A model generated the notes under the pieces. The model was given only the letters and a program-made list of their open reading frames with translations, had not been told where the DNA came from and did not search any database. Below, piece after piece: positions 1 to 64,000 of a DNA stretch of 64,000 nt (position 1 is the first letter of the stretch; the number at the start of each line of letters is the position of its first letter). Position numbers and translations under genes: made by a program. Source of the stretch: Burkholderiaceae bacterium (lineage in GTDB: Bacteria > Pseudomonadota > Gammaproteobacteria > Burkholderiales > Burkholderiaceae_E); contig JAHBZV010000005.1 in assembly GCA_019635275.1 (NCBI GenBank), positions 47,285-111,284 on the forward strand, given 5' to 3'.

Positions 1-133
1 GATGCTTCCCTACGCGCTGCTGCTCGCCAGCGGCGAAGCCTGGCTCGAGGGGATGCTGACGACGCTGCTGGTCGTCTTCGCCCCAGGCAGCGTGCGACTC
101 TTCGACGAGCGCCACTACCTGAGGCGTCGATGA
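1..133 (+). CDS. C-terminal fragment of a probable ECF-type/CbiM-like permease
   Basis: The open frame enters from the left edge and stops with TGA at 131-133, leaving about 43 residues. The visible part is a hydrophobic segment followed by a short basic tail ending in FDERHYLRRR. The pattern GEAWLEGMLTTLLVV followed by an FDE..YLR tail resembles the C-terminus of the predicted membrane proteins annotated as energy-coupling-factor permeases in Burkholderiales; I recognise it from memory only. It converges on pckG with 13 bases between the two stops. The rest of the gene lies outside the window, so the family call is tentative. Confidence 0.4.
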   Translation, partial: MLPYALLLASGEAWLEGMLTTLLVVFAPGSVRLFDERHYLRRR

Positions 134-146
134 CGCGGCGACGCCC

Positions 147-2069
<1,923 letters not shown>

Positions 2070-2322
2070 GGAAAAACCTCCGTGATTGGGAACCGGCTGC
2101 ATCGGCGCGGACCCGGCCGCGCGCGCGCCCGTTGCCTGCGGCATCCGGGCTGCTGTGCGAATTCGTGCGACTGCTTCGGCATGTCTCCCCCGCCGGTCCT
2201 GTGTCGGTTCGCGCGACGGGGGCCTGTCGCCAGCCAGGCGGCCGGCCGGCGCGGGTCGCGTCCACGGCGGGGGACCGAGTGTACACCCAGCCCGGGAGGG
2301 CCGGACGTGACAAAGGGCGTGT

Positions 2323-3368
<1,046 letters not shown>

Positions 3369-3372
<4 letters not shown>

Positions 3373-5048
3373 GCGGTGCCCGGCATCGGCAGCACGCGCC
3401 CGCCCAGGACGGTGCCGGCGATCCGCACGTCCTTCAGCGCCTCGGGCGCGACCGCCAGCGGGTCGTCGTGCAGCACGCAGAAATCGGCGAACTTGCCGAC
3501 CTCGATCGAGCCGATCCGGTCGTCCATCCGCAGCGTGTAAGCCGCGCCCATCGTGATCGCGTGAAGCGCCTGCGGCACGCCGATCCGCTCGTTCTCGCCG
3601 AGCACCCGTCCCGACGACGTCGTCCGGTTGACCGCGCACCACGCGGTGAACAGCGGCCCGAGCGGGGTGATCGGCGCGTCGGAGTGGATCGCCAACGGCA
3701 CGCCGTGGTCGAGCGCGCTGCCGCAGGCGTCCATCCGGCACGCGCGGTCGGGCCCCATCGTCAGCGTGTAGTGCGCGTCGCCCCAGTAGTACAGGTGATT
3801 GGCGAACAGGTTCGCGCAGATGCCCAGCCGCGCCATGCGCCGGAACTGGGCGGCGTCGGCCATCTGGCAGTGCTGCAGCGTGTGGCGGTGATCGGGCCGC
3901 GGCCACTTCGCCAACGCCGCCTCGATCGAGTCGATGGCCAGCTCGGTCGCTTCGTCGCCGTTGGTGTGGATGTGCAGCTGGAAGCCTTCGCGGTGGAAGA
4001 ACTCGATCGTCGCACGCATCTCGTCCGGCGGCAGGATCCAGATCCCGTTGTCGTGGCCGTTGAAGTAGCCCGGCCAGCGCAATCGCGCCGAGAAGCCCTG
4101 GATCGAGCCGTCGACCACCAGCTTGATCGCGCCGAAGTGCAGCCTGGTCGTGTTGCCGGCCATCCGGGTGCGTACTCGCTCGGCGCCTGCCTCGCGCGGG
4201 ATCGATCCGTCCAGCGACACGTAGGCCGGCACGATGCGCACGGGGAAGTCGGGCTCGGCGGTCAGCCGGTGCAGCGTCGCCACGGCGTCGTCGGAGAGGT
4301 CGTTGACCAGGTCGGTCGCGGTCGTCACGCCGGCGAACTGCGCGATGCGGCCGAAGTTGCGCAGGCCCGCCTCGCTCGTGCCGGCGATCCGGAACACGTT
4401 GCCGGTGAAGCGCATGATCGGAAACATCGCCGCGAACTCCTGCAGTTCGCCGGTCGGCGCACCGCGCTGCGGGCCCGAGTCGAACTTCACCACGCCCTCG
4501 GCCTGGGTGTCGCGATCGATGCCGGCGCGCGCGAGCGCCGCCGAGTTCACGTTCATCAGGTGCTGGCTGGCGTGGAGGATCACCACCGGCCGCGCAGCCG
4601 AGACCCGGTCGAGGTGCTCGATCGTCATCCGCTCGGCGCCGAAGAAGATCGGGTCGAAACCCCAGGCCAGCAACGGCTGCTGCGGGTCGGTCATCTTCGC
4701 TTCGACCGCAATCAGCCGCTCGACGACTTCGCCGAAACTGCGGCAACCCTGCCAGACGGCGCCGTCGGGCGCGGTCCGCGCGTGGAAACCCACGAACGGG
4801 AACTGCCAGAGGCCGCCCGCCATCAGGTGCGAATGCCCTTCGACCAGGCCCGGCATCAGCACCTTGCCGGCGAAACGCGCGTCGAGGTCGAACGAGCCCC
4901 ACTCGCGCATCCGCTCGAGCGACCCGACCGCGAGAACGCGACCGTCGCGCACCGCCACGTGCGTCGCCTCGGGCTGCATCGGGTTCATCGTGATGATCTT
5001 GCGCGCCTGGAAGACGATGGTGCGCGCGGGATCGGCGGAATGGGTCAT
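3369..5048 (-). CDS. YtcJ-type metal-dependent amidohydrolase (amidohydrolase 3 family)
   Basis: A 559-residue amidohydrolase-superfamily protein expected to hydrolyse C-N bonds in amides or cyclic amides using one or two divalent metals. The N-terminal strand leads into VEGHSHL (HxH metal ligands). Later HIHTNGD, TLQHCQM and AIHSDAPITP supply the remaining superfamily ligands, the last holding the catalytic aspartate region. No signal peptide is visible, so it should be cytoplasmic. The ATG at 5048 has GGAG eight bases upstream. It lies 65 bases after the ABC ATPase gene and overlaps cobW by four bases, as part of the transporter operon. Substrate cannot be read from sequence; the YtcJ group has few characterised members. 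Confidence 0.88.
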
Positions 5049-5113
5049 CGGTGTCGCTCCGGGGGCTCGAGGAAAGGTGGATCAGCCACGCGCGCGCCGC
5101 TTCGGCGGCATGT

Positions 5114-6162
5114 TCAGGCCGACTGCGGATCGAGGATCGGCCGCGCCCGCCCGTCGATCACCTCGACGCGCCGGCAGCGCACCCAGTGCCCCGGCGCCAC
5201 TTCACGCAGTGGCGGCAACCCGATGCCGCAGGCCGGCTCGGCCACGGGGCAGCGACCCGCGAACCGGCAGCCCGGCGGCGGAGAGATCGGGCTCGGCGGG
5301 TCGCCGCTCAGCCGGATGCGCTTCGCAGCGCGCGCGCGTCCGCCCTTCACGGTCGGCACTGCCGACATCAGCGCGACGCTGTACGGATGCAGCGGCTCGG
5401 CGAAGAACGCCGCGCGCGGCGCGCGCTCGACGATCTGCCCGAGGTACATCACGGCGATCTCGTCGCAGAGGTGCTCGACCACGGCCATGTCGTGCGAGAT
5501 GAACAGGTAGGTCAGGCCGAGCTCGCGCTGCAGTCGCGCCAGCAGGTTCAGGATCTGCGCGCGGATCGCGACGTCGAGCGCGGACACCGGCTCGTCGCAG
5601 ACGACGAGATCGGGCTGGGTCGCCAGCGCCCGCGCGATGTTGATGCGCTGGCGCTGGCCGCCCGAGAACTGGTGCGGAAACAGCCGCTGCTGCTCGGGGC
5701 GCAAGCCCACCTGCGTGAACAGCTCGGCGACCCGCTCGGTGCGCTGCGCGGGGGTGCCGATGCCCATCAGGTCGAGCGGCGCGCGCACCGCGTCGCCGGC
5801 GCGCTGCCGCGGATTGAGCGACGAAAACGGGTCCTGGAAGATGATCTGCAGCCGCCGGCGCGCCTGGCGCAGCGCCTCGCCTTCGAGCGTGCCGAGGTCG
5901 AGCTCGCCGAGCCGGATCGATCCCGCGGTGACCGGCGCGAGACGCATCACGGCCAGCGCGGTCGTCGTCTTGCCCGAGCCGGATTCGCCGACCACGGCCA
6001 GCGTCGTGCCGCGCGCGATCTCGAGCGAGACGCCGTCGACCGCCCTGACGACTTCGGGCGGCTTGAACCAGCCCTGCTTCGGGCGCGGGAAGTGCACCTT
6101 CAGGTCGCTGACCGACAGCAGCGCGGGCGCGCGGCCCGCGGTGCCCAACGTGGCGCTCGCGC

Positions 6163-6166
<4 letters not shown>
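5114..6166 (-). CDS. Oligopeptide/dipeptide ABC transporter ATP-binding protein (DppF/OppF type)
   Basis: A 350-residue cytoplasmic ATPase of a Dpp/Opp-type importer. It shows Walker A (GESGSGKTT), the ABC signature FSGGQRQRINIARA, Walker B ending CDEP, and the C-terminal oligopeptide-transporter extension with a cysteine cluster (GCRFAGRCPVAEPAC) that is typical of this subfamily and often annotated as an Fe-S site. Its ATG overlaps the stop of the preceding ATPase gene by four bases (ATGA). With the DppD-type partner it should form the heterodimeric motor of the transporter encoded upstream. Solute class is inferred from family; these systems also carry nickel, glutathione and opines. Confidence 0.94.
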
Positions 6167-7157
<991 letters not shown>

Positions 7158-7158
<1 letters not shown>

Positions 7159-8045
7159 CAGCGCTCCCTCAGCTTCGGGTTCAGCGCGTCGTTCAGGCCG
7201 TCGCCGATCAGGCTGACCGCGAGCACGGTGACGAAGATCGCCGCACCGGGAAACGTCACCGCCCACCAGCTGGTCAGCACGTACTGGCGGCTCGAGCCGA
7301 TCATCAGCCCCCAGCTCATCTGGTTCGGGTCGCCGAGCCCCAGGAACGACAGCCCGGCCTCGAAGAGGATCGCCGAGCCGACCGCGAGCGTCGCCGACAC
7401 GACCAACGGCGGAAACGCGTTGGGCAAGATGACCTTCCAGATGATCCGGCCGTCGCCGGCGCCGATCGCGCGCTCGGCGCGCACGAACTCGAGGCTGCGC
7501 ACCTTGAGGAACTCCGCGCGCGTCAGGCGTGCCGTGCCCGGCCAGATCACGATGCCGATCGCGATCGTCACCGTCACCAGCGTCGGCGAGAACAGCGTGA
7601 CCACCACCATCGCGAACAGCAGCGCCGGCAGCACCTGGAAGAACTCGGTGACGCGCATCAGCGCCGCGTCGATCCGCCCGCCGTAGTAGCCGGCCATCGC
7701 GCCGATCGTGATGCCGATGATCACCGACAGCAACGCGGCCACCGCGCCGACCAGCAGCGTCGCGCGGCCGCCGTAGACCAGCGTGGTCAGCACGTCGCGG
7801 CCGAGGTAGTCGGTGCCGAGCCACGCCTCCTCGCTGAACGGCGGCGTCATCGGCGCGGCGCGGATCTCGAACGGGTCGGCCACGTGCACCAGCGGGCCGA
7901 AGATCGCCACCAGCAGCACGAAGCCGAGGATCAGCATCCCCGCGATCGCCGACGGGTTGCGCAGGAACATGCGCAGCGCCTCGACGGTCGGATGCTCGAC
8001 GCGGGGCAGCTTCGCCGCCGCGGCCGTGGGAGTCGCCGCGCTCAT
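7158..8045 (-). CDS. ABC transporter permease (DppC/OppC type)
   Basis: A 295-residue inner-membrane permease. After a short cytoplasmic N-terminus comes a hydrophobic segment (IAGMLILGFVLLVAIFG). This is followed by a periplasmic loop, further membrane spans, and the EAA-type cytoplasmic loop (EFLKVRSLEFVRAERAIGAG) that contacts the ATPases. The N-terminal OppC domain and length are typical. It starts four bases inside the end of the DppB-type gene (ATGA overlap) and ends one base into dppD, so all four transporter genes are likely translated as a coupled set. Confidence 0.94.
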
Positions 8046-9022
8046 GACACCTTGATCCTCGGGTCGACCAGCCGGTAGGCGAGATCGGTCAGCTGGTTCA
8101 TGATCACCACCACGATCGACGAGAAGAGCAGCACGCCGAGGATGGTCGGATAGTCGCGCCGCAGCACCGACTCGAAGGCGAGCCGGCCGAGCCCCGGCCA
8201 GTTGAACACCGTCTCGACCAGGATCGCGCCGGCCATCACGTTGCCGAACTGCAGGCCGAGGATCGTGATCACCGGCAGCACGGCATTGCGCAGCGCGTGC
8301 TTGTACAGCACCACGCCTTCGGCCAGCCCCTTGGCGCGAGCGGTGCGGATGAAGTCGCTGCCCAGCACGTCGAGCATGCTGGCGCGCGCGAGCCGGCTGT
8401 ATTGCGCGAGGTAGACCAGCGCGAGCGTCAGCGTCGGCAGGACCAGGTGGTGCAGCACGTCGACGAAGCCCGCGAGGCTTTCCGCGCTGGCAAGCGACTC
8501 GACGTCGCGCATCCCGGAGACCGGGAACAGCGGAATGACCGACGCAAACAGGATCACCAGCATGATGCCGGTCCAGAACACCGGCGCCGCGAAACCGACC
8601 AGGGAGAGCACCGTGATCGTCTGCGACAGCGGCCCGTTGGGCTTGCGCGAGGACAGCACGCCCAGCGCCGTGCCGGCGAGGAACGCGACCAGCACCGAAG
8701 CCAGCACCAGCAGCAGCGTGGCCGGCACCCGCTCGGCGATCAGTCCGGAGACCGGCAGATTGAAGTAGTACGAGTGCCCGAGGTCCCCGCGCACGACCTT
8801 GCCCAGGTACACCGCGAGCTGCACCGGCATCGGGCGGTCGAGCCCGTACTGCGCGCGAAGCTGGGCCTTCAGCTCCTCGGACATCCCGCCGCTGGCGCCG
8901 GCGATCGTCTCGACCGGGTCGCCCGGCGCCGCGTGAACCAGCACGAAGTTCAGCACGACGACGGCCGCGACGAGCGCGATCCCCTGCAACAGGCGCGAAA
9001 TCAGGTATCGGCTGGTGCTCAT
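8042..9022 (-). CDS. ABC transporter permease (DppB/OppB type)
   Basis: A 326-residue inner-membrane permease that pairs with the DppC-type subunit. The N-terminal membrane segment (YLISRLLQGIALVAAVVVL) and the following HAAPGDPVETI motif are hallmarks of DppB/OppB. The EAA-type loop lies around RTARAKGLAEGVVLYKHALR. The ATG at 9022 overlaps the stop of the upstream amidohydrolase gene by four bases. The order amidohydrolase-B-C-D-F suggests that the imported compound is the amidohydrolase substrate or its precursor. Confidence 0.94.
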   Translation of the reverse strand: MSTSRYLISRLLQGIALVAAVVVLNFVLVHAAPGDPVETIAGASGGMSEELKAQLRAQYGLDRPMPVQLAVYLGKVVRGDLGHSYYFNLPVSGLIAERVPATLLLVLASVLVAFLAGTALGVLSSRKPNGPLSQTITVLSLVGFAAPVFWTGIMLVILFASVIPLFPVSGMRDVESLASAESLAGFVDVLHHLVLPTLTLALVYLAQYSRLARASMLDVLGSDFIRTARAKGLAEGVVLYKHALRNAVLPVITILGLQFGNVMAGAILVETVFNWPGLGRLAFESVLRRDYPTILGVLLFSSIVVVIMNQLTDLAYRLVDPRIKVS

Positions 9023-10461
9023 GGATTGCCCAGCGAAAGACTGCGCGGGGCGAACTGGTCGGCAGTCCGGCCGGCCCAGTCGCGCCGCGGAATGTCACGC
9101 GCCGCGCGGCTCTGCGCCTCGTCCAGGCGAGCCGACGCGGCCTCCTGGTCGAGCGTCAGCACCTTGCGATCGGCGACGACCTTGCGCCCATCGACGTAGA
9201 CGTCGCGCACCGCACGATCAGCCGCGACGTAGACGAGGCTGCGCAGCGGATCGCGCACCGGATGCATCGCCGGATGATCCAGGTCCACGAGCACCAGATC
9301 GGCCTTGGCGCCCGTCGCCAGGCGGCCGAGGTCGTCGCGCCCGAGCGCATCCGCGCCGCCCACGGTCGCCGCGTGGAACACGTCGCCGGTGCCGACCGCG
9401 TGCACGTCGCGAGCGGCGATGTGCGCGACCATCAGCGCCGTCCGCATCTCTTCGAGCATGTTCAGCGGCAGCGTATCGGTGCCCAGGCCAATTCCTACGC
9501 CGCGCCGCAGGTAGCTGCCCAGGTCCTCGAGCATCGCCCCGTAGCGGGCGAACGGCAGCGGACAGTGCGCGACGCGGGTGCCGCTGTCGGCCAGCAGGTC
9601 GAGATCCCTGCGCGTGTGCCAGCGCAACCACGAGTGGGTGTCGATGAAGATCGCGTGCGCCAGAAGCGTGTGCGGGCCGAGAAGGCCGATCGAACCGGCC
9701 CATTGCACCGGCGTCGCGCCGTGCCGGCGCACCATCTCATGGAACTCGACGACGCTCTGGGATGCGTGCGTCGTGAAAGTCAAACCGCGTTCGACGGCCG
9801 CTGCCAGGCTGTCGCGCAGCAAGGACTCCGAACAGGTATCGATCTGGCCGGGCGCCACCACGCCGCCCAGGCGCCCGCAGGGGTGGCACTGTGCCGCCTC
9901 GATCAGCGACAACGCCTGGTCGAAGCCGCGGCGCCCCGCCGCCTCGTCCCAGTCGTAGCCGAGCGCATGGCGATTCGTCACCAGCCAGCGCGCCGAGGCA
10001 TAGGCAGGCCCCAGGTACACGCGCAGCCCGCTGCGGGCTGCCAGGTCGAGCCAGCCGGGCGTTGCGGCATTCAGGTCGACGACGGTCGTCACGCCCGACC
10101 GCAGCAGTTCGCAATAGCCGTACTCGGAAGCGGCGAGCTGTCCCTCGCCGTCGATCCGGAACGCCGCCAGCCGTTCGTACAGGCCGGTCATGTACATTTC
10201 CGGCACGCCGTGCTCTTCCCGCAGCCCCTTGCCGGCCGGCTCCGAGCCCGAGTGCGCGTGGACGTTCACCAAGCCGGGCATCACGAACCGCGCACGCCCG
10301 TCCACGACCTCGTCCGCGGCGCCGCGGTAGTCCGGGCCCACGTGCACGAGGCGGTCACCGCGGAAGGCCACGTCGACGTCGCGCCGGTACTCGTGGCGCC
10401 TCTCGCCAGCGTTCCAGACCGCAGCCCAGGCCGCGCCGCGAATCAGCGTCGTCGCGCTCAT
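9019..10461 (-). CDS. Atz/Trz family amidohydrolase (deaminase/chlorohydrolase type)
   Basis: A 480-residue cytoplasmic amidohydrolase of the cytosine-deaminase/AtzA/TrzN/SsnA group. The metal ligands are visible as VNVHAHSG (HxH, near residue 70), THASQS, LLAHAIFID, and GLGTDTLPLNMLEEM, where the aspartate of GTD is the expected catalytic base. These enzymes remove amino, chloro or alkylamino groups from heterocycles or cleave amidines. The ATG at 10461 overlaps the stop of the small transporter gene by four bases. Being sandwiched between a small exporter-like protein and the Dpp-type permease, it probably acts on the imported solute. The substrate is not deducible. Confidence 0.9.
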   Translation of the reverse strand: MSATTLIRGAAWAAVWNAGERRHEYRRDVDVAFRGDRLVHVGPDYRGAADEVVDGRARFVMPGLVNVHAHSGSEPAGKGLREEHGVPEMYMTGLYERLAAFRIDGEGQLAASEYGYCELLRSGVTTVVDLNAATPGWLDLAARSGLRVYLGPAYASARWLVTNRHALGYDWDEAAGRRGFDQALSLIEAAQCHPCGRLGGVVAPGQIDTCSESLLRDSLAAAVERGLTFTTHASQSVVEFHEMVRRHGATPVQWAGSIGLLGPHTLLAHAIFIDTHSWLRWHTRRDLDLLADSGTRVAHCPLPFARYGAMLEDLGSYLRRGVGIGLGTDTLPLNMLEEMRTALMVAHIAARDVHAVGTGDVFHAATVGGADALGRDDLGRLATGAKADLVLVDLDHPAMHPVRDPLRSLVYVAADRAVRDVYVDGRKVVADRKVLTLDQEAASARLDEAQSRAARDIPRRDWAGRTADQFAPRSLSLGNP

Positions 10462-10937
10462 GGCCGCCCCATCTGCAAGAGGGCCACGCCGAGCAGTACG
10501 CAGCCGACGCCGCACAAGCGAGGGATCGATACGGCCTGCATCGGAAAGTCGAACAGGCCGAAGTGATCGATGAACAGCGACGCCGCCACCGACCCGAAGA
10601 TGGTCGCGGCCGCGAACGCCGCTGCGCCGATCTTCGGGGCAACGAACAAGGCGCCGAAGACGAACGCCGCACCGATGAATCCGCCGGCCCATGTCCACCA
10701 CGGAAGCGCGAGGGCGGCGCGCAGGTTCGGCGCCGGCAGGCGCAAGGCCATGACCAGAACAAGCAGTGCCAGCGATGCCACAGCGGTGTTGGTGAGCGCG
10801 CCATAGAGCGGATGGCCCTGGCCGGCAGCCATCTGCGCGTTGATGGCCGACTGGACCGGCACGGCGGCGCCGACCGCGACAGCCGTCACGACCAGTGCAA
10901 GCCCGCTGCTGCTCATGGACGCCATTTCCCCGTGCAT
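10458..10937 (-). CDS. DMT-type small membrane transporter (DUF606/YdcZ family)
   Basis: A protein of up to 159 residues with about four hydrophobic segments, matching the YdcZ/DUF606 half-size drug/metabolite transporters, which are thought to dimerise. The typical beginning (ALVVTAVAVGAAVPVQSAINAQM) and the end (GVGCVLLGVALLQMGR) are both present. Three in-frame ATGs at 10937, 10925 and 10916 are possible starts; 10925, preceded by ACGGGGAA, looks best for ribosome binding, but the longest is given. It lies 28 bases after the binding-protein gene and overlaps the amidohydrolase by four bases, so it belongs to the operon. Confidence 0.85.
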   Translation of the reverse strand: MHGEMASMSSSGLALVVTAVAVGAAVPVQSAINAQMAAGQGHPLYGALTNTAVASLALLVLVMALRLPAPNLRAALALPWWTWAGGFIGAAFVFGALFVAPKIGAAAFAAATIFGSVAASLFIDHFGLFDFPMQAVSIPRLCGVGCVLLGVALLQMGRP

Positions 10938-10965
10938 TCGTGCCCGAACGGTCTGCCCGGCCGCA

Positions 10966-12561
10966 CTACTTCAGGTACACCTCGTCGTACGGCGACATCG
11001 GGCCCCAGATCGAGGTCGGCACGTTGCCCACCGTCCTGAGGGCCGCCGTGTGATACGGGACGACATTGATGAAATCGATCGGCAGCTCGTCGGTGACGAT
11101 CTTCTGGAACGTCGCGTAGTAGGCCTTGCGCTTGGTCGGGTCGAGCACGCCGCCCGCGGTGTTCAGGAGTTCGTCGACCTGCGGATTGCGGTACGACTGC
11201 GTGTTCGTCCAGATGATCGGGCGGATGTTGCTCGACAGGTAGGTGCGATGCACGCCGATGATCGGGTCGCCCCAGTTGAAGACGAGGTCCATCGTCATGT
11301 CGAAGTCGTGGGCGGCGATCCGCTTGGCCCAGGCCGGGAAGTCGGCCGACGCGCGCACGTCGACCGCGATGCCGATCTTCTTCAGCTGCCCCCGGACGTA
11401 CTCGGCGACGGTCTTCTGCTGGTCGTCGGCGCCGGGCAGGTAGTCGATCGTCAGCTTGAATCGCTCGCCGTTGGCGCCCGGCTTGTAGCCGGCCTCGTCG
11501 AGCAGCGCCGCCGCCTTCTTCAGGTCGAGCGGATACCGGACCACGTCGGTGACCGCGAACGGACTCGTGGGCACGATCGGGCCGTCGGCGGGGACCGCGA
11601 AGCCCCCCATCAGCGCCCTGGTGATGAAGTTCTTGTCGACCGCGTGCGCAATGGCCTTGCGCACCTTGACGTCGCTCAGCGGCTTGCGCTCGAGGTTGAA
11701 CGCCAGCCAGTTGAGCGGGCCGATCCCCTCGTAGCCTTTCGGCGTCAGCGTGAGCTTGGCGTTGTCCTTGAGCCGGCGCAAGTCGGTGGGCACCGAGACG
11801 AACGGCAGCATCTGGATATCGCCGCGCTCGAGGCCGAGCATCAGGCTCGACGCGTCCGGGCTCAGGTTGACGACCACCTTGTCGAGGTAGGGCTTGCCCG
11901 GCAGGAAGAACTTGTCGAAGCGCTCCATCACGATCCGCTGGCCGGCCTTGAACTCGACCAGCCGGAACGGTCCCGAACCCACGACGTCGGCGCTGTTGCG
12001 CGGGTGCGTCTTCAGGTCCTGGCCGTCTCCGTAGACGTGCTTCGGCAGGATCGGGCACAGTGCGGGCGACATCGCCAGCACGATGGCCGGGTGCGGCTTG
12101 TTCATCCGGATGATCGCCGTGTACGCGTCGGGCGTGTCGACCTTCTCGACCGGCCCGAGCATCGTCTGGAACGGATGGTTCGCCTTGATCGCCATGATCG
12201 AGAACGCGACGTCGGCGCTCGTCACCGGCTTGCCATCGTGGAACACGGCGTTCTTGCGCAGGTTCAGCGTCAGCGACATCCCGTCTTCGGCGAGCTTCCA
12301 GGACTCGGCCAGGTAGGGCTGCGGGTTCCACTTGTCGTCGAAGCGAAGCGGGCTCGCGAACAGCTGCGTCGACGGCACCGCGGTCGCGATCCCGGACTGC
12401 ACCGCGCCGTTCAGGTGGCGCGGCGTCTGCGTGGTGCCCACCACCAGCGTGCCGCCCCGCTTGGGCTGCTCCTGGGCGACGACGGGAAGCGCCAGCGACG
12501 AGCAGGCTGCGAAGCAGGCGCCGGCCATCAGGCGGCGTCGGGCGACAGAGAAGTCGGTCAT
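10966..12561 (-). CDS. Periplasmic solute-binding protein, SBP family 5 (Dpp/Opp type)
   Basis: A 531-residue extracytoplasmic binding protein for the Dpp-type transporter encoded downstream. The N-terminus has a twin-arginine-like signal (ARRRLMAGACFAACSSLAL) with a likely cleavage after ALPVVAQ. The mature part follows SBP family 5, with GTLVVGTTQTPRHLN near the start and YLAESWKLAEDGMSLTLNLR typical of the first lobe. The ATG at 12561 has GGAG about six bases upstream; a longer in-frame start at 12654 lacks this and would bury the signal peptide. It is probably the first gene of a nine-gene operon that runs to cobW. Confidence 0.93.
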   Translation of the reverse strand: MTDFSVARRRLMAGACFAACSSLALPVVAQEQPKRGGTLVVGTTQTPRHLNGAVQSGIATAVPSTQLFASPLRFDDKWNPQPYLAESWKLAEDGMSLTLNLRKNAVFHDGKPVTSADVAFSIMAIKANHPFQTMLGPVEKVDTPDAYTAIIRMNKPHPAIVLAMSPALCPILPKHVYGDGQDLKTHPRNSADVVGSGPFRLVEFKAGQRIVMERFDKFFLPGKPYLDKVVVNLSPDASSLMLGLERGDIQMLPFVSVPTDLRRLKDNAKLTLTPKGYEGIGPLNWLAFNLERKPLSDVKVRKAIAHAVDKNFITRALMGGFAVPADGPIVPTSPFAVTDVVRYPLDLKKAAALLDEAGYKPGANGERFKLTIDYLPGADDQQKTVAEYVRGQLKKIGIAVDVRASADFPAWAKRIAAHDFDMTMDLVFNWGDPIIGVHRTYLSSNIRPIIWTNTQSYRNPQVDELLNTAGGVLDPTKRKAYYATFQKIVTDELPIDFINVVPYHTAALRTVGNVPTSIWGPMSPYDEVYLK

Positions 12562-12750
12562 GGTGGTCTCCGGATCGGGTAAGCCGCGCGTGGCGCGCGT
12601 TGGATGCACGATAAGGAAGATCACCGACCGGCCATAGAACCAGTCCGGCAGCATGAATAGAGCCAGCGTCTCAGGGAATGCCCGGGGGGGAACGCGCGCA
12701 GGCCGACGACGGAAGGAGGAGCGCGCCGGGCGACGAAGCGCGAAGCCGGC

Positions 12751-14013
12751 TCAGCGCGCCGCGCCGCTGCGCACGGCGCTGCCGGCCCGCGCCAGCATCG
12801 CGCGCGCGAGCACGCGGCATCCCGCGGCGAGGTCCGCCGGCGTCGCGCTCTCCGCCTCGTTGTGGCTGACGCCGCCGGCGCAGGGCACGAAGACCATCGC
12901 CGTCGGCGCGATGCGCGAGATCGCAATCGCGTCGTGCGCGGCCCCGCTCACCATCTCGAGGTACGCGAGGCCCTCGGCGCGCGCACCCTCGCGCACCGCC
13001 GCCACGCAGTCCGCATCGAAGGGCGCGGCCGGCTGATCGAGCACCTCGTGCAGCGTCGCCTCGAGGCTGCCGCGCGCCGCCGCGTCGGCGACCGCCTCGC
13101 GCACCGCCGCGTCCATCGCCGCGCGCCGCCCATCGTCGGGATGGCGAATCTCGATGCTCATCGACACGCGGCCGGGGATCACGTTGCGGCTGTCCGGCGA
13201 CACCGACAGGTGCCCCACGGTGGCCACGCCGCCGGGCGGAAAAGCGGTGCCGATCCGGTTCACCGCCTCGACCACGCGCGCAGCACCCAGCAGCGCGTCG
13301 CGCCGCCGGTCCATCGGCGTGCTGCCGGCGTGCGCCGCCTGGCCGGCGAGCTCGAGGTCGTACCAGCACTGGCCCTGCCCGCCGGTGACCACGCCGATCG
13401 TGTGGTTCGTCTCTTCGAGCACCGGCCCCTGCTCGATGTGTGCCTCGAAGTACGCGCCGATCGGCCGGCCGCCGAGCCCTTCGCCGCGATAGCCGATGCG
13501 CGCGAGTTCGTCGCCGAACGCAAGGCCCTGCGCGTCGCGGCTGCCCAGCACCGCATCGAGCGACATCAGGCCGGCGAACGCCATCGAACCCATCATCGAC
13601 GGGGCGAAACGCGTGCCTTCCTCGTTGGTCCAGGCGACGACCTCGATCGGCGCCTCGGTCTCGATGCCGGCGTCGTTCAGCGCACGCACGACCTCGAGCC
13701 CCGCCATCACGCCGTAGGCTCCGTCGAAGCGCCCGCCGTTGGGCTGGGTGTCGAGGTGGCTGCCGGTGACGACCGGCGGCAGCGCCCCGTCGCGGCCGGC
13801 TCGCCGCGCGAAGACGTTGCCGACCGCGTCATAGCGCACCGTGCAGCCGGCCTCGCGGCACCAGCGCGCGAAAAGATCGCGCCCGCGGCGGTCCTCGTCG
13901 GTGAGCGCGAGCCGCCGAACGCCTCCGCCGGCGATCGCGCCGACCTCGGCCAGGTCCATCAGCGAGCGCCACAGGCGCTCGCCGTCGATCCGCAGGTCGG
14001 CGTGCCGGCTCAG
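12751..14013 (-). CDS. N-carbamoyl-L-amino acid hydrolase / allantoate amidohydrolase family (M20), probable CTG start
   Basis: A protein of about 420 residues of the M20 hydantoinase/carbamoylase family, which removes the carbamoyl group from N-carbamoyl amino acids with a dinuclear metal site. Visible motifs are VTGSHLDTQPNGGRFDG (first His/Asp ligands), WTNEEGTRFAPSMMGS (Glu pair), EAHIEQGPVLE, and SGAAHDAIAISRIAPTAMVF. The conserved family beginning LRIDGERLWRSLMDLAEVG lies upstream of the first ATG (13959), and no ATG, GTG or TTG precedes it outside xsc. A CTG at 14013 overlaps the xsc stop by four bases (CTGA), so a coupled CTG start is likely; otherwise the ATG form would be N-terminally short. 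Confidence 0.88.
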   Translation of the reverse strand: MSRHADLRIDGERLWRSLMDLAEVGAIAGGGVRRLALTDEDRRGRDLFARWCREAGCTVRYDAVGNVFARRAGRDGALPPVVTGSHLDTQPNGGRFDGAYGVMAGLEVVRALNDAGIETEAPIEVVAWTNEEGTRFAPSMMGSMAFAGLMSLDAVLGSRDAQGLAFGDELARIGYRGEGLGGRPIGAYFEAHIEQGPVLEETNHTIGVVTGGQGQCWYDLELAGQAAHAGSTPMDRRRDALLGAARVVEAVNRIGTAFPPGGVATVGHLSVSPDSRNVIPGRVSMSIEIRHPDDGRRAAMDAAVREAVADAAARGSLEATLHEVLDQPAAPFDADCVAAVREGARAEGLAYLEMVSGAAHDAIAISRIAPTAMVFVPCAGGVSHNEAESATPADLAAGCRVLARAMLARAGSAVRSGAAR

Positions 14014-15818
14014 ACGTAGTCCTTGTACTTGTCCAGGAAGCGCACCGGCTTGGACAGCGCGTCGCGCCGGAACGGGTCGCCGAGCTCGCGGGTGCACATG
14101 ATCTCGAGCACGCAGGTCTTGCGTCCGTTCATCTGCAGGTCGACCGCCTTCTTCAGCGACGGGCCCACGTCCTCGAGCCGGTCGACGACGATGCCCTCGG
14201 CGCCCATCGCCTTCGCGATACCCGCGAAGCTCGGGCTCTCGAGCTCGCCGGCAACGAAGCGACGGTTGTAGAAGTCGACCTGGTTCTTCTTCTCGGCGCC
14301 CCACTGGCGGTTATGGAACACCACCGCAGTCACCGGGATGTCGTGGCGAACGCAGGTGAGGATCTCGCCCATGCTCATCGCCCAGGCCCCGTCGCCGGCG
14401 TACGAGATCGCCGGACGGTGCGGCGCGGCGACCTTCGCACCGACGATCGTCGGGAACGCGTAGCCGCAATTGCCGAAGCTCATCGCCGCGAACATGCTGC
14501 GCGGCTCCTCGAAGCGCAGGTAGCTGTTGGCCACCGAGTTGATGTTGCCGATGTCGGTCGACACCATCACGTGCGCCGGCATCGCCTTCTCGAGCTCGCG
14601 CAGCACCTGGCGCGGATGCAGCCACTTGCCGCCCTCGCGCTTGGCCTCCTCGATCATCTCGAGGCTGAACGGGTCACGCTCGTGCGTCCACTCGGTGAGC
14701 TCCTTCTCCCAGGCCGCCTTCTCGTCGGCGACCTGCTTTGCGCGCTCGGCCTTGTTCGCGTCGCAGGCGAGCGTCTTGCCTGCCAGCCGCTGCACCAGCG
14801 CCGCGGCAGCGGCCTTCGCGTCGCCGCAGATGCCGACCGAGATCTTCTTCACCAGGCCGAGCATCTTGTGATCGGCGTCGATCTGGATGATCTTCGCGTC
14901 CTTCGGCCAGTAGTCCATCCCGTGCTGCGGCAGCGTGCCGAACGGCCCGAGCCGCGAGCCGAGCGCCACCACCACGTCGGCGCGCGACATCAGCTTCATC
15001 GCCGCCTTCGAGCCCTGGTAGCCCAGCGGGCCGCACCACAGCGGGTGGCTGGCCGGGAACGAATCGTTGTGCAGGTAGCTGTTGACCACGGGGGCGCCGA
15101 GCCGCTCGGCCAGCGCCTTGCACTGCTCGACGCCGTCGGCCATCACCACGCCGCCGCCCGAGATGATGACGGGGAACTTCGCCTTCGCCAGCAGCTCGGC
15201 CGCCTCGTTCAGGCTCTGCTCGCCGCCGGGGCCGCGATCGAGGCGCTGCGGCTTCGGGATCTCGCACTGGATCTCGCCGTAGAAGTAGTCACGCGGGATG
15301 TTCAGCTGCGTCGGGCCGATCTCGGACATCGCGCGGTCGAAGCAGCGCGCCGTGTATTCGGCCATCCGCTTCGGGTTGTTCACGTGACCCTGGTACTTGG
15401 TGAACTCCTGGAACATCGGCAGCTGGTTGCACTCCTGGAAGCCGCCCAGCCCCATGCCCATCGTGCCGGTCTCCGGCGTGACGATGACCACCGGGCTGTG
15501 CGCCCAGTACGCGGCCGCGATCGCGGTCACGCAGTTGCTGATGCCGGGGCCGTTCTGGCCGATCACGACGCCGTGGCGGCCGGACACGCGCGCGTAGCCG
15601 TCGGCCATGTGCGCGGCGCCCTGCTCGTGCACGACCGGAATCAGCCGGATGCCGGCGGGCGCGAAGATGTCCATCGCGTCCATGAAGGCCGAGCCCATGA
15701 TGCCGAAGATGTCGGTCACACCGTTGGCGACCAGGGTCTCGACGAAGGCCTCGGAGGGGGTCATCTTCTGGACACCGCTCACGACGGTGCGGGCGGCGAT
15801 GGGGGGTTGCTTGCTCAT
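14010..15818 (-). CDS. xsc: Sulfoacetaldehyde acetyltransferase-like ThDP enzyme
   Basis: A 602-residue thiamine-diphosphate enzyme closely resembling Xsc, which converts sulfoacetaldehyde plus phosphate to acetyl phosphate and sulfite in taurine and other C2-sulfonate degradation. The N-terminal domain has GIMGSAFMDAMDIF and HEQGAAHMADGYARVSGRHG with the catalytic Glu; QNGPGISN, PETGTMGMGLGGFQE and NIPRDYFYGE match Xsc as I remember it. The C-terminal ThDP motif begins at AGDGAWAMSMGEI. The ATG at 15818 has GGGAGA just upstream. No pta gene, normally the partner, is next to it; instead it is coupled to a carbamoylase, so the physiological substrate should be treated as open. The divergent IclR gene is the likely regulator. 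Confidence 0.82.
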   Translation of the reverse strand: MSKQPPIAARTVVSGVQKMTPSEAFVETLVANGVTDIFGIMGSAFMDAMDIFAPAGIRLIPVVHEQGAAHMADGYARVSGRHGVVIGQNGPGISNCVTAIAAAYWAHSPVVIVTPETGTMGMGLGGFQECNQLPMFQEFTKYQGHVNNPKRMAEYTARCFDRAMSEIGPTQLNIPRDYFYGEIQCEIPKPQRLDRGPGGEQSLNEAAELLAKAKFPVIISGGGVVMADGVEQCKALAERLGAPVVNSYLHNDSFPASHPLWCGPLGYQGSKAAMKLMSRADVVVALGSRLGPFGTLPQHGMDYWPKDAKIIQIDADHKMLGLVKKISVGICGDAKAAAAALVQRLAGKTLACDANKAERAKQVADEKAAWEKELTEWTHERDPFSLEMIEEAKREGGKWLHPRQVLRELEKAMPAHVMVSTDIGNINSVANSYLRFEEPRSMFAAMSFGNCGYAFPTIVGAKVAAPHRPAISYAGDGAWAMSMGEILTCVRHDIPVTAVVFHNRQWGAEKKNQVDFYNRRFVAGELESPSFAGIAKAMGAEGIVVDRLEDVGPSLKKAVDLQMNGRKTCVLEIMCTRELGDPFRRDALSKPVRFLDKYKDYV

Positions 15819-15866
15819 GGCATCGGTCTCCCGGGGTGGATGGGGTATGGCCGAATCGTAGCCGAA

Positions 15867-15906
15867 GGTTCCGGAATCCGGTACGCGATATACCAATAAT
15901 CGGAAC
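15867..15906. promoter_or_regulatory. Candidate IclR operator between xsc and iclR-type gene
   Basis: The spacer between the divergent xsc and IclR-family genes contains a perfect palindrome TTCCGGAA (15869-15876). It also holds an inverted pair GGTTCCG (15867-15873) and CGGAAC (15901-15906) separated by 27 bases. IclR proteins bind as dimers or tetramers to such inverted repeats in divergent promoters. The AT-rich stretch gatataccaataat (15887-15900) between them could hold promoter elements. The assignment rests only on position and symmetry. Confidence 0.45.
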
Positions 15907-15916
15907 ACCGGCTATC

Positions 15917-16747
15917 ATGGGGCCCATGAAGCTCGTCGCCGCGCCCAGGCCCCAGCCCGTCGAAGTCAATGGCGACACGCCGGCGATGCGGCTGTTCGCG
16001 CTGCTCGAGGTAATCGCCGAGCGAGACCAGCTGGTTTCGCTGCAGGGGCTCGTCGAGGAGACCGGGCTGCCGAAGCCCACGCTGCACCGGATGCTGCAGC
16101 AACTCGAGGCGGGCGGCCTGCTGCAACGCGAGGGCGACGGCCGCCACTACAGCACCGGCGTGCGGCTGCGCCGCCTGGCCGAGAACCTGTTGTTGAACAA
16201 TACCTGGCACGGCGCACGCCACGTCGTGCTGCGCGCGCTGGTCGACGAGATCGGCGAGAGCTGCAACCTCACGGCGCTGTCGGGCAGCGAGGTGGTCTAC
16301 CTCGATCGGGTCGAGACGCCGGCCCCGCTGCGCTTCTACCTGCACCCCGGTTCGCGGGTGCCGGTGCATTGCTCGGCCAGCGGCAAGATGATCCTGTCGC
16401 AGCTGACCGCGGCGCAGCGCCGGCGGCTGTTGGCCCACGCGCCGCTCGAGCGCTTCACGCCGGCCACGCTGACCGACCCGGCCCGCATCGACCGCGAGCT
16501 CGAGCGCGTGCGCCGCGACGGCTACGCGATCGACAACGAGGAGTTCCTCCCCGGGCTGCTGTGCCTGGCCGTGCTGGTGCCGGCGCCGTCGGGCCGCTCG
16601 AACCTGTGCGTGGCGGTTCAGGCGCCCAGCATTCGCCTGACGCCGAAGAAGGCGCTCGGCCTGTTGCCCGCGTTGCGGCGCGCGGCCAGCGCGATTGCCG
16701 ACATCGACGACGCCACGCCGCCGGCCGCGGCGAAGGCGCGCGCCTGA
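15917..16747 (+). CDS. IclR family transcriptional regulator
   Basis: A protein of about 276 residues with an N-terminal winged helix-turn-helix (RLFALLEVIAERDQLVSLQGL then KPTLHRMLQQLEAGGLLQREG) and a C-terminal IclR effector-binding domain (VVYLDRVETP, PVHCSASGKMIL, GYAIDNEEFLPGLLCLAVLV). It is divergent from xsc and probably controls it. Two starts are possible, ATG at 15917 or ATG at 15926; neither has a strong Shine-Dalgarno. Both fall inside the shared spacer with the candidate operator, which suggests autoregulation. Confidence 0.92.
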   Translation: MGPMKLVAAPRPQPVEVNGDTPAMRLFALLEVIAERDQLVSLQGLVEETGLPKPTLHRMLQQLEAGGLLQREGDGRHYSTGVRLRRLAENLLLNNTWHGARHVVLRALVDEIGESCNLTALSGSEVVYLDRVETPAPLRFYLHPGSRVPVHCSASGKMILSQLTAAQRRRLLAHAPLERFTPATLTDPARIDRELERVRRDGYAIDNEEFLPGLLCLAVLVPAPSGRSNLCVAVQAPSIRLTPKKALGLLPALRRAASAIADIDDATPPAAAKARA

Positions 16748-16812
16748 CAGTCGTTGCCGCGCACTCGCCCGCGAGCGACGCCCGAACGAAGCCCCGCCCG
16801 AAGGACATCGCC

Positions 16813-17778
16813 TTGACCGACATCTCCACGATCCAGCCCGACCGCACGGTCGACGTGCGCGAGGTCTTCGGCATCGACACCGACCTGCGCGTCCCGGCGT
16901 TTGCCGAGCGCGACGATCACGTCCCCGAGATCGACGAGGCCTACCGCTTCAACCGCGACGTCACGCTGGCGCTGCTGGCCGGATTCGCGCACAACCGGCG
17001 CGTGATGGTGCAGGGGCTGCACGGCACCGGCAAGTCGACCCACGTCGAGCAGGTCGCCGCGCGGCTGAACTGGCCGTGCGTACGCATCAACCTCGACGGC
17101 CACATCAGCCGGCTCGACCTCGTCGGCCGCGACGCGGTCGTGCTGCGCGACGGCCAGCAGGTGACCGAGTTCCAGGAGGGCATCGTGCCGTGGGCGCTGC
17201 AGCGGCCGGTCGCGCTGATCTTCGACGAGTACGACGCCGGGCGGCCCGACGTGATGTTCGTGATCCAGCGCATCCTCGAGCGCGACGGAAAGTTCACGCT
17301 GCTCGACCAGAACCGCGTGCTTCGACCGCACCCGTATTTCCGGCTGTTCGCGACGACCAACACGGTGGGGCTGGGCAACCTGAACGGGCTCTACCACGGC
17401 GCGCAACGGCTCAACCACGCGCAGATCGACCGCTGGAACATCGTCGCGACGCTGAACTACCTGCCGCGAGACGAGGAGATCGCGATCGTGCAGGCGCGCG
17501 TGCCGCAGCTGGCGGGCGCGTCGAGCCGGGCGCTGCTCGACTCGATGGTCGCGGTGGCCGAGCTCACGCGCAACGGCTTCGCCGCCGGCGACCTGTCCAC
17601 GCTGATGTCGCCGCGCACGGTCATCACCTGGGCCGAGAACATCGGCATCTTCGGCGACCCCGCGCTGGCGTTTCGCCTGTCGTTCGTGAACAAGTGCGAC
17701 GAGGCCGAGCGGTCGGTCGTCGCCGAGTATTTCCAGCGCTGCTTCGACCGCGAGCTCGACGAGTCGGCTCGTGGGTGA
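16813..17778 (+). CDS. cobS: Aerobic cobaltochelatase subunit CobS (AAA+ ATPase)
   Basis: A 321-residue AAA+ ATPase of the CobN-CobS-CobT complex that inserts cobalt into hydrogenobyrinic acid a,c-diamide in aerobic B12 synthesis. CobS-specific sequence is clear: VREVFGIDTDLRVPAF near the start, GLHGTGKSTHVEQVA as Walker A, RINLDGHISRLDLVG, LIFDEYDAGRPDVMFVIQ as Walker B, and ATTNTVGLGN as sensor region. The probable start is TTG at 16813, because family members begin MTD...VFGID and there is no in-frame ATG upstream. It overlaps cobT by eight bases. No cobN is present in the window. Confidence 0.92.
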   Translation: MTDISTIQPDRTVDVREVFGIDTDLRVPAFAERDDHVPEIDEAYRFNRDVTLALLAGFAHNRRVMVQGLHGTGKSTHVEQVAARLNWPCVRINLDGHISRLDLVGRDAVVLRDGQQVTEFQEGIVPWALQRPVALIFDEYDAGRPDVMFVIQRILERDGKFTLLDQNRVLRPHPYFRLFATTNTVGLGNLNGLYHGAQRLNHAQIDRWNIVATLNYLPRDEEIAIVQARVPQLAGASSRALLDSMVAVAELTRNGFAAGDLSTLMSPRTVITWAENIGIFGDPALAFRLSFVNKCDEAERSVVAEYFQRCFDRELDESARG

Positions 17779-19492
17779 AGCGCAGGCGCTGGCCCGCCAC
17801 CAGCAGAGGATCGAGGAGCTCTGCGCGGCGGCCATCCGCGCCCTCGCCGGCGAGGCCGACCTGCACTTTCGCGGCCGGCGGCTGCATCGGGGCCGGCGCG
17901 CGCTGCCGCTCTTCGCGCCGCACCTGCACCCGTCGCTCGAGGCCGACGACTTCGCGTCGTTTCGCGGCGCCGCCGACGGGCTGGCGCTGCGCGTGGCGCG
18001 CTCGGATGAAGCGCTGCACCGGCGGCTCGCGCCGGCCGATCCGGTCGAGCGATTGGTGTTCGACCTGCTCGAGCAGATCCGCGTCGAGGCGCGGCCGCCC
18101 GCCGGCATGCCCGGCGTCGCGCGCAACCTGCGCCATCGCTTCGAGCAGTGGTCGCGGGCATTCCACCGTTCGGGTCTCACCGAAACCTCGCGCGGCATCC
18201 TGCTGTACACCGTCGCGCAGATCTGCCGCGCGCGCGTCACCGGCGAGCCGGTGCTCGAGGAGACCGAAGACCTGCTCGAGACGACGCGTGGCTCGATCGT
18301 GCCGGTGCTCGGCCACGACCTCGCCGCGCTGCGCCGGCACCGCGACGACCAGGCCGCCTATGCGCGGCACGCGCTGTCGATCGCCCGCATCGTCGGCGAG
18401 ATGATCCAGAGCGCCGACGACGAGCGCGGCGACGGCCAGCAGGGCGACGACCCCGACGACCGCACTGCGCTCGCGCGGTTCATGGAGCCCGACGATGCCG
18501 CGGGCGACGGCGAGATCGCGCTCGCGGCGCCGGGCCGCAGTCGCGTGCTGGAAGCATCCGATGACGGCTATCGAGTCTTTACCCGCGCGTACGACCGCGA
18601 AGTCGCCGCGACGGAACTGGTCGGCCGTCCGCGGCTGGCCGAGTACCGCGAGCGGCTCGATCGGCGCATCGCGGCCCAGGGCGTGAACCTGGCGCGGCTG
18701 GCGCGCGAACTGAAGGCGCTGCTCGCGGTGCCGGTGCGCGACGACTGGAACGCCGGGCAGGAGGAGGGGTACGTCGATGGCCGCCGGCTGGCGCAGCTGG
18801 TGGCGTCGCCGGCCGAGCGCCGCCTGTTCCGCACCGAACGGCTCGAGCCGGCCGCGCAGTGCGCGGTCGGCTTCCTGGTCGATTGCTCGGGCTCGATGAA
18901 GCAGCACGTCGAATCGGTGGCGATGCTGGTCGACGTGCTCGCGCGCGCGCTCGAGATGGCGGGCGCCGCCACCGAGGTGCTCGGCTTCACCACCGGCGCC
19001 TGGAACGGTGGGCGCGCGCTGCGCGACTGGCGGCGCACCGGGCAGCCGCCGCACCCGGGGCGGCTCAACGAGGCCTGCCACATCGTCTTCAAGGACGCCG
19101 ACACGGCATGGCGACGCGCGCGCCCGACAATCGCCGCCCTGCTCGAGCCGGTGCTGTTTCGCGAGGGCATCGACGGCGAGGCGGTCGACTGGGCCTGTTC
19201 GCGGCTGCGCAGCCGGCCCGAAGAGCGCCGCCTGCTGCTGGTGATCTCCGACGGCTGTCCGATGGACACGGCGACGAATCTCGCCAACGATCCGCACTAT
19301 CTCGATCATCACCTGCGCGAGGTCGTGCAGCGGCACGAGCAGGCCGGCGACGTCGCGATCCTCGGCGTCGGTGTCGGGCTCGACCTCAGCCCGTTCTACG
19401 GCCGCAGCCAGGCGCTCGACCTGTCGGCTCCACCGGGCAACTCCGTGTTTCGCGAGATCGTCGCGCTGATCGGCGGGCACGCACGCCGCTGA
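17771..19492 (+). CDS. cobT: Cobaltochelatase subunit CobT-like, VWA domain
   Basis: A 573-residue partner of CobS. The N-terminal half is helical, and an acidic linker (DDERGDGQQGDDPDD) separates it from the C-terminal von Willebrand A domain. The MIDAS metal site is visible as VDCSGSMKQH, followed by FTTGAWNGGRAL and LVISDGCPMD. The start is GTG at 17771, inside the end of cobS, so translation is coupled. CobS and CobT form a chaperone-like ring that drives the CobN chelatase. The next gene is convergent, so the transcription unit is cobS-cobT, possibly reading through from the IclR gene. Confidence 0.9.
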   Translation: MGEAQALARHQQRIEELCAAAIRALAGEADLHFRGRRLHRGRRALPLFAPHLHPSLEADDFASFRGAADGLALRVARSDEALHRRLAPADPVERLVFDLLEQIRVEARPPAGMPGVARNLRHRFEQWSRAFHRSGLTETSRGILLYTVAQICRARVTGEPVLEETEDLLETTRGSIVPVLGHDLAALRRHRDDQAAYARHALSIARIVGEMIQSADDERGDGQQGDDPDDRTALARFMEPDDAAGDGEIALAAPGRSRVLEASDDGYRVFTRAYDREVAATELVGRPRLAEYRERLDRRIAAQGVNLARLARELKALLAVPVRDDWNAGQEEGYVDGRRLAQLVASPAERRLFRTERLEPAAQCAVGFLVDCSGSMKQHVESVAMLVDVLARALEMAGAATEVLGFTTGAWNGGRALRDWRRTGQPPHPGRLNEACHIVFKDADTAWRRARPTIAALLEPVLFREGIDGEAVDWACSRLRSRPEERRLLLVISDGCPMDTATNLANDPHYLDHHLREVVQRHEQAGDVAILGVGVGLDLSPFYGRSQALDLSAPPGNSVFREIVALIGGHARR

Positions 19493-19550
19493 CCTGCCGC
19501 GCGTCCCGCTGAACGGCCACGCGCACCGCGCCCGGCGACGCGCCGCCCGC

Positions 19551-20969
19551 TCAGAGCATCTCGTCGCGCAGCCAGTACCAGCGATAGAGGGCGCGCTGCC
19601 CGAAGCGCCGGAACGGCGCGAACGCGCGCGACTCGAGCGCGCCGAACGCCATCGGATACCGAAGTGGCGAGTCGTAGATCGGCAGGTCGAACGTGCGGCC
19701 TCCCTTGCCGGCAATGCGCTCGGCCATCCGCCGCCCGGCGTGCGCCGAGAACGACACGCCGTTGCCGCCGTAGCCGAGCGCGTAGAACACCGTCTCCCGC
19801 GGGTCGGGCTGCATCACCCGCGGCATCATGTCGTGGCTCACGTCGACCCAACCCCACCACGAATAGTCGATCCGGATGCCCTCGAGCGCCGGAAACTTGC
19901 GGTGCAGGCCCTCGACCAGCACCGCCATGTGGCGCGGGTTCGGCGCGTCGGCGCCGGTGATCGAGCTGCGGCTGCCGATCTGCACCCGGTTGTCGGGCAG
20001 CCTGCGGTAGTAGAAGCGCAGCGTGCGCGTGTCGGTGATGACCTCGGTCGTCACGAAGTTGGTCGCCTCGATCTCGGCCTCGGTCAGCGGGCGCGTGACC
20101 AGCGAGTTCGACAGGATCGGCATGATCTTCGAGTCGAGGCTGGGGTGCAGGCCGTTGCTCGTGTAGCCGCCCGTCGCGAAGCCGACCGCGCGGGCCCGTA
20201 CCGTGCCGCCGGGCGTCCTGAGCAGGTGCACGCCGTTGCGCGTCTCGAAGCCGACGACCGGGCTCGCGGGGTGCACCTTCACGCCCAGCGCGCGCGCCTT
20301 GCGCAGGTAGCCGTAGGCGAGCTTGAGCGGGTGCACACCGATGCCGTCGGGCTCGTGCAGCGCGCCGAAGGTCTCGGCGTCCTTCACGTAGTCGCGGTGC
20401 ACCTCGTCGGCGTCGAGGATGCGCGCGTCGTAGCCGAACACCTCGCGCATCACCTTCGCTTCGTTGCGCAGGAAGGCCATCTTCTTGTCGCGATGCGCGA
20501 TGTACAGGTGGCCGCCCGGCTGCGGATCGCAATCGATTTCGGACACCAGCGACTTGAATGTCTCGAACCCCTCGCGGATCTCGGCATCGAGCTTGAGCGC
20601 AATGTCCTTGCCCCAGCGCTCGATCCACTGCGAGCGGTACAGCCGCCCGCTGGCGTTCTGGCCCTGGCCGCCGTTGCGGCTGGTGCAGCCCCAGACCGTG
20701 CGGTTGGCTTCGAGCACGGTGGCGCGGATGCCGTGCTCGCGCGCGAGGAACAGCGCGGTCGCCAGGCCGGTGAAACCCGAGCCGACGATCACCACGTCGG
20801 CGTCGACGTCGCCGGCGATCGGCCCGTCGTCGGCCGGCGGCGCGCCGGCGCTGGCCACCCAGTAGGTCGGCGCGTAATCGGTGCCGTGCCCGGGATTCGG
20901 CGCGACCAGCGGGTCGTAGCGCGGATCGTAGGGCGAGGAGGGCGCCGGGCGCCCGGCAGTCATGTCCAT
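19551..20969 (-). CDS. FAD-dependent amino/amine oxidase (DAO family)
   Basis: A 472-residue flavoprotein of the D-amino-acid-oxidase fold, in the subgroup of gamma-glutamylputrescine oxidases and related amine oxidases. The FAD-binding Rossmann motif VVIVGSGFTGLATALFLA lies at about residues 58-75. TSRNGGQGQ follows as the second dinucleotide contact. The C-terminal region has ALGYGGNGVSFSAHAG, where the flavin isoalloxazine is usually held. Two ATGs (20969, 20963) are possible starts. It follows the NTF2-like gene by 22 bases, and a MocR-type regulator lies next upstream, which fits control of amine catabolism. The exact substrate is unknown. Confidence 0.88.
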   Translation of the reverse strand: MDMTAGRPAPSSPYDPRYDPLVAPNPGHGTDYAPTYWVASAGAPPADDGPIAGDVDADVVIVGSGFTGLATALFLAREHGIRATVLEANRTVWGCTSRNGGQGQNASGRLYRSQWIERWGKDIALKLDAEIREGFETFKSLVSEIDCDPQPGGHLYIAHRDKKMAFLRNEAKVMREVFGYDARILDADEVHRDYVKDAETFGALHEPDGIGVHPLKLAYGYLRKARALGVKVHPASPVVGFETRNGVHLLRTPGGTVRARAVGFATGGYTSNGLHPSLDSKIMPILSNSLVTRPLTEAEIEATNFVTTEVITDTRTLRFYYRRLPDNRVQIGSRSSITGADAPNPRHMAVLVEGLHRKFPALEGIRIDYSWWGWVDVSHDMMPRVMQPDPRETVFYALGYGGNGVSFSAHAGRRMAERIAGKGGRTFDLPIYDSPLRYPMAFGALESRAFAPFRRFGQRALYRWYWLRDEML

Positions 20970-20991
20970 CGGTGGCGGCTCCGGGTCTGGC

Positions 20992-21390
20992 TCAACCCGC
21001 CTTGACCGGCGGGCGGTCCTTGCGGAACGCGTTCTTCACGGCGATGCGGCCGTCGCGGAACGTGAACACGTCGCAGCCGCGCGCCTCGATCCGCGTGCCG
21101 TCGGGCTTCGTGCCTTTGAAGGTCCATTCGGAGACGCCGCGGTCGCCGCAGACGAAGTGGCTGCCGTCGGCCCACTGCGCGTCGGGAAAGTTGATCCACG
21201 CCGACTCGAAGGCCTTGCTCACCGCCTCGCGGCCGACGTGACGCGCGCCACAGACGTCGGGGCCGGCCACGGCCTCGAACACGCAGTCGTCGGTCATGAA
21301 CGACATCAGGGCGTCGAGGTCGTGGCGATTCCACGCATCGGCGAACTCCTGCAGAAAGCGGACATCGATCGGGCGGGACGAGGCGGACAT
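20992..21390 (-). CDS. NTF2-like/SnoaL-like small protein
   Basis: A 132-residue alpha+beta-barrel protein of the NTF2 superfamily, recognisable by FADAWNRHDLDALMSFMTDDCVFE near the start and the closing strand DVFTFRDGRIAVKNAFRK. Members act as small isomerases, hydratases or ligand-binding proteins. No catalytic residue set is certain here. It precedes the FAD oxidase in the same direction by 22 bases, so a role in the same pathway is likely. Confidence 0.87.
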   Translation of the reverse strand: MSASSRPIDVRFLQEFADAWNRHDLDALMSFMTDDCVFEAVAGPDVCGARHVGREAVSKAFESAWINFPDAQWADGSHFVCGDRGVSEWTFKGTKPDGTRIEARGCDVFTFRDGRIAVKNAFRKDRPPVKAG

Positions 21391-21496
21391 GCGGGCGGAT
21401 CTCCTGGCTGAACGAGGGGCGTTGGGCGCAGACTATGCGCCGGCGCCGCCGCGTCGTAGCACCAGATGCGCGCTTTCGATGAGGCCAGCGTCGCGC

Positions 21497-23002
21497 TCAG
21501 CGCGGCGTCTGCATCTGCGCGACGACGCCCGCCAGTTCGCGGATGCCGGCCTCGATCGACCGGGCCGGAATCGACTGGTAGCCGAGCCGGAAGCACGAGT
21601 GCGGCGGCGGTTGCGCCACGAAGAACACGTCGCCCGGCTCGATCAGCACGCCCCGCTCCGCGGCGCGCCGGGCGAGCTCGTTCGCGTCGACGCCCGGCGG
21701 CAGCTGCACCCAGCACGACCCGCCGCCGTCGACCGGCACGGCCCCGCACTGCGGCGCGTAGCGGGCGATCGCGTCGAGCACGATCGCGCAGCGCTCGCTC
21801 TGCGCCTGCGCGAGGCGGCGCAGCTGCGCGTCGTAGTGGCCGAGCGACAGGAACAGCGCGAACGCGCGCTGGATGAACGCCGACGGGTGGCGCAGCATCA
21901 GTCGGCGCAGCGCGCGCAACTCGGCAATCAGCCCCGGCGCGGCGACCACGTACCCGATGCGAAGGCCCGGCGCGAGGCTCTTCGACAGGCTGCCCACGTA
22001 GATCACGCGGCCACTGCGGTCGAGGCTCTTGAGCGCCGGCGTCGGCTCGCCGTCGAAGCGGTTCTCGCTCTCGAAGTCGTCCTCGATGACGATGAAGTCG
22101 TGCTCGTCGGCCATGCGCAGCAAGGCCTCGCGGCGCGCCAGCGGCATCGTGACGCCGGTCGGGCACTGGTGACTCGGCGTAGCGTAGACGTAGTCGACGC
22201 CGTCGAGCCGTTCGTCGACCGGCAGGCCGTCCAGGTCGACCGGGATCGGCTCGAGCCGCGATGTGCGGCTGGCGAAGATGTTGCGTGCGTCCGGATAGCC
22301 CGGTTCCTCCATCGCGACCCGCGTGCCCTCGCGCATCAGCAGGTCGGCCACGAGGTATAGCGCGTGCTGCGCGCCGACGGTCACGATCAGCTCGTCGGCC
22401 GAGGCCCAGACGCCGCGCCGCGGCAGCACGCGGGTGCGGATCTGCTGGACCAGCGCCTCGTCGTCGCGCGCGATCTGGTCCGGCGCCCAATCGCGGGTGT
22501 CGAGCACGCTCAGCGTCTTGATGCAGCACTCGCGCCAGGCCGCGGTCGGGAACAGCGTCGGGTCGAACTGGCCGTACAGGAACGGGTACGGATAAGACTG
22601 CCAGTCGGCCGGTTTCACGATCGAGCGCTGCGTGGTGAAGCGCTCGCGGAATCGTCGCTGCCAGTCAGGCTGGGCGCGCCCCGTCCTGGCTGCGCCCTCG
22701 AGCGCCGCGCTGTTGACTCGACCCGACAGGTTGTCGCCGTTGACGAAGTGGCCGCTGCGCTGGCGCGAGACGAGGTAACCTTCGTCGGCCAGTTGCTGGT
22801 ACGCCAGCACGACGGTGTTGCGCGCCACGCCGAGTTGGTCGGCCATATCGCGGCTCGACGGCACCGGCGCGCCCGGAGGCAGCTGGCCGTCGAGGATCGC
22901 CGAGACCAGCATCTCGCGGATCTGGCCCTGCAGGTTCATGTTCTCGCGCGCGGAACGCTGGAACAGCTGCTTCCACAGCGCGGCGTTCGGGACTTGCGGC
23001 AT
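21497..23002 (-). CDS. MocR/PdxR-type GntR regulator with aminotransferase-like domain
   Basis: A 501-residue regulator with an N-terminal GntR winged helix (IREMLVSAILDGQLPPGAPVPSSRDMADQLGVARNTV) joined to a fold-type I aminotransferase-like domain. The PLP lysine is visible in YVGSLSKSLAPGLRIGYV and the cofactor aspartate region in DFIVIEDDFESE. MocR proteins sense PLP-amine adducts and control genes for amino acid or amine metabolism, so the oxidase operon 100 bases downstream is the natural target. It is divergent from the hydratase gene with a 56-base spacer containing GATAAT at 23046-23051, a possible -10 box for the rightward gene. Confidence 0.93.
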   Translation of the reverse strand: MPQVPNAALWKQLFQRSARENMNLQGQIREMLVSAILDGQLPPGAPVPSSRDMADQLGVARNTVVLAYQQLADEGYLVSRQRSGHFVNGDNLSGRVNSAALEGAARTGRAQPDWQRRFRERFTTQRSIVKPADWQSYPYPFLYGQFDPTLFPTAAWRECCIKTLSVLDTRDWAPDQIARDDEALVQQIRTRVLPRRGVWASADELIVTVGAQHALYLVADLLMREGTRVAMEEPGYPDARNIFASRTSRLEPIPVDLDGLPVDERLDGVDYVYATPSHQCPTGVTMPLARREALLRMADEHDFIVIEDDFESENRFDGEPTPALKSLDRSGRVIYVGSLSKSLAPGLRIGYVVAAPGLIAELRALRRLMLRHPSAFIQRAFALFLSLGHYDAQLRRLAQAQSERCAIVLDAIARYAPQCGAVPVDGGGSCWVQLPPGVDANELARRAAERGVLIEPGDVFFVAQPPPHSCFRLGYQSIPARSIEAGIRELAGVVAQMQTPR

Positions 23003-23058
23003 GCGACATCATCGCACCGTCGCCACCCGTCGTCGCGCGCTGCGGGATAATCGCGGGC

Positions 23059-23919
23059 ATGCCCGTGCCGCTGACCTCCGCGACGATCCTCGACGCCTGC
23101 GACCACGCCCGCAGCCTCGACCGCTCGCGCTATGAAGCGCTGGACGACCTGGCCCGCGCCGAAGCGTTGCAGGCCAGCATCGCGATTGCCCGATTGGCAC
23201 GCGGCGAGCGACCCGTGGGCTACAAGATCGGGTTCACGAACCGCTCGATCTGGCCGTTGTACGGAGTCTTCCACCCGATCTGGGCGCCGGTGTGGAATGC
23301 CACGCTGATTCGCGCTGCGGGCGGCCTGCCGACCGCGGACCCCGGTGCCGGTGAGCCGCTGGCCGGCGGGGCGGCGCCGGCGCCCGTCACGCTCGCCGCC
23401 GCACGCTTCGTCGAGCCGCGGATCGAGCCCGAAATCGTCGTCGCGCTGCGCGAGGCGCCGGCCGCCGACACGCCGGAGGCCGTGCTCGCGGCCGCCGACT
23501 GGATCGCTCACGGCCTGGAGATCGTCCAGAGCCCGTTCCCCGGCTGGCGCTTCAGTGCCGCCGAGGCCTTCGCCGCGCAGGCGCTGCACGGGGCGCTGGT
23601 GCTCGGCCCTGCGCAGCCGGTATCGATGCTCGGAGCGCCCGCCGCCCAGGCGCTCGCGCGGCTCGGCGCACTCGAGGTCGAGCTGCTGTGCGACGGCCGA
23701 CTGGTCGAGCGCGGCCGCGGCGCGAATGCGCTCGACGGGCCAATGCATGCGGTCGCTCACTTGTCCCGCGAGCTGCGCCGGCGTGGCCGCTCGATCGAGC
23801 CGGGTTCGCTGGTCAGCACGGGCACGCTGACCGACGCCCAGCCGATCGGCCCCGGCCAGCGCTGGGAGACCCGACTGCGCGGCCTGGATCTGCCGGGGCT
23901 GGCGCTCGACGTCCGCTGA
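23059..23919 (+). CDS. 2-keto-4-pentenoate hydratase / FAH-family protein
   Basis: A 286-residue protein of the MhpD/DmpE hydratase branch of the fumarylacetoacetate-hydrolase fold. VGYKIGFTN (substrate-site lysine), EPRIEPEIVVAL (metal-binding Glu residues) and SPFPGWRFSAAEAFAAQALHGALVLG are typical. Family members add water to 2-hydroxypenta-2,4-dienoates in meta-cleavage pathways or decarboxylate 2-oxo-hexenedioates. No aromatic pathway genes are adjacent, so the substrate is open. The start is ATG, 56 bases from the divergent MocR gene. Confidence 0.85.
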   Translation: MPVPLTSATILDACDHARSLDRSRYEALDDLARAEALQASIAIARLARGERPVGYKIGFTNRSIWPLYGVFHPIWAPVWNATLIRAAGGLPTADPGAGEPLAGGAAPAPVTLAAARFVEPRIEPEIVVALREAPAADTPEAVLAAADWIAHGLEIVQSPFPGWRFSAAEAFAAQALHGALVLGPAQPVSMLGAPAAQALARLGALEVELLCDGRLVERGRGANALDGPMHAVAHLSRELRRRGRSIEPGSLVSTGTLTDAQPIGPGQRWETRLRGLDLPGLALDVR

Positions 23920-23946
23920 GCGCGATGTCCGCCGATCGTCCCACGG

Positions 23947-24091
23947 TTATCCGCGGCCTGCGCGCCCGATTTCCCGCACTTGTCCCCCATTGCCTCACCG
24001 CCTGCGCACCGGATTTCCAGCGCCTGTCCCCGCGGATGTCCCCAAGGTTGTCCCCAAGGCTGACCCCACGGTTGTTCCCGGGTTGTCCACC
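23947..24091. repeat. Cluster of DnaA-box-like 9-mers with 12-bp spacing
   Basis: The spacer between the hydratase and DUF2817 genes holds a series of sequences close to TTGTCCACA/TTATCCACA. They are TTATCCGCG (23947), TTGTCCCCC (23980), CTGTCCCCG (24024), ATGTCCCCA (24036), TTGTCCCCA (24048), CTGACCCCA (24060), TTGTTCCCG (24072) and TTGTCCACC (24083). The last six are phased by 12, 12, 12, 12 and 11 bases. TTGTCCCCA also occurs in the dnaA-dnaN spacer. This may be a DnaA-titrating or iteron-like site; alternatively it is a simple degenerate repeat. Confidence 0.6.
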
Positions 24092-24106
24092 GCTTGGCCA
24101 CCGACC

Positions 24107-25240
24107 ATGACGCCCTTCGACGCGTCCGCCGACGATCCGGCGGCGTTCTTCCAGCCGTCGTACCGCGTCTCGCGCGAGCGCCTGCTCGAGGCCGCGCACG
24201 CGCTGTCGACGCGCCTGCCGGTGCTGGTCGACTCGCGCTCGATCGCGCCGCGCGGCCCAGACGGCGAGACGCTGGCGCTCGACTGGGTCTCGTTCGGCGC
24301 GCGCCGCCCGCGCCACGCGCTGGTGCTGTCCAGCGGCACCCACGGCGTCGAGGGCTACACCGGCAGCGCGATCCAGCACCACGCGCTCGCCACCGTCCTT
24401 CCCCGGCTTCGGCTCGCCCCCGACGCCGCGCTGGTGATCCAGCACGCGAACAACCCGTACGGCTTCGCCTGGCACCGGCGCGTCAACGAAGACAACGTCG
24501 ACTTCAACCGCAACTTCCGCGACCGCTTCGACCCGACGCAGTGCTCGGCCGACTACGAAGCGCTGTACGATTGCCTGAACCCCACCGACCTCGACCCGGC
24601 GCGCGAGGCCGAACGCTGGGCGCGCATCGACGCGTTCATCGCCGCGCACGGGCTGCGCCGCTTCCAGCAGGCAGCGGTCGAAGGCCAGTACCGCTACCCC
24701 GAGGGCCTGCAGTTCGGCGGGCACGCGCAGGCCGAGGGCACCCGCCACCTGCTGGCGCTGGTGCGCGAGCACCTGTGCGACACGCAAACCGTGATCTGGC
24801 TCGATTTCCACACCGGGCTCGGCGACTTCGCCGCCTGCGAGCTGATCACCGGCGCGCCGGTTGCCGACGCCGGCTACGCGTTCTCGCAGCAGGTCTGGCC
24901 GGCCGGCGTGAAGTCCGCAGCGGGCGGCGAGTCGGTGTCGACGCCGCTCAACGGACTGCTCGACCGCGGGCTGGCGGCCGCGCTGCCCGGCCGCGCGCGC
25001 TTCGCGTTCGCCTATCCGGAGTACGGCACCTGGGAACCGATGCGGGTGATCCGCGCGATGCGCCTGGACAACTGGCTCGCCCATTACGGCGACCGGCACG
25101 ACGCGACGGGGCGAGCGATCGAAGCCGAAATGCTCGAAGCGTTCCGCCCCGACAGCCGCGACTGGGAGCGACGCGTCGTCACATCGGGCGCCGAGCTGGT
25201 CGCCCAGGCGCTGGCGCGCCTGCCCGGCGCGAGCCACTGA
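24107..25240 (+). CDS. DUF2817 zinc-carboxypeptidase-like protein
   Basis: A 377-residue protein of the DUF2817 family, related to M14 metallocarboxypeptidases and succinylglutamate desuccinylase-like enzymes. The first metal motif HGVE (HxxE, at about residues 79-82) follows a strand LVLSSGT. RRVNEDNVDFNRNFRDRF resembles the NxxR substrate-binding region, and WLDFHTGLGD supplies the third histidine ligand. The ATG at 24107 (MTPFDAS) lies just after the repeat cluster; a longer frame through the repeats would add a low-complexity VPK-type stretch and is less likely. It is followed by a MOSC gene after ten bases. Confidence 0.85.
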   Translation: MTPFDASADDPAAFFQPSYRVSRERLLEAAHALSTRLPVLVDSRSIAPRGPDGETLALDWVSFGARRPRHALVLSSGTHGVEGYTGSAIQHHALATVLPRLRLAPDAALVIQHANNPYGFAWHRRVNEDNVDFNRNFRDRFDPTQCSADYEALYDCLNPTDLDPAREAERWARIDAFIAAHGLRRFQQAAVEGQYRYPEGLQFGGHAQAEGTRHLLALVREHLCDTQTVIWLDFHTGLGDFAACELITGAPVADAGYAFSQQVWPAGVKSAAGGESVSTPLNGLLDRGLAAALPGRARFAFAYPEYGTWEPMRVIRAMRLDNWLAHYGDRHDATGRAIEAEMLEAFRPDSRDWERRVVTSGAELVAQALARLPGASH

Positions 25241-25250
25241 GGAGCCAGCG

Positions 25251-25850
25251 ATGCCGAAGCTTCTGACCGTCAGCGTCGGGCGCGCCGCACCGCTGCTCGC
25301 GCAAGCCGGCGACGGCGGCACGCGGCGCGTGGCGAGCGCGATCCGCAAGTCGCCGCTGGGCGGTGCGGTCGCCGTCGGCGTCCTCGGGCTGGACGGCGAC
25401 GAGCAGGCCGACCTGACGGTGCACGGCGGGCAGGACAAGGCGGTCTACGTCTATCCGGTCGAGCACTACGCGTTCTGGGAGACGGTGCGAGGCCAGGCCG
25501 GCGTCGGCGGCGCCCTGGCGCACGGCGCGCTCGGCGAGAACCTGACGGTGTCCGGCCTGCTCGAGCCGCAGGTCTGGGTCGGCGACCGGCTTCGCGTCGG
25601 AGACGTCGAGCTGGTCGTGACCCAGCCGCGCTCGCCCTGCTACAAGTTCAATGCCCACTTCGGCTTCGCCTGGGCGGCGAAAATGATGGTGCAGTCCGGC
25701 TACACCGGCTTCTACTGCGCCGTCGTTCGTCCCGGGAAGCTCGCCGCCGGTGACCAAATCGATGTCGTCGCCGGCGAGCGTGCGGTTAGCATCGAACAAG
25801 CCCATCGACTGAAGAGCCGTGGGACGGCATCCCGATCCTTTCTGGGGTAG
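25251..25850 (+). CDS. MOSC domain protein (YiiM type)
   Basis: A 199-residue MOSC-domain protein. Such proteins are related to the C-terminal domain of molybdenum cofactor sulfurases, and YiiM itself reduces N-hydroxylated compounds with the cofactor. LTVHGGQDKAVYVYPVEHY, GALGENLTVSG and the conserved cysteine in VTQPRSPCYKFN are visible. GGAG six bases before the ATG sets the start. It is probably cotranscribed with the DUF2817 gene and precedes a small membrane protein gene by ten bases. Confidence 0.9.
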   Translation: MPKLLTVSVGRAAPLLAQAGDGGTRRVASAIRKSPLGGAVAVGVLGLDGDEQADLTVHGGQDKAVYVYPVEHYAFWETVRGQAGVGGALAHGALGENLTVSGLLEPQVWVGDRLRVGDVELVVTQPRSPCYKFNAHFGFAWAAKMMVQSGYTGFYCAVVRPGKLAAGDQIDVVAGERAVSIEQAHRLKSRGTASRSFLG

Positions 25851-25859
25851 ATTAGTGCC

Positions 25860-26036
25860 ATGGCCGAACTCAGCCCAGCGCAGCGCACCGCCGGTACCGC
25901 GCGCATCGTGCTCACCGCCGGCATCCTCTTTGCTGCCGAGGCGCTGTGGCGCGGTTCGGTCGCGCGCACGCTGATGGCCGCCGCGCTGATGGTGTTCGGC
26001 GGCGGGCTGCTGTTCCTCGCCAAGCGGGCCGATTGA
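25860..26036 (+). CDS. Small membrane protein, 58 residues
   Basis: An ORF of 59 codons (ATG at 25860, TGA at 26034-26036) encoding MAELSPAQRTAGTARIVLTA... with two hydrophobic stretches, IVLTAGILFAAEALW and TLMAAALMVFGGGLLFLA, ending KRAD. It is probably a two-span inner-membrane protein. No family is recognised. It begins ten bases after the MOSC gene, and its stop overlaps a TTG that can start the next gene (TTGA), which supports its being translated. Confidence 0.6.
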   Translation: MAELSPAQRTAGTARIVLTAGILFAAEALWRGSVARTLMAAALMVFGGGLLFLAKRAD

Positions 26037-27280
26037 AGGACGTCGAGTTCCTCGCCGTCGACGGCGTCCCGATCGACGAAGAACTGCAGGACGCCGGAAC
26101 GGTCGGCCCCGAACTCGCCTATCTGGCGCGCAGCTACCGGCACAGCCCGCGCGCGCTCGTCTTCCGCAATCCGTCGTCCGACTGGCGCCTGTTCGTGGTG
26201 CTGCTGCCGCTCGCGTCGCGGCTGTCGCTGATGACGAACCCGATCTTCGCGCAGCTCACGCGCGCCTGGGGACTGAACGTCCGCTTCGTGGGCGTCGATC
26301 GCGATCAGCTCGTCTACGATTTTCGCGCGCTGCTGTCGGACCGCACGCTGAAGCTGCTGGTCGACCTGCTCGCGCGCAGCGAGGGCGCCGACGAAACGCT
26401 CGACCTGCTGTTCGATTCGCTCGCCGACGAGATGCTCACCGTGCTCGACCGCCGCCGCGGCGACTGGGGCCGGCACCTCGACCGCGAGCACCGTCTCGAG
26501 CCGTGCGCACCGGCGTCGCTGTTCGATCGCGCCGGACGCTGCCCGGACTTTCTCGCGCAGCTGCGTGCCGCACTGCGCGACGAGATCATCGACGTCGGCT
26601 TCTACGGGCGCGCGCTGCGCTCGATCGACCTGCGCGAAGACGCGATCGACGCGCGCATCGCGGCGATCGTCGAATCGAGCCTCGACCCGGTGACCGTCGC
26701 CAAGCTCGCGCGCAGCGGCGCCGGCAAGCACCTGGGCTGCTACAACTGGCTGCGGCTCGACCCGCGCCACGCGGCGCCGCGCGCACATGTGCTGGCGCGG
26801 CTGCCGGCGTTCGCGACCTTCTTCGCCGAGACGCTGGTGCCGCTCGACGCCTGGGCGACGCCGCGCGATGGCGACGAAGACGACGACGATGCGGGGTTCG
26901 ACGCCGAGGCGCTCGACACGCAGGCCGACGCGACGCGCCGGCGCGCGCAACGGCGCCGGGCCCCGACCTTCGACCTGCGGCCGCTGGCCGCGCGACAGGA
27001 CAGCGCGCACAGCCTGCGCTGGGGGGGCGTGCTCAAGCGCGCGATCGACGCCGGCCAGGACCGCGCGGTCATCGAGGCGATCGCGCAGCGCTTCGCGGTG
27101 GACGACAACGTCGTGCGACGCGTGTGGCGCGACAAGCCCGCGGCGCTCGGCCAGCCGCCGACCTGGCAGCTGGCGCAGATCCTGCGCCGGCTCGGCGAGC
27201 GCAGCGAGCGCGACTGGCCGGCCGACGCGGCCGCCTGGGAGTCGTTGATCGCGAGCGCGGTGCCGATCGAGGCGGCGTAG
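26033..27280 (+). CDS. Hypothetical protein, 415 residues
   Basis: A soluble protein without a recognised family. It opens with DVEFLAVDGVPIDEELQDAG. It contains the hydrophobic strand LFVVLLPLASRLSLM and a helical middle with FDSLADEMLTVLDRRRGDW. An acidic low-complexity linker (DGDEDDDDAGFDAEALD) comes at about residues 280-300, and a C-terminal helical part ends with RRLGERSERDWPADAAAWESLI. The upstream frame has no ATG close by; TTG at 26033 overlaps the stop of the small membrane protein gene. The basic-acidic alternation hints at a nucleic-acid or protein partner, but I assign no function. Confidence 0.7.
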   Translation: MKDVEFLAVDGVPIDEELQDAGTVGPELAYLARSYRHSPRALVFRNPSSDWRLFVVLLPLASRLSLMTNPIFAQLTRAWGLNVRFVGVDRDQLVYDFRALLSDRTLKLLVDLLARSEGADETLDLLFDSLADEMLTVLDRRRGDWGRHLDREHRLEPCAPASLFDRAGRCPDFLAQLRAALRDEIIDVGFYGRALRSIDLREDAIDARIAAIVESSLDPVTVAKLARSGAGKHLGCYNWLRLDPRHAAPRAHVLARLPAFATFFAETLVPLDAWATPRDGDEDDDDAGFDAEALDTQADATRRRAQRRRAPTFDLRPLAARQDSAHSLRWGGVLKRAIDAGQDRAVIEAIAQRFAVDDNVVRRVWRDKPAALGQPPTWQLAQILRRLGERSERDWPADAAAWESLIASAVPIEAA

Positions 27281-27709
27281 CTACAGCACGACCAGGTGCG
27301 CGGCGGCGGCGCCCGCAACGGCCGCCAATGGCGCCGCCCGATCGAACGTGACGAATCTCCCGCCGTTGCGCACCGCCAGCGCCAGCAGGTACGCGTCGGT
27401 GATCTGGCGCGAACCCAGGATGGCCGTCCAGCGCAAGTCGTCGGAGCCGACCAGGTCGAGGTCGTCGGGCCAGAACGCATGGTGCGCGGTGCCGGTGGCC
27501 ATGCGAAGCCGATCTGCAACCTGCGCCGGCGCCAGCGGCGCCGGGTAGCCCGGCTGCGACATGATCCGGATGCAGCCGTTCTGCGTGATCGGGCACGACG
27601 CCCACCCCAGCGCGATGTGCTCGGAGAGCCAGGCCCGCGCCGCCGCATGGTGGACGTGCCCCTGATCCAGCAGGGCGATCAGCACGTTCACGTCCAGCAG
27701 TGCGCGCAT
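27281..27709 (-). CDS. PIN-domain toxin, VapC type
   Basis: A 142-residue PIN-domain RNase-like toxin. The first acidic residue is in MRALLDVNVLIALLD, a second in the WLSEHIALGW helix region, and the last in ITDAYLLALAVRNGGRFVTFD, matching the Asp/Glu set of VapC. CPITQNGCIRIMSQPGY is characteristic of the TA-associated PIN subgroup (TIGR00028-like). It starts one base into the stop of the antitoxin gene (TGATG). It is convergent with the 415-residue hypothetical with no spacer, so the two transcripts probably overlap. Confidence 0.88.
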   Translation of the reverse strand: MRALLDVNVLIALLDQGHVHHAAARAWLSEHIALGWASCPITQNGCIRIMSQPGYPAPLAPAQVADRLRMATGTAHHAFWPDDLDLVGSDDLRWTAILGSRQITDAYLLALAVRNGGRFVTFDRAAPLAAVAGAAAAHLVVL

Positions 27710-27954
27710 CAGGCGCCTTCCTGGTCGCGCAGGCGATCGATCGTCTCGTTGTCGATGACCGGGCCCCGGGCCGGGAATGGCTGGAAGCCATGGAACGACG
27801 GTGCCGGCTCGCGCGCGACCAGAGCGTTCGGACTGCCCACCAGCGCCTGGCGGGCGAGCTCCGACAGCACGCGGCCGATCGAGGCGCCGCGACGCGCGGC
27901 GAGTTCGCGAGCGGCTGCAAGCACGTCGGGGTCGATGTCGAGGGTGGTGCGCAT
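27709..27954 (-). CDS. Antitoxin of VapB/RHH type
   Basis: An 81-residue partner of the PIN toxin. MRTTLDIDPDVLAAARELA followed by SIGRVLSELARQAL is a ribbon-helix-helix DNA-binding N-terminus. The C-terminal tail (GFQPFPARGPVIDNETIDRLRDQEGA) should wrap into the toxin. Autoregulation through the N-terminus is expected for the family. The ATG at 27954 is chosen because it begins the canonical RHH strand. Confidence 0.85.
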   Translation of the reverse strand: MRTTLDIDPDVLAAARELAARRGASIGRVLSELARQALVGSPNALVAREPAPSFHGFQPFPARGPVIDNETIDRLRDQEGA

Positions 27955-28194
27955 GTCTGCGGGATGCCGGTGGCGGCGACTGGCGGAACGCGGGCGGGGC
28001 GTGACAGTGCGTTGATGCGCTGATGCTAACGCATCTCCCGCGCCCCGTCGAGCGCCCCGAGCCGCCACGACAGCTCGATCCGCGCATGCGCGAGGCCAGC
28101 GATCAGGCGCGCCCGATTTGCCCCGCCGACCCCGCCTGCACTATTCTGCGCGCCACCCGCCCTCAGCTGCGTCGAAACCGACCCGGAGCCCGCC

Positions 28195-29484
28195 ATCCGC
28201 ACCCTCCCCAGGCTCCGTTTCCAGCGAGACGTCCAGCGCAACGTCCGCCGCGGCCTGCGCCAGCTCGGCCCCGGCCTGATCACCGGCGCGGCCGACGACG
28301 ACCCGAGCGGCATCGCCACCTACTCGCAGGCCGGCGCCCAGTTCGGCTATTCGATGCTGTGGACCGTCGTGTTCACGTTGCCGCTGATGGCCGCGATCCA
28401 GGTCATCAGCGCGCGCATCGGCTACGTCACCGGTCGCGGGCTGTCGGCCAACATCCGCGAGCGCTTTCCGCGCCCGGTGCTGTTCGCGGTGGTCGGCCTG
28501 CTGCTGCTCGCCAACACGCTCAACATCGCCGCCGACCTCGCCGCCATGGCCGAGGCGCTGCGCCTGCTGCTCGGCGGCTCGGCGCACGTCTATGCGGTCA
28601 CCTTCGGGCTGCTGTGCCTCGTGCTGCAGGTGTTCCTGCCGTACCAGCGCTACGTGCGCGTGCTGAAGTGGCTCACGCTCGCGCTGCTCGCGTACGTCGC
28701 GGTCGCGTTCTCGATCCGCATCGACTGGTGGCAGGTCGCGCGCGAGACCGCGTGGCCGAGGCTCACGCATACGCACGAGGTATTGCTGATGATCGTCGCC
28801 GTGTTCGGGACGACGATCAGCCCCTACCTGTTCTTCTGGCAGGCCAGCCAGGAGGTCGAGGATGCGGACCTGCGCGGCGGACCTGCACACACGCCCGCGC
28901 AGGTGCGCCGGCACCTGCGGCGCATCAAGGTCGACACGATCGTCGGCATGACGTTCTCGAACCTGATCGCGTTCTTCATCATCCTCAGCACCGCCGCGAC
29001 GCTGCACGCGGCAGGCGTGCGCGACATCCAGACCTCGGCGCAAGCCGCCGAGGCGCTGCGCCCGCTGGCCGGCGAGTTCACGTTCCTGCTGTTCAGCCTG
29101 GGCATCATCGGCACCGGGATGCTCGCGGTGCCGGTGCTGGCGGGCTCGGCCGCCTACGCGGTGGCCGGGTCGGCCGGTTGGCGCGGCAGCCTCGGCCTGC
29201 GGCTCGAGCACGGCGAGGGTCGCGGGTTCTACGGCGTGATCGCGGTCGCGACCGTCGGCGGCGTCGCGCTGTGTTTCGCGCCGATCGATCCGGTCAAGGC
29301 GCTGTTCTGGGCCGCAGTGCTCAACGGCGTGGTCGCCGTGCCGATCATGGCCGTCATGATGATCCTCGCCAGCCGCCGCGACACGATGGGCGAGAACACG
29401 ATCGGGCCGCGGCTGCGCTGGCTCGGCTGGATCGCCACCGCCGCGATGGCCGCGACAGTGGGGGCGACCTTCGCGACGGGCTGA
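28195..29484 (+). CDS. NRAMP family divalent metal transporter with non-canonical start
   Basis: An integral membrane protein of about 429 residues with roughly eleven hydrophobic segments, of the NRAMP/MntH superfamily (the branch related to Mg2+ and other atypical NRAMPs). The first segment LGPGLITGAADDDPSGIATY carries the metal-site motif, DPSG here in place of DPGN. The frame is open from 28030, but no ATG, GTG or TTG occurs before ATG 28354, which lies after this essential segment. An ATC at 28195 sits six bases after GGAG (28185-28188) and is my provisional start. A sequencing error or another rare codon could also explain this. Confidence 0.8.
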   Translation: MRTLPRLRFQRDVQRNVRRGLRQLGPGLITGAADDDPSGIATYSQAGAQFGYSMLWTVVFTLPLMAAIQVISARIGYVTGRGLSANIRERFPRPVLFAVVGLLLLANTLNIAADLAAMAEALRLLLGGSAHVYAVTFGLLCLVLQVFLPYQRYVRVLKWLTLALLAYVAVAFSIRIDWWQVARETAWPRLTHTHEVLLMIVAVFGTTISPYLFFWQASQEVEDADLRGGPAHTPAQVRRHLRRIKVDTIVGMTFSNLIAFFIILSTAATLHAAGVRDIQTSAQAAEALRPLAGEFTFLLFSLGIIGTGMLAVPVLAGSAAYAVAGSAGWRGSLGLRLEHGEGRGFYGVIAVATVGGVALCFAPIDPVKALFWAAVLNGVVAVPIMAVMMILASRRDTMGENTIGPRLRWLGWIATAAMAATVGATFATG

Positions 29485-29514
29485 CGCCTTCGCGACGGCC
29501 CGAGGCCGCCGCGT

Positions 29515-30150
29515 TCAGCCGATCTGCACCGACGTATCGGACAGGAACCGGTACTCGGGGATCTCGAGGTTGGTCGGCGCCGGCACGTTCTTCACGACGC
29601 GACCGGCGAGATCGAAACGCGACCCGTGGCACGGGCACAGGAAGCCGCCGGGCGCGTGCAGTTCGGCGTTGATCGCCGGGTCGTCCAGCCGCAGCACCGG
29701 CGTGCAGCCCAGGTGCGTGCAGACGCCCACCGCAACGAAGAGATCCGGCCGCTCCGAGCGGGTGGCGTTGGCGCAGGCCGGCGGCTGCTCGGAGGCCTTC
29801 GACAGCGGGTCGGCCAGCCCCGGGTTCGGCTGCTGCAGCGCGCGCACCATCTCGGGCGTGCGGCGCATCACCCAGACCGGCTTGCCGCGCCACGGCACGG
29901 TGCGCAACTGGCCCGGCGCCAGGTCCGACACGTCGACGACCACCGGCCCGCCGACGGCCAGCGCGCGCGCCGAGAGCTCCATGCTGTCGACGAACGGCCA
30001 GGCAGTCGCCAGCAGGCCGACGCCGCCGACCGCGCCGGTCGCGGCGATCAGCCACTGGCGACGGGCGCCTTCGGGGCCCGCCTGCTGCATACCGCCGTCC
30101 GGGCCGCCCGGGCCGCCGGCGGGCCCGAGCGTCGCATCGATCGCGTTCAT
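29515..30150 (-). CDS. petA: Ubiquinol-cytochrome c reductase Rieske iron-sulfur subunit
   Basis: A 211-residue Rieske protein of the bc1 complex, which passes electrons from ubiquinol to cytochrome c1. A twin-arginine-like N-terminus (RRQWLIAATGAVGGVGLL) gives the single membrane anchor. The 2Fe-2S ligands are in CTHLGC and CPCHGS. PWRGKPVWVMRRTPEM is typical of the proteobacterial subunit. The N-terminus has an unusual Gly/Pro-rich extension before the anchor. In most betaproteobacteria petA heads petABC; here the next gene downstream is a convergent transporter, so petB and petC are not adjacent. It lies 27 bases after degP. Confidence 0.93.
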   Translation of the reverse strand: MNAIDATLGPAGGPGGPDGGMQQAGPEGARRQWLIAATGAVGGVGLLATAWPFVDSMELSARALAVGGPVVVDVSDLAPGQLRTVPWRGKPVWVMRRTPEMVRALQQPNPGLADPLSKASEQPPACANATRSERPDLFVAVGVCTHLGCTPVLRLDDPAINAELHAPGGFLCPCHGSRFDLAGRVVKNVPAPTNLEIPEYRFLSDTSVQIG

Positions 30151-30177
30151 CGCTGCTCCTCGCTACGAAGGCCGGCG

Positions 30178-31644
30178 TCAGCCGATCCGCACCGGCACGA
30201 AGATCCGGTTGCCGTCCCGCATGATCAGCAGCGCCACCGACTTGTCGGACTTCGCCAGCGCGGCGCGCACCTGCTCGACGCTCTTCACCGGCGTGCCGTT
30301 CACCGCGACGAGCACGTCGCCGGGCTGCACGCCGGCCATCGCCGCCGGGCCACCCGAGCCCTCGACCAGCAGGCCGCCGTCGACCCCGGCCTCGCGCCGT
30401 TCCTGCGGCTCGAGCGGCCGCAGCGCGAGGCCGATCCGGCCCTTGGCGACCTTCTCCTCGGCCTTCGCGGCGCCCGCGACCTTCTCGCTCGCGTCGCCGA
30501 GCTTCGCGGTGAGTTCCTCGGGCTTGCCCTGGCGCCAGATCTCGAGCGTGACCTTTTCGCCCGGCATCGCCTGGCCGATCAGCGCCGGCAAATCGCCCGA
30601 CGCGACGATCGGCGTGCCGTTCACCTTGCGGATCACGTCGCCCGGCTGCAGGCCGGCCTTGTCGGCAGGCCCGCCCTTCTCGACGTTCGAAACGAGCGCG
30701 CCTTCGGGCTTGTCGAGCTTGAACGAGTCGGCCAGCGTCTGGTTCACCTCCTGGATCGCGACGCCGAGGCGCGCGTGGCTCGCCTTGCCGGTCGCGGCGA
30801 TCTGGTCGCGCACGCGCGTGGCCACGTCGATCGGGATCGCGAACGACAGCCCCTGGTAGCCGCCAGTGCGGCTGAAGATCTGCGAGTTGATGCCGACCAC
30901 CTCGCCGCGCGTGTTGAACAGCGGCCCGCCCGAGTTGCCCGGGTTCACCGCGACGTCGGTCTGGATGAACGGCACGAACCCGTCGTCGGGCAGCGAGCGG
31001 CCCTTGGCACTCACCACGCCCGCGGTCACCGAGTTCTCGAAGCCGAACGGCGAGCCGATCGCAAGCACCCATTCGCCGACCTTCAGGTCGCGCGCGCTGC
31101 CCAGCGGCACGACCGGCAGGTTCTTCGCGTCGATCTTCAGCACCGCGACGTCGGTCTTCGGATCCGAGCCGAGCACCTTCGCGCGGAACTCGCGACGGTC
31201 GGTGAGCTTGACGGTCACGTCCTTGGCGTCGCGCACCACGTGCGCGTTGGTGAGGATGACGCCGTTGGGATCGACGATGAAGCCCGAGCCCTCGCCGCGA
31301 ACCGGCATCTCGCGCGGCCCGCCGCCGTTGGGTCCCTGGAAGCGCTTGAAGAATTCGTAGAACGGGTCGTTCGGGTCGAGCCCCGGCACCTCGACGTCGG
31401 CCACCTTCTTCATGCCGCTCACGCTGATGTTGACGACGGCCGGGCCGTAGCGCTGCACGATCTGCGAGAAGTCCGACGTCGCGACCGGGGCCGCCGGTGC
31501 GATGGCCGGCGCCGTCGCGACCGCGGCCGGCACTGCGGCGCGCGCGAAACTGCCGGAGACGAAGGTCGCGCCTGCGCCGCCGATCACTCCGGCGGCGACC
31601 AGCGCGACCACGAGGCGGGAAGGCGTCATCGAACGGATGCTCAT
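30178..31644 (-). CDS. Do/DegP-type periplasmic serine endopeptidase
   Basis: A 488-residue HtrA-family protease for misfolded envelope proteins. A hydrophobic signal segment (RLVVALVAAGVIGGAGATF) is followed by a trypsin-like domain. The triad His is in ILTNAHVV, Asp in DPKTDVAVLKID, and Ser in NPGNSGGPLFN. Two PDZ domains follow (ARLGVAIQEVNQTL... and GGPAAMAGVQPGDVLVAVN). An Ala/Lys-rich linker (EKVAGAAKAEEKVAKG) joins the PDZ domains. The gene sits immediately upstream of the Rieske gene on the same strand; no rpoE/rse genes are near. Confidence 0.95.
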   Translation of the reverse strand: MSIRSMTPSRLVVALVAAGVIGGAGATFVSGSFARAAVPAAVATAPAIAPAAPVATSDFSQIVQRYGPAVVNISVSGMKKVADVEVPGLDPNDPFYEFFKRFQGPNGGGPREMPVRGEGSGFIVDPNGVILTNAHVVRDAKDVTVKLTDRREFRAKVLGSDPKTDVAVLKIDAKNLPVVPLGSARDLKVGEWVLAIGSPFGFENSVTAGVVSAKGRSLPDDGFVPFIQTDVAVNPGNSGGPLFNTRGEVVGINSQIFSRTGGYQGLSFAIPIDVATRVRDQIAATGKASHARLGVAIQEVNQTLADSFKLDKPEGALVSNVEKGGPADKAGLQPGDVIRKVNGTPIVASGDLPALIGQAMPGEKVTLEIWRQGKPEELTAKLGDASEKVAGAAKAEEKVAKGRIGLALRPLEPQERREAGVDGGLLVEGSGGPAAMAGVQPGDVLVAVNGTPVKSVEQVRAALAKSDKSVALLIMRDGNRIFVPVRIG

Positions 31645-31802
31645 GGATGCTCCTTTGCAGGGGTCTGCGTGATCGATGAGGCGACTATCGGCCCCGAGTC
31701 TTAGGCGGCTCTTAAGCCCTGGCCGGCGCTTCGGGGCATGGCCATGACCGCGTCGCGGTCGCAGCGCGAGGTCGCCGCGCGCCCTCCGATAGTCTGGCGC
31801 GC

Positions 31803-32939
31803 ATGGAACGAACGGCGGCCGAAACGGTGTTCGTGCTGCAGGGCGGAGGCGCCCTGGGCGCCTACCAGGCGGGCGCCTGCGAGGCGCTGACCGCGGCCGC
31901 CGATCACCCGACCTGGGTCGCCGGCATCTCGATCGGCGCGATCAACGCGGCGCTGATCGCGGGCAACCCGCCGGAGCGGCGCATCGCGCGCCTGCGCGAA
32001 TTCTGGGAGCAGGTCACGGCGAACCTTCCCGCCGTTCCGGCCGTCGCTGCGGCGCCGTTCTCGGGGCTCCTCCGCGAGTGGATCAGCGAATGGAGCGGCG
32101 AGCTCGATGCCGCGATCGGGGTGCCCGGTTTCTTCGTGCCTCGGCTCGGCGCCGCCGCATGGCGAGGGGCGATGCCGAACCCGAGCTACTACGACACCGC
32201 CCCGCTGCGCGAGACGCTGCTCTCGCTGGTGGACTTCGATCGTCTCAACGACGGGCCGGTACGGCTGAGCGTCGGGGCGGTCGACGTGCAGAGCGGCAAC
32301 TTCGTCTACTTCGACAATCGCCAGCAGCGCATCGGCCCCGAACACGTCATGGCCAGCGGGGCGCTGCCACCGGGATTTCCGGCGGTGCAGATCGAGGGGC
32401 GCTGGTATTGGGACGGCGGCATCGTCTCGAACACGCCGCTGCGGCACGTGGTCGACAACGTCGCGGCGCCACGCGCAACGATCTTCCAGGTGGACCTGTT
32501 CAGCGCGCGGGGAGAGCTGCCGAAGACCTTGTCGCAGGTCGACGCGCGCGAGAAGGACATCCGCTTCTCGAGTCGAACCCGCGCGGTCACCGACACGCTG
32601 CGGGAACGCCACGAGATGCACCGCCGGATCCGCGCACTGGCGGCGATGCTGCCCGCGTCGCGTCGCGCGCAGCCGCAGGTGCAGGCCATGCTCGCCGACA
32701 CCCGCGACACGGCGATCACGCTCGTGCACCTCATCTACCGCGGCAACGACTCGGGCGCCTCGGCGAAGGACTTCGAGTTCTCGCGGGCGGCCATGCTGGG
32801 GCACTGGCGCGCCGGGCACGCCGACATGGCGCACTCGCTGCGCGAGCTCGCGGCGGCGCCGCGCGCGAATGGCCAGGGTCTGTTCCGGGTGTTCGACTTC
32901 GACCGCCACCGTCACCGCAGCCGCAAGCCGCGAGCCTGA
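31803..32939 (+). CDS. Patatin-like phospholipase with C-terminal DUF3734
   Basis: A 378-residue serine lipid hydrolase. The oxyanion motif LQGGGALGAYQAG lies near residue 15, the nucleophile elbow GISIGA near residue 43, and the catalytic aspartate in YWDGGIVSNTPL near residue 205. The C-terminal part (FSSRTRAVTDTLRERHEMHRRI and YRGNDSGASAKDFEFSRAAM) matches the extension found in many proteobacterial patatins. No signal peptide is seen, so it is probably cytoplasmic or membrane-associated. It is divergent from degP and convergent with a lipid kinase gene. Confidence 0.93.
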   Translation: MERTAAETVFVLQGGGALGAYQAGACEALTAAADHPTWVAGISIGAINAALIAGNPPERRIARLREFWEQVTANLPAVPAVAAAPFSGLLREWISEWSGELDAAIGVPGFFVPRLGAAAWRGAMPNPSYYDTAPLRETLLSLVDFDRLNDGPVRLSVGAVDVQSGNFVYFDNRQQRIGPEHVMASGALPPGFPAVQIEGRWYWDGGIVSNTPLRHVVDNVAAPRATIFQVDLFSARGELPKTLSQVDAREKDIRFSSRTRAVTDTLRERHEMHRRIRALAAMLPASRRAQPQVQAMLADTRDTAITLVHLIYRGNDSGASAKDFEFSRAAMLGHWRAGHADMAHSLRELAAAPRANGQGLFRVFDFDRHRHRSRKPRA

Positions 32940-32952
32940 ACGAGGTGGCCGC

Positions 32953-33918
32953 TCAGCCGGCCCGCGGCCTTCGAGGCTCTCCCGTTCCGCCCGACTCTCC
33001 CGGCCCTCGCACCGCCTGCAGCGCGCCCGGCATCACGCGCACCGCGACGGCGCGGGCGCCGGCGAGTGGCTCGCCGTCCGCGGCCAGCGGCATCTCGGCC
33101 ACGCACTCGACGCGCAACTGCGTGAACGGCGCCGTGCGCACCTCGGGATGGCCAAGGTGCCGGCCCGCCAGCAGGCGCGGCAGCATCAGCAGCGTTCCGA
33201 GCCGCCCGAACCGTCCGGCGATCAGCAGGTCGAGCCGACCGTCGTCGATGCGCGCGCCCGGCACGGCCGGCATCCCTGCGCCGTAGGTCGGCGTGTTCAG
33301 CGTCGACGCGAACAGCGCGTCGCCGTCGTGCACGAGCTCGCCGTCGACGATCACGCGCAGCCGGCGGCGCCGCAGCGCGGCGAGCTCGCCCAGCGTGGCC
33401 CACAGATAGCGCGGCAGGCCACGAAGCCACTGCGGGCCCTCGGCCGCGCGGCGCGCGATCGCGGCATCGAATCCGGCTTCGACGCTCGACGCAAACGGCC
33501 ATGCGCCATGCTCGGTGACGAGCTCGCCGAGATCGCAGCCGGAGGCCGGGCCGTGCAAGGCCAGCGCGAGCGCGTCCGGCCAGGCCAGTCCGCGCAGGCC
33601 CAGCGCCCGCGCGAGGTCGTTGCCGCTGCCCACCGGCACCAGGCCCAGGCTCAGCTTGCGCTCGACCAGCGCCGGCAGCAGCCGATGCACGGTGCCGTCG
33701 CCGCCGATCAGCACGGCCCGCGAGCCTTCCGGGCGCTCGAGCAGCAGCGCGCGCGCGCGCTCGACGTCATCGACGACCGCGAACGCGGCCGCGGGCGCCA
33801 CCGAGTTCAGCTGCTTCCGCAACGGATCGGCCAGGCGCCAGGCCCGGCCGCCGGCCGCGCAAGGATTGAGCAAGACGAGGGCGGGGCCCGCCGGCGCTGC
33901 CACGGGCCCGCTCGCCAT
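32953..33918 (-). CDS. Diacylglycerol kinase-like lipid kinase (YegS/BmrU family)
   Basis: A 321-residue DAGK catalytic-domain protein. VLLNPCAAGG near residue 18 is the first motif, LIGGDGTVHRLLPALVE the nucleotide-binding glycine motif, and LVPVGSGNDLARALG the substrate/ATP segment. These soluble kinases phosphorylate diacylglycerol, sphingosine-like or other lipids. It starts five bases after the stop of the PEBP gene, forming a two-gene unit, and is convergent with the patatin gene. Confidence 0.9.
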   Translation of the reverse strand: MASGPVAAPAGPALVLLNPCAAGGRAWRLADPLRKQLNSVAPAAAFAVVDDVERARALLLERPEGSRAVLIGGDGTVHRLLPALVERKLSLGLVPVGSGNDLARALGLRGLAWPDALALALHGPASGCDLGELVTEHGAWPFASSVEAGFDAAIARRAAEGPQWLRGLPRYLWATLGELAALRRRRLRVIVDGELVHDGDALFASTLNTPTYGAGMPAVPGARIDDGRLDLLIAGRFGRLGTLLMLPRLLAGRHLGHPEVRTAPFTQLRVECVAEMPLAADGEPLAGARAVAVRVMPGALQAVRGPGESGGTGEPRRPRAG

Positions 33919-33922
33919 GGAC

Positions 33923-34483
33923 CTACTTCTTGCGGCCGTACTTGCCGACCAGCGTCGCCTTGCCGATCGCGTTGGCGTTGACCATGAAGCCGACCAGCGA
34001 CGCGCTGGCGCCTTCCGGGATGTCGAGCTTCTCCACCTTCAGCGCGTACACCGTGAACACGTAGCGGTGCGGCTTGTCGCCGACCGGCGGACACGGTCCG
34101 CCCCAGCCGGGCGCGCCGAAATCGGTCTTCTGCTGGACGGCGCCCGCCGGCAGCTTGCCGCCGTCGGCCGAGCCCGCGCCCTGAGGCAGCGACATCGTGC
34201 CGGCTGGCAGGTTGTAGACCACCCAGTGCCACCACCCGGCGCCGCCGGTCGGCGCATCGGGGTCGTGCACCAGCACGGCGAAACTCTTCGTGCCCGCGGG
34301 CGGCACCTTCCAGCTGAGCGCAGGCGACACGTTCTCGCCCTCGCAGCCGAAGCCCTTGAACACGTACTTGTTGCCGATCATCGCGCGCGAGCCGATGTCG
34401 GGGCTGCTCAACTGGAACGCGAACGCGCTGCCGCACGCCAGCGCGAGCGAGCCGGCGACGAGGGTTCGGGACATGACGCTCAT
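33923..34483 (-). CDS. YbhB/YbcL family PEBP (Raf-kinase-inhibitor-like) secreted protein
   Basis: A 186-residue phosphatidylethanolamine-binding-protein family member with a signal peptide (TLVAGSLALACGSAFAF, cleavage after AFA). The family pocket motifs are DPDAPTGGAGWWHWVVYNLP and GPCPPVGDKPHRYVFTVYAL. Biochemical roles of bacterial members are poorly defined; they are thought to bind anionic ligands. Two in-frame ATGs (34483 and 34474) precede the signal. It is divergent from the CoxL-like gene. Confidence 0.92.
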   Translation of the reverse strand: MSVMSRTLVAGSLALACGSAFAFQLSSPDIGSRAMIGNKYVFKGFGCEGENVSPALSWKVPPAGTKSFAVLVHDPDAPTGGAGWWHWVVYNLPAGTMSLPQGAGSADGGKLPAGAVQQKTDFGAPGWGGPCPPVGDKPHRYVFTVYALKVEKLDIPEGASASLVGFMVNANAIGKATLVGKYGRKK

Positions 34484-34681
34484 GAAGATCCTCCGGTGGC
34501 TGCGGATCCGCCATGCTGGGCCGAACCGGGCGGCTTCGCAAGGTCGACCCGACCGGGATCGGTCGGACTTGCGGCCGCGCCCGGGGCGAGACGGCGATTG
34601 CAGTACGATTCACGAGCCGCCAGCGCCGCGACGAGCCGCCAGTGCTGCGGCCCCCGCCCCCTTCTTCCCGGAGAACGAAAC

Positions 34682-37006
34682 TTGGCCGACCCCCACGGAT
34701 ACGGACGCTTCGGCAGCGGCCAGGCAGTCCGGCGCATCGAGGACTCGACGCTGGTCAGCGGCCGCGGCGCCTTCGTCGACGACTTCGACGTCGACGGGCA
34801 GGCGCACCTGTGCTTCCTGCGCTCGCCGCATGCGCACGCGCGCATCGTCTCGATCGACGCGTCGGCCGCACGCGAGCTGCCCGGCGTGGTGGCCATCCTG
34901 ACCGGCGACGACCTCGTGCGCGCCGGCGTCGGCGTGTTCCCGGGGCCCGGCGGCTTCAAGCGCCCGGACGGCTCGCCCGGCATCGCGCCGCCGCGGCGGC
35001 CCCTCGCGCACGAGCGCGTGCGCTTCGTCGGCGAGGCGGTCGCCGCGATCGTCGCCGAGTCGCGCCAGGCCGCAATCGACGCGCGCGACGCGATCTACGT
35101 CGACTACGAAGACCTGCCCGCCGTCGTCGAGCTCGACGACGCGACGGCACCCGACGCACCGCTGTTGTTCGACGAGGCGCCGGGCAACCTTGCGGCGGCG
35201 ATGCGGCACGGCAATGCCGACGCCGCCGAGGCCGCGTTCCGCGCCGCCGCGCACGTCGTGTCGCTCGACCTGGTCAACCAGCGGCTCGCGCCGTCGGCGA
35301 TGGAGCCGCGCGCGGTGCTCGCCACGTACGACGAGGCCACCGACCGCCTCACGCTGCGGATGAGCACGCAGATGCCCTCGGGCGCGCGCGACACCGTGGC
35401 GCAGGACCTGCTGAAGATGCCCAGGGAGAAGGTCCGCGTCGTCGTCGGCGACGTCGGCGGGGGCTTCGGCATGAAGACCGGCCTGTACCCCGAGGACGCC
35501 GCGGTCGCCTTCGCGGCACGACACCTGAAGCGACCGGTCAAGTGGTGCGCCGAGCGCAGCGACGAGTTCCTCGGCGCCGTGCACGGCCGCGACGTACGCA
35601 GCCACGCCGAGCTCGCGCTCGACGCGAACGGCCGCATCCTCGCGATGCGCATCCGCTCGCTGGCCAACGTCGGCGCCTACGCGACGCCCACCGGCGTGGC
35701 GATCCAGCTGCTGATCGGGCCGTGGGTGCAGACCAGCATCTACGACATTCCGGTGATCGACTTCGAGTTCCGCGCGATCCTCACGCACACGACGACCACC
35801 GGCGCTTATCGCGGCGCGGGCCGGCCCGAGGCGATCTACATCACCGAACGGCTGATGGACGCCGCCGCGCGCCGGCTCGGCATCGAGCAGGCCGAGCTTC
35901 GCCGCCGCAACATGATTCGCCCCGAGCAGATGCCCTATCGCAACGCGATGGGCCAGACCTACGACAGCGGCCGCTTCGAGTCGATCATGGACCAGGCGCT
36001 GGCGCTGGCCGACTGGAACGGCTTCGACGCGCGGCTGGCCGACTCGAAGGCGCGCGGGCGGCTGCGCGGCCGCGGCATCGCGACCTTCCTCGAATGGACC
36101 GGCGGCAACGTGTTCGAAGAGCGCGTCACCGTCGACGTCGCCGCAGACGGCTTCATCGAGATCTTTTCGGCCACGCAGGCGATGGGCCAGGGCATCGCGA
36201 CCACCTATGCGCAGCTGGCGGTCGACGTGTTCCAGGTGCCGATCGAGCGGATCCGCATCGTGCAGGGCGACACCGACCGCGGCAGCGGCTTCGGCAGCGC
36301 CGGCTCGCGCTCGCTGTTCACCGGCGGCTCGGCGGTGCGCGTCGCCTCCGAGCGCACCGTGCGCAAGGCGCAGGACCTCGCCGCCGAGGCGCTCGAGGCC
36401 CCGCCCGCCGACGTCGAGTACGTCGACGGCGCGTTCCGCATCGTCGGCACCGATCGCTCGATCGGCCTGTTCGAGCTCGCCGCGCGCCAGCCCGAGCGGC
36501 GCATCTGGATGGACTCGACCAGTTCGGTCGAGGGGCCCAGCTGGCCCAACGGCTGCCACCTCTGCGAAGTGGAGATCGACCCCGACACCGGCGTGATCGA
36601 CGTGCTCGCGTATGCGTCGGTCAACGACGTCGGCCGGGTCGTCAACCCCGACATCGTGCGCGGCCAGCTCGACGGCGGCGCGGTCCAGGGCCTGGGCCAG
36701 GCGCTGTGCGAGCAGGTGATCCACGACCGCGCGAGCGGCCAGCTGCTGTCGGCCAGCTTCCTCGACTACGCAATGCCGCGCGCCGACCTGGCGGGGCGCT
36801 TTCGCACCGAGATGGACGAGTCGATCCCGTGCCTGACCAATCCGCTGGGGGTCAAGGGCGTCGGCGAGCTGGGCACGATCGGCGCGACCCCGTGCGTGGT
36901 CAACGCGGTCGTCGATGCGCTGTGGCGGGCCGGCAAAGGTGAGCGCGCACTGTCGCTGCAGATGCCGCTGACGCCCGAGCGCGTCTGGGCGGCCCTGAAC
37001 AGCTAG
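34682..37006 (+). CDS. Molybdopterin-binding subunit, CoxL-like form II (xanthine dehydrogenase family)
   Basis: A 774-residue molybdenum hydroxylase large subunit. YGRFGSGQAVRRIEDSTLVSGRGAFVDD opens the protein. DVGGGFGMKT and the active-site loop AYRGAGRPEA mark it as form II rather than CO-oxidising form I, which has AYxCSFR. The catalytic glutamate is in GVKGVGELGTIG near the C-terminus. The start is TTG at 34682, eight bases after GGAG; no in-frame ATG is near. The FAD (CoxM) and 2Fe-2S (CoxS) subunits normally encoded beside it are absent here, so partners must be elsewhere. Likely a hydroxylase of an aldehyde or N-heterocycle. Confidence 0.9.
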   Translation: MADPHGYGRFGSGQAVRRIEDSTLVSGRGAFVDDFDVDGQAHLCFLRSPHAHARIVSIDASAARELPGVVAILTGDDLVRAGVGVFPGPGGFKRPDGSPGIAPPRRPLAHERVRFVGEAVAAIVAESRQAAIDARDAIYVDYEDLPAVVELDDATAPDAPLLFDEAPGNLAAAMRHGNADAAEAAFRAAAHVVSLDLVNQRLAPSAMEPRAVLATYDEATDRLTLRMSTQMPSGARDTVAQDLLKMPREKVRVVVGDVGGGFGMKTGLYPEDAAVAFAARHLKRPVKWCAERSDEFLGAVHGRDVRSHAELALDANGRILAMRIRSLANVGAYATPTGVAIQLLIGPWVQTSIYDIPVIDFEFRAILTHTTTTGAYRGAGRPEAIYITERLMDAAARRLGIEQAELRRRNMIRPEQMPYRNAMGQTYDSGRFESIMDQALALADWNGFDARLADSKARGRLRGRGIATFLEWTGGNVFEERVTVDVAADGFIEIFSATQAMGQGIATTYAQLAVDVFQVPIERIRIVQGDTDRGSGFGSAGSRSLFTGGSAVRVASERTVRKAQDLAAEALEAPPADVEYVDGAFRIVGTDRSIGLFELAARQPERRIWMDSTSSVEGPSWPNGCHLCEVEIDPDTGVIDVLAYASVNDVGRVVNPDIVRGQLDGGAVQGLGQALCEQVIHDRASGQLLSASFLDYAMPRADLAGRFRTEMDESIPCLTNPLGVKGVGELGTIGATPCVVNAVVDALWRAGKGERALSLQMPLTPERVWAALNS

Positions 37007-37211
37007 CGGCCTGAAGGTCGCCGCGAGCGGCGGCAGGTTCGTCCGGTCCGGGCCCGGCAGCCCGGGCGGGTCGGGCGGTGCCGCCCGCGCCCCGTTACGT
37101 CTGGCCCGCTGCTTTACATCTGCTTACCCGCGGCAGCGGGTCGCCGCGTCGGCGCGCGCTACGCTGGGGGCGTTGTTCGTTCATGGGAAATCCCTCGAAT
37201 CGGAGCGAACG

Positions 37212-38771
37212 ATGAAAGCACGCGGCCCGGCCGCCTGGCTGGCCTGCGCAGCCGCAGCGGCGACGATCACGCTGGCGCCGGCTGGGCCGTCGCAGGCGCA
37301 GCAGCAGTACGACACGTCGTATGCGCAGGCGGCGTACGCGCAGGAAGAGCTCGACCAGATGCTCGCCCCGATCGCGCTGTACCCCGATGCGATGCTTGCG
37401 CAGGTGCTGATGGCGGCCACCTACCCGCTCGACGTGGTCGAGGCCGACCGGTTCGTGCGGCAGAACCCGGGCCTGACGGGCGAGGCGCTGGCCGACGCCG
37501 TCGAGGGCATGCCCTGGGATCCGAGCGTGCGCGCCCTGACGCAGTTCCCGTCGGTGCTGGCGATGATGAGCGAACGGCTCGACTGGACCGAGCGGCTCGG
37601 CGACGCCTTCCTCGCGCAGCGCGACCAGGTCATGGACACCGTCCAGTCGCTGCGTGCGCGCGCCTGGGACGCCGGGAACCTCTCCTCGAACGACCAGCAG
37701 CAGGTGATCGTGCAGGACCAGGTCATCGCGATCGAGCCGGTGCGGCCGGGATACCTGTGGGTGCCGTACTACAACCCGGTCGTCGTGTTCGGCACCTGGT
37801 GGTGGCCCGACTACCAGCCGTTCTTCTGGGTGCCGCCGGTGGCGTACCGGCCGCCGCACTTCTCCCGGGTCTACTCGTCGGGCATCGCGTGGAGCCCGTA
37901 CGTGCCGCTGCGCCCGCGGCTCTGGCACGACCCGCGGCCGGTCTGGCGCGACCGTTACGTGGTCGTCGACAATCACCGCGTCAACAACGTCATCGTCACG
38001 CGACCCGGCGCATCGCGGCCGCTCGTCTGGCGGCACGACCCCGAGCGCGGACGCGGCGCCGAGTGGCGCGCGCCCGACCGCCGCGGGCCGCGGCCCCATG
38101 GCCCCGACGCGTGGAACAGCGCCGCACCCGACCCGCGCTGGAACCGCCCGCCGCCGCCGGATGGCCGCTGGCAGGGCGTGGCCCCCGGGGCGCCGCGCGA
38201 CTACCGCAATGGTCGGGCACCCGCCAACGGCGAGTTCGGCCAGCGCCGCGAATACGGCCAGCCGCGCGGCGACTACGGACAGCCGCGTGGCGACGCCGGG
38301 CGCCCCTGGACCGGCAACCCCGGTCCCCGCGGCGAACCGCCTGCACAACGGCCCGGCGAGTCGTACCCGCAGCGCGTGCAGAAGCCGATGCCGACCGCGC
38401 GCGGCGAGATGCCGCAAGTCGCCCCGCCGCCCCATCCCTGGACCAACGGGCAGCCGCCCAGGGTGGATCGGCCCGCCCCCCGCGCCGCGCCGGTCGCGCC
38501 GCCGCCGCATCCGTGGACAAACGGGCCGCAGCAGCGGGTGGAACGGCCCGCGCCGCCCTCGCCGCGCCTGCAGCCGGCGCCGGTGGCCCCGCCGCCGCAT
38601 CCGTGGACCAATCCGCGCCAACCGCGAATGGACGCGCCGCAGCGCGCACCCGTCGCCGCCCCGCCGCCGCGGCCGCAGATGGCCGCGCCCGCCCAGGCGC
38701 AGCCGCAGGCCCGCCCGTCGCCGCGGGCCGACGGGCGCGGGCCGCACCCCGGCGAGCGTCGCGAACGTTGA
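37212..38771 (+). CDS. DUF3300 domain secreted protein, copy 1
   Basis: A 519-residue exported protein. A signal peptide (WLACAAAAATITLAPAGPSQA) precedes the DUF3300 domain, recognisable by ELDQMLAPIALYPDAMLAQVLMAATYPLDVVEA and by WVPYYNPVVVFGTWWWPDY. The C-terminal half is Pro/Arg-rich and disordered, with three copies of a VAPPPHPWTN element. The function of DUF3300 proteins is unknown; they are thought to be cell-envelope proteins. The ATG at 37212 is the signal-peptide start; the frame runs further upstream without a better site. A paralogue follows 88 bases downstream. Confidence 0.88.
   Translation: MKARGPAAWLACAAAAATITLAPAGPSQAQQQYDTSYAQAAYAQEELDQMLAPIALYPDAMLAQVLMAATYPLDVVEADRFVRQNPGLTGEALADAVEGMPWDPSVRALTQFPSVLAMMSERLDWTERLGDAFLAQRDQVMDTVQSLRARAWDAGNLSSNDQQQVIVQDQVIAIEPVRPGYLWVPYYNPVVVFGTWWWPDYQPFFWVPPVAYRPPHFSRVYSSGIAWSPYVPLRPRLWHDPRPVWRDRYVVVDNHRVNNVIVTRPGASRPLVWRHDPERGRGAEWRAPDRRGPRPHGPDAWNSAAPDPRWNRPPPPDGRWQGVAPGAPRDYRNGRAPANGEFGQRREYGQPRGDYGQPRGDAGRPWTGNPGPRGEPPAQRPGESYPQRVQKPMPTARGEMPQVAPPPHPWTNGQPPRVDRPAPRAAPVAPPPHPWTNGPQQRVERPAPPSPRLQPAPVAPPPHPWTNPRQPRMDAPQRAPVAAPPPRPQMAAPAQAQPQARPSPRADGRGPHPGERRER
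38415..38625 (+). repeat. Three PPPHPWTN repeat units in DUF3300 tail
   Basis: Three imperfect copies of a segment encoding (V/P)APPPHPWTN(G) are spaced by about 70-90 bases in the low-complexity C-terminal part of the first DUF3300 gene. The protein elements are better conserved than the flanking Pro/Arg/Gln sequence, which suggests a repeated binding motif. Confidence 0.7.
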
Positions 38772-38859
38772 CCGCGGTCAACGGCGCGAGCGCGAAGGCA
38801 TGGACCTGCGACGCACGCCTGCGTTTCACTGTCACGACCGAAGGATCAGGACGACCCCG

Positions 38860-40152
38860 ATGAAGTTCGCACGACCGATCGCCTGGCTGGCCAGCGCCGC
38901 GACCGCGATGACCCTCGCGATGGCCCCGATCGCTCCCGCGCAGGCCCAGGCTTCCGCCGCATGGCGGACGCAGGCACCCTACACCCAGCAGGAGCTCGAC
39001 CAGATGCTGGCGCCAATCGCGCTGTATCCGGACGCGCTGCTCGCGCAGGTGCTGATGGCGGCCACGTACCCCCTCGAGGTCGTGCAGGCTGCGCGCTTCG
39101 TGCAGCGCAACCCCGGCCTGGGCGGCGACGCGCTCGAGCGCGCGGTCGCACCGATGGGCTGGGATCCGAGCGTCGCGGCGTTGACGCAGTTCCCGTCGGT
39201 GCTCGCGATGATGAACGAGGAGCTCGAGTGGACGCAGCGCCTCGGCGAGGCCGTACTGGCGCAGCGCGAGCAGGTCATGGACACCGTGCAGGCCCTGCGC
39301 GCGAAGGCCTACGCGGCCGGCTCGCTGCGCTCGACCGAGCAGCAGCAGGTGATCGTGCAGGAGCGGATCATCCTGATCGAGCCGTGGCGCCCGGGCCTGC
39401 TGTGGGTGCCGTACTACAACCCGCTGATCGTGTTCGGCACCTGGTGGTGGCCGGCCTATCCGCCGTTCCTGTGGGTGCCGCCGGTCATCTACCGTCCGCC
39501 CTACTTCCCCGAGGTCTACTCGGTCGGCATCGTCTGGGGACCGGTGACGGTGATCCTTGCCTCGTTGTGGAACGACCCGCGGCCCGTCTGGCGCACCCGG
39601 CCGATGGTGATCGACCGCGTGCCGGTGACCAACGTGATCGTCACCAACGCCACCGCGCCACGCCCGCAGGTCTGGCACCACGATCCGGCGCACCGGCGCA
39701 GCATCGGGTACCGCACCCCGGCCGTGCGTGACCGGTATCCCTCGGTGCCGGCGCCGAGGGTCGCGCCCGCCCCCGGACAGCGCGTCGCGCCGACCCCGCC
39801 GCAGCGCGAGCGGATCACGCCCGCCCCGCAGCGCGAGCGTGAGCGCGTGACCCCGACGACGCCGCGCCGCGAGCCGGTGGCACCGGTGCCGCCGCAGCGC
39901 GAACGCGTCGCCCCGACGGCGCCGCGCGAACCGACCCGGTCGATGCAGCGCGAACCCTCGACGACGCCCCCGGCGCGCCCCGTTCCTCAGAAGCCGTCGC
40001 AGATCCAGCCACCGATGCAACGGCAGGCGCCCGTCGCGCCGCCGACCCAGGGCATTCGCGCGCCGTCGGACGTCGGCCCGCAGCACCGGCAGCAGTCGCC
40101 GCAGCGCCAGCCGCAGCAGCCGCGCGAACCACAGCAGCGCGGCCCGCAGTAG
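38860..40152 (+). CDS. DUF3300 domain secreted protein, copy 2
   Basis: A 430-residue paralogue of the preceding gene. The signal peptide is WLASAATAMTLAMAPIAPAQAQA. The domain shares long identical stretches with copy 1, such as QELDQMLAPIALYPDA and VLMAATYPL, and WVPYYNPL.VFGTWWWP. Its C-terminal tail is also Pro/Gln/Arg-rich but built on different short units (APTPPQRER-like, VAPTPP). The ATG at 38860 has AGGATCAGG upstream. The pair looks like a tandem duplication in which the folded domain stayed similar and the tails diverged. Confidence 0.88.
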   Translation: MKFARPIAWLASAATAMTLAMAPIAPAQAQASAAWRTQAPYTQQELDQMLAPIALYPDALLAQVLMAATYPLEVVQAARFVQRNPGLGGDALERAVAPMGWDPSVAALTQFPSVLAMMNEELEWTQRLGEAVLAQREQVMDTVQALRAKAYAAGSLRSTEQQQVIVQERIILIEPWRPGLLWVPYYNPLIVFGTWWWPAYPPFLWVPPVIYRPPYFPEVYSVGIVWGPVTVILASLWNDPRPVWRTRPMVIDRVPVTNVIVTNATAPRPQVWHHDPAHRRSIGYRTPAVRDRYPSVPAPRVAPAPGQRVAPTPPQRERITPAPQRERERVTPTTPRREPVAPVPPQRERVAPTAPREPTRSMQREPSTTPPARPVPQKPSQIQPPMQRQAPVAPPTQGIRAPSDVGPQHRQQSPQRQPQQPREPQQRGPQ

Positions 40153-40164
40153 CGCGGCGCCCGC

Positions 40165-41055
40165 TCAGGCGAGGCCGGCCGCCGTCTCGGGCAGCGACCC
40201 GAGCCCGGTGCGCAGCGACGGAAACCCGCGCAGGAACGCCTCGCCGTCCTCTCGCCCCTGACGCCAGGTCTGCTCGTACGCATCCGGCGACGTGTAGTCC
40301 CAGCTCGAAGCGGCCACCTTGCGCGACGGCTGCACGTAGACCCGCCCCGCGCGGATGAACACCGGCGCGTGCTCCGGATAGCGCCGCGTGGTGAGCACCA
40401 GCGTCGCGCCGCCGTCCGGATCGACCGCGTCGACCGGCACGTTGTCGACCAGCCCGCCGTCCATCGTCGGCCTGCCGTCGCGGTACTCGATCGGCGTGAA
40501 GGGTGGCGTGCAGCTCGACGCGATGATCAGCGACACCAGTTCGTCGTCGCTGCGGCAGTCCTGCACGCGCACGATCTCGCTGCGAAAGCCGACCGCGCGG
40601 CCGAACCCCGGGTGCAGCGAGCGTCGCACGTACTTCTCGATGTTGTAGCCGACGATGCCCAGCGCGACCGCGCTGCGCGGCCCGAGCCAGCGCGGGATGC
40701 GCGCGAACTGCACGCGGATCTCCGGCGCGCTCCACATCAGCTGCCGGAAGTGCTCGCCGCCGAGCAGCGCCTTGAGCGCGTTGCGGTAGATCTCGTTGTG
40801 CGGGAACACGCGGCGGCCGCGCCGGAACAGGTTCATCGGGTACGCGTTGCGCGGATGGCCCTTCAGCACTTCGCGGTAGTACGCGAGCGCCGTGACCGAA
40901 TCGTTGGCGAACAGCAGGCACGCCGTCGCAGCGCCGGCCGACACGCCGGCGATCACGCGCGGGCGCAGCTCGATCGCCGGCGCGACCACTTCCCAGAATC
41001 CCGCCTGCCACCAGCAGCGATGCCCGCCGCCGGCAAAGACCACCTGTTCGAACAT
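40165..41055 (-). CDS. Patatin-like phospholipase family protein
   Basis: A 296-residue patatin-fold protein. VVFAGGGHRCWWQAGFWEV near the start is the glycine-rich oxyanion loop, GVSAGAATACLLFAND holds the nucleophile serine (GxSxG), and DGGLVDNVPVDAVD holds the catalytic aspartate. It differs from the 31.8-kb patatin in length and lacks the DUF3734 tail. The ATG at 41055 (MFEQVVFAGGG) is preferred over an upstream ATG at 41088. It is divergent from the short asparaginase gene. Confidence 0.88.
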   Translation of the reverse strand: MFEQVVFAGGGHRCWWQAGFWEVVAPAIELRPRVIAGVSAGAATACLLFANDSVTALAYYREVLKGHPRNAYPMNLFRRGRRVFPHNEIYRNALKALLGGEHFRQLMWSAPEIRVQFARIPRWLGPRSAVALGIVGYNIEKYVRRSLHPGFGRAVGFRSEIVRVQDCRSDDELVSLIIASSCTPPFTPIEYRDGRPTMDGGLVDNVPVDAVDPDGGATLVLTTRRYPEHAPVFIRAGRVYVQPSRKVAASSWDYTSPDAYEQTWRQGREDGEAFLRGFPSLRTGLGSLPETAAGLA

Positions 41056-41133
41056 CGTCGATGCACCACCTGCGGGCCGACGGTACACTGCGGCGCGATG
41101 GAGGCCGCCGGCCTGCTCCCGGCGATTCTAATC

Positions 41134-41625
41134 ATGAACCTGCGCATCCTCGCCACCGGCGGCACCTTCGACAAGCGCTACGACCCGATGACCGGCGTTC
41201 TCGGCTTCGGCGAGACGCACCTGCACGAGATCGTCGCCCGCGCCCGCGTCGCCGGCCCGTTGGAGGTCGAGGTGGTGATGATGATCGACAGCCTCGAGAT
41301 GGTCGACGCGCATCGCCAGCGCGTGCTCGCGGCGTGCCGCGCCGCGCCCGAGCCGGCGCTGGTGGTCGTCCACGGCACCGACACGATGGTCGAGACGGCG
41401 CGCGTGCTCGGCCAGGCGGCGCTCGCGAAGACCATCGTGCTCACCGGCGCGATGGTTCCCTATGCGCTCGCCGATTCCGACGCGAGCTTCAACCTCGGCG
41501 CCGCGATCGGCTTCGCACGTAGCCTGCCGCAGGGCGTCTGGGTCGCGATGAACGGCATCGCGCGCCCGTGGTCGAACGTGCGCAAGAACCGCGAACTCGG
41601 CGTCTTCGAGCCGCTGGACGAGTGA
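41134..41625 (+). CDS. Asparaginase-like protein, N-terminal domain only
   Basis: A 163-residue protein corresponding to the N-terminal domain of type I/II L-asparaginase. The catalytic threonine motif LATGGTFDK is at the very start and VVHGTDTMVETA carries the second threonine and aspartate. LTGAMVPYALADSDASFNLGAAIG is also conserved. Normal asparaginases have about 330 residues with a second domain, which is missing here with no sign of frameshift after the TGA. Single-domain asparaginase-like proteins are known in proteobacteria, so this may be a complete gene. Activity as an asparaginase is uncertain. Confidence 0.85.
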   Translation: MNLRILATGGTFDKRYDPMTGVLGFGETHLHEIVARARVAGPLEVEVVMMIDSLEMVDAHRQRVLAACRAAPEPALVVVHGTDTMVETARVLGQAALAKTIVLTGAMVPYALADSDASFNLGAAIGFARSLPQGVWVAMNGIARPWSNVRKNRELGVFEPLDE

Positions 41626-41629
41626 CCGC

Positions 41630-42607
41630 TCAGCGCGCCCGGCCGACCAGCTTCGTCGCCGCCTCGACGATCTTCGCCGCGGTGACCCGCGCCTGCGCCT
41701 CGAGCGGCGGCGAGTAGCCGACCGGGGCGCGCGGCGCGCCCAACCGCGCCAGTTTCGCGACGCCGCGCTCGGCCAGCGTCGCGACGATCTCGGCACCGAA
41801 CCCCGCCACCTGCACCGCCTCGTGCACGACCAGCACGCGCCCGGTGCGCCGCGCCGAGGCCTCGACGGTCTCGCGGTCCCATGGCCAGATCGTGCGCAGG
41901 TCGATCACCTCGGCCTCGATGCCCTGCCCGGCCAGCGTGCCCGCGGCCTTCAGCGCCTCGTGCACCGCGCGGCTCCACGCGACGATCGTGAGGTCGCGCC
42001 CGGCCCGCGCGATGCGCGCGCGGCCGATCTCGACCGACTTCGACGCGTCGACCTCGCCTTCGAGCCCCCACAGTTCCTTGTGCTCGAAGTACGCCACCGG
42101 ATCGCCGCTGGCCACCGCCGCCTTCAGCAGCGCGTAGTTGTCCTGCGGCGTGGCCGGGCAGACGACCGCCAGCCCGGGCACGTGCGCGAACCACGCCTCC
42201 AGCGACTGCGAGTGCTGCGCGGCCGACGCGCTCCAGATGCCGATCGGCATCCGGATCACCATCGGCACTCGGCCCTGTCCGCCGAACATGAAGCGGTTCT
42301 TCGCGGCCTGGTTGACGATCTCGTCCATCGCGCACAGCGCGAAGTCGACGACCCGCATCTCGACCACCGGCTTCAGGCCGGTCAGCGCCATGCCGACTGC
42401 CGAGCCCGCGATCGTCGCTTCCGAGATCGGCGTGTCGATCACGCGCGCCGGGCCGAACGCCTCGAGCAGCCCGCGATACTGGCCGAAGATGCCGCCGCGG
42501 CCGAGGTCTTCGCCGAGCGCGACGACCGACTCGTCGGCGCGCATCAGGTCGGCGAGCGCGGCCGCCGCCGCCGCGGCGTAACTCATCGTCCGGGTCAGCT
42601 GAACCAT
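41630..42607 (-). CDS. 2-oxo acid/acetoin dehydrogenase E1 component, beta subunit
   Basis: A 325-residue transketolase-like beta subunit. GEDLGRGGIFGQYRGLLEAFGPARVIDTPISE with the conserved Glu near residue 60, and AAQHSQSLEAWFAHVPGLAVVCPATP, place it with pyruvate/acetoin-type E1 beta subunits. It overlaps the end of the alpha gene by 13 bases, so the two are coupled. No E2 (lipoyl acyltransferase) or E3 gene is near, so the complex must use a core from elsewhere or work without it. The ATG at 42607 begins the typical MVQLTR.SYA sequence. Confidence 0.92.
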   Translation of the reverse strand: MVQLTRTMSYAAAAAAALADLMRADESVVALGEDLGRGGIFGQYRGLLEAFGPARVIDTPISEATIAGSAVGMALTGLKPVVEMRVVDFALCAMDEIVNQAAKNRFMFGGQGRVPMVIRMPIGIWSASAAQHSQSLEAWFAHVPGLAVVCPATPQDNYALLKAAVASGDPVAYFEHKELWGLEGEVDASKSVEIGRARIARAGRDLTIVAWSRAVHEALKAAGTLAGQGIEAEVIDLRTIWPWDRETVEASARRTGRVLVVHEAVQVAGFGAEIVATLAERGVAKLARLGAPRAPVGYSPPLEAQARVTAAKIVEAATKLVGRAR

Positions 42608-43623
42608 CGGCCGCTCCCGGTGTCCTGCACGTCCTCGAACGCGGCCTGCTCGGCCGGCCAGGCCGCGGCGTCGGCCGAGGCGAGCGCTGCGGCGACCTCG
42701 TCGCGCGCCGCACGCAACTGCGCCTCGATCGCCTCGTGGGCGACGCCGCGCTCGACCAGCCTGCGCTGCGCAAGCAGCAGCGGGTCGTCGTTCATCGCCG
42801 CCGCGAGCTCGCGCGGATCGCGATACGCGGCGGGGTCGACCGACACGTGCCCCTTGAACCGGTACGTCTTCGCGTGCAGCAGCCGCGGGCCGTCGCCGGC
42901 ACGCACCTGCGCGACCAGCTCGCGCGCCGCCTGCCACACCGCCTCGACGTCCATCCCGTCGACTTCCAGCGCCGGCACGCCGAAGCCGCGCGCGCGCGCG
43001 GCCGCACCCTCGCCGGCCGACATCGCCTCGGTGCGCGTGGTGGCCGACCAGCGGTTGTCCTCGCAGACGAACAGCACCGGCAGCTCGAACGCCGCCGCCC
43101 AGTTCAGGCTCTCGGCGAATGGCCCGCGATTGAGCGCGCCGTCGCCGAAGAACGTCACCGCGATCGCGTCGCGCCCCTGCACCCGCATCGACTGCGCCGC
43201 GCCCACCGCGATCGGAATGCCGGCGGCGACGACGCCGTTGGCGCCCAGCATGCCGACCGAGAAGTCGGCAATGTGCATCGAGCCGCCCTTGCCGCCGCAA
43301 AAGCCGCTCGCGCGGCCGAACAGCTCGTGCATCATCCGCTCGAGGTTCGCGCCCTTGGCGATCGTGTGCCCGTGGCCGCGGTGGGTCGAGGTGAGCCAGT
43401 CGCTCGCGCGCAGGTGCGCGCACACGCCGGTGGCCACCGCCTCCTGGCCGGTCGACAGGTGCAACGGCCCGCGCACCTGTGCGCGCGCGCCGCTCGCCTG
43501 CCCGAACGCGGCGACGCCGCCGCGGCTCGCTTCTTCCGCGGCGTCCTCGAACGCGCGGATCCTGCACATCGTGTGATAGAGCCCGAGCAGCCGGTCGGCG
43601 TCGAGCGCGGAATCGTCGGTCAT
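42595..43623 (-). CDS. 2-oxo acid/acetoin dehydrogenase E1 component, alpha subunit
   Basis: A 342-residue ThDP-binding alpha subunit. The cofactor motif starts at GDGALNRGPFAESLNWAA and ends at CEDNRWS. LSTGQEAVATGVCAHLRASDW and HRGHGHTIAKGAN are typical of acetoin and pyruvate E1 alpha. FKGHVSVDP is the conserved C-terminal segment near the phosphorylation-loop equivalent. ATG at 43623 (MTDDSALDADRLL) is preferred to an upstream GTG at 43668. It forms a unit with E1 beta downstream and tarD-like upstream, separated from the latter by 72 bases. Confidence 0.92.
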   Translation of the reverse strand: MTDDSALDADRLLGLYHTMCRIRAFEDAAEEASRGGVAAFGQASGARAQVRGPLHLSTGQEAVATGVCAHLRASDWLTSTHRGHGHTIAKGANLERMMHELFGRASGFCGGKGGSMHIADFSVGMLGANGVVAAGIPIAVGAAQSMRVQGRDAIAVTFFGDGALNRGPFAESLNWAAAFELPVLFVCEDNRWSATTRTEAMSAGEGAAARARGFGVPALEVDGMDVEAVWQAARELVAQVRAGDGPRLLHAKTYRFKGHVSVDPAAYRDPRELAAAMNDDPLLLAQRRLVERGVAHEAIEAQLRAARDEVAAALASADAAAWPAEQAAFEDVQDTGSGRWFS

Positions 43624-43695
43624 CGCTGGCGGGAATTCCGGGAACGGGTCGAGCCCGGCATCGTACACGCAGCGGCACGGCCGCTGCGCCGGCTC

Positions 43696-44859
43696 TCAAT
43701 GCGCCAGCGCGTGCATCTCGGCGCGCAGGTCCGCCTTGCCCTCGAAGCCGATCCCGACCAGTTCGGGCAGCGTGACGTAGCCGTCCTCGACGCGCACGCC
43801 ATCTGGAAAGCCGCCATAGGGCTGGAACAGGTCCGGATACGACTCGTTGCCGCCCAGGCCCAGCCCCGCCGCGATCGCCAGCGACATCTGGTGACCGCCG
43901 TGCGGGATGCAGCGGCTGCGCGACCAGCCGTGTTCGCCGAGCATCGCCAGCGTGCGCAGGTACTCCACCAGGCCGTAGCTCAGCGCGCAGTCGAACTGCA
44001 GCCAGTCGCGGTCGGGCCGCATGCCGGCATAGCGGATCAGGTTGCGCGCGTCCTGCATCGAGAACAGGTTCTCGCCGGTCGCCAGCGGCTTGTCGTAGTG
44101 GTTCGCGAGCTCGGCCTGCAGCGCGTAGTCGAGCGGATCGCCCGCCTCCTCGTACCAGAAGAGGTCGTACTGCGAGAACGCCTTCGCGTAGTCGATCGCG
44201 GTCGGCAGGTCGAAGCGGCCGTTGGCGTCGACCGCGAGCCGCTGGCCCGGCCCCAGCAGCGCGAGCACCGCCTCGATGCGCCGGCAGTCTTCGGCCAGCG
44301 ACGCGCCGCCGATCTTCATCTTGACCACCGAATAGCCGCGGCCGAGGTAACTCCGCATCTCCTGCGTCAGCCCTTCGAGGCCCTTGCCAGGCCAGTAGTA
44401 GCCGCCTGCCGCGTAGACGAACACCCGCCGGTTCGGGCGACCGTCGCCGTACCGATCGGCGAGCAGCTGGTAGAGCGGCTTGCCCTCGATCTTCGCGACC
44501 GCATCCCAGACCGCCATGTCGATTGTGCCCACCGCGACCGAGCGCTCGCCGTGGCCGCCGGGCTTCTCGTTGGTCATCATCGCGGCCCAGATCCGGTGCG
44601 GGCACAGCAGGCCGCGCTCGTCGAGCAGGCTGTCGGGCGCGGCGCCGAGCACCCGCGGAATGAAGCGCTCGCGCATCAGCGCGCCCTGCCCGTAGCGGCC
44701 GTTCGAGTTGAAGCCGTAGCCGATCACGGGCCGGCCGTCGCGCACCTGGTCGGTGACGACGGCCACCAGGCTCAGCGTCATCTTCGAGAAGTCGATGTAC
44801 GCGTTGCGGATGTTCGACGCGATCGGGCGAGTCGATTCGCGGATTTCCAGGATTCTCAT
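43696..44859 (-). CDS. tarD: D-(-)-tartrate dehydratase, enolase superfamily
   Basis: A 387-residue member of the mandelate-racemase subgroup that dehydrates D-tartrate to oxaloacetate. The sequence follows characterised TarD closely: NAYIDFSKMT, GYGFNSNGRYGQG, NEKPGGHGERSVAVGTIDMAVWDA, VVKMKIGG (catalytic lysine in KxK, about residues 180-182), VDANGRFDLP (metal ligand), EEAGDPLDY, ATGENLFS and RCIPHGGHQMS (catalytic histidine). The ATG at 44859 begins the usual MRI..IREST. Its product oxaloacetate could feed the PEP carboxykinase encoded at the left edge. The E1 genes downstream may serve a linked acid pathway. Confidence 0.93.
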   Translation of the reverse strand: MRILEIRESTRPIASNIRNAYIDFSKMTLSLVAVVTDQVRDGRPVIGYGFNSNGRYGQGALMRERFIPRVLGAAPDSLLDERGLLCPHRIWAAMMTNEKPGGHGERSVAVGTIDMAVWDAVAKIEGKPLYQLLADRYGDGRPNRRVFVYAAGGYYWPGKGLEGLTQEMRSYLGRGYSVVKMKIGGASLAEDCRRIEAVLALLGPGQRLAVDANGRFDLPTAIDYAKAFSQYDLFWYEEAGDPLDYALQAELANHYDKPLATGENLFSMQDARNLIRYAGMRPDRDWLQFDCALSYGLVEYLRTLAMLGEHGWSRSRCIPHGGHQMSLAIAAGLGLGGNESYPDLFQPYGGFPDGVRVEDGYVTLPELVGIGFEGKADLRAEMHALAH

Positions 44860-44947
44860 CGGGGCCGTTCTTTTCGATGCAGGAGCGAGCGAATCGCGGC
44901 GGAGCGTCACGAACCGGAGTAGTCCGAGCCTATAACAAGCCGAGTCC

Positions 44948-44990
44948 TTCCTGCGGACACGGATTCGGCGTAAACTGCACAGAATTCTGT
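44948..44990 (+). promoter_or_regulatory. Promoter and operator of the Phd/ParE-type toxin-antitoxin operon
   Basis: A -35-like TTCCTG (44948-44953) and a -10-like TAAACT (44971-44976) are separated by 17 bases. Directly after the -10 box lies a perfect 12-base palindrome acagaattctgt (44979-44990). This is where an antitoxin repressor dimer of the Phd type would bind. The antitoxin ATG follows at 45013 with GGAAG six bases before it. The stretch is clearly more AT-rich than its surroundings. Confidence 0.65.
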
Positions 44991-45012
44991 AACCCTACGC
45001 CGGAAGCCGATC

Positions 45013-45339
45013 ATGGGATTCACCGCCAGCGACGTCGTGCCCTTCACGCAGGCCCGCGCCAACCTGTCCGAACTCGCGGAACAGGTCAAGGCCGGCGCCG
45101 AGAAGATCATCACGAAGAACGGCGAGAGCTACGTCGCGCTGATCGATTCCGACCGACTCGACTACTACCACCGCCTGGAGCGCGAGCGCATCCACCTGCT
45201 GCTGCTCGAGGACGCGCGACGCGGCCTGGATGACGTCGTGGCAGGCCGCACACAAGAGGCGGACGCAGTCATCGCGACCCTGCAGAAGCGCCGCGCCGCC
45301 GCGAGGAAATCGCCCGCCCGGGCCGCCAAGCGTGGCTGA
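45013..45339 (+). CDS. Antitoxin of the Phd/YefM family
   Basis: A 108-residue antitoxin. The N-terminal DNA-binding fold is recognisable from VVPFTQARANLSELAEQVKAGAEKIITKNGESYVALID, the standard Phd/YefM pattern. The C-terminal half (RIHLLLLEDARRGLDDVVAGRT...) is helical and basic and should bind the toxin. It probably represses its own promoter through the palindrome at 44979-44990. The stop overlaps the toxin GTG by eight bases. It opens the accessory island next to mnmE. Confidence 0.9.
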   Translation: MGFTASDVVPFTQARANLSELAEQVKAGAEKIITKNGESYVALIDSDRLDYYHRLERERIHLLLLEDARRGLDDVVAGRTQEADAVIATLQKRRAAARKSPARAAKRG

Positions 45340-45721
45340 TCCGGCTTACCGGGTCGAGCTGACAGCGAGCTTCCTGGAGCGGCTGGAGTCCATCGAAACC
45401 TTTCTGCGGGAAGCCGATGCGCCGTTGGCCTACGACGCCCTGCTGACGATGCTTCGGGATACGGTGATCCCCAACCTGCGGCGTTTTCCGCGCATGGGCC
45501 GCCGCTACCTGGACCAGCCGCCGCAGTCTGCCGAAGCGATCGCCCTGCTCGGCCAGCTACCCGCCGGCGCAGTCGATGGCCTGCGGGTACTCGGCAGCGG
45601 CGATGACTTGATCCTGTACACAGAGGATGCGAGCCGCGCCACCGTGTACCTGCTGTCGATCCGCCACCACCGGCAGCTGAGCTTCGATTTTGCGAGGCTA
45701 TGGTCACGAGCCGGGGAATAG
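45332..45721 (+). CDS. Toxin of the RelE/ParE superfamily
   Basis: A 129-residue toxin translated from GTG at 45332, inside the end of the antitoxin gene. YRVELTASFLERLESIETFL is the typical first helix, and VYLLSIRHHRQLSFDF matches the closing strand with the basic residues that RelE/ParE toxins use. It is longer than the usual 90-100 residues, with an insert around ALLGQLPAGAVDGL. Whether it cuts ribosome-bound mRNA (RelE) or poisons gyrase (ParE) cannot be told. Confidence 0.85.
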   Translation: MADPAYRVELTASFLERLESIETFLREADAPLAYDALLTMLRDTVIPNLRRFPRMGRRYLDQPPQSAEAIALLGQLPAGAVDGLRVLGSGDDLILYTEDASRATVYLLSIRHHRQLSFDFARLWSRAGE

Positions 45722-45819
45722 CGCTCAGGGTCCGACCAGGCACAGCCCGCCCACCAGGACACCGCCAAGGGGAAGCATCGGAGTCGGGCGGAAGGACGTG
45801 TGAATCCTCCGGAAACTAA

Positions 45820-45847
45820 AACAAGGCGCCCGCCTTCCGTTCTTGTT
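45820..45847. promoter_or_regulatory. Nested inverted repeats upstream of fic gene
   Basis: AACAAG (45820-45825) pairs with CTTGTT (45842-45847). Inside it AAGGCG and CGCCTT (45823-45836) form a second symmetric pair around two central bases. The element sits 15 bases before the fic ATG in an AT-rich spacer. It could be a regulator-binding site, or a hairpin terminating the toxin-antitoxin transcript. No clear -35/-10 pair was found beside it. Confidence 0.45.
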
Positions 45848-45861
45848 AAAGACTGCCTATC

Positions 45862-47115
45862 ATGTGGAGCAAATCTGGCCCCATGCGAAAGGCAGCCATC
45901 TGGATGGCGACCGGCGGCGAAGCCCCCACCAGAGCGGGACGCTACATCACCCAGCCCTCGGGCTACCGGGCGTTCATAGCGGCACCCCTGCCGCCACAGC
46001 CCGCACTGGCACTGGGCGGCGAGCTTCAGGGCCTGCTTTCCGCCGCCGACCGCGCGCTGGGTCGGCTCGACGGGTCAGTGCTCACCCTGCCGAACCCGGA
46101 CCTCTTCGTCTTCATGTATGTGCGCAAGGAGGCGGTGCTCTCCAGCCAGATCGAGGGCACGCAAAGCTCCCTGCAGGACCTGCTCGCCGCCGAGGCGCAG
46201 CTCTTCGAACAGACCTTGCCGCGCGACGTGGACGAGGTGATCAACTATGTGCGCGCAATCAACCACGGCCTGGCGCGACTCGCCGAGCTGCCGGTTTCGG
46301 TGAACCTGATCCGCGAGATCCACGCCGAGCTGATGCGCGGCGTGCGCGGCGGCAGGCTCCAGCCGGGTGAACTGCGCACGAGCCAGAACTGGATCGGCCC
46401 GGCTGGCTGCACGCTGAACACCGCGACCTTCGTGCCGCCGCCGCACCACGCGGTGCCTGCGGCGCTGGGGGACCTGGAGACCTTCCTGCACGCATCCGAC
46501 GATCTGCCGCCGCTGGTGAAGATCGCGCTCGCGCATGTGCAGTTCGAGACGATTCACCCGTTCCTCGACGGCAACGGGCGCGTCGGGCGCCTGCTGATCA
46601 CCTTCCTGCTCACCGAGCGCGGCGTGCTGCACAAGCCGGTGCTCTATCTGTCGCACTACTTCAAGCAGCATCGGCAGGCTTACTACGAGCACTTGCAGGC
46701 GGTACGCGACCAGGGGGCCTGGGAAGCGTGGCTCGCGTTCTTCCTGCGCGGCGTGATCGAGGTGGCCGGTGAGGCCGCGGAGACGGCAAGGCGGATCCTG
46801 CAACTGCGAGAGCAGCACCGTGCCGCGATCACGGCGCAACTCGGCCGCGCGGCCGGCAACGGCCACAAGGTCCTCGAATCGCTGTTCGACCGGCCGATCG
46901 TCGCCGTGAACGACGTGCAGAAGATGACAGGCACCACCTACACAGCGGCAAACAGCCTGGTGTCCCGGCTGGTGAAGCTGGGCGTGCTCAGCGAGATGAC
47001 CGGCTACGCGCGGAATCGGCGGTTTCGCTACGCGCCGTATATCGCTCTGTTCAATGAGGCGGGCCCCGAGGGAGGGGCCGCGGAGGCGCCCGGGCGAGCG
47101 CAAGAGGATGTGTAA
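45862..47115 (+). CDS. Fic family protein (AMPylase type, class II)
   Basis: A 417-residue Fic protein. The active-site loop HPFLDGNGRVGR (about residues 232-243) is complete, including the catalytic histidine and both arginines. The inhibitory helix motif SSQIEGT ((S/T)xxxE(G/N), about residues 94-100) lies N-terminal, which defines class II Fic proteins that keep themselves inactive. A C-terminal winged helix (VNDVQKMTGTTYTAANSLVSRLVKLGVL) should bind DNA. Fic enzymes transfer AMP from ATP to target proteins. Its stop overlaps the start of a 41-codon ORF by one base, and the helicase-peptidase gene follows, suggesting one transcript. Confidence 0.93.
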   Translation: MWSKSGPMRKAAIWMATGGEAPTRAGRYITQPSGYRAFIAAPLPPQPALALGGELQGLLSAADRALGRLDGSVLTLPNPDLFVFMYVRKEAVLSSQIEGTQSSLQDLLAAEAQLFEQTLPRDVDEVINYVRAINHGLARLAELPVSVNLIREIHAELMRGVRGGRLQPGELRTSQNWIGPAGCTLNTATFVPPPHHAVPAALGDLETFLHASDDLPPLVKIALAHVQFETIHPFLDGNGRVGRLLITFLLTERGVLHKPVLYLSHYFKQHRQAYYEHLQAVRDQGAWEAWLAFFLRGVIEVAGEAAETARRILQLREQHRAAITAQLGRAAGNGHKVLESLFDRPIVAVNDVQKMTGTTYTAANSLVSRLVKLGVLSEMTGYARNRRFRYAPYIALFNEAGPEGGAAEAPGRAQEDV

Positions 47116-47240
47116 TGGCAAGAACCACCCACAAGAAGCCCGGCGACAACGCTGGCGACGCCGCGGTGAGCTACGAAGCCCCTCTCTTGGAGATGGACGA
47201 CACGCTGCGCGGCATCCGCAAGCAGTACAACGAACGCTGA
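47115..47240 (+). CDS. Small hypothetical protein, 41 residues
   Basis: An ORF of 42 codons from ATG 47115 (overlapping the fic TAA as TAATG) to TGA 47238-47240. It encodes a basic N-terminus (MARTTHKKPGDN) and an acidic-then-basic C-terminus (EMDDTLRGIRKQYNER). No family is recognised. Perfect coupling to fic and the 13-base gap to the next gene suggest it is translated and may be an adaptor or regulator of one of its neighbours; it could also be a remnant. Confidence 0.5.
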   Translation: MARTTHKKPGDNAGDAAVSYEAPLLEMDDTLRGIRKQYNER

Positions 47241-47253
47241 GCGCACAACCACA

Positions 47254-49692
47254 GTGATCGTCTATCAAGCCACCAAGAGTCAGTTTCTTCAGCACGCGCT
47301 GCGCCAAGACATCGAAGACATCGTCTCGCGCCAGTTTCACAGCGTGACGGGCCACGGGGTCGCACCTGCCGAGATCCAGGCCTGGAAGCACTCGCTGCTG
47401 GAGATGGCCAAGGTGCTGCAGGACGAAGAGATCCCGCCCGACGCCGGCGTGGCCATCGAGTACCAGCTGCCGCAGAGCTCCAGGCGCATCGACTTCGTGA
47501 TCACCGGCGAGGACGCTGCGGCGCGCACGAAGGTGGTGATCGTCGAGCTCAAGCAATGGTCCGAGTCGCGCCGCAGCGAGAAGGATGCAATCGTTTGGGC
47601 ACGCCGTGGCGGCCGTGCAGGCGAGACCGAGGGCCCGCACCCTTCGTATCAAGCCTGGTCGTATGCCGCCTACCTCGAAGACTTCAATAGCGCCGTGCAG
47701 GAAGGCGCGATGGCACTTCAGCCTTGCGCCTACCTGCACAACCACCCGCGCGACGGCGAGATCGACCACCCGCATTACCGCGAGCACATCGAGCGTGCGC
47801 CGCTCTTTCTGGCACCGGAGCGCGCCAGGCTCCAGGCGTTCATCCGTGAGCACGTGCGCCACGGCGACCGCCGCGGTGCGCTGTACACAATCGAGCACGG
47901 ACGCATCCGACCGTCGAAGATGCTGGCTGAAGCAGTGGCGGGGCTGCTGCAAGGCAAACCGGAGTTCGTGCTCATCGACGACCAGAAGGTCGTACACGAG
48001 ACCATCCTGCAGGCCGACGCCAGGGCAACGAAGCGCAAGCAGGTCGTGATCGTTCAAGGTGGGCCCGGGACGGGCAAGTCGGTCGTCGCGATAAACCTGC
48101 TTGGAGCGCTCATTTCGCGCGAACGCAATGCGCGCTACGTGTCCAAGAACGCCGCGCCTCGCGCCGTCTACGAGGCCAGGCTCGCGGGCACATTCACGAA
48201 GACGCGCATCAGCAACCTGTTCAGCGGCTCCGGGGCCTTCGTGAACGACGAGCCCGACACCTACGACACGCTGCTCGTCGACGAGGCCCACCGGCTGAAC
48301 GAGAAGAGCGGCCTGTTCCGCAACCTCGGCGACAACCAGATTCGCGAGCTGATCCGATCTGCACGTTGCACCGTCTTCTTCATCGACGACGACCAGCGCG
48401 TGACGGTCCACGATATCGGCCACACCGAAGAGCTGCGCGCCCGCGCCCGTGAGTTCGACGCCGCGGTGACCGAGCTGGAACTCTCGTCACAATTCCGCTG
48501 CAACGGCGCCGACGGCTACCTGGCTTGGCTCGATGACACGCTGGACATTCGCCCTACCGCGAACACCACGCTCGACCCGGCCGAGTTCGACTTTCGCGTC
48601 TTCGACAGCCCGAGCGAGTTGCACGACCTCATCGCACTGAAGAACGGCGCCAGCAATCGCTCGCGGGTCGTGGCCGGCTACTGCTGGGAGTGGCCGAGCA
48701 AGCGCGACCCGCAGGCCTGGGACATCGAGCTGCCGGCCTTCGGCTACCGGCGCCGATGGAACCTGGACAAGGACGGCAGCCTCTGGATCGTGACGCCGGG
48801 CTCGGTCGAGCAGGTGGGCTGCATTCACACGTGCCAAGGGCTCGAGCTGGATTACGTGGGTGTCATCGTCGGCCCGGATCTCGTCTACCGGGAGGGACGA
48901 ATCGTCACCGACGCGACGAAGCGCGCGCGGTCGGACCAGTCGGTCAAGGGCCTGAAGGGCATGTCGAAAGACGACCCCGACCGCGCCCGGCAACTGGCCG
49001 ACACGATCGTCAAGAACACCTATCGCACACTGATGACGCGTGGCATGAAGGGCTGCTACGTCTACTGCACCGATGCGCCACTCGCTGCGTACCTCCGCGG
49101 CCGCCTGACGGCGACGACCGATAGCGGTGACGCTCGACCGCGGGGCACTGCTGCAGCACCGAACGCCGAGTCACGAGACTCGAACGTGATACCGCTGCGC
49201 CGAGTCTCGATCGCGGAGCGCGCCGCCGGCATGCCCGCAGTGCCGGTGATCGACCTGCGTCTCGCGGCTGGCCCGTTCTCCGACCCGCAGGCGCTCGAAA
49301 CAGGCGCCACCGATTGGGTGGCGCTGCCCGACTGGGTGCGCCCGCAGCCCGGCCTGTTCGTGGCGCAGGTATCGGGTGAGTCCATGAACCGCCGCATCCC
49401 CAACGGCGCGTGGTGCCTGTTCCGCGCCAACCCGACCGGAACGCGCGAGGGCAAGGTGGTGGTGGTGCAGCATCGCAGTATCGCCGACCCCGAGACGGGT
49501 GGTCGTTACACGATCAAGGTCTACTCGAGCGAGAAGGATCCAGCGGAGGATGGAGGCTGGCGGCACCGGCGGATCACGTTGCGGCCTGACTCGGATCGGC
49601 CGGGATTCGAGCCTATCGTCATCGAGGCGGGCGACGGGGACGAGGGGTTTGTCGTTGTGGCCGAGATGTTGACGGTGCTCTCGAAAGGCTAG
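47254..49692 (+). CDS. Nuclease-like / DUF2075 helicase / S24 LexA-like peptidase fusion protein
   Basis: An 812-residue protein starting with GTG. Residues about 60-105 resemble a PD-(D/E)XK nuclease core: D in RRIDFVITG (about 80), then VIVELKQW with E98 and K100. Residues about 260-650 are a DUF2075 superfamily 1-like helicase: Walker A GGPGTGKS (about 269-276), Walker B LLVDEAHRL (about 340-348), a QFRC motif, and HTCQGLELDYVGVIVG near the end. After a linker comes a LexA/S24-type peptidase domain with the serine motif VSGESM (Ser about 710) and the lysine in YTIKVY (about 755), so the catalytic dyad appears intact. Role unknown; defence or stress-triggered DNA/RNA processing is my inference. 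Confidence 0.85.
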   Translation: MIVYQATKSQFLQHALRQDIEDIVSRQFHSVTGHGVAPAEIQAWKHSLLEMAKVLQDEEIPPDAGVAIEYQLPQSSRRIDFVITGEDAAARTKVVIVELKQWSESRRSEKDAIVWARRGGRAGETEGPHPSYQAWSYAAYLEDFNSAVQEGAMALQPCAYLHNHPRDGEIDHPHYREHIERAPLFLAPERARLQAFIREHVRHGDRRGALYTIEHGRIRPSKMLAEAVAGLLQGKPEFVLIDDQKVVHETILQADARATKRKQVVIVQGGPGTGKSVVAINLLGALISRERNARYVSKNAAPRAVYEARLAGTFTKTRISNLFSGSGAFVNDEPDTYDTLLVDEAHRLNEKSGLFRNLGDNQIRELIRSARCTVFFIDDDQRVTVHDIGHTEELRARAREFDAAVTELELSSQFRCNGADGYLAWLDDTLDIRPTANTTLDPAEFDFRVFDSPSELHDLIALKNGASNRSRVVAGYCWEWPSKRDPQAWDIELPAFGYRRRWNLDKDGSLWIVTPGSVEQVGCIHTCQGLELDYVGVIVGPDLVYREGRIVTDATKRARSDQSVKGLKGMSKDDPDRARQLADTIVKNTYRTLMTRGMKGCYVYCTDAPLAAYLRGRLTATTDSGDARPRGTAAAPNAESRDSNVIPLRRVSIAERAAGMPAVPVIDLRLAAGPFSDPQALETGATDWVALPDWVRPQPGLFVAQVSGESMNRRIPNGAWCLFRANPTGTREGKVVVVQHRSIADPETGGRYTIKVYSSEKDPAEDGGWRHRRITLRPDSDRPGFEPIVIEAGDGDEGFVVVAEMLTVLSKG

Positions 49693-49818
49693 CCGGCCCC
49701 GAGCGCTCCGGGCACAGCCGCCGCGCGCTCGCAGCGGCAGGAGCACCGGTACGCCCGGCAGCGGCGGCAATCCGGGGAATGGGCAGCGGCCTGATCGAGC
49801 GACGCGCCCGACTGGCAG

Positions 49819-49836
49819 CTACTTCCCGATACAAAA
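49819..49836. other. Potential SGI1-type attachment site at the 3' end of mnmE
   Basis: The last 18 bases of mnmE, encoding FCIGK-stop, correspond to the attB of SGI1-family integrative elements, which integrate in the 3' end of trmE/mnmE. The accessory island at 44.9-49.7 kb lies directly downstream of this end. I found no second copy of the 18-mer at the far side of the island and no integrase in the window, so actual use is unproven. Confidence 0.35.
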
Positions 49837-51273
49837 CCTGCTGAAGATCACCCCCAGCAGATCATCTGCCGTGAACTCCCCGGTGATCTCGTTCAGCCGC
49901 TCCTGCGCGAGCCGCAGTTCCTCGGCGAACAGGTCCAGTTGCTGCGCTCGCTGCCGCGCGTGCGCCTCGGCCGCCTCGACGTGCGCCTGCGCCGCGCGAA
50001 GCGCGATCAGGTGCCGCTCGCGCGCGATGAAGGTCGACTCGCCGCTCGCCTGCCAGCCCGCCAGCTCGAGCAAGAGCGTCCGCAGCAGGTCGATCCCGGC
50101 CCCCGTCTTCGCCGAGAGCCAGACCGACGACACTGATTGACCACGTTCCGGCCAGATTTCGTCGCCGATCGTCTCGCCCCCGCCCGCGACCCGATCGACC
50201 ACTGTACCGGCACTGTCCGCCCGCTCCACCCGCGCCGCCATCCCCGCCAGGTCGATCTTGTTGTACACCCGCACCATCGGCACCGGCTCGGCGAGCCGAT
50301 GATCGAGCTCCCGCTCGATCGCCTCCGCGCCCGCGGCATCGCGGTCGCGGGCATCCAGCAGGTGCAGCACCACGTCGGCCTGCGCCGCCTCGGCCCAGGT
50401 CCGGGCGATCCCGAGCCGCTCGACCTGATCGGTCGTCTCGCGCAGCCCGGCCGTATCGACGATGTTTAGCGGCACCCCCTCGATCTGGATCGCCTGCGCG
50501 ATCCGGTCGCGGGTCGTGCCCGGTATCTCGGTGACGATCGCCACCTCCGCGCCGGCCAGCGCGTTGAGCAGCGAGCTCTTGCCGACGTTCGGCTCGCCGA
50601 GCAGCACCACGTTCAGCCCGTCGCGAAGCAAGGCGCCGCGACGCGCATTGGCCAGCAAAGCATGCAGATCGTCTCGAATCCGCGCCAACCGGCCGCGCGC
50701 GTCGGACGCCTCCAGGAAGTCGATCTCTTCCTCGGGGAAGTCGAGCGTCGCCTCGACCAGCGTGCGCAGCTCGATCAGCCGCTCGACCAGCCCATGCACC
50801 GCCGCCGAGAATTCGCCCGACAGCGAGCGGGTGGCCGAGCGCGCCGCCTGCTCGGTACTGGCGTCGATCAGGTCGGCGACGGCCTCGGCCTGCGCCAGGT
50901 CGAGCTTGTCGTTCAGGAACGCGCGTTGGGTGAACTCGCCGGGCTCGGCCAGCCGCAGCCCGATCTCGCGGCCGGCTTCCAGCACCCGGCGCAGCAGCAG
51001 CTGCAGCACGACCGGCCCGCCGTGTCCCTGCAACTCGAGGACGTCCTCGCCGGTGTACGAGTGCGGCGCCGGGAAGTGGATCGCGATCCCCTGGTCGATC
51101 GCCCCGCCGTCGGCCGCCAGGAACGGCCCGTAGGTCGCGTGCCGCGGAGCGAGCGCCCGGCCCAGCACCGCCGCAACGATCGGCGACAGGTCGCGTCCGG
51201 AGACCCGGACGACCCCGATGCCGCCCCTGCCCGGCGCCGTCGCGATCGCGGCAATCGGAAGATCGGAGATCAT
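49819..51273 (-). CDS. mnmE: tRNA uridine-5-carboxymethylaminomethyl modification GTPase MnmE
   Basis: A 484-residue GTPase that, with MnmG, modifies the wobble uridine of several tRNAs. The N-terminal folate-binding domain begins [20 protein letters not shown]. The G domain shows [16 protein letters not shown] (G1), DTAGLRE (G3) and NKID (G4). The C-terminus ends in FCIGK, whose cysteine is essential. The G domain has an insert after [14 protein letters not shown] that makes the protein slightly long. The ATG at 51273 ([12 protein letters not shown]) fits family N-termini. It lies downstream of yidC beyond a terminator-like hairpin. Confidence 0.97.
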
Positions 51274-51301
51274 CGTCGCATCATCGTTGGCCGTGCCGCC
51301 C

Positions 51302-51330
51302 AAAAGCAAGCGGCGCCCGCAGGCGCCGCT
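51302..51330 (-). terminator. Rho-independent terminator after yidC
   Basis: Reading the minus strand after the yidC stop, a perfect nine-base stem (AGCGGCGCC / GGCGCCGCT, 51309-51330) with a four-base loop is followed by TGCTTTTGG, a short T-rich run at 51302-51305. It probably ends most rpmH-rnpA-yidD-yidC transcripts before mnmE. Confidence 0.7.
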
Positions 51331-51356
51331 CCGCAATGACCCGGGCAGGCCCCCGG

Positions 51357-53123
51357 TCAGCCGCGCGCCTTCGCCGCCGCCGCCGCCTGCGTGATCTTGC
51401 GCGTGATCACCCACTGCTGCGCGATCGAGTAGACGTTGTTCACCAGCCAGTACAGCACCAGGCCCGCCGGGAAGAAGAAGAACATCACCGAGAACACCAG
51501 CGGCATGATCATCATCATCTTCGCCTGCACCGGGTCGGGCGGCGTCGGGTTCAGCTTGGTCTGGATGAACATCGTTCCCGCCATCACCAGCGGCAGGATG
51601 TAGTAGGGGTCCGGCGCCGCCAGGTCGGTGATCCACCCGATCCACGGTGCGTCGCGCATCTCCACCGACGCGAGCAGCACCCAGTACAGCGCGATGAACA
51701 CCGGGATCTGCACCACGATCGGCAGGCAGCCGCCGAGCGGGTTGATCTTCTCGGTCTTGTACAGCTCCATCATCGCCTGGTTCATCTTCACGCGATCGTT
51801 GCCGTAGCGCTCGCGGATCGCGGTGAGCCGCGGCGTAACCGCCTTCATCCGCGCCATCGACTTGTAGCTCGCCGCCTGCAGCGGGAAGAAGATGGTCTTC
51901 ACGACGATCGTCAGCAGCACGATCGCCCAGCCCCAGTTGCCCACCAGCCCGTGCAGCTTCTGCAGCAGCCAGTGGATCGGCTGCGCGACCGCGGTGAGCC
52001 AGCCGTAGTCGACGGTCAGGTCCAGGCCCGGCGCGATGCTCTCGAGCATGCGCTGGTCCTGCGGGCCGACCAGCAGCCGCGACTGGACGGTCGTGCTCGC
52101 CTGCGGCGCCAGTTCGGCCAGCGGCTCCTTGATGCCCACCGAGTACAGGTTCGTGTCGACCTTGCGCGTGTAGAACTCGCGATTGACCTTGGGCGCCGGA
52201 ATCCACGCCGAGACGAAGTAGTGCTGGATGATGCCGACCCAGCCGTTGTCCGCGCTCATGGCGTGCTTCGCCTTGTCCTTCTCGATGTCGCCGAAGGCCA
52301 CCTTCTGGAACTTGTCGGCGTCGGTGTACACCACCGGGCCCGTGTAGGTGCTGTAGAACTTCGACTCCCCGGGCGGCGGATTGCCGTCGCGCGTGAGCTG
52401 CATGTAGAGCACCGGCCGCGCCGGCGCGGTGCCGACGTTGGTGATCTCGTCCTTCACGTCGACGACGTACGCGCCGCGCGCCAGCGTGTAGGTGCGCACC
52501 AGCCGCACGCCGCCGCTCTCCGCGGCGAGCGTCAGCTTCACTGCGTCGCCGCCCGCTGCCAGCACGTGGGGCCCCGCATTGCCATCCACCGGCGTCATCG
52601 GCGTGCGGTGGTTCGGGTAGCCGGGCCCGTCGGCGGCGCCGATCAGGCCGCTCTGCGCAACGTACAGCTTGCCGGGCAGGCTCTGCAGCAGCACCAGGTT
52701 GTGCGCCCGGTCGTTGAGGTCACGATGGTGGAGCAGCTCGGCCCGCTGGATCTGGCCGCCGACCGGGTTCACGTCGAGCGCCAGCACGTCGTTGGCCAGG
52801 CGGATCACCTGGCCCGAGGTCGCGGCGGCCGCCTCCGGTGCGCCCGAGGGCGCGGCCGCTTGCGCGGCGGCCGATCCACCGGCCTGCGCGGCGGGCGCGG
52901 CGCCCGGCACCTCGGCCGTGGCGGTGCCCGCCGGCGCGCTGGTGGACGGCGGAATGCTGGCGTCGGTGCGCGGCTTGCCGTTGCCGGATGCCGCCGGGGC
53001 GGTCGCCTGCGGCGTCGCGCCGCCGAACAGCGACGGATGGCCCTGATGGCGCTGCCACGAATCCCACAGGAACAACAGCGACATCGAGAAGACGATCCAG
53101 AGGATCATTCGTTGGGTCTGCAT
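51357..53123 (-). CDS. yidC: Membrane protein insertase YidC
   Basis: A 588-residue inner-membrane insertase that helps Sec-dependent and independent proteins into the membrane. The first membrane span is [17 protein letters not shown]. An Ala/Pro-rich linker leads to the large periplasmic domain ([20 protein letters not shown]). The conserved insertase core has [37 protein letters not shown] and [22 protein letters not shown] basic C-terminus ends the protein. The start overlaps nothing; yidD ends four bases upstream, and together they follow rnpA. Confidence 0.98.
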
Positions 53124-53126
53124 GGT

Positions 53127-53405
53127 CTATCGTTCAGTGGGTTCGTTGCCGCGCAGCGCCGCCGGCCACCGGCAACGGCACAGCGCAGGCGGGCGGTCCG
53201 GGACTTCGTCCAGGCCGCCGGGATTGAAGGGATGACAGCGCGCGAAGCGCCTGATCGCGAGCCAGCCGCCGGCCACCCCGCCGTGCCGCTCGATGGCCTG
53301 CAGCGCGTAGTCGGAACACGTGGGCAGGAAACGGCAGCGCGGCGTCGTCATCGGGCTGATCGCCACCCGATAGAATCGAATCAACGCCGCGAGCACCCGC
53401 TTCAC
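53127..53405 (-). CDS. yidD: Membrane protein insertion efficiency factor YidD
   Basis: A 92-residue membrane-associated protein with an amphipathic N-terminus (VLAALIRFYRVAISP) and the family cysteine/arginine motifs RCRFLPTCSDYALQAIERHG and RFARCHPFNPGG. It aids YidC-dependent insertion. The start is GTG at 53405, 15 bases after the rnpA stop. Confidence 0.95.
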   Translation of the reverse strand: MKRVLAALIRFYRVAISPMTTPRCRFLPTCSDYALQAIERHGGVAGGWLAIRRFARCHPFNPGGLDEVPDRPPALCRCRWPAALRGNEPTER

Positions 53406-53420
53406 CCCTGCTTCTCCTGT

Positions 53421-53852
53421 TCAGCGACCGGCCAGGCGCCGGCTCATCGCCCGGAACGCCTCGTCGAGCTCGGCGCGGACGAGCGCCTTGCGGTGCCGTG
53501 CGCCGCGCGCCGGCGGCAGCACCGTCATGCGCAGCAACGCGGCCACGGGCGCCCGCGCGACGTCCGCCGCGCGCCAAGCCTCGCGCGCGACGCGGCGAAC
53601 CGCGTTGCGATCGACTGCCCTGGCCAGCAGACGTTTCGGAATCGCCATGAACAATACGCCGGGTGGACCGTCGAGCACCCGCCAGTGCAGGCTGAAGTGC
53701 TCGCCCCGGACGCCGGGTCGCGTGCGCAGCAGCGCGGCCACGGTGCCGCGCGGCAGGCGCGCGGGCCCCGCGCCCGCCGGGCGCGCCGATTCAGACGGCG
53801 AGACGCTTGCGGCCTTTGGCGCGGCGCGCGCGGATGACGTCACGACCGCCAC
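53421..53852 (-). CDS. rnpA: Ribonuclease P protein component
   Basis: The protein subunit of RNase P, which trims the 5' ends of tRNAs with the M1 RNA. The RNR-type motif is [15 protein letters not shown], and [25 protein letters not shown] is the N-terminal RNA-binding strand region. The only canonical starts ahead of that region are GTGs at 53852 and 53843, both inside rpmH, so the reading frame overlaps rpmH by 53-62 bases and gives an Ala/Ser/Pro-rich 30-residue N-terminal extension. A non-canonical start after the rpmH stop is the alternative. Confidence 0.88.
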
Positions 53853-53925
53853 GGGTTTTCATGCGGGCAAGAAAGCCGTGCGTGCGCTTTCGCCGCACGA
53901 CGGAGGGTTGATAGGTGCGTTTCAT
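53791..53925 (-). CDS. rpmH: 50S ribosomal protein L34
   Basis: A 44-residue protein: [18 protein letters not shown]... then [23 protein letters not shown], the unmistakable L34 sequence. GAGGA eight bases before the ATG at 53925 is the ribosome-binding site. It is the first gene of the leftward operon, transcribed from the TTGACA/TGTAAT promoter just upstream. rnpA overlaps its 3' part in another frame. Confidence 0.98.
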
Positions 53926-53961
53926 CGGGAAAGTCCTCGGCCGGGGAGGGAAAAGCCTTTC

Positions 53962-53991
53962 ATTACAACGCATTAGACGCCCGGCTGTCAA
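53962..53991 (-). promoter_or_regulatory. rpmH: Strong sigma-70 promoter of rpmH operon
   Basis: On the minus strand a consensus -35 TTGACA (53986-53991) and a -10 TGTAAT (53962-53967) are 18 bases apart. The start of transcription would be about 30 bases before the rpmH ATG. The site lies in a rare AT-rich pocket and is back to back with the dnaA control region. Confidence 0.8.
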
Positions 53992-53998
53992 TTTCGGG

Positions 53999-54029
53999 TT
54001 GGCGTCGAGGCCCCATGAAGGGGTAAAAT
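53999..54029 (+). promoter_or_regulatory. dnaA: Possible dnaA promoter
   Basis: TTGGCG (53999-54004) and TAAAAT (54024-54029) are 19 bases apart and face dnaA. The -10 element overlaps the upstream ATG at 54028. If this promoter is used, the transcript starts near 54036 and the ATG at 54094 must be the true dnaA start. The spacing is longer than ideal. Confidence 0.45.
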
Positions 54030-54093
54030 GGGCGGTTTCGTGCCCCGCCCAAACCCCGTTCGCCCGCCACGCTTGCCCGAATCGATCGACACC

Positions 54094-55527
54094 ATGTTGG
54101 ACCGCTGGCTCGCCTGCGTGGCTCGGCTCGAAAGCGAGATCCCTGCCCAACAGTTCAAGCCCTGGATCAAGCCGCTGGTCTTCCTCGGCTATGACGAGGG
54201 CGAGCATCTGCTGCGGCTGGGCGTCCCGAACCACTTCAAGCTGAACTGGGTGAAGTCGCAGTTCGAGTCGCGCATCGAGACGATCGCGCGCGAGACCATC
54301 GAGCCCGAGCTGCGCGTGAGCTTCGAGATTCACCGCGCGGCCGCTGCCGCGAACGACACGCCGCAGCCCGACGCGACGCGCGGCGCGTCCCCCGAGGCCC
54401 GCGCCGGCCTCGACGCTGCGGCGCTCGATGGAATCGACATCGACGCGTTCGACGCCGTCGAGCCGGCCGTCCCCGCGACGCCGCCCGCGCACGCCGCCCC
54501 CGACGCGCAGACGCGGCTGCGCCCCGAGCTCACCTTCGACACCTTCGTGCACGGCAAGGCCAACCAGATCGCCTGGTCGGCGGCGCTGCAGGTGGTCGAG
54601 CGGCCCGGCACCGCCTACAACCCGCTCTTCCTGTACGGCGGGGTGGGGCTGGGCAAGACCCACCTGCTGCACGCGGTGGGCAACGCCATCCTCGAGCGCA
54701 AGCCCGATGCGCGCGTGCGCTACATCCACGCGCAGGACTACTTCGACGAGATGGTGCGCGGCATCCAGCGCAAGTCGCTGCACGAGTTCAAGAAGAAATA
54801 CCAGTCGCTCGACCTGCTGCTGATCGACGACATCCAGTTCCTCGGCGGCAAGGAACGCACGCAGGAAGAGTTCTTCTACACCTTCGAGGCGCTGCTCACC
54901 GCGCGCAAGCAGCTGATCATCACCAGCGACACCTATCCGAAGGAGCTGTCGGCCTTCGAAGACCGGCTGGTGTCGCGCTTCGGCTCGGGCCTCATCGTCG
55001 AGATCGAGCCGCCCGAGCTCGAGATGCGCGTCGCGATCCTGCTGAAGAAGGCCGAGCAGTCCGGCGAGAAGCTGCCCGAAGAGGTCGCGTTCTTCGTCGC
55101 AAAGAACCTGCGCTCGAACGTTCGCGAGCTCGAGGGCGCGCTGCTGCGCGTCATCGCGTTCGCGCGCTTCCGCAACAAGGCCGTCACCGCCGACCTCGCC
55201 AAGGAAGCGCTGAAAGACCTGCTCGAGCTGAACCGGCCGCCGATCTCGATCGAGTCGATCCAGAAGACGGTGGCCGACTTCTTCAAGATCAAGGTCGCCG
55301 ACATGTACAGCAAGCGCCGGCCCGCGCACATCGCCCGCGCGCGCCAGGTCGCCATGTACTTCGCCAAGGAGCTCACGCAGAAGAGCTTCCCCGAGATCGG
55401 CGAAGCCTTCGGCGGCCGCGACCACACCACGGTCATGCACGCGGTCAAGCGCATCGCCGAACTGCGCCAGCACGACCAGGAATGGAACCGCCAGTTGCAC
55501 GTGCTCGACCAGACGCTGCGCGGATGA
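54094..55527 (+). CDS. dnaA: Chromosomal replication initiator protein DnaA
   Basis: A 477-residue AAA+ initiator that binds DnaA boxes and opens oriC. Domain I starts [20 protein letters not shown] variable Ala/Asp-rich linker (about 90-150) precedes the ATPase domain with [13 protein letters not shown] (Walker A) and [14 protein letters not shown] (Walker B). Domain IV carries the DnaA signature near [15 protein letters not shown]. The ATG at 54094 matches family N-termini; an in-frame ATG at 54028 with a GGGG site would add 22 Pro-rich residues and overlaps a putative -10 box. It is followed by the origin-like spacer and dnaN. Confidence 0.98.
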
Positions 55528-59372
<3,845 letters not shown>

Positions 59373-59387
59373 CGGGCCGCGGCAGGC

Positions 59388-60953
59388 ATGAACAACGGCC
59401 CGACGCTGCCGATTCGCCGCGTCGCCATCGACACCTGGCGCGAGAACGTGGTGTTCCTGCACCGCGACTGCCCGGTCGTGCGCGCGTCGGGCTTCCAGGC
59501 GCTGGCGAAGGTCCGCGTGCAGGCCAACGGCAAATCGCTGATCGCCGTGCTCAACGTCGTCGACGACGACTGCATCTGCGCGCCGCGCGAGCTCGGGCTG
59601 AGCGAAGACGCGTTCGAGCGGCTGGGCACCGAAGAGGGCGAGCAGGCCCGGATCGAGCAGGCCGAGCCGGCGCCGTCGATCGCCGCGCTTCACCGCAAGA
59701 TCGCCGGCGAGCGGCTGGGGCACGAAGACCTGCACGCGATCGTGCAGGACATCGCGGCGGCGCGCTATTCCAGGATCGAGCTGGCCGCCTTCGTCGTCGC
59801 CACCAACCAGTTCGAGCTCGATCGCGACGAGGTGCTCAACCTGACCGAGGCGATGATCGCCTGCGGCCAGCGCATCGACTGGCAGCGCGAGGTCGGCGCG
59901 GGCCCGGTCGTCGACAAGCACTGCATCGGCGGCATTCCGGGCAACCGGACCTCGATGGTCGTCGTGCCCATCGTCGCCGCGCACGGCATGCTGTGTCCGA
60001 AGACCTCGTCGCGCGCGATCACGTCGCCCGCGGGAACCGCCGACACGATGGAGGTTCTGGCCGAGGTCGAGCTGCCGCTCGAGCGCCTGAAGGAGATCGT
60101 CCGGGCGACGCACGGCTGCCTCGCCTGGGGCGGAACGGCCGACCTCAGCCCCGCCGACGACATCCTGATCTCGGTGGAGCGGCCGCTGGCGATCGATTCG
60201 CCGGGGCAGATGGTCGCGTCGATCCTGTCCAAGAAGGTCAGCGCCGGGGCCACGCACCTGGTGCTCGACATCCCCGTCGGCCCGACCGCCAAGGTGCGCA
60301 ACATGCCGGCGGCGCAGCGATTGAAGCGGCTGTTCGAGTACGTGGCGGCGCGGCTCGGGCTGGAACTCGACGCGGTCATCACCGACGGACGCCAGCCGAT
60401 CGGCCGCGGCATCGGGCCGGTGCTGGAAGCGCGCGACGTGATGCAGGTGCTCTCGAACGATCCCGAGGCGCCGCAAGACCTTCGCCAGAAGGCGCTGCGC
60501 CTGGCCGGCAGGGTGATCGAGTTCGATCCCGACGTGCGCGGTGGCGACGGCTACCGGATCGCGCGCAACATCCTCGAATCGGGCCGGGCGCTCGCGAAGA
60601 TGAACGCGATCATCGACGCGCAGGGCCGGCGCGCCGAGCCGCTGAGTGCCGGCAAGCTGGGCTTCGACGTGACGGCGCCGGCCGACGGCACCGTGATCGG
60701 CGTCGACAATCACCGGCTCGCCCGCATCGCGCGGCTCAGCGGCGCGCCGCAGGTGCGCGGCGCCGGCATCGACCTGATGGTGAAGCTGGCAGACGAGGTC
60801 CGCGCGGGGCAGACGCTGTACCGCGTGCACGCGCAGTTCGACGCCGATCTCGAGTTCGCGCGCCGCATGGTCGCCAGCGGCTGCGGCTTCACGCTGGGCG
60901 CGGCCGACCAGGTGCCGCGCGACTACGCGACGTCGCCGGCCGACGCGAAGTGA
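59388..60953 (+). CDS. AMP phosphorylase-like / thymidine phosphorylase family protein
   Basis: A 521-residue nucleoside phosphorylase-type enzyme with an N-terminal extension of about 80 residues ([24 protein letters not shown]...), as in archaeal AMP phosphorylases. [23 protein letters not shown] and [20 protein letters not shown] match the AMP-phosphorylase active site and differ from the SGRGLGHTGGT motif of DeoA. The predicted reaction is NMP plus phosphate to base plus ribose-1,5-bisphosphate. It begins 15 bases after gyrB and overlaps the PRPP-synthase-like gene by four bases (GTGA), so the two act as a pair. Confidence 0.85.
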
Positions 60954-61840
60954 GCCTGCTGCTGGCGTTCGACGACGAGGCGGCGCTCGCGCAGCGCCTC
61001 GCGCAGGCCATCGGCCGGCAGCACGCGTTCGTCGACCGGCACCACTTTCCCGACGGCGAGACGCGGCTGAGGCTGCCGGCCTCGCTGCCCGCGCACGTGG
61101 TGCTGCTGCGCGGCCTTCAGCAGCCCAACGACAAGCTCACCGAGCTGATGCTGGCCGCGGCCGGCGCGCGCGAGCTCGGCGCGCGGCGGCTGACGCTGGT
61201 GAGCCCCTATCTCGCGTACATGCGACAGGACACGGCCTTCACGCCCGGAGAGGTCGTAAGCCAGCGCCACGTCGGGCGCGCGCTCGCCGCCTGGTTCGAC
61301 GACGTCGTCACCGTCGATCCGCACCTGCACCGGGTCGCGACGATGGACGAGGTCGTGCCCGGGCGCCGCGCCGTCGCGCTCACCGCCGCACCGCTGCTCG
61401 GCGCCTGGGTGGCGCAACGACTGCCCGATGCGCTGCTGCTCGGCCCCGACCAGGAGTCGCTGCAGTGGGTGCGTGCCGCGGCCGCGGCGCACGGACTGGA
61501 CCACGCGGTGTGCAGCAAGAAGCGGCGCGCCGATCGCGCGGTCGAGGTCGAGCTGCCGAATGGGGTCGACCTGCGCGGCCGCGCGGTCGTGTTGCTCGAC
61601 GACGTGGCCAGCACCGGCAGCACGCTCGTCGAGGCAGCGCGTGGCGCGCTCGCCCGCGGAGCCGCGACGGTGGACGTGGCCGTCACGCACGCGCTGCTGG
61701 TGGGCGATGCGCTCGAGCAGCTGCGCGCGGCCGGCGTGCGCGAGGTCTGGAGCACCGACAGCGTGCCGCATCCGAGCAACGTGGTCTCGATCGCGCCGCT
61801 GGTGGCGCAGGCGTTGTCGTCCATCGCGCCCGGCACGTAG
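60950..61840 (+). CDS. Ribose-phosphate pyrophosphokinase-like protein
   Basis: A 296-residue PRPP-synthase-family protein beginning with GTG inside the stop of the AMP-phosphorylase-like gene. [26 protein letters not shown] and the PRPP loop [20 protein letters not shown] are conserved, as is PDQESLQWV. It is shorter than housekeeping Prs (about 315 residues) and diverged in the N-terminal nucleotide region, so it may use a different phosphate donor or ribose derivative. Coupling to a putative NMP phosphorylase points to nucleotide salvage through ribose phosphates. Confidence 0.87.
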
Positions 61841-62036
61841 CGCATACCTGTCCCGAGCAGGCGACGCCCCGCCGGGTCGAGGTGCACGGGGCGCCCGAAT
61901 GACCGCCCGTCGGCGCCGCCCGTCGTGAAGGGCGCCTCGCCTCGCTGGCGGAGACTTAGATTTGGCGCAATCTTCCTGCGGCGCCGGAGCCTCGGCGCCG
62001 TGGGTACGTCGGTCGTAAGGGAGTGCGCGCCGCGAG

Positions 62037-62849
62037 ATGACCACACACCTGCTCGTCGACCTCGAGAACGTGCAGCCGCCCGCGAGTTCGGTCCGCGACC
62101 GGCTCGGCGAAACGGGCAAGGGCTGGATATTCCATGGACCGCACCAGCGCAAGCGCCTGGCCGAGTACGAGGCGCTCGGCGAACGGGTGACGCTGGTGCC
62201 GATTGCGCGCACGGGCTCGAACGCGCTGGATTTCCATCTCGTCTTCTATCTCGGCTACCTGCTGGCCCGCGACCCTTGCTCGGAGTTCGTCGTGGTCACT
62301 GGCGACAAGGGCTATGACCCCGCAATCGAGCATGCCCGGCTGCTGTCGTTCGAAGTCCGGCGAATCCCCGCCCTCGGCACGGCGGACGGCGCAATGGGGC
62401 AGGGGGTGGTGAAGGCGCAAGGCAAGATGGCGGCGGCCAGGCAGCCCGCGACGAAGAAGCCCGCGGCCAGGAAGCCGTCCGCGAAGGCCGCCGCCAACAA
62501 GCCCGCGACGAAGCCTGCGGCGAAGAAGCGCGCAGCGAAGAAGCCCGCAGCGAAGAAGCCCGCAGCGAAGAAGCCCGCAGCGAAGAAGCCCGCAGCGAAG
62601 AAGCCCGCAGCGAAGAAATCCGCAGCCGCGAAAACGCTCGACTCGGTCTATCGCAACGTGTTGGCCGGGCTGCAAGCGTCGAACCGACCGCGGACACTCG
62701 CAGCACTCGAGCGCACCATCCAGGCCAGACTTGGCGAATCGCCCGCACCCGAGAGAGTCAGGGTGGTCGTCGATCGGCTGACCACCGCCAGGGCGATCAG
62801 CGTGGCCGACGGGCGACTGAGCTACGTCCCGCCGCACGCGGCCGCTTAG
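62037..62849 (+). CDS. PIN-like (NYN-related) protein with Lys/Ala/Pro repeat linker
   Basis: A 270-residue protein. Residues 1-110 form a PIN-like fold: HLLVDLENVQPP with the first acidic residues, ALDFHLVFYLGYLL, and FVVVTGDKGYDPAIEHARLLSFEVRRI with the second acidic pair, suggesting a metal-dependent RNase. Then comes a highly basic linker of repeated AKKPA units (about 130-200), like histone H1 tails, which should bind nucleic acid. A C-terminal winged-helix-like segment follows (VYRNVLAGLQASNRPRTLAALERTI). Its target is unknown. It lies 196 bases after the Prs-like gene. Confidence 0.82.
   Translation: MTTHLLVDLENVQPPASSVRDRLGETGKGWIFHGPHQRKRLAEYEALGERVTLVPIARTGSNALDFHLVFYLGYLLARDPCSEFVVVTGDKGYDPAIEHARLLSFEVRRIPALGTADGAMGQGVVKAQGKMAAARQPATKKPAARKPSAKAAANKPATKPAAKKRAAKKPAAKKPAAKKPAAKKPAAKKPAAKKSAAAKTLDSVYRNVLAGLQASNRPRTLAALERTIQARLGESPAPERVRVVVDRLTTARAISVADGRLSYVPPHAAA
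62520..62624 (+). repeat. 15-bp tandem repeat coding AKKPA units
   Basis: Seven contiguous 15-base units of gcgaagaagcccgca. The five central copies (62535-62609) are identical at the DNA level and the outer two are degenerate. They encode the repeated AKKPA linker. Identity at synonymous positions shows recent expansion, and copy number is likely variable between strains. Confidence 0.95.
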
Positions 62850-62877
62850 GCCCCTGCGTCGGTACGCTGTCGCCGGC

Positions 62878-63549
62878 TCAGCGTTTCCCCGCCTTCTCCG
62901 GCGACCCTTCCAGCCCCGCCAGCAGCGCCCGGCTGTTCCCCGGGATCACCATCGAGAACTTGTTGTCGACGAACGTGTAGTCGTAGTACCCCATCCGCGC
63001 GAGCGGCTGGATCTTCAGCACGTCGACCAGCCCGTTGGCGTCGATCACCGCGTCGTCGATGTGCACCGCGACCACGCGGCCGAACACGACATCGGCGGTG
63101 CCCATCGGCGGCACGCCGGGAAAGCGCAGCGTGTTCAGGTACACGCACTCGAAGTGGATCGGCGAGCCGGCCACGCGCGCAGGCTTCACCTTGCGCGACG
63201 GCAACTTCGCCAGCCCCGCGCGCTCGAACTCGTCGACGCCGTGCGGCAACTCCTCGGCCGTGATGTTCACCGCCTCGCGCAGCGCGTAGGTGGCCATGTT
63301 CCAGACGAACTCGCCGGTCTCCTCGGCGTTGCGCACCGAGTCCTTGCGCACGCCGCCGGTGTCCTGGTTAGCCGAGAACATCACGATCGGCGGATTGAAG
63401 GTCACGTTCTGGAACTGGCTGAACGGCGCGAGGTTGTGGCGGCCCTGCCCGTCGACCGTGGAGATCCAGCCGATCGGGCGCGGAATCACGCACGACTTGA
63501 ACGGGTCGTGCGGCAGGCCGTGCGGTATCACGCCGGGTTCGTAGTACAT
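62878..63549 (-). CDS. Flavin reductase family / FMN-binding split-barrel protein
   Basis: A 223-residue protein of the flavin-reductase-like FMN-binding family. CVIPRPIGWISTVDGQGRHNLAPFSQFQNVTFNPP (in part) is the flavin-binding N-terminal segment typical of this group; KDSVRNAEETGEFVWNM and GVPPMGTADVVFGRVVAVHIDD follow. Such proteins reduce flavins for partner oxygenases or act as FMN-binding oxidoreductases. The ATG at 63549 (MYYEPGV) has GGAG eight bases upstream. It converges on the PIN-like gene with a 28-base spacer. Confidence 0.9.
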   Translation of the reverse strand: MYYEPGVIPHGLPHDPFKSCVIPRPIGWISTVDGQGRHNLAPFSQFQNVTFNPPIVMFSANQDTGGVRKDSVRNAEETGEFVWNMATYALREAVNITAEELPHGVDEFERAGLAKLPSRKVKPARVAGSPIHFECVYLNTLRFPGVPPMGTADVVFGRVVAVHIDDAVIDANGLVDVLKIQPLARMGYYDYTFVDNKFSMVIPGNSRALLAGLEGSPEKAGKR

Positions 63550-64000
63550 CTGCAGTGCTCCGCCCCTACCGGGGCCGTGCGCGAGGCATGAACGTTTGCG
63601 CGAGCCAAGGCGCGGGCCGCTCGCCGCGGCGCCGGCGCTCCGAGCATCCCAGGGAACCCCCGCGAAGCGGGGGCAAGCACCAAGCGCCCCCGCGGCGAGC
63701 GGCCCGCGCCTTTGCCGGAGACGTCGAGGTGCACGCGCAGTCGAAAGGCTGGTGACGATCGCCCTGGTGTCGGTCTCGAGCACCACACACGCGTCCAGAG
63801 CGGCATGCGGTGGGGCGCCGCGGCGAGGCCTGAGCGGCACGGGCGGCCGTGGGCCAGGGAGGGCGGGGCGGTGTCGGCGGCGCCGAGCAGCGCAGCCTCG
63901 GGGTCGGCGCGCGAAGCGCGCTTCGTCCATCATTCTCGCGGCGATTGTTTGAGCGGAGCTCGCAAAGCGAGCGTAGCGAGTTTCGCCGCGCGACCCCGAC
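63550..64000. other. Right-edge non-coding stretch, no convincing gene
   Basis: The 451 bases after the flavin reductase start hold no open frame with recognisable protein features, only GC-rich frames that arise by chance. They contain the large inverted repeat at 63607-63712, and several short GC palindromes near the end (ggcgcgcgaagcgcgctt; gctcgcaaagcgagc). A gene entering from the right cannot be excluded. Confidence 0.5.
63607..63712. repeat. 23-bp perfect inverted repeat with internal hairpin
   Basis: The left arm (63607-63629, beginning aaggcgcgggcc) is the exact reverse complement of the right arm (63690-63712). The 60-base interval holds a second hairpin, CCCCCGC-gaa-GCGGGGG (63657-63673). 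The whole can fold as a long stem with a nested hairpin. It resembles REP/BIME-type or MITE-like elements, but no coding or target-site duplication is seen. Confidence 0.85.

Follow-up and report, generated by a model that had tools for sequence, protein, structure and literature searches.

A candidate self-cleaving LexA-type module at the end of a Schlafen-group nuclease-helicase, and its relatives on other defence motors

Why should a predicted DNA motor with a nuclease-like region end in a module of the LexA/S24 type? The question is raised by one gene in a 64,000-nucleotide stretch of DNA from a Burkholderiaceae bacterium (this whole stretch being the window), taken from a draft genome of 162 contigs and 3.69 Mb that is 86.8% complete, and it belongs to an older question, namely how bacteria keep DNA-cutting defences off their own damaged chromosome. 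In the case of EcoKI the signal for ClpXP had not been found, according to the portion of the source that was available to us (PMC4231737). The gene has a GTG start and 812 codons without an internal stop, a single intact open reading frame that bears out the sequence-only reading of one 812-residue protein at this place. It comprises the following features.

47254-49692, + strand: three-part nuclease-helicase-S24 gene (812-residue open reading frame, Pfam)
47254-47988, + strand: N-terminal PD-(D/E)XK-like region, residues 1-245 (invariant residues; NERD match below cut-off)
48037-49074, + strand: Schlafen group 3 helicase domain, residues 262-607, with Walker Lys275 and DEAH at 343-346 (PF09848)
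49111-49227, + strand: faster-evolving linker, residues 620-658 (pN/pS 0.27-0.81 in ten pairs)
49237-49680, + strand: LexA/S24 module, residues 662-809 (PF00717, profiles)
49267-49272, + strand: predicted cleavage site between Ala672 and Gly673, context DLRLAA/GPFSD (conserved in alignments)
49381-49383, + strand: predicted catalytic Ser710 (motif, alignments)
49516-49518, + strand: predicted catalytic Lys755 (motif, alignments)

The three-part architecture that had been proposed from the sequence is upheld by Pfam matches and motifs and recurs in relatives, and every motif then listed is present at its expected place in the window protein: RRIDFVI at residue 77 and VELKQW at 97 on the nuclease side, GGPGTGKS at 269, VDEAH at 342 and HTCQGLELDYVG at 525 in the helicase, and SGESM at 707 (Ser710) and YTIKVY at 752 (Lys755) for the S24 dyad. 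The P-loop helicase, already recognised by its motifs, is confirmed by a match to PF09848 of 343 bits (cut-off 24) which spans profile positions 1-354 of 354 and hence the whole domain. The N-terminus scores 16.8 bits against the Pfam family NERD, under the cut-off of 22.1, and has no relevant match in the PDB. An alignment of 20 sequences, which includes two S24-less proteins, shows no variation at R78, D80, E98 and K100, and the conservation of the D...ExK residues in these 20 and in the 33 rows of a full-length alignment supports the predicted PD-(D/E)XK-like core. The latter alignment, consisting of the window protein and 32 sequences hand-picked from the 69 three-part loci described below (37-80% identical to the window protein), has D80, E98, K100, K275, D343, E344, A672, G673, S710 and K755 invariant throughout. 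Since this invariance extends over nuclease, helicase, site and dyad residues alike, the architecture is not a product of chance, and the predicted motor and nuclease residues are intact in the window protein.

At the C-terminus, PF00717 (Peptidase_S24) matches residues 664-741 with 25.0 bits against a cut-off of 23.3, and this match, together with the invariance of S710 and K755, agrees with the serine/lysine dyad that had been predicted there. Among relatives the PF00717 score varies from none listed (L072), through sub-cut-off values of 17-23 bits in several, to as much as 39 bits. An Ala-Ala-Gly site, with A672 and G673 either side of the predicted cut, lies ahead of the dyad and was absent from the earlier description. 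Module counts were based on 96 distinct sequences of at least 60 bits out of 104 hits, some of the 96 being cuts of one locus (L010 and L015); the eight hits below 60 bits, which were omitted, comprise the decayed L127 and L128, broken pieces within L053 and L152, and four matches that are either chance or second ones. Across the readable modules the site is AAG in 91 of 92 and AVAG in the remaining one, the residue preceding the last two before the cut is always one of F, I, A, V, L and M (92 of 92), and the dyad has Lys in 96/96 and Ser in 95/95, the Ser count being partly selected for because Ser stood in one of the two scan patterns. The Lys and the cleavage site stood in neither pattern, and the modules found by profile or similarity (L101, L102, L125, L145, L148 and L149) keep site, Ser and Lys.

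Likeness to LexA was assessed by comparing profiles. Against 23 LexA C-terminal domains (22 of 29 LexA-like hits plus the LexA of the window genome, rows without the site triplet or full coverage being omitted), the site, Ser and Lys align, over 119 columns, with an E-value of 2.2e-4 and an HHalign probability of only 45%; two control comparisons gave E-values of 0.28 and 0.47. A search of the PDB with the module profile returned four matches, all of them LexA and all weak, the best at E 0.07 and none at E 0.01. In ten chosen pairs of relatives, pN/pS was 0.02-0.20 for the nuclease and helicase, 0.09-0.30 for the S24 module and 0.27-0.81 for the linker; by this measure the module is under purifying selection and the linker evolves faster. 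To judge from its residues, the module looks able to cleave itself and, we infer, the conserved site and dyad combined with purifying selection make switching by self-cleavage more likely.

RecA filaments drive the cleavage of LexA, and the N-terminal part of LexA is thereby left with a Val-Ala-Ala end, which ClpXP uses to remove it; ssrA-tagged proteins are taken by ClpXP through ends of the same kind, a hydrophobic residue followed by Ala-Ala. The explanation that we put forward, tentatively and as one falling a little short of probable, is that in the window protein a defence-type Schlafen-group-3 nuclease-helicase comes under the control of a self-cleaving LexA-type module at its C-terminus, which serves as a RecA-triggered off-switch in cis. 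Broken DNA would lead to RecA filaments binding the module, which would then cut itself between Ala672 and Gly673 in the manner of LexA; the freed motor-nuclease would end in a hydrophobic residue plus Ala-Ala (predicted to be Leu-Ala-Ala in the window protein and Phe-, Ile-, Ala-, Val- or Met-Ala-Ala in relatives) and would be taken and destroyed by ClpXP. Such an off-switch in cis would amount to restriction alleviation, keeping the cell's own defence enzyme away from a damaged chromosome. An off-switch fits best because the partners found for the module are DNA motors or restriction enzymes, which are dangerous during chromosome repair. The Ala-Ala end may, as in LexA, be needed only by the protease site, rather than as a degron.

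The direction of the putative switch can be considered in the light of relatives in which the module is missing or damaged. Of 88 nuclease-helicases, 19 are without the module and end 4-27 residues past the matched region; four of these two-part forms (L133, L138, L139 and L144) have a stop inside the reported match. The two-part form, nearly what cleavage would restore, thus exists as a protein in its own right, which counts in favour of an off-switch. So does the state of L127 and L128, both of genus code g237, in which the Ala-Gly site and Lys are lost and the Ser-Met motif is destroyed (L127 retains a serine in the aligned column, outside that motif), while all 15 of the 15 checked nuclease-helicase residues are intact. 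Were the module instead an on-switch, restraining the nuclease-helicase until RecA- or phage-triggered cleavage freed it, with an attack on DNA or the death of the infected cell as the outcome, the conserved dyad and site would serve equally well and the freed enzyme would likewise resemble the natural two-part form. We nevertheless consider an on-switch unlikely, in that a strict one would leave L127 and L128, with their decayed modules and apparently intact nuclease-helicases, as useless enzymes, and in that motors unleashed after DNA damage would endanger the host, a circumstance in which type I enzymes are damped, as stated in the part of the source seen (PMC3874165). Of the two, the off-switch is somewhat more likely.

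The same decayed modules bear on a non-proteolytic role, in which the S24 fold would join subunits, or recruit the motor to RecA filaments or repair forks, with cleavage irrelevant. The S24 domains of LexA and of phage repressors dimerise, and the modules of L127 and L128 retain the start and end of the domain, both of which suit docking; a docking or dimerising module would, however, have no need to keep Ala-Gly, Ser and Lys together, and the decayed pair lost them together, so that we regard this role as improbable. The loss or decay of the module in some relatives might also be taken to mean a chance fusion or a functionless relic, a proposal rendered extremely improbable by the purifying selection on the module, by the invariance of the motifs and by its fusion to other motors. 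On a nuclease-helicase tree of 60 of the 88 (40 of the 68 carrying S24 plus every one of the 20 others; L017, with its module in a different frame from the helicase, is counted as S24, to give 41 with S24 vs 19 without), the S24 label needs at least seven changes, five of them forced by strong branches; the tree was made by a quick method, its long branches come together, and this count cannot separate gain from loss. Two-part helicases were also considered as proof of defence and set aside: restriction genes lie near them on two plasmids, yet the neighbours on an archaeal plasmid are partly metabolic, so that the support is weak.

Homologues at E 1e-20 or better are present in 10 of 74 genomes of the window's family and in 26 of 399 genomes of a sample of its order, its own genome being included in each figure; some of the forms are three-part and others stop after the helicase. 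With the module profile, matches were obtained in 5 of 398 genomes of a phylum sample (own included), in 2 of 78 genomes of one class, and in 5 of 247 of another phylum (centre genome included), two of these five being only short open reading frames. The sequence-only reading had looked to homologues sharing all three parts, and a scan of genome contigs with eight modules bears on this: among the best 80 of 182 relatives, 69 open reading frames also match the helicase, short or partial helicase matches (L035, L060, L069, L079, L093 and the like) being counted within the 69. Pseudomonadota account for 47 of the 69, Thermodesulfobacteriota for 11, Myxococcota for 4 and four phyla for one each, by record title, where some of the phyla represented once (L018 and L037, for example) may reflect mis-binned contigs and some loci represent one genome reached twice (G066 = L026, G032 = L028, G065 = L033, G687 = L065 and G615 = L066).

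Plasmid records yielded one module relative, and the scan of viral contigs and the phage records none; a phage origin of the module was rejected for this reason. These results are pertinent to the idea that the module is a decoy, sensing not DNA damage but a phage product aimed at LexA-type domains. It does resemble the phage repressor family phrog_4 in PHROGs (30.8 bits), and it has changed partners; nothing in its sequence suggests a phage ligand, however, and with viral contigs and phage records devoid of relatives a decoy appears very unlikely.

Partners were assigned to the 96 modules by similarity to eight hand-chosen representatives, so that other partners could be missed, with the result that 74 modules are joined to a PD-(D/E)XK-Schlafen helicase, 3 to a GIY-YIG-like Schlafen form, 3 to HsdR, 3 to a Res-like protein, 2 to a DruE-like protein and 1 to a DISARM/type IIG-like methylase, the 10 with none assigned lying in open reading frames of at most 391 residues that include contig ends and broken frames. 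Domain scans identify HsdR in L058 and L078 and, on the strength of a partial protein, in L055; DruE-like proteins in L056 and L072; Res-like proteins in L097, L153 and L154; an Eco57I/DrmMI-like methylase in L155, where the module is distant (79 bits, long branch); and in L156 a Schlafen helicase with GIY-YIG below the Pfam cut-off (20.7 vs 22.6). The N-termini of L101 and L102 lie outside the sequence seen. The surrounding genes of L078 run HsdM, a specificity-domain protein, a 599-residue protein and HsdR-S24; a methylase gene is near Res-S24 in L097 and L153; and two helicase genes precede the methylase-S24 of L155.

In the module tree, which has few columns and many weak forks and of which only this nesting is used, the HsdR module of L078 (row L119) is nested in a starred clade of 35 rows composed mainly of Schlafen modules. 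Four helicases only 36-37% identical to that of the window, L069 among them as a partial match, carry modules that are 54-57% identical. Sequence relationships of this kind indicate that the module is portable and has changed partners. An argument from the rarity of large S24 fusions was set aside, the list behind it being sorted and truncated in a way that would conceal weak fusions. The suggested link to defence gains apparent support from what else the module is joined to (type I and type III-like restriction, DruE-like and DISARM-like proteins), and some neighbours also fit it (SoFic-like Fic, toxin-antitoxin, NOV_C and HNH). The presence of related modules on other defence motors is a larger finding than the window gene itself. 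Whether one portable LexA-type module, repeatedly joined to type I, type III-like, DISARM-like, Druantia-like and Schlafen-helicase motors, acts everywhere as a RecA-sensing self-destruct switch and thus as general in-cis restriction alleviation is more doubtful, and we offer it as a possibility. If true, a LexA-type module on several motors would be a simple answer to the older question, with a direct tie between the DNA-damage signal and phage defence; it would serve as a sequence tag by which to find defence motors under regulation; and self-cleavage would be seen to control an enzyme, beyond its roles in gene repression and mutagenic repair.

Upstream of the three-part gene, the window contains the following features.

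45013-45339, + strand: Phd/YefM antitoxin (Pfam)
45230-45721, + strand: open reading frame with a ParE-like toxin domain (Pfam)
45862-47115, + strand: SoFic-like Fic protein (PADLOC SoFic 404 bits, Pfam)
47115-47240, + strand: 41-residue open reading frame that overlaps the fic stop (TAATG) and ends 13 bases before the three-part gene

Downstream, on the opposite strand, is the 3' end of a gene which from its sequence we take to be mnmE, and a racemase-like gene (Pfam) lies on the other side. Two other species of this genus were compared: in G066 (equivalent to L026) a three-part gene lies next to mnmE, and in G069 that position is taken by a two-part, S24-less gene; different versions therefore occupy one site. 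Integration at a tRNA was considered and discarded, as ARAGORN finds zero tRNAs in the window and no flanking direct repeat was convincing. Control through an SOS box was likewise discarded, as beyond window position 29317 no sequence matches CTGT-N8-ACAG even with one mismatch allowed; so was a fixed Fic partner, since similar Fic genes are near few relatives only. TPR proteins occur near some loci; such repeats can link unrelated proteins.

A MazG-like protein (116 residues, with 52.8 bits to PF12643 for L021) is encoded directly upstream in 49 of the 69 three-part loci. Restricting the count to the 57 comparable loci, those with the gene start and enough upstream sequence present, gives 47, and the distance is at most 72 bases in 47 of 48; one of the MazG seeds (L064) was a wrong open reading frame. 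Among the ten misses, L087 carries the MazG-like gene downstream instead. The gene also adjoins GIY-YIG-like forms, as well as two-part forms in G069, on two plasmids (one archaeal, one from Priestia) and in a Microcystis phage; it is not beside the two-part form of a Hymenobacter plasmid, nor beside the G051 and G032 genes, nor was it found in the window, where the Fic gene stands instead. The window copy may be atypical in being without it. According to the portion of the source to hand, MazG is among the predicted, not yet validated, defence domains (PMC13092281). Where its gene sits directly upstream, the MazG-like NTP pyrophosphohydrolase may act together with the enzyme.

Both the combination of these known domains and the reuse of the module on several defence motors appear new. 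Full-text literature searching brought up no report of S24-fused defence motors or of a gene pair of MazG and Schlafen helicase, weak evidence of absence given that the papers are represented by titles and the starts of abstracts and are mostly open-access, and the main text of a paper on BREX-related systems has neither S24 nor LexA in the part seen (PMC12839542).

Among described defence proteins, the window helicase resembles Nhi and AbiO, the PADLOC models of which score 42.9 and 42.3 bits over it. The window protein matches only about one third of each model (180-331 of 470 and 176-329 of 468, respectively) and, the matches being partial, it was filed as neither. To our knowledge, the Nhi and AbiO families are without an S24 module. 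Nhi is described as a single-gene nuclease-helicase defence protein that is thought to respond to phage SSB, in so far as the source was accessible (PMC12904381). The best PADLOC match is to the candidate PDC-S41, with 59.1 bits in three stretches, the best of them at 518-604; this differs in being a candidate model only, the description of which in the PADLOC output contains no S24 module. Further, weaker PADLOC matches of the window protein exist beyond these three. With LexA, UmuD and phage repressors the module shares the Ser-Lys dyad, the Ala-Gly site and the order of the motifs; unlike in LexA and UmuD, it is joined to a DNA motor-nuclease and not to a repressor or polymerase subunit, and its sequence is remote.

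The closest functional parallel to the off-switch proposed here would be with type I restriction, which is alleviated after DNA damage, ClpXP destroying the HsdR of types IA and IB, whereas in the type IC enzyme EcoR124I alleviation proceeds without ClpXP (PMC3874165, in the part seen). For EcoKI, no degron was found in HsdR, as far as the available portion of that source goes (PMC4231737), and plasmid-induced alleviation is independent of the SOS response, again from part of the source (PMC11109961). With plasmid-induced alleviation of EcoKI SOS-independent, no degron found in its HsdR and alleviation of EcoR124I ClpXP-independent, alleviation evidently needs no such module. The likeness is that in both EcoKI and the mechanism suggested here a restriction motor would be removed when the host chromosome is damaged; the difference is that ClpXP acts in trans on translocating HsdR, whereas the window protein carries a candidate sensor and candidate degron itself.

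Upstream of the three-part gene, which joins a PD-(D/E)XK-like nuclease, a Schlafen group 3 helicase and a C-terminal S24 module, the window carries the following features:

45013-45721: ORFs for a Phd/YefM antitoxin and a ParE-like toxin, adjoining the SoFic-like Fic gene
47115-47240: ORF of 41 amino acids, the start of which overlaps the stop codon of the Fic gene (TAATG)

The end of the 41-residue ORF is separated from the start of the three-part gene by 13 bases. A short run of toxin-antitoxin, Fic and nuclease-helicase genes neighbours a putative mnmE. Elsewhere in the window (37173-40152), two adjoining ORFs encode similar products, each with a stretch resembling LAPIALYPDA.LAQVLMAATYPL, and are apparently tandem copies.

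The window gene and the end of the Fic gene upstream have a nearly identical counterpart in an Actinomycetes MAG, on a contig of 3 kb (L018, 1-3020) that is perhaps mis-binned. The copy in a Planctomycetota MAG (L037) is 80-84% identical, and this too may be a mis-binned contig.

At four loci (L041, L044, L045 and L047) the end of the three-part gene is overlapped by around 20 bases by a gene for a protein of 391-393 residues, and in none of the four is the MazG-like gene present just upstream. The overlapping gene of L041 encodes a NOV_C protein (PDC-S36); two genes beyond it, on the other strand, lies an HNH gene. TPR proteins of 650-749 residues are encoded upstream of the three-part genes at L067, L077 and L040, an association that may be due to chance since TPR repeats match widely.

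The S24 module may also function as a separate subunit, as suggested by one further locus (L166), where the preceding helicase piece matches restriction helicases:

1453-1947: stand-alone module ORF of 164 amino acids, directly 3' of the helicase piece

Two natural relatives (L127 and L128) have a decayed S24 module beside an apparently intact nuclease-helicase, and provide a helpful comparison.
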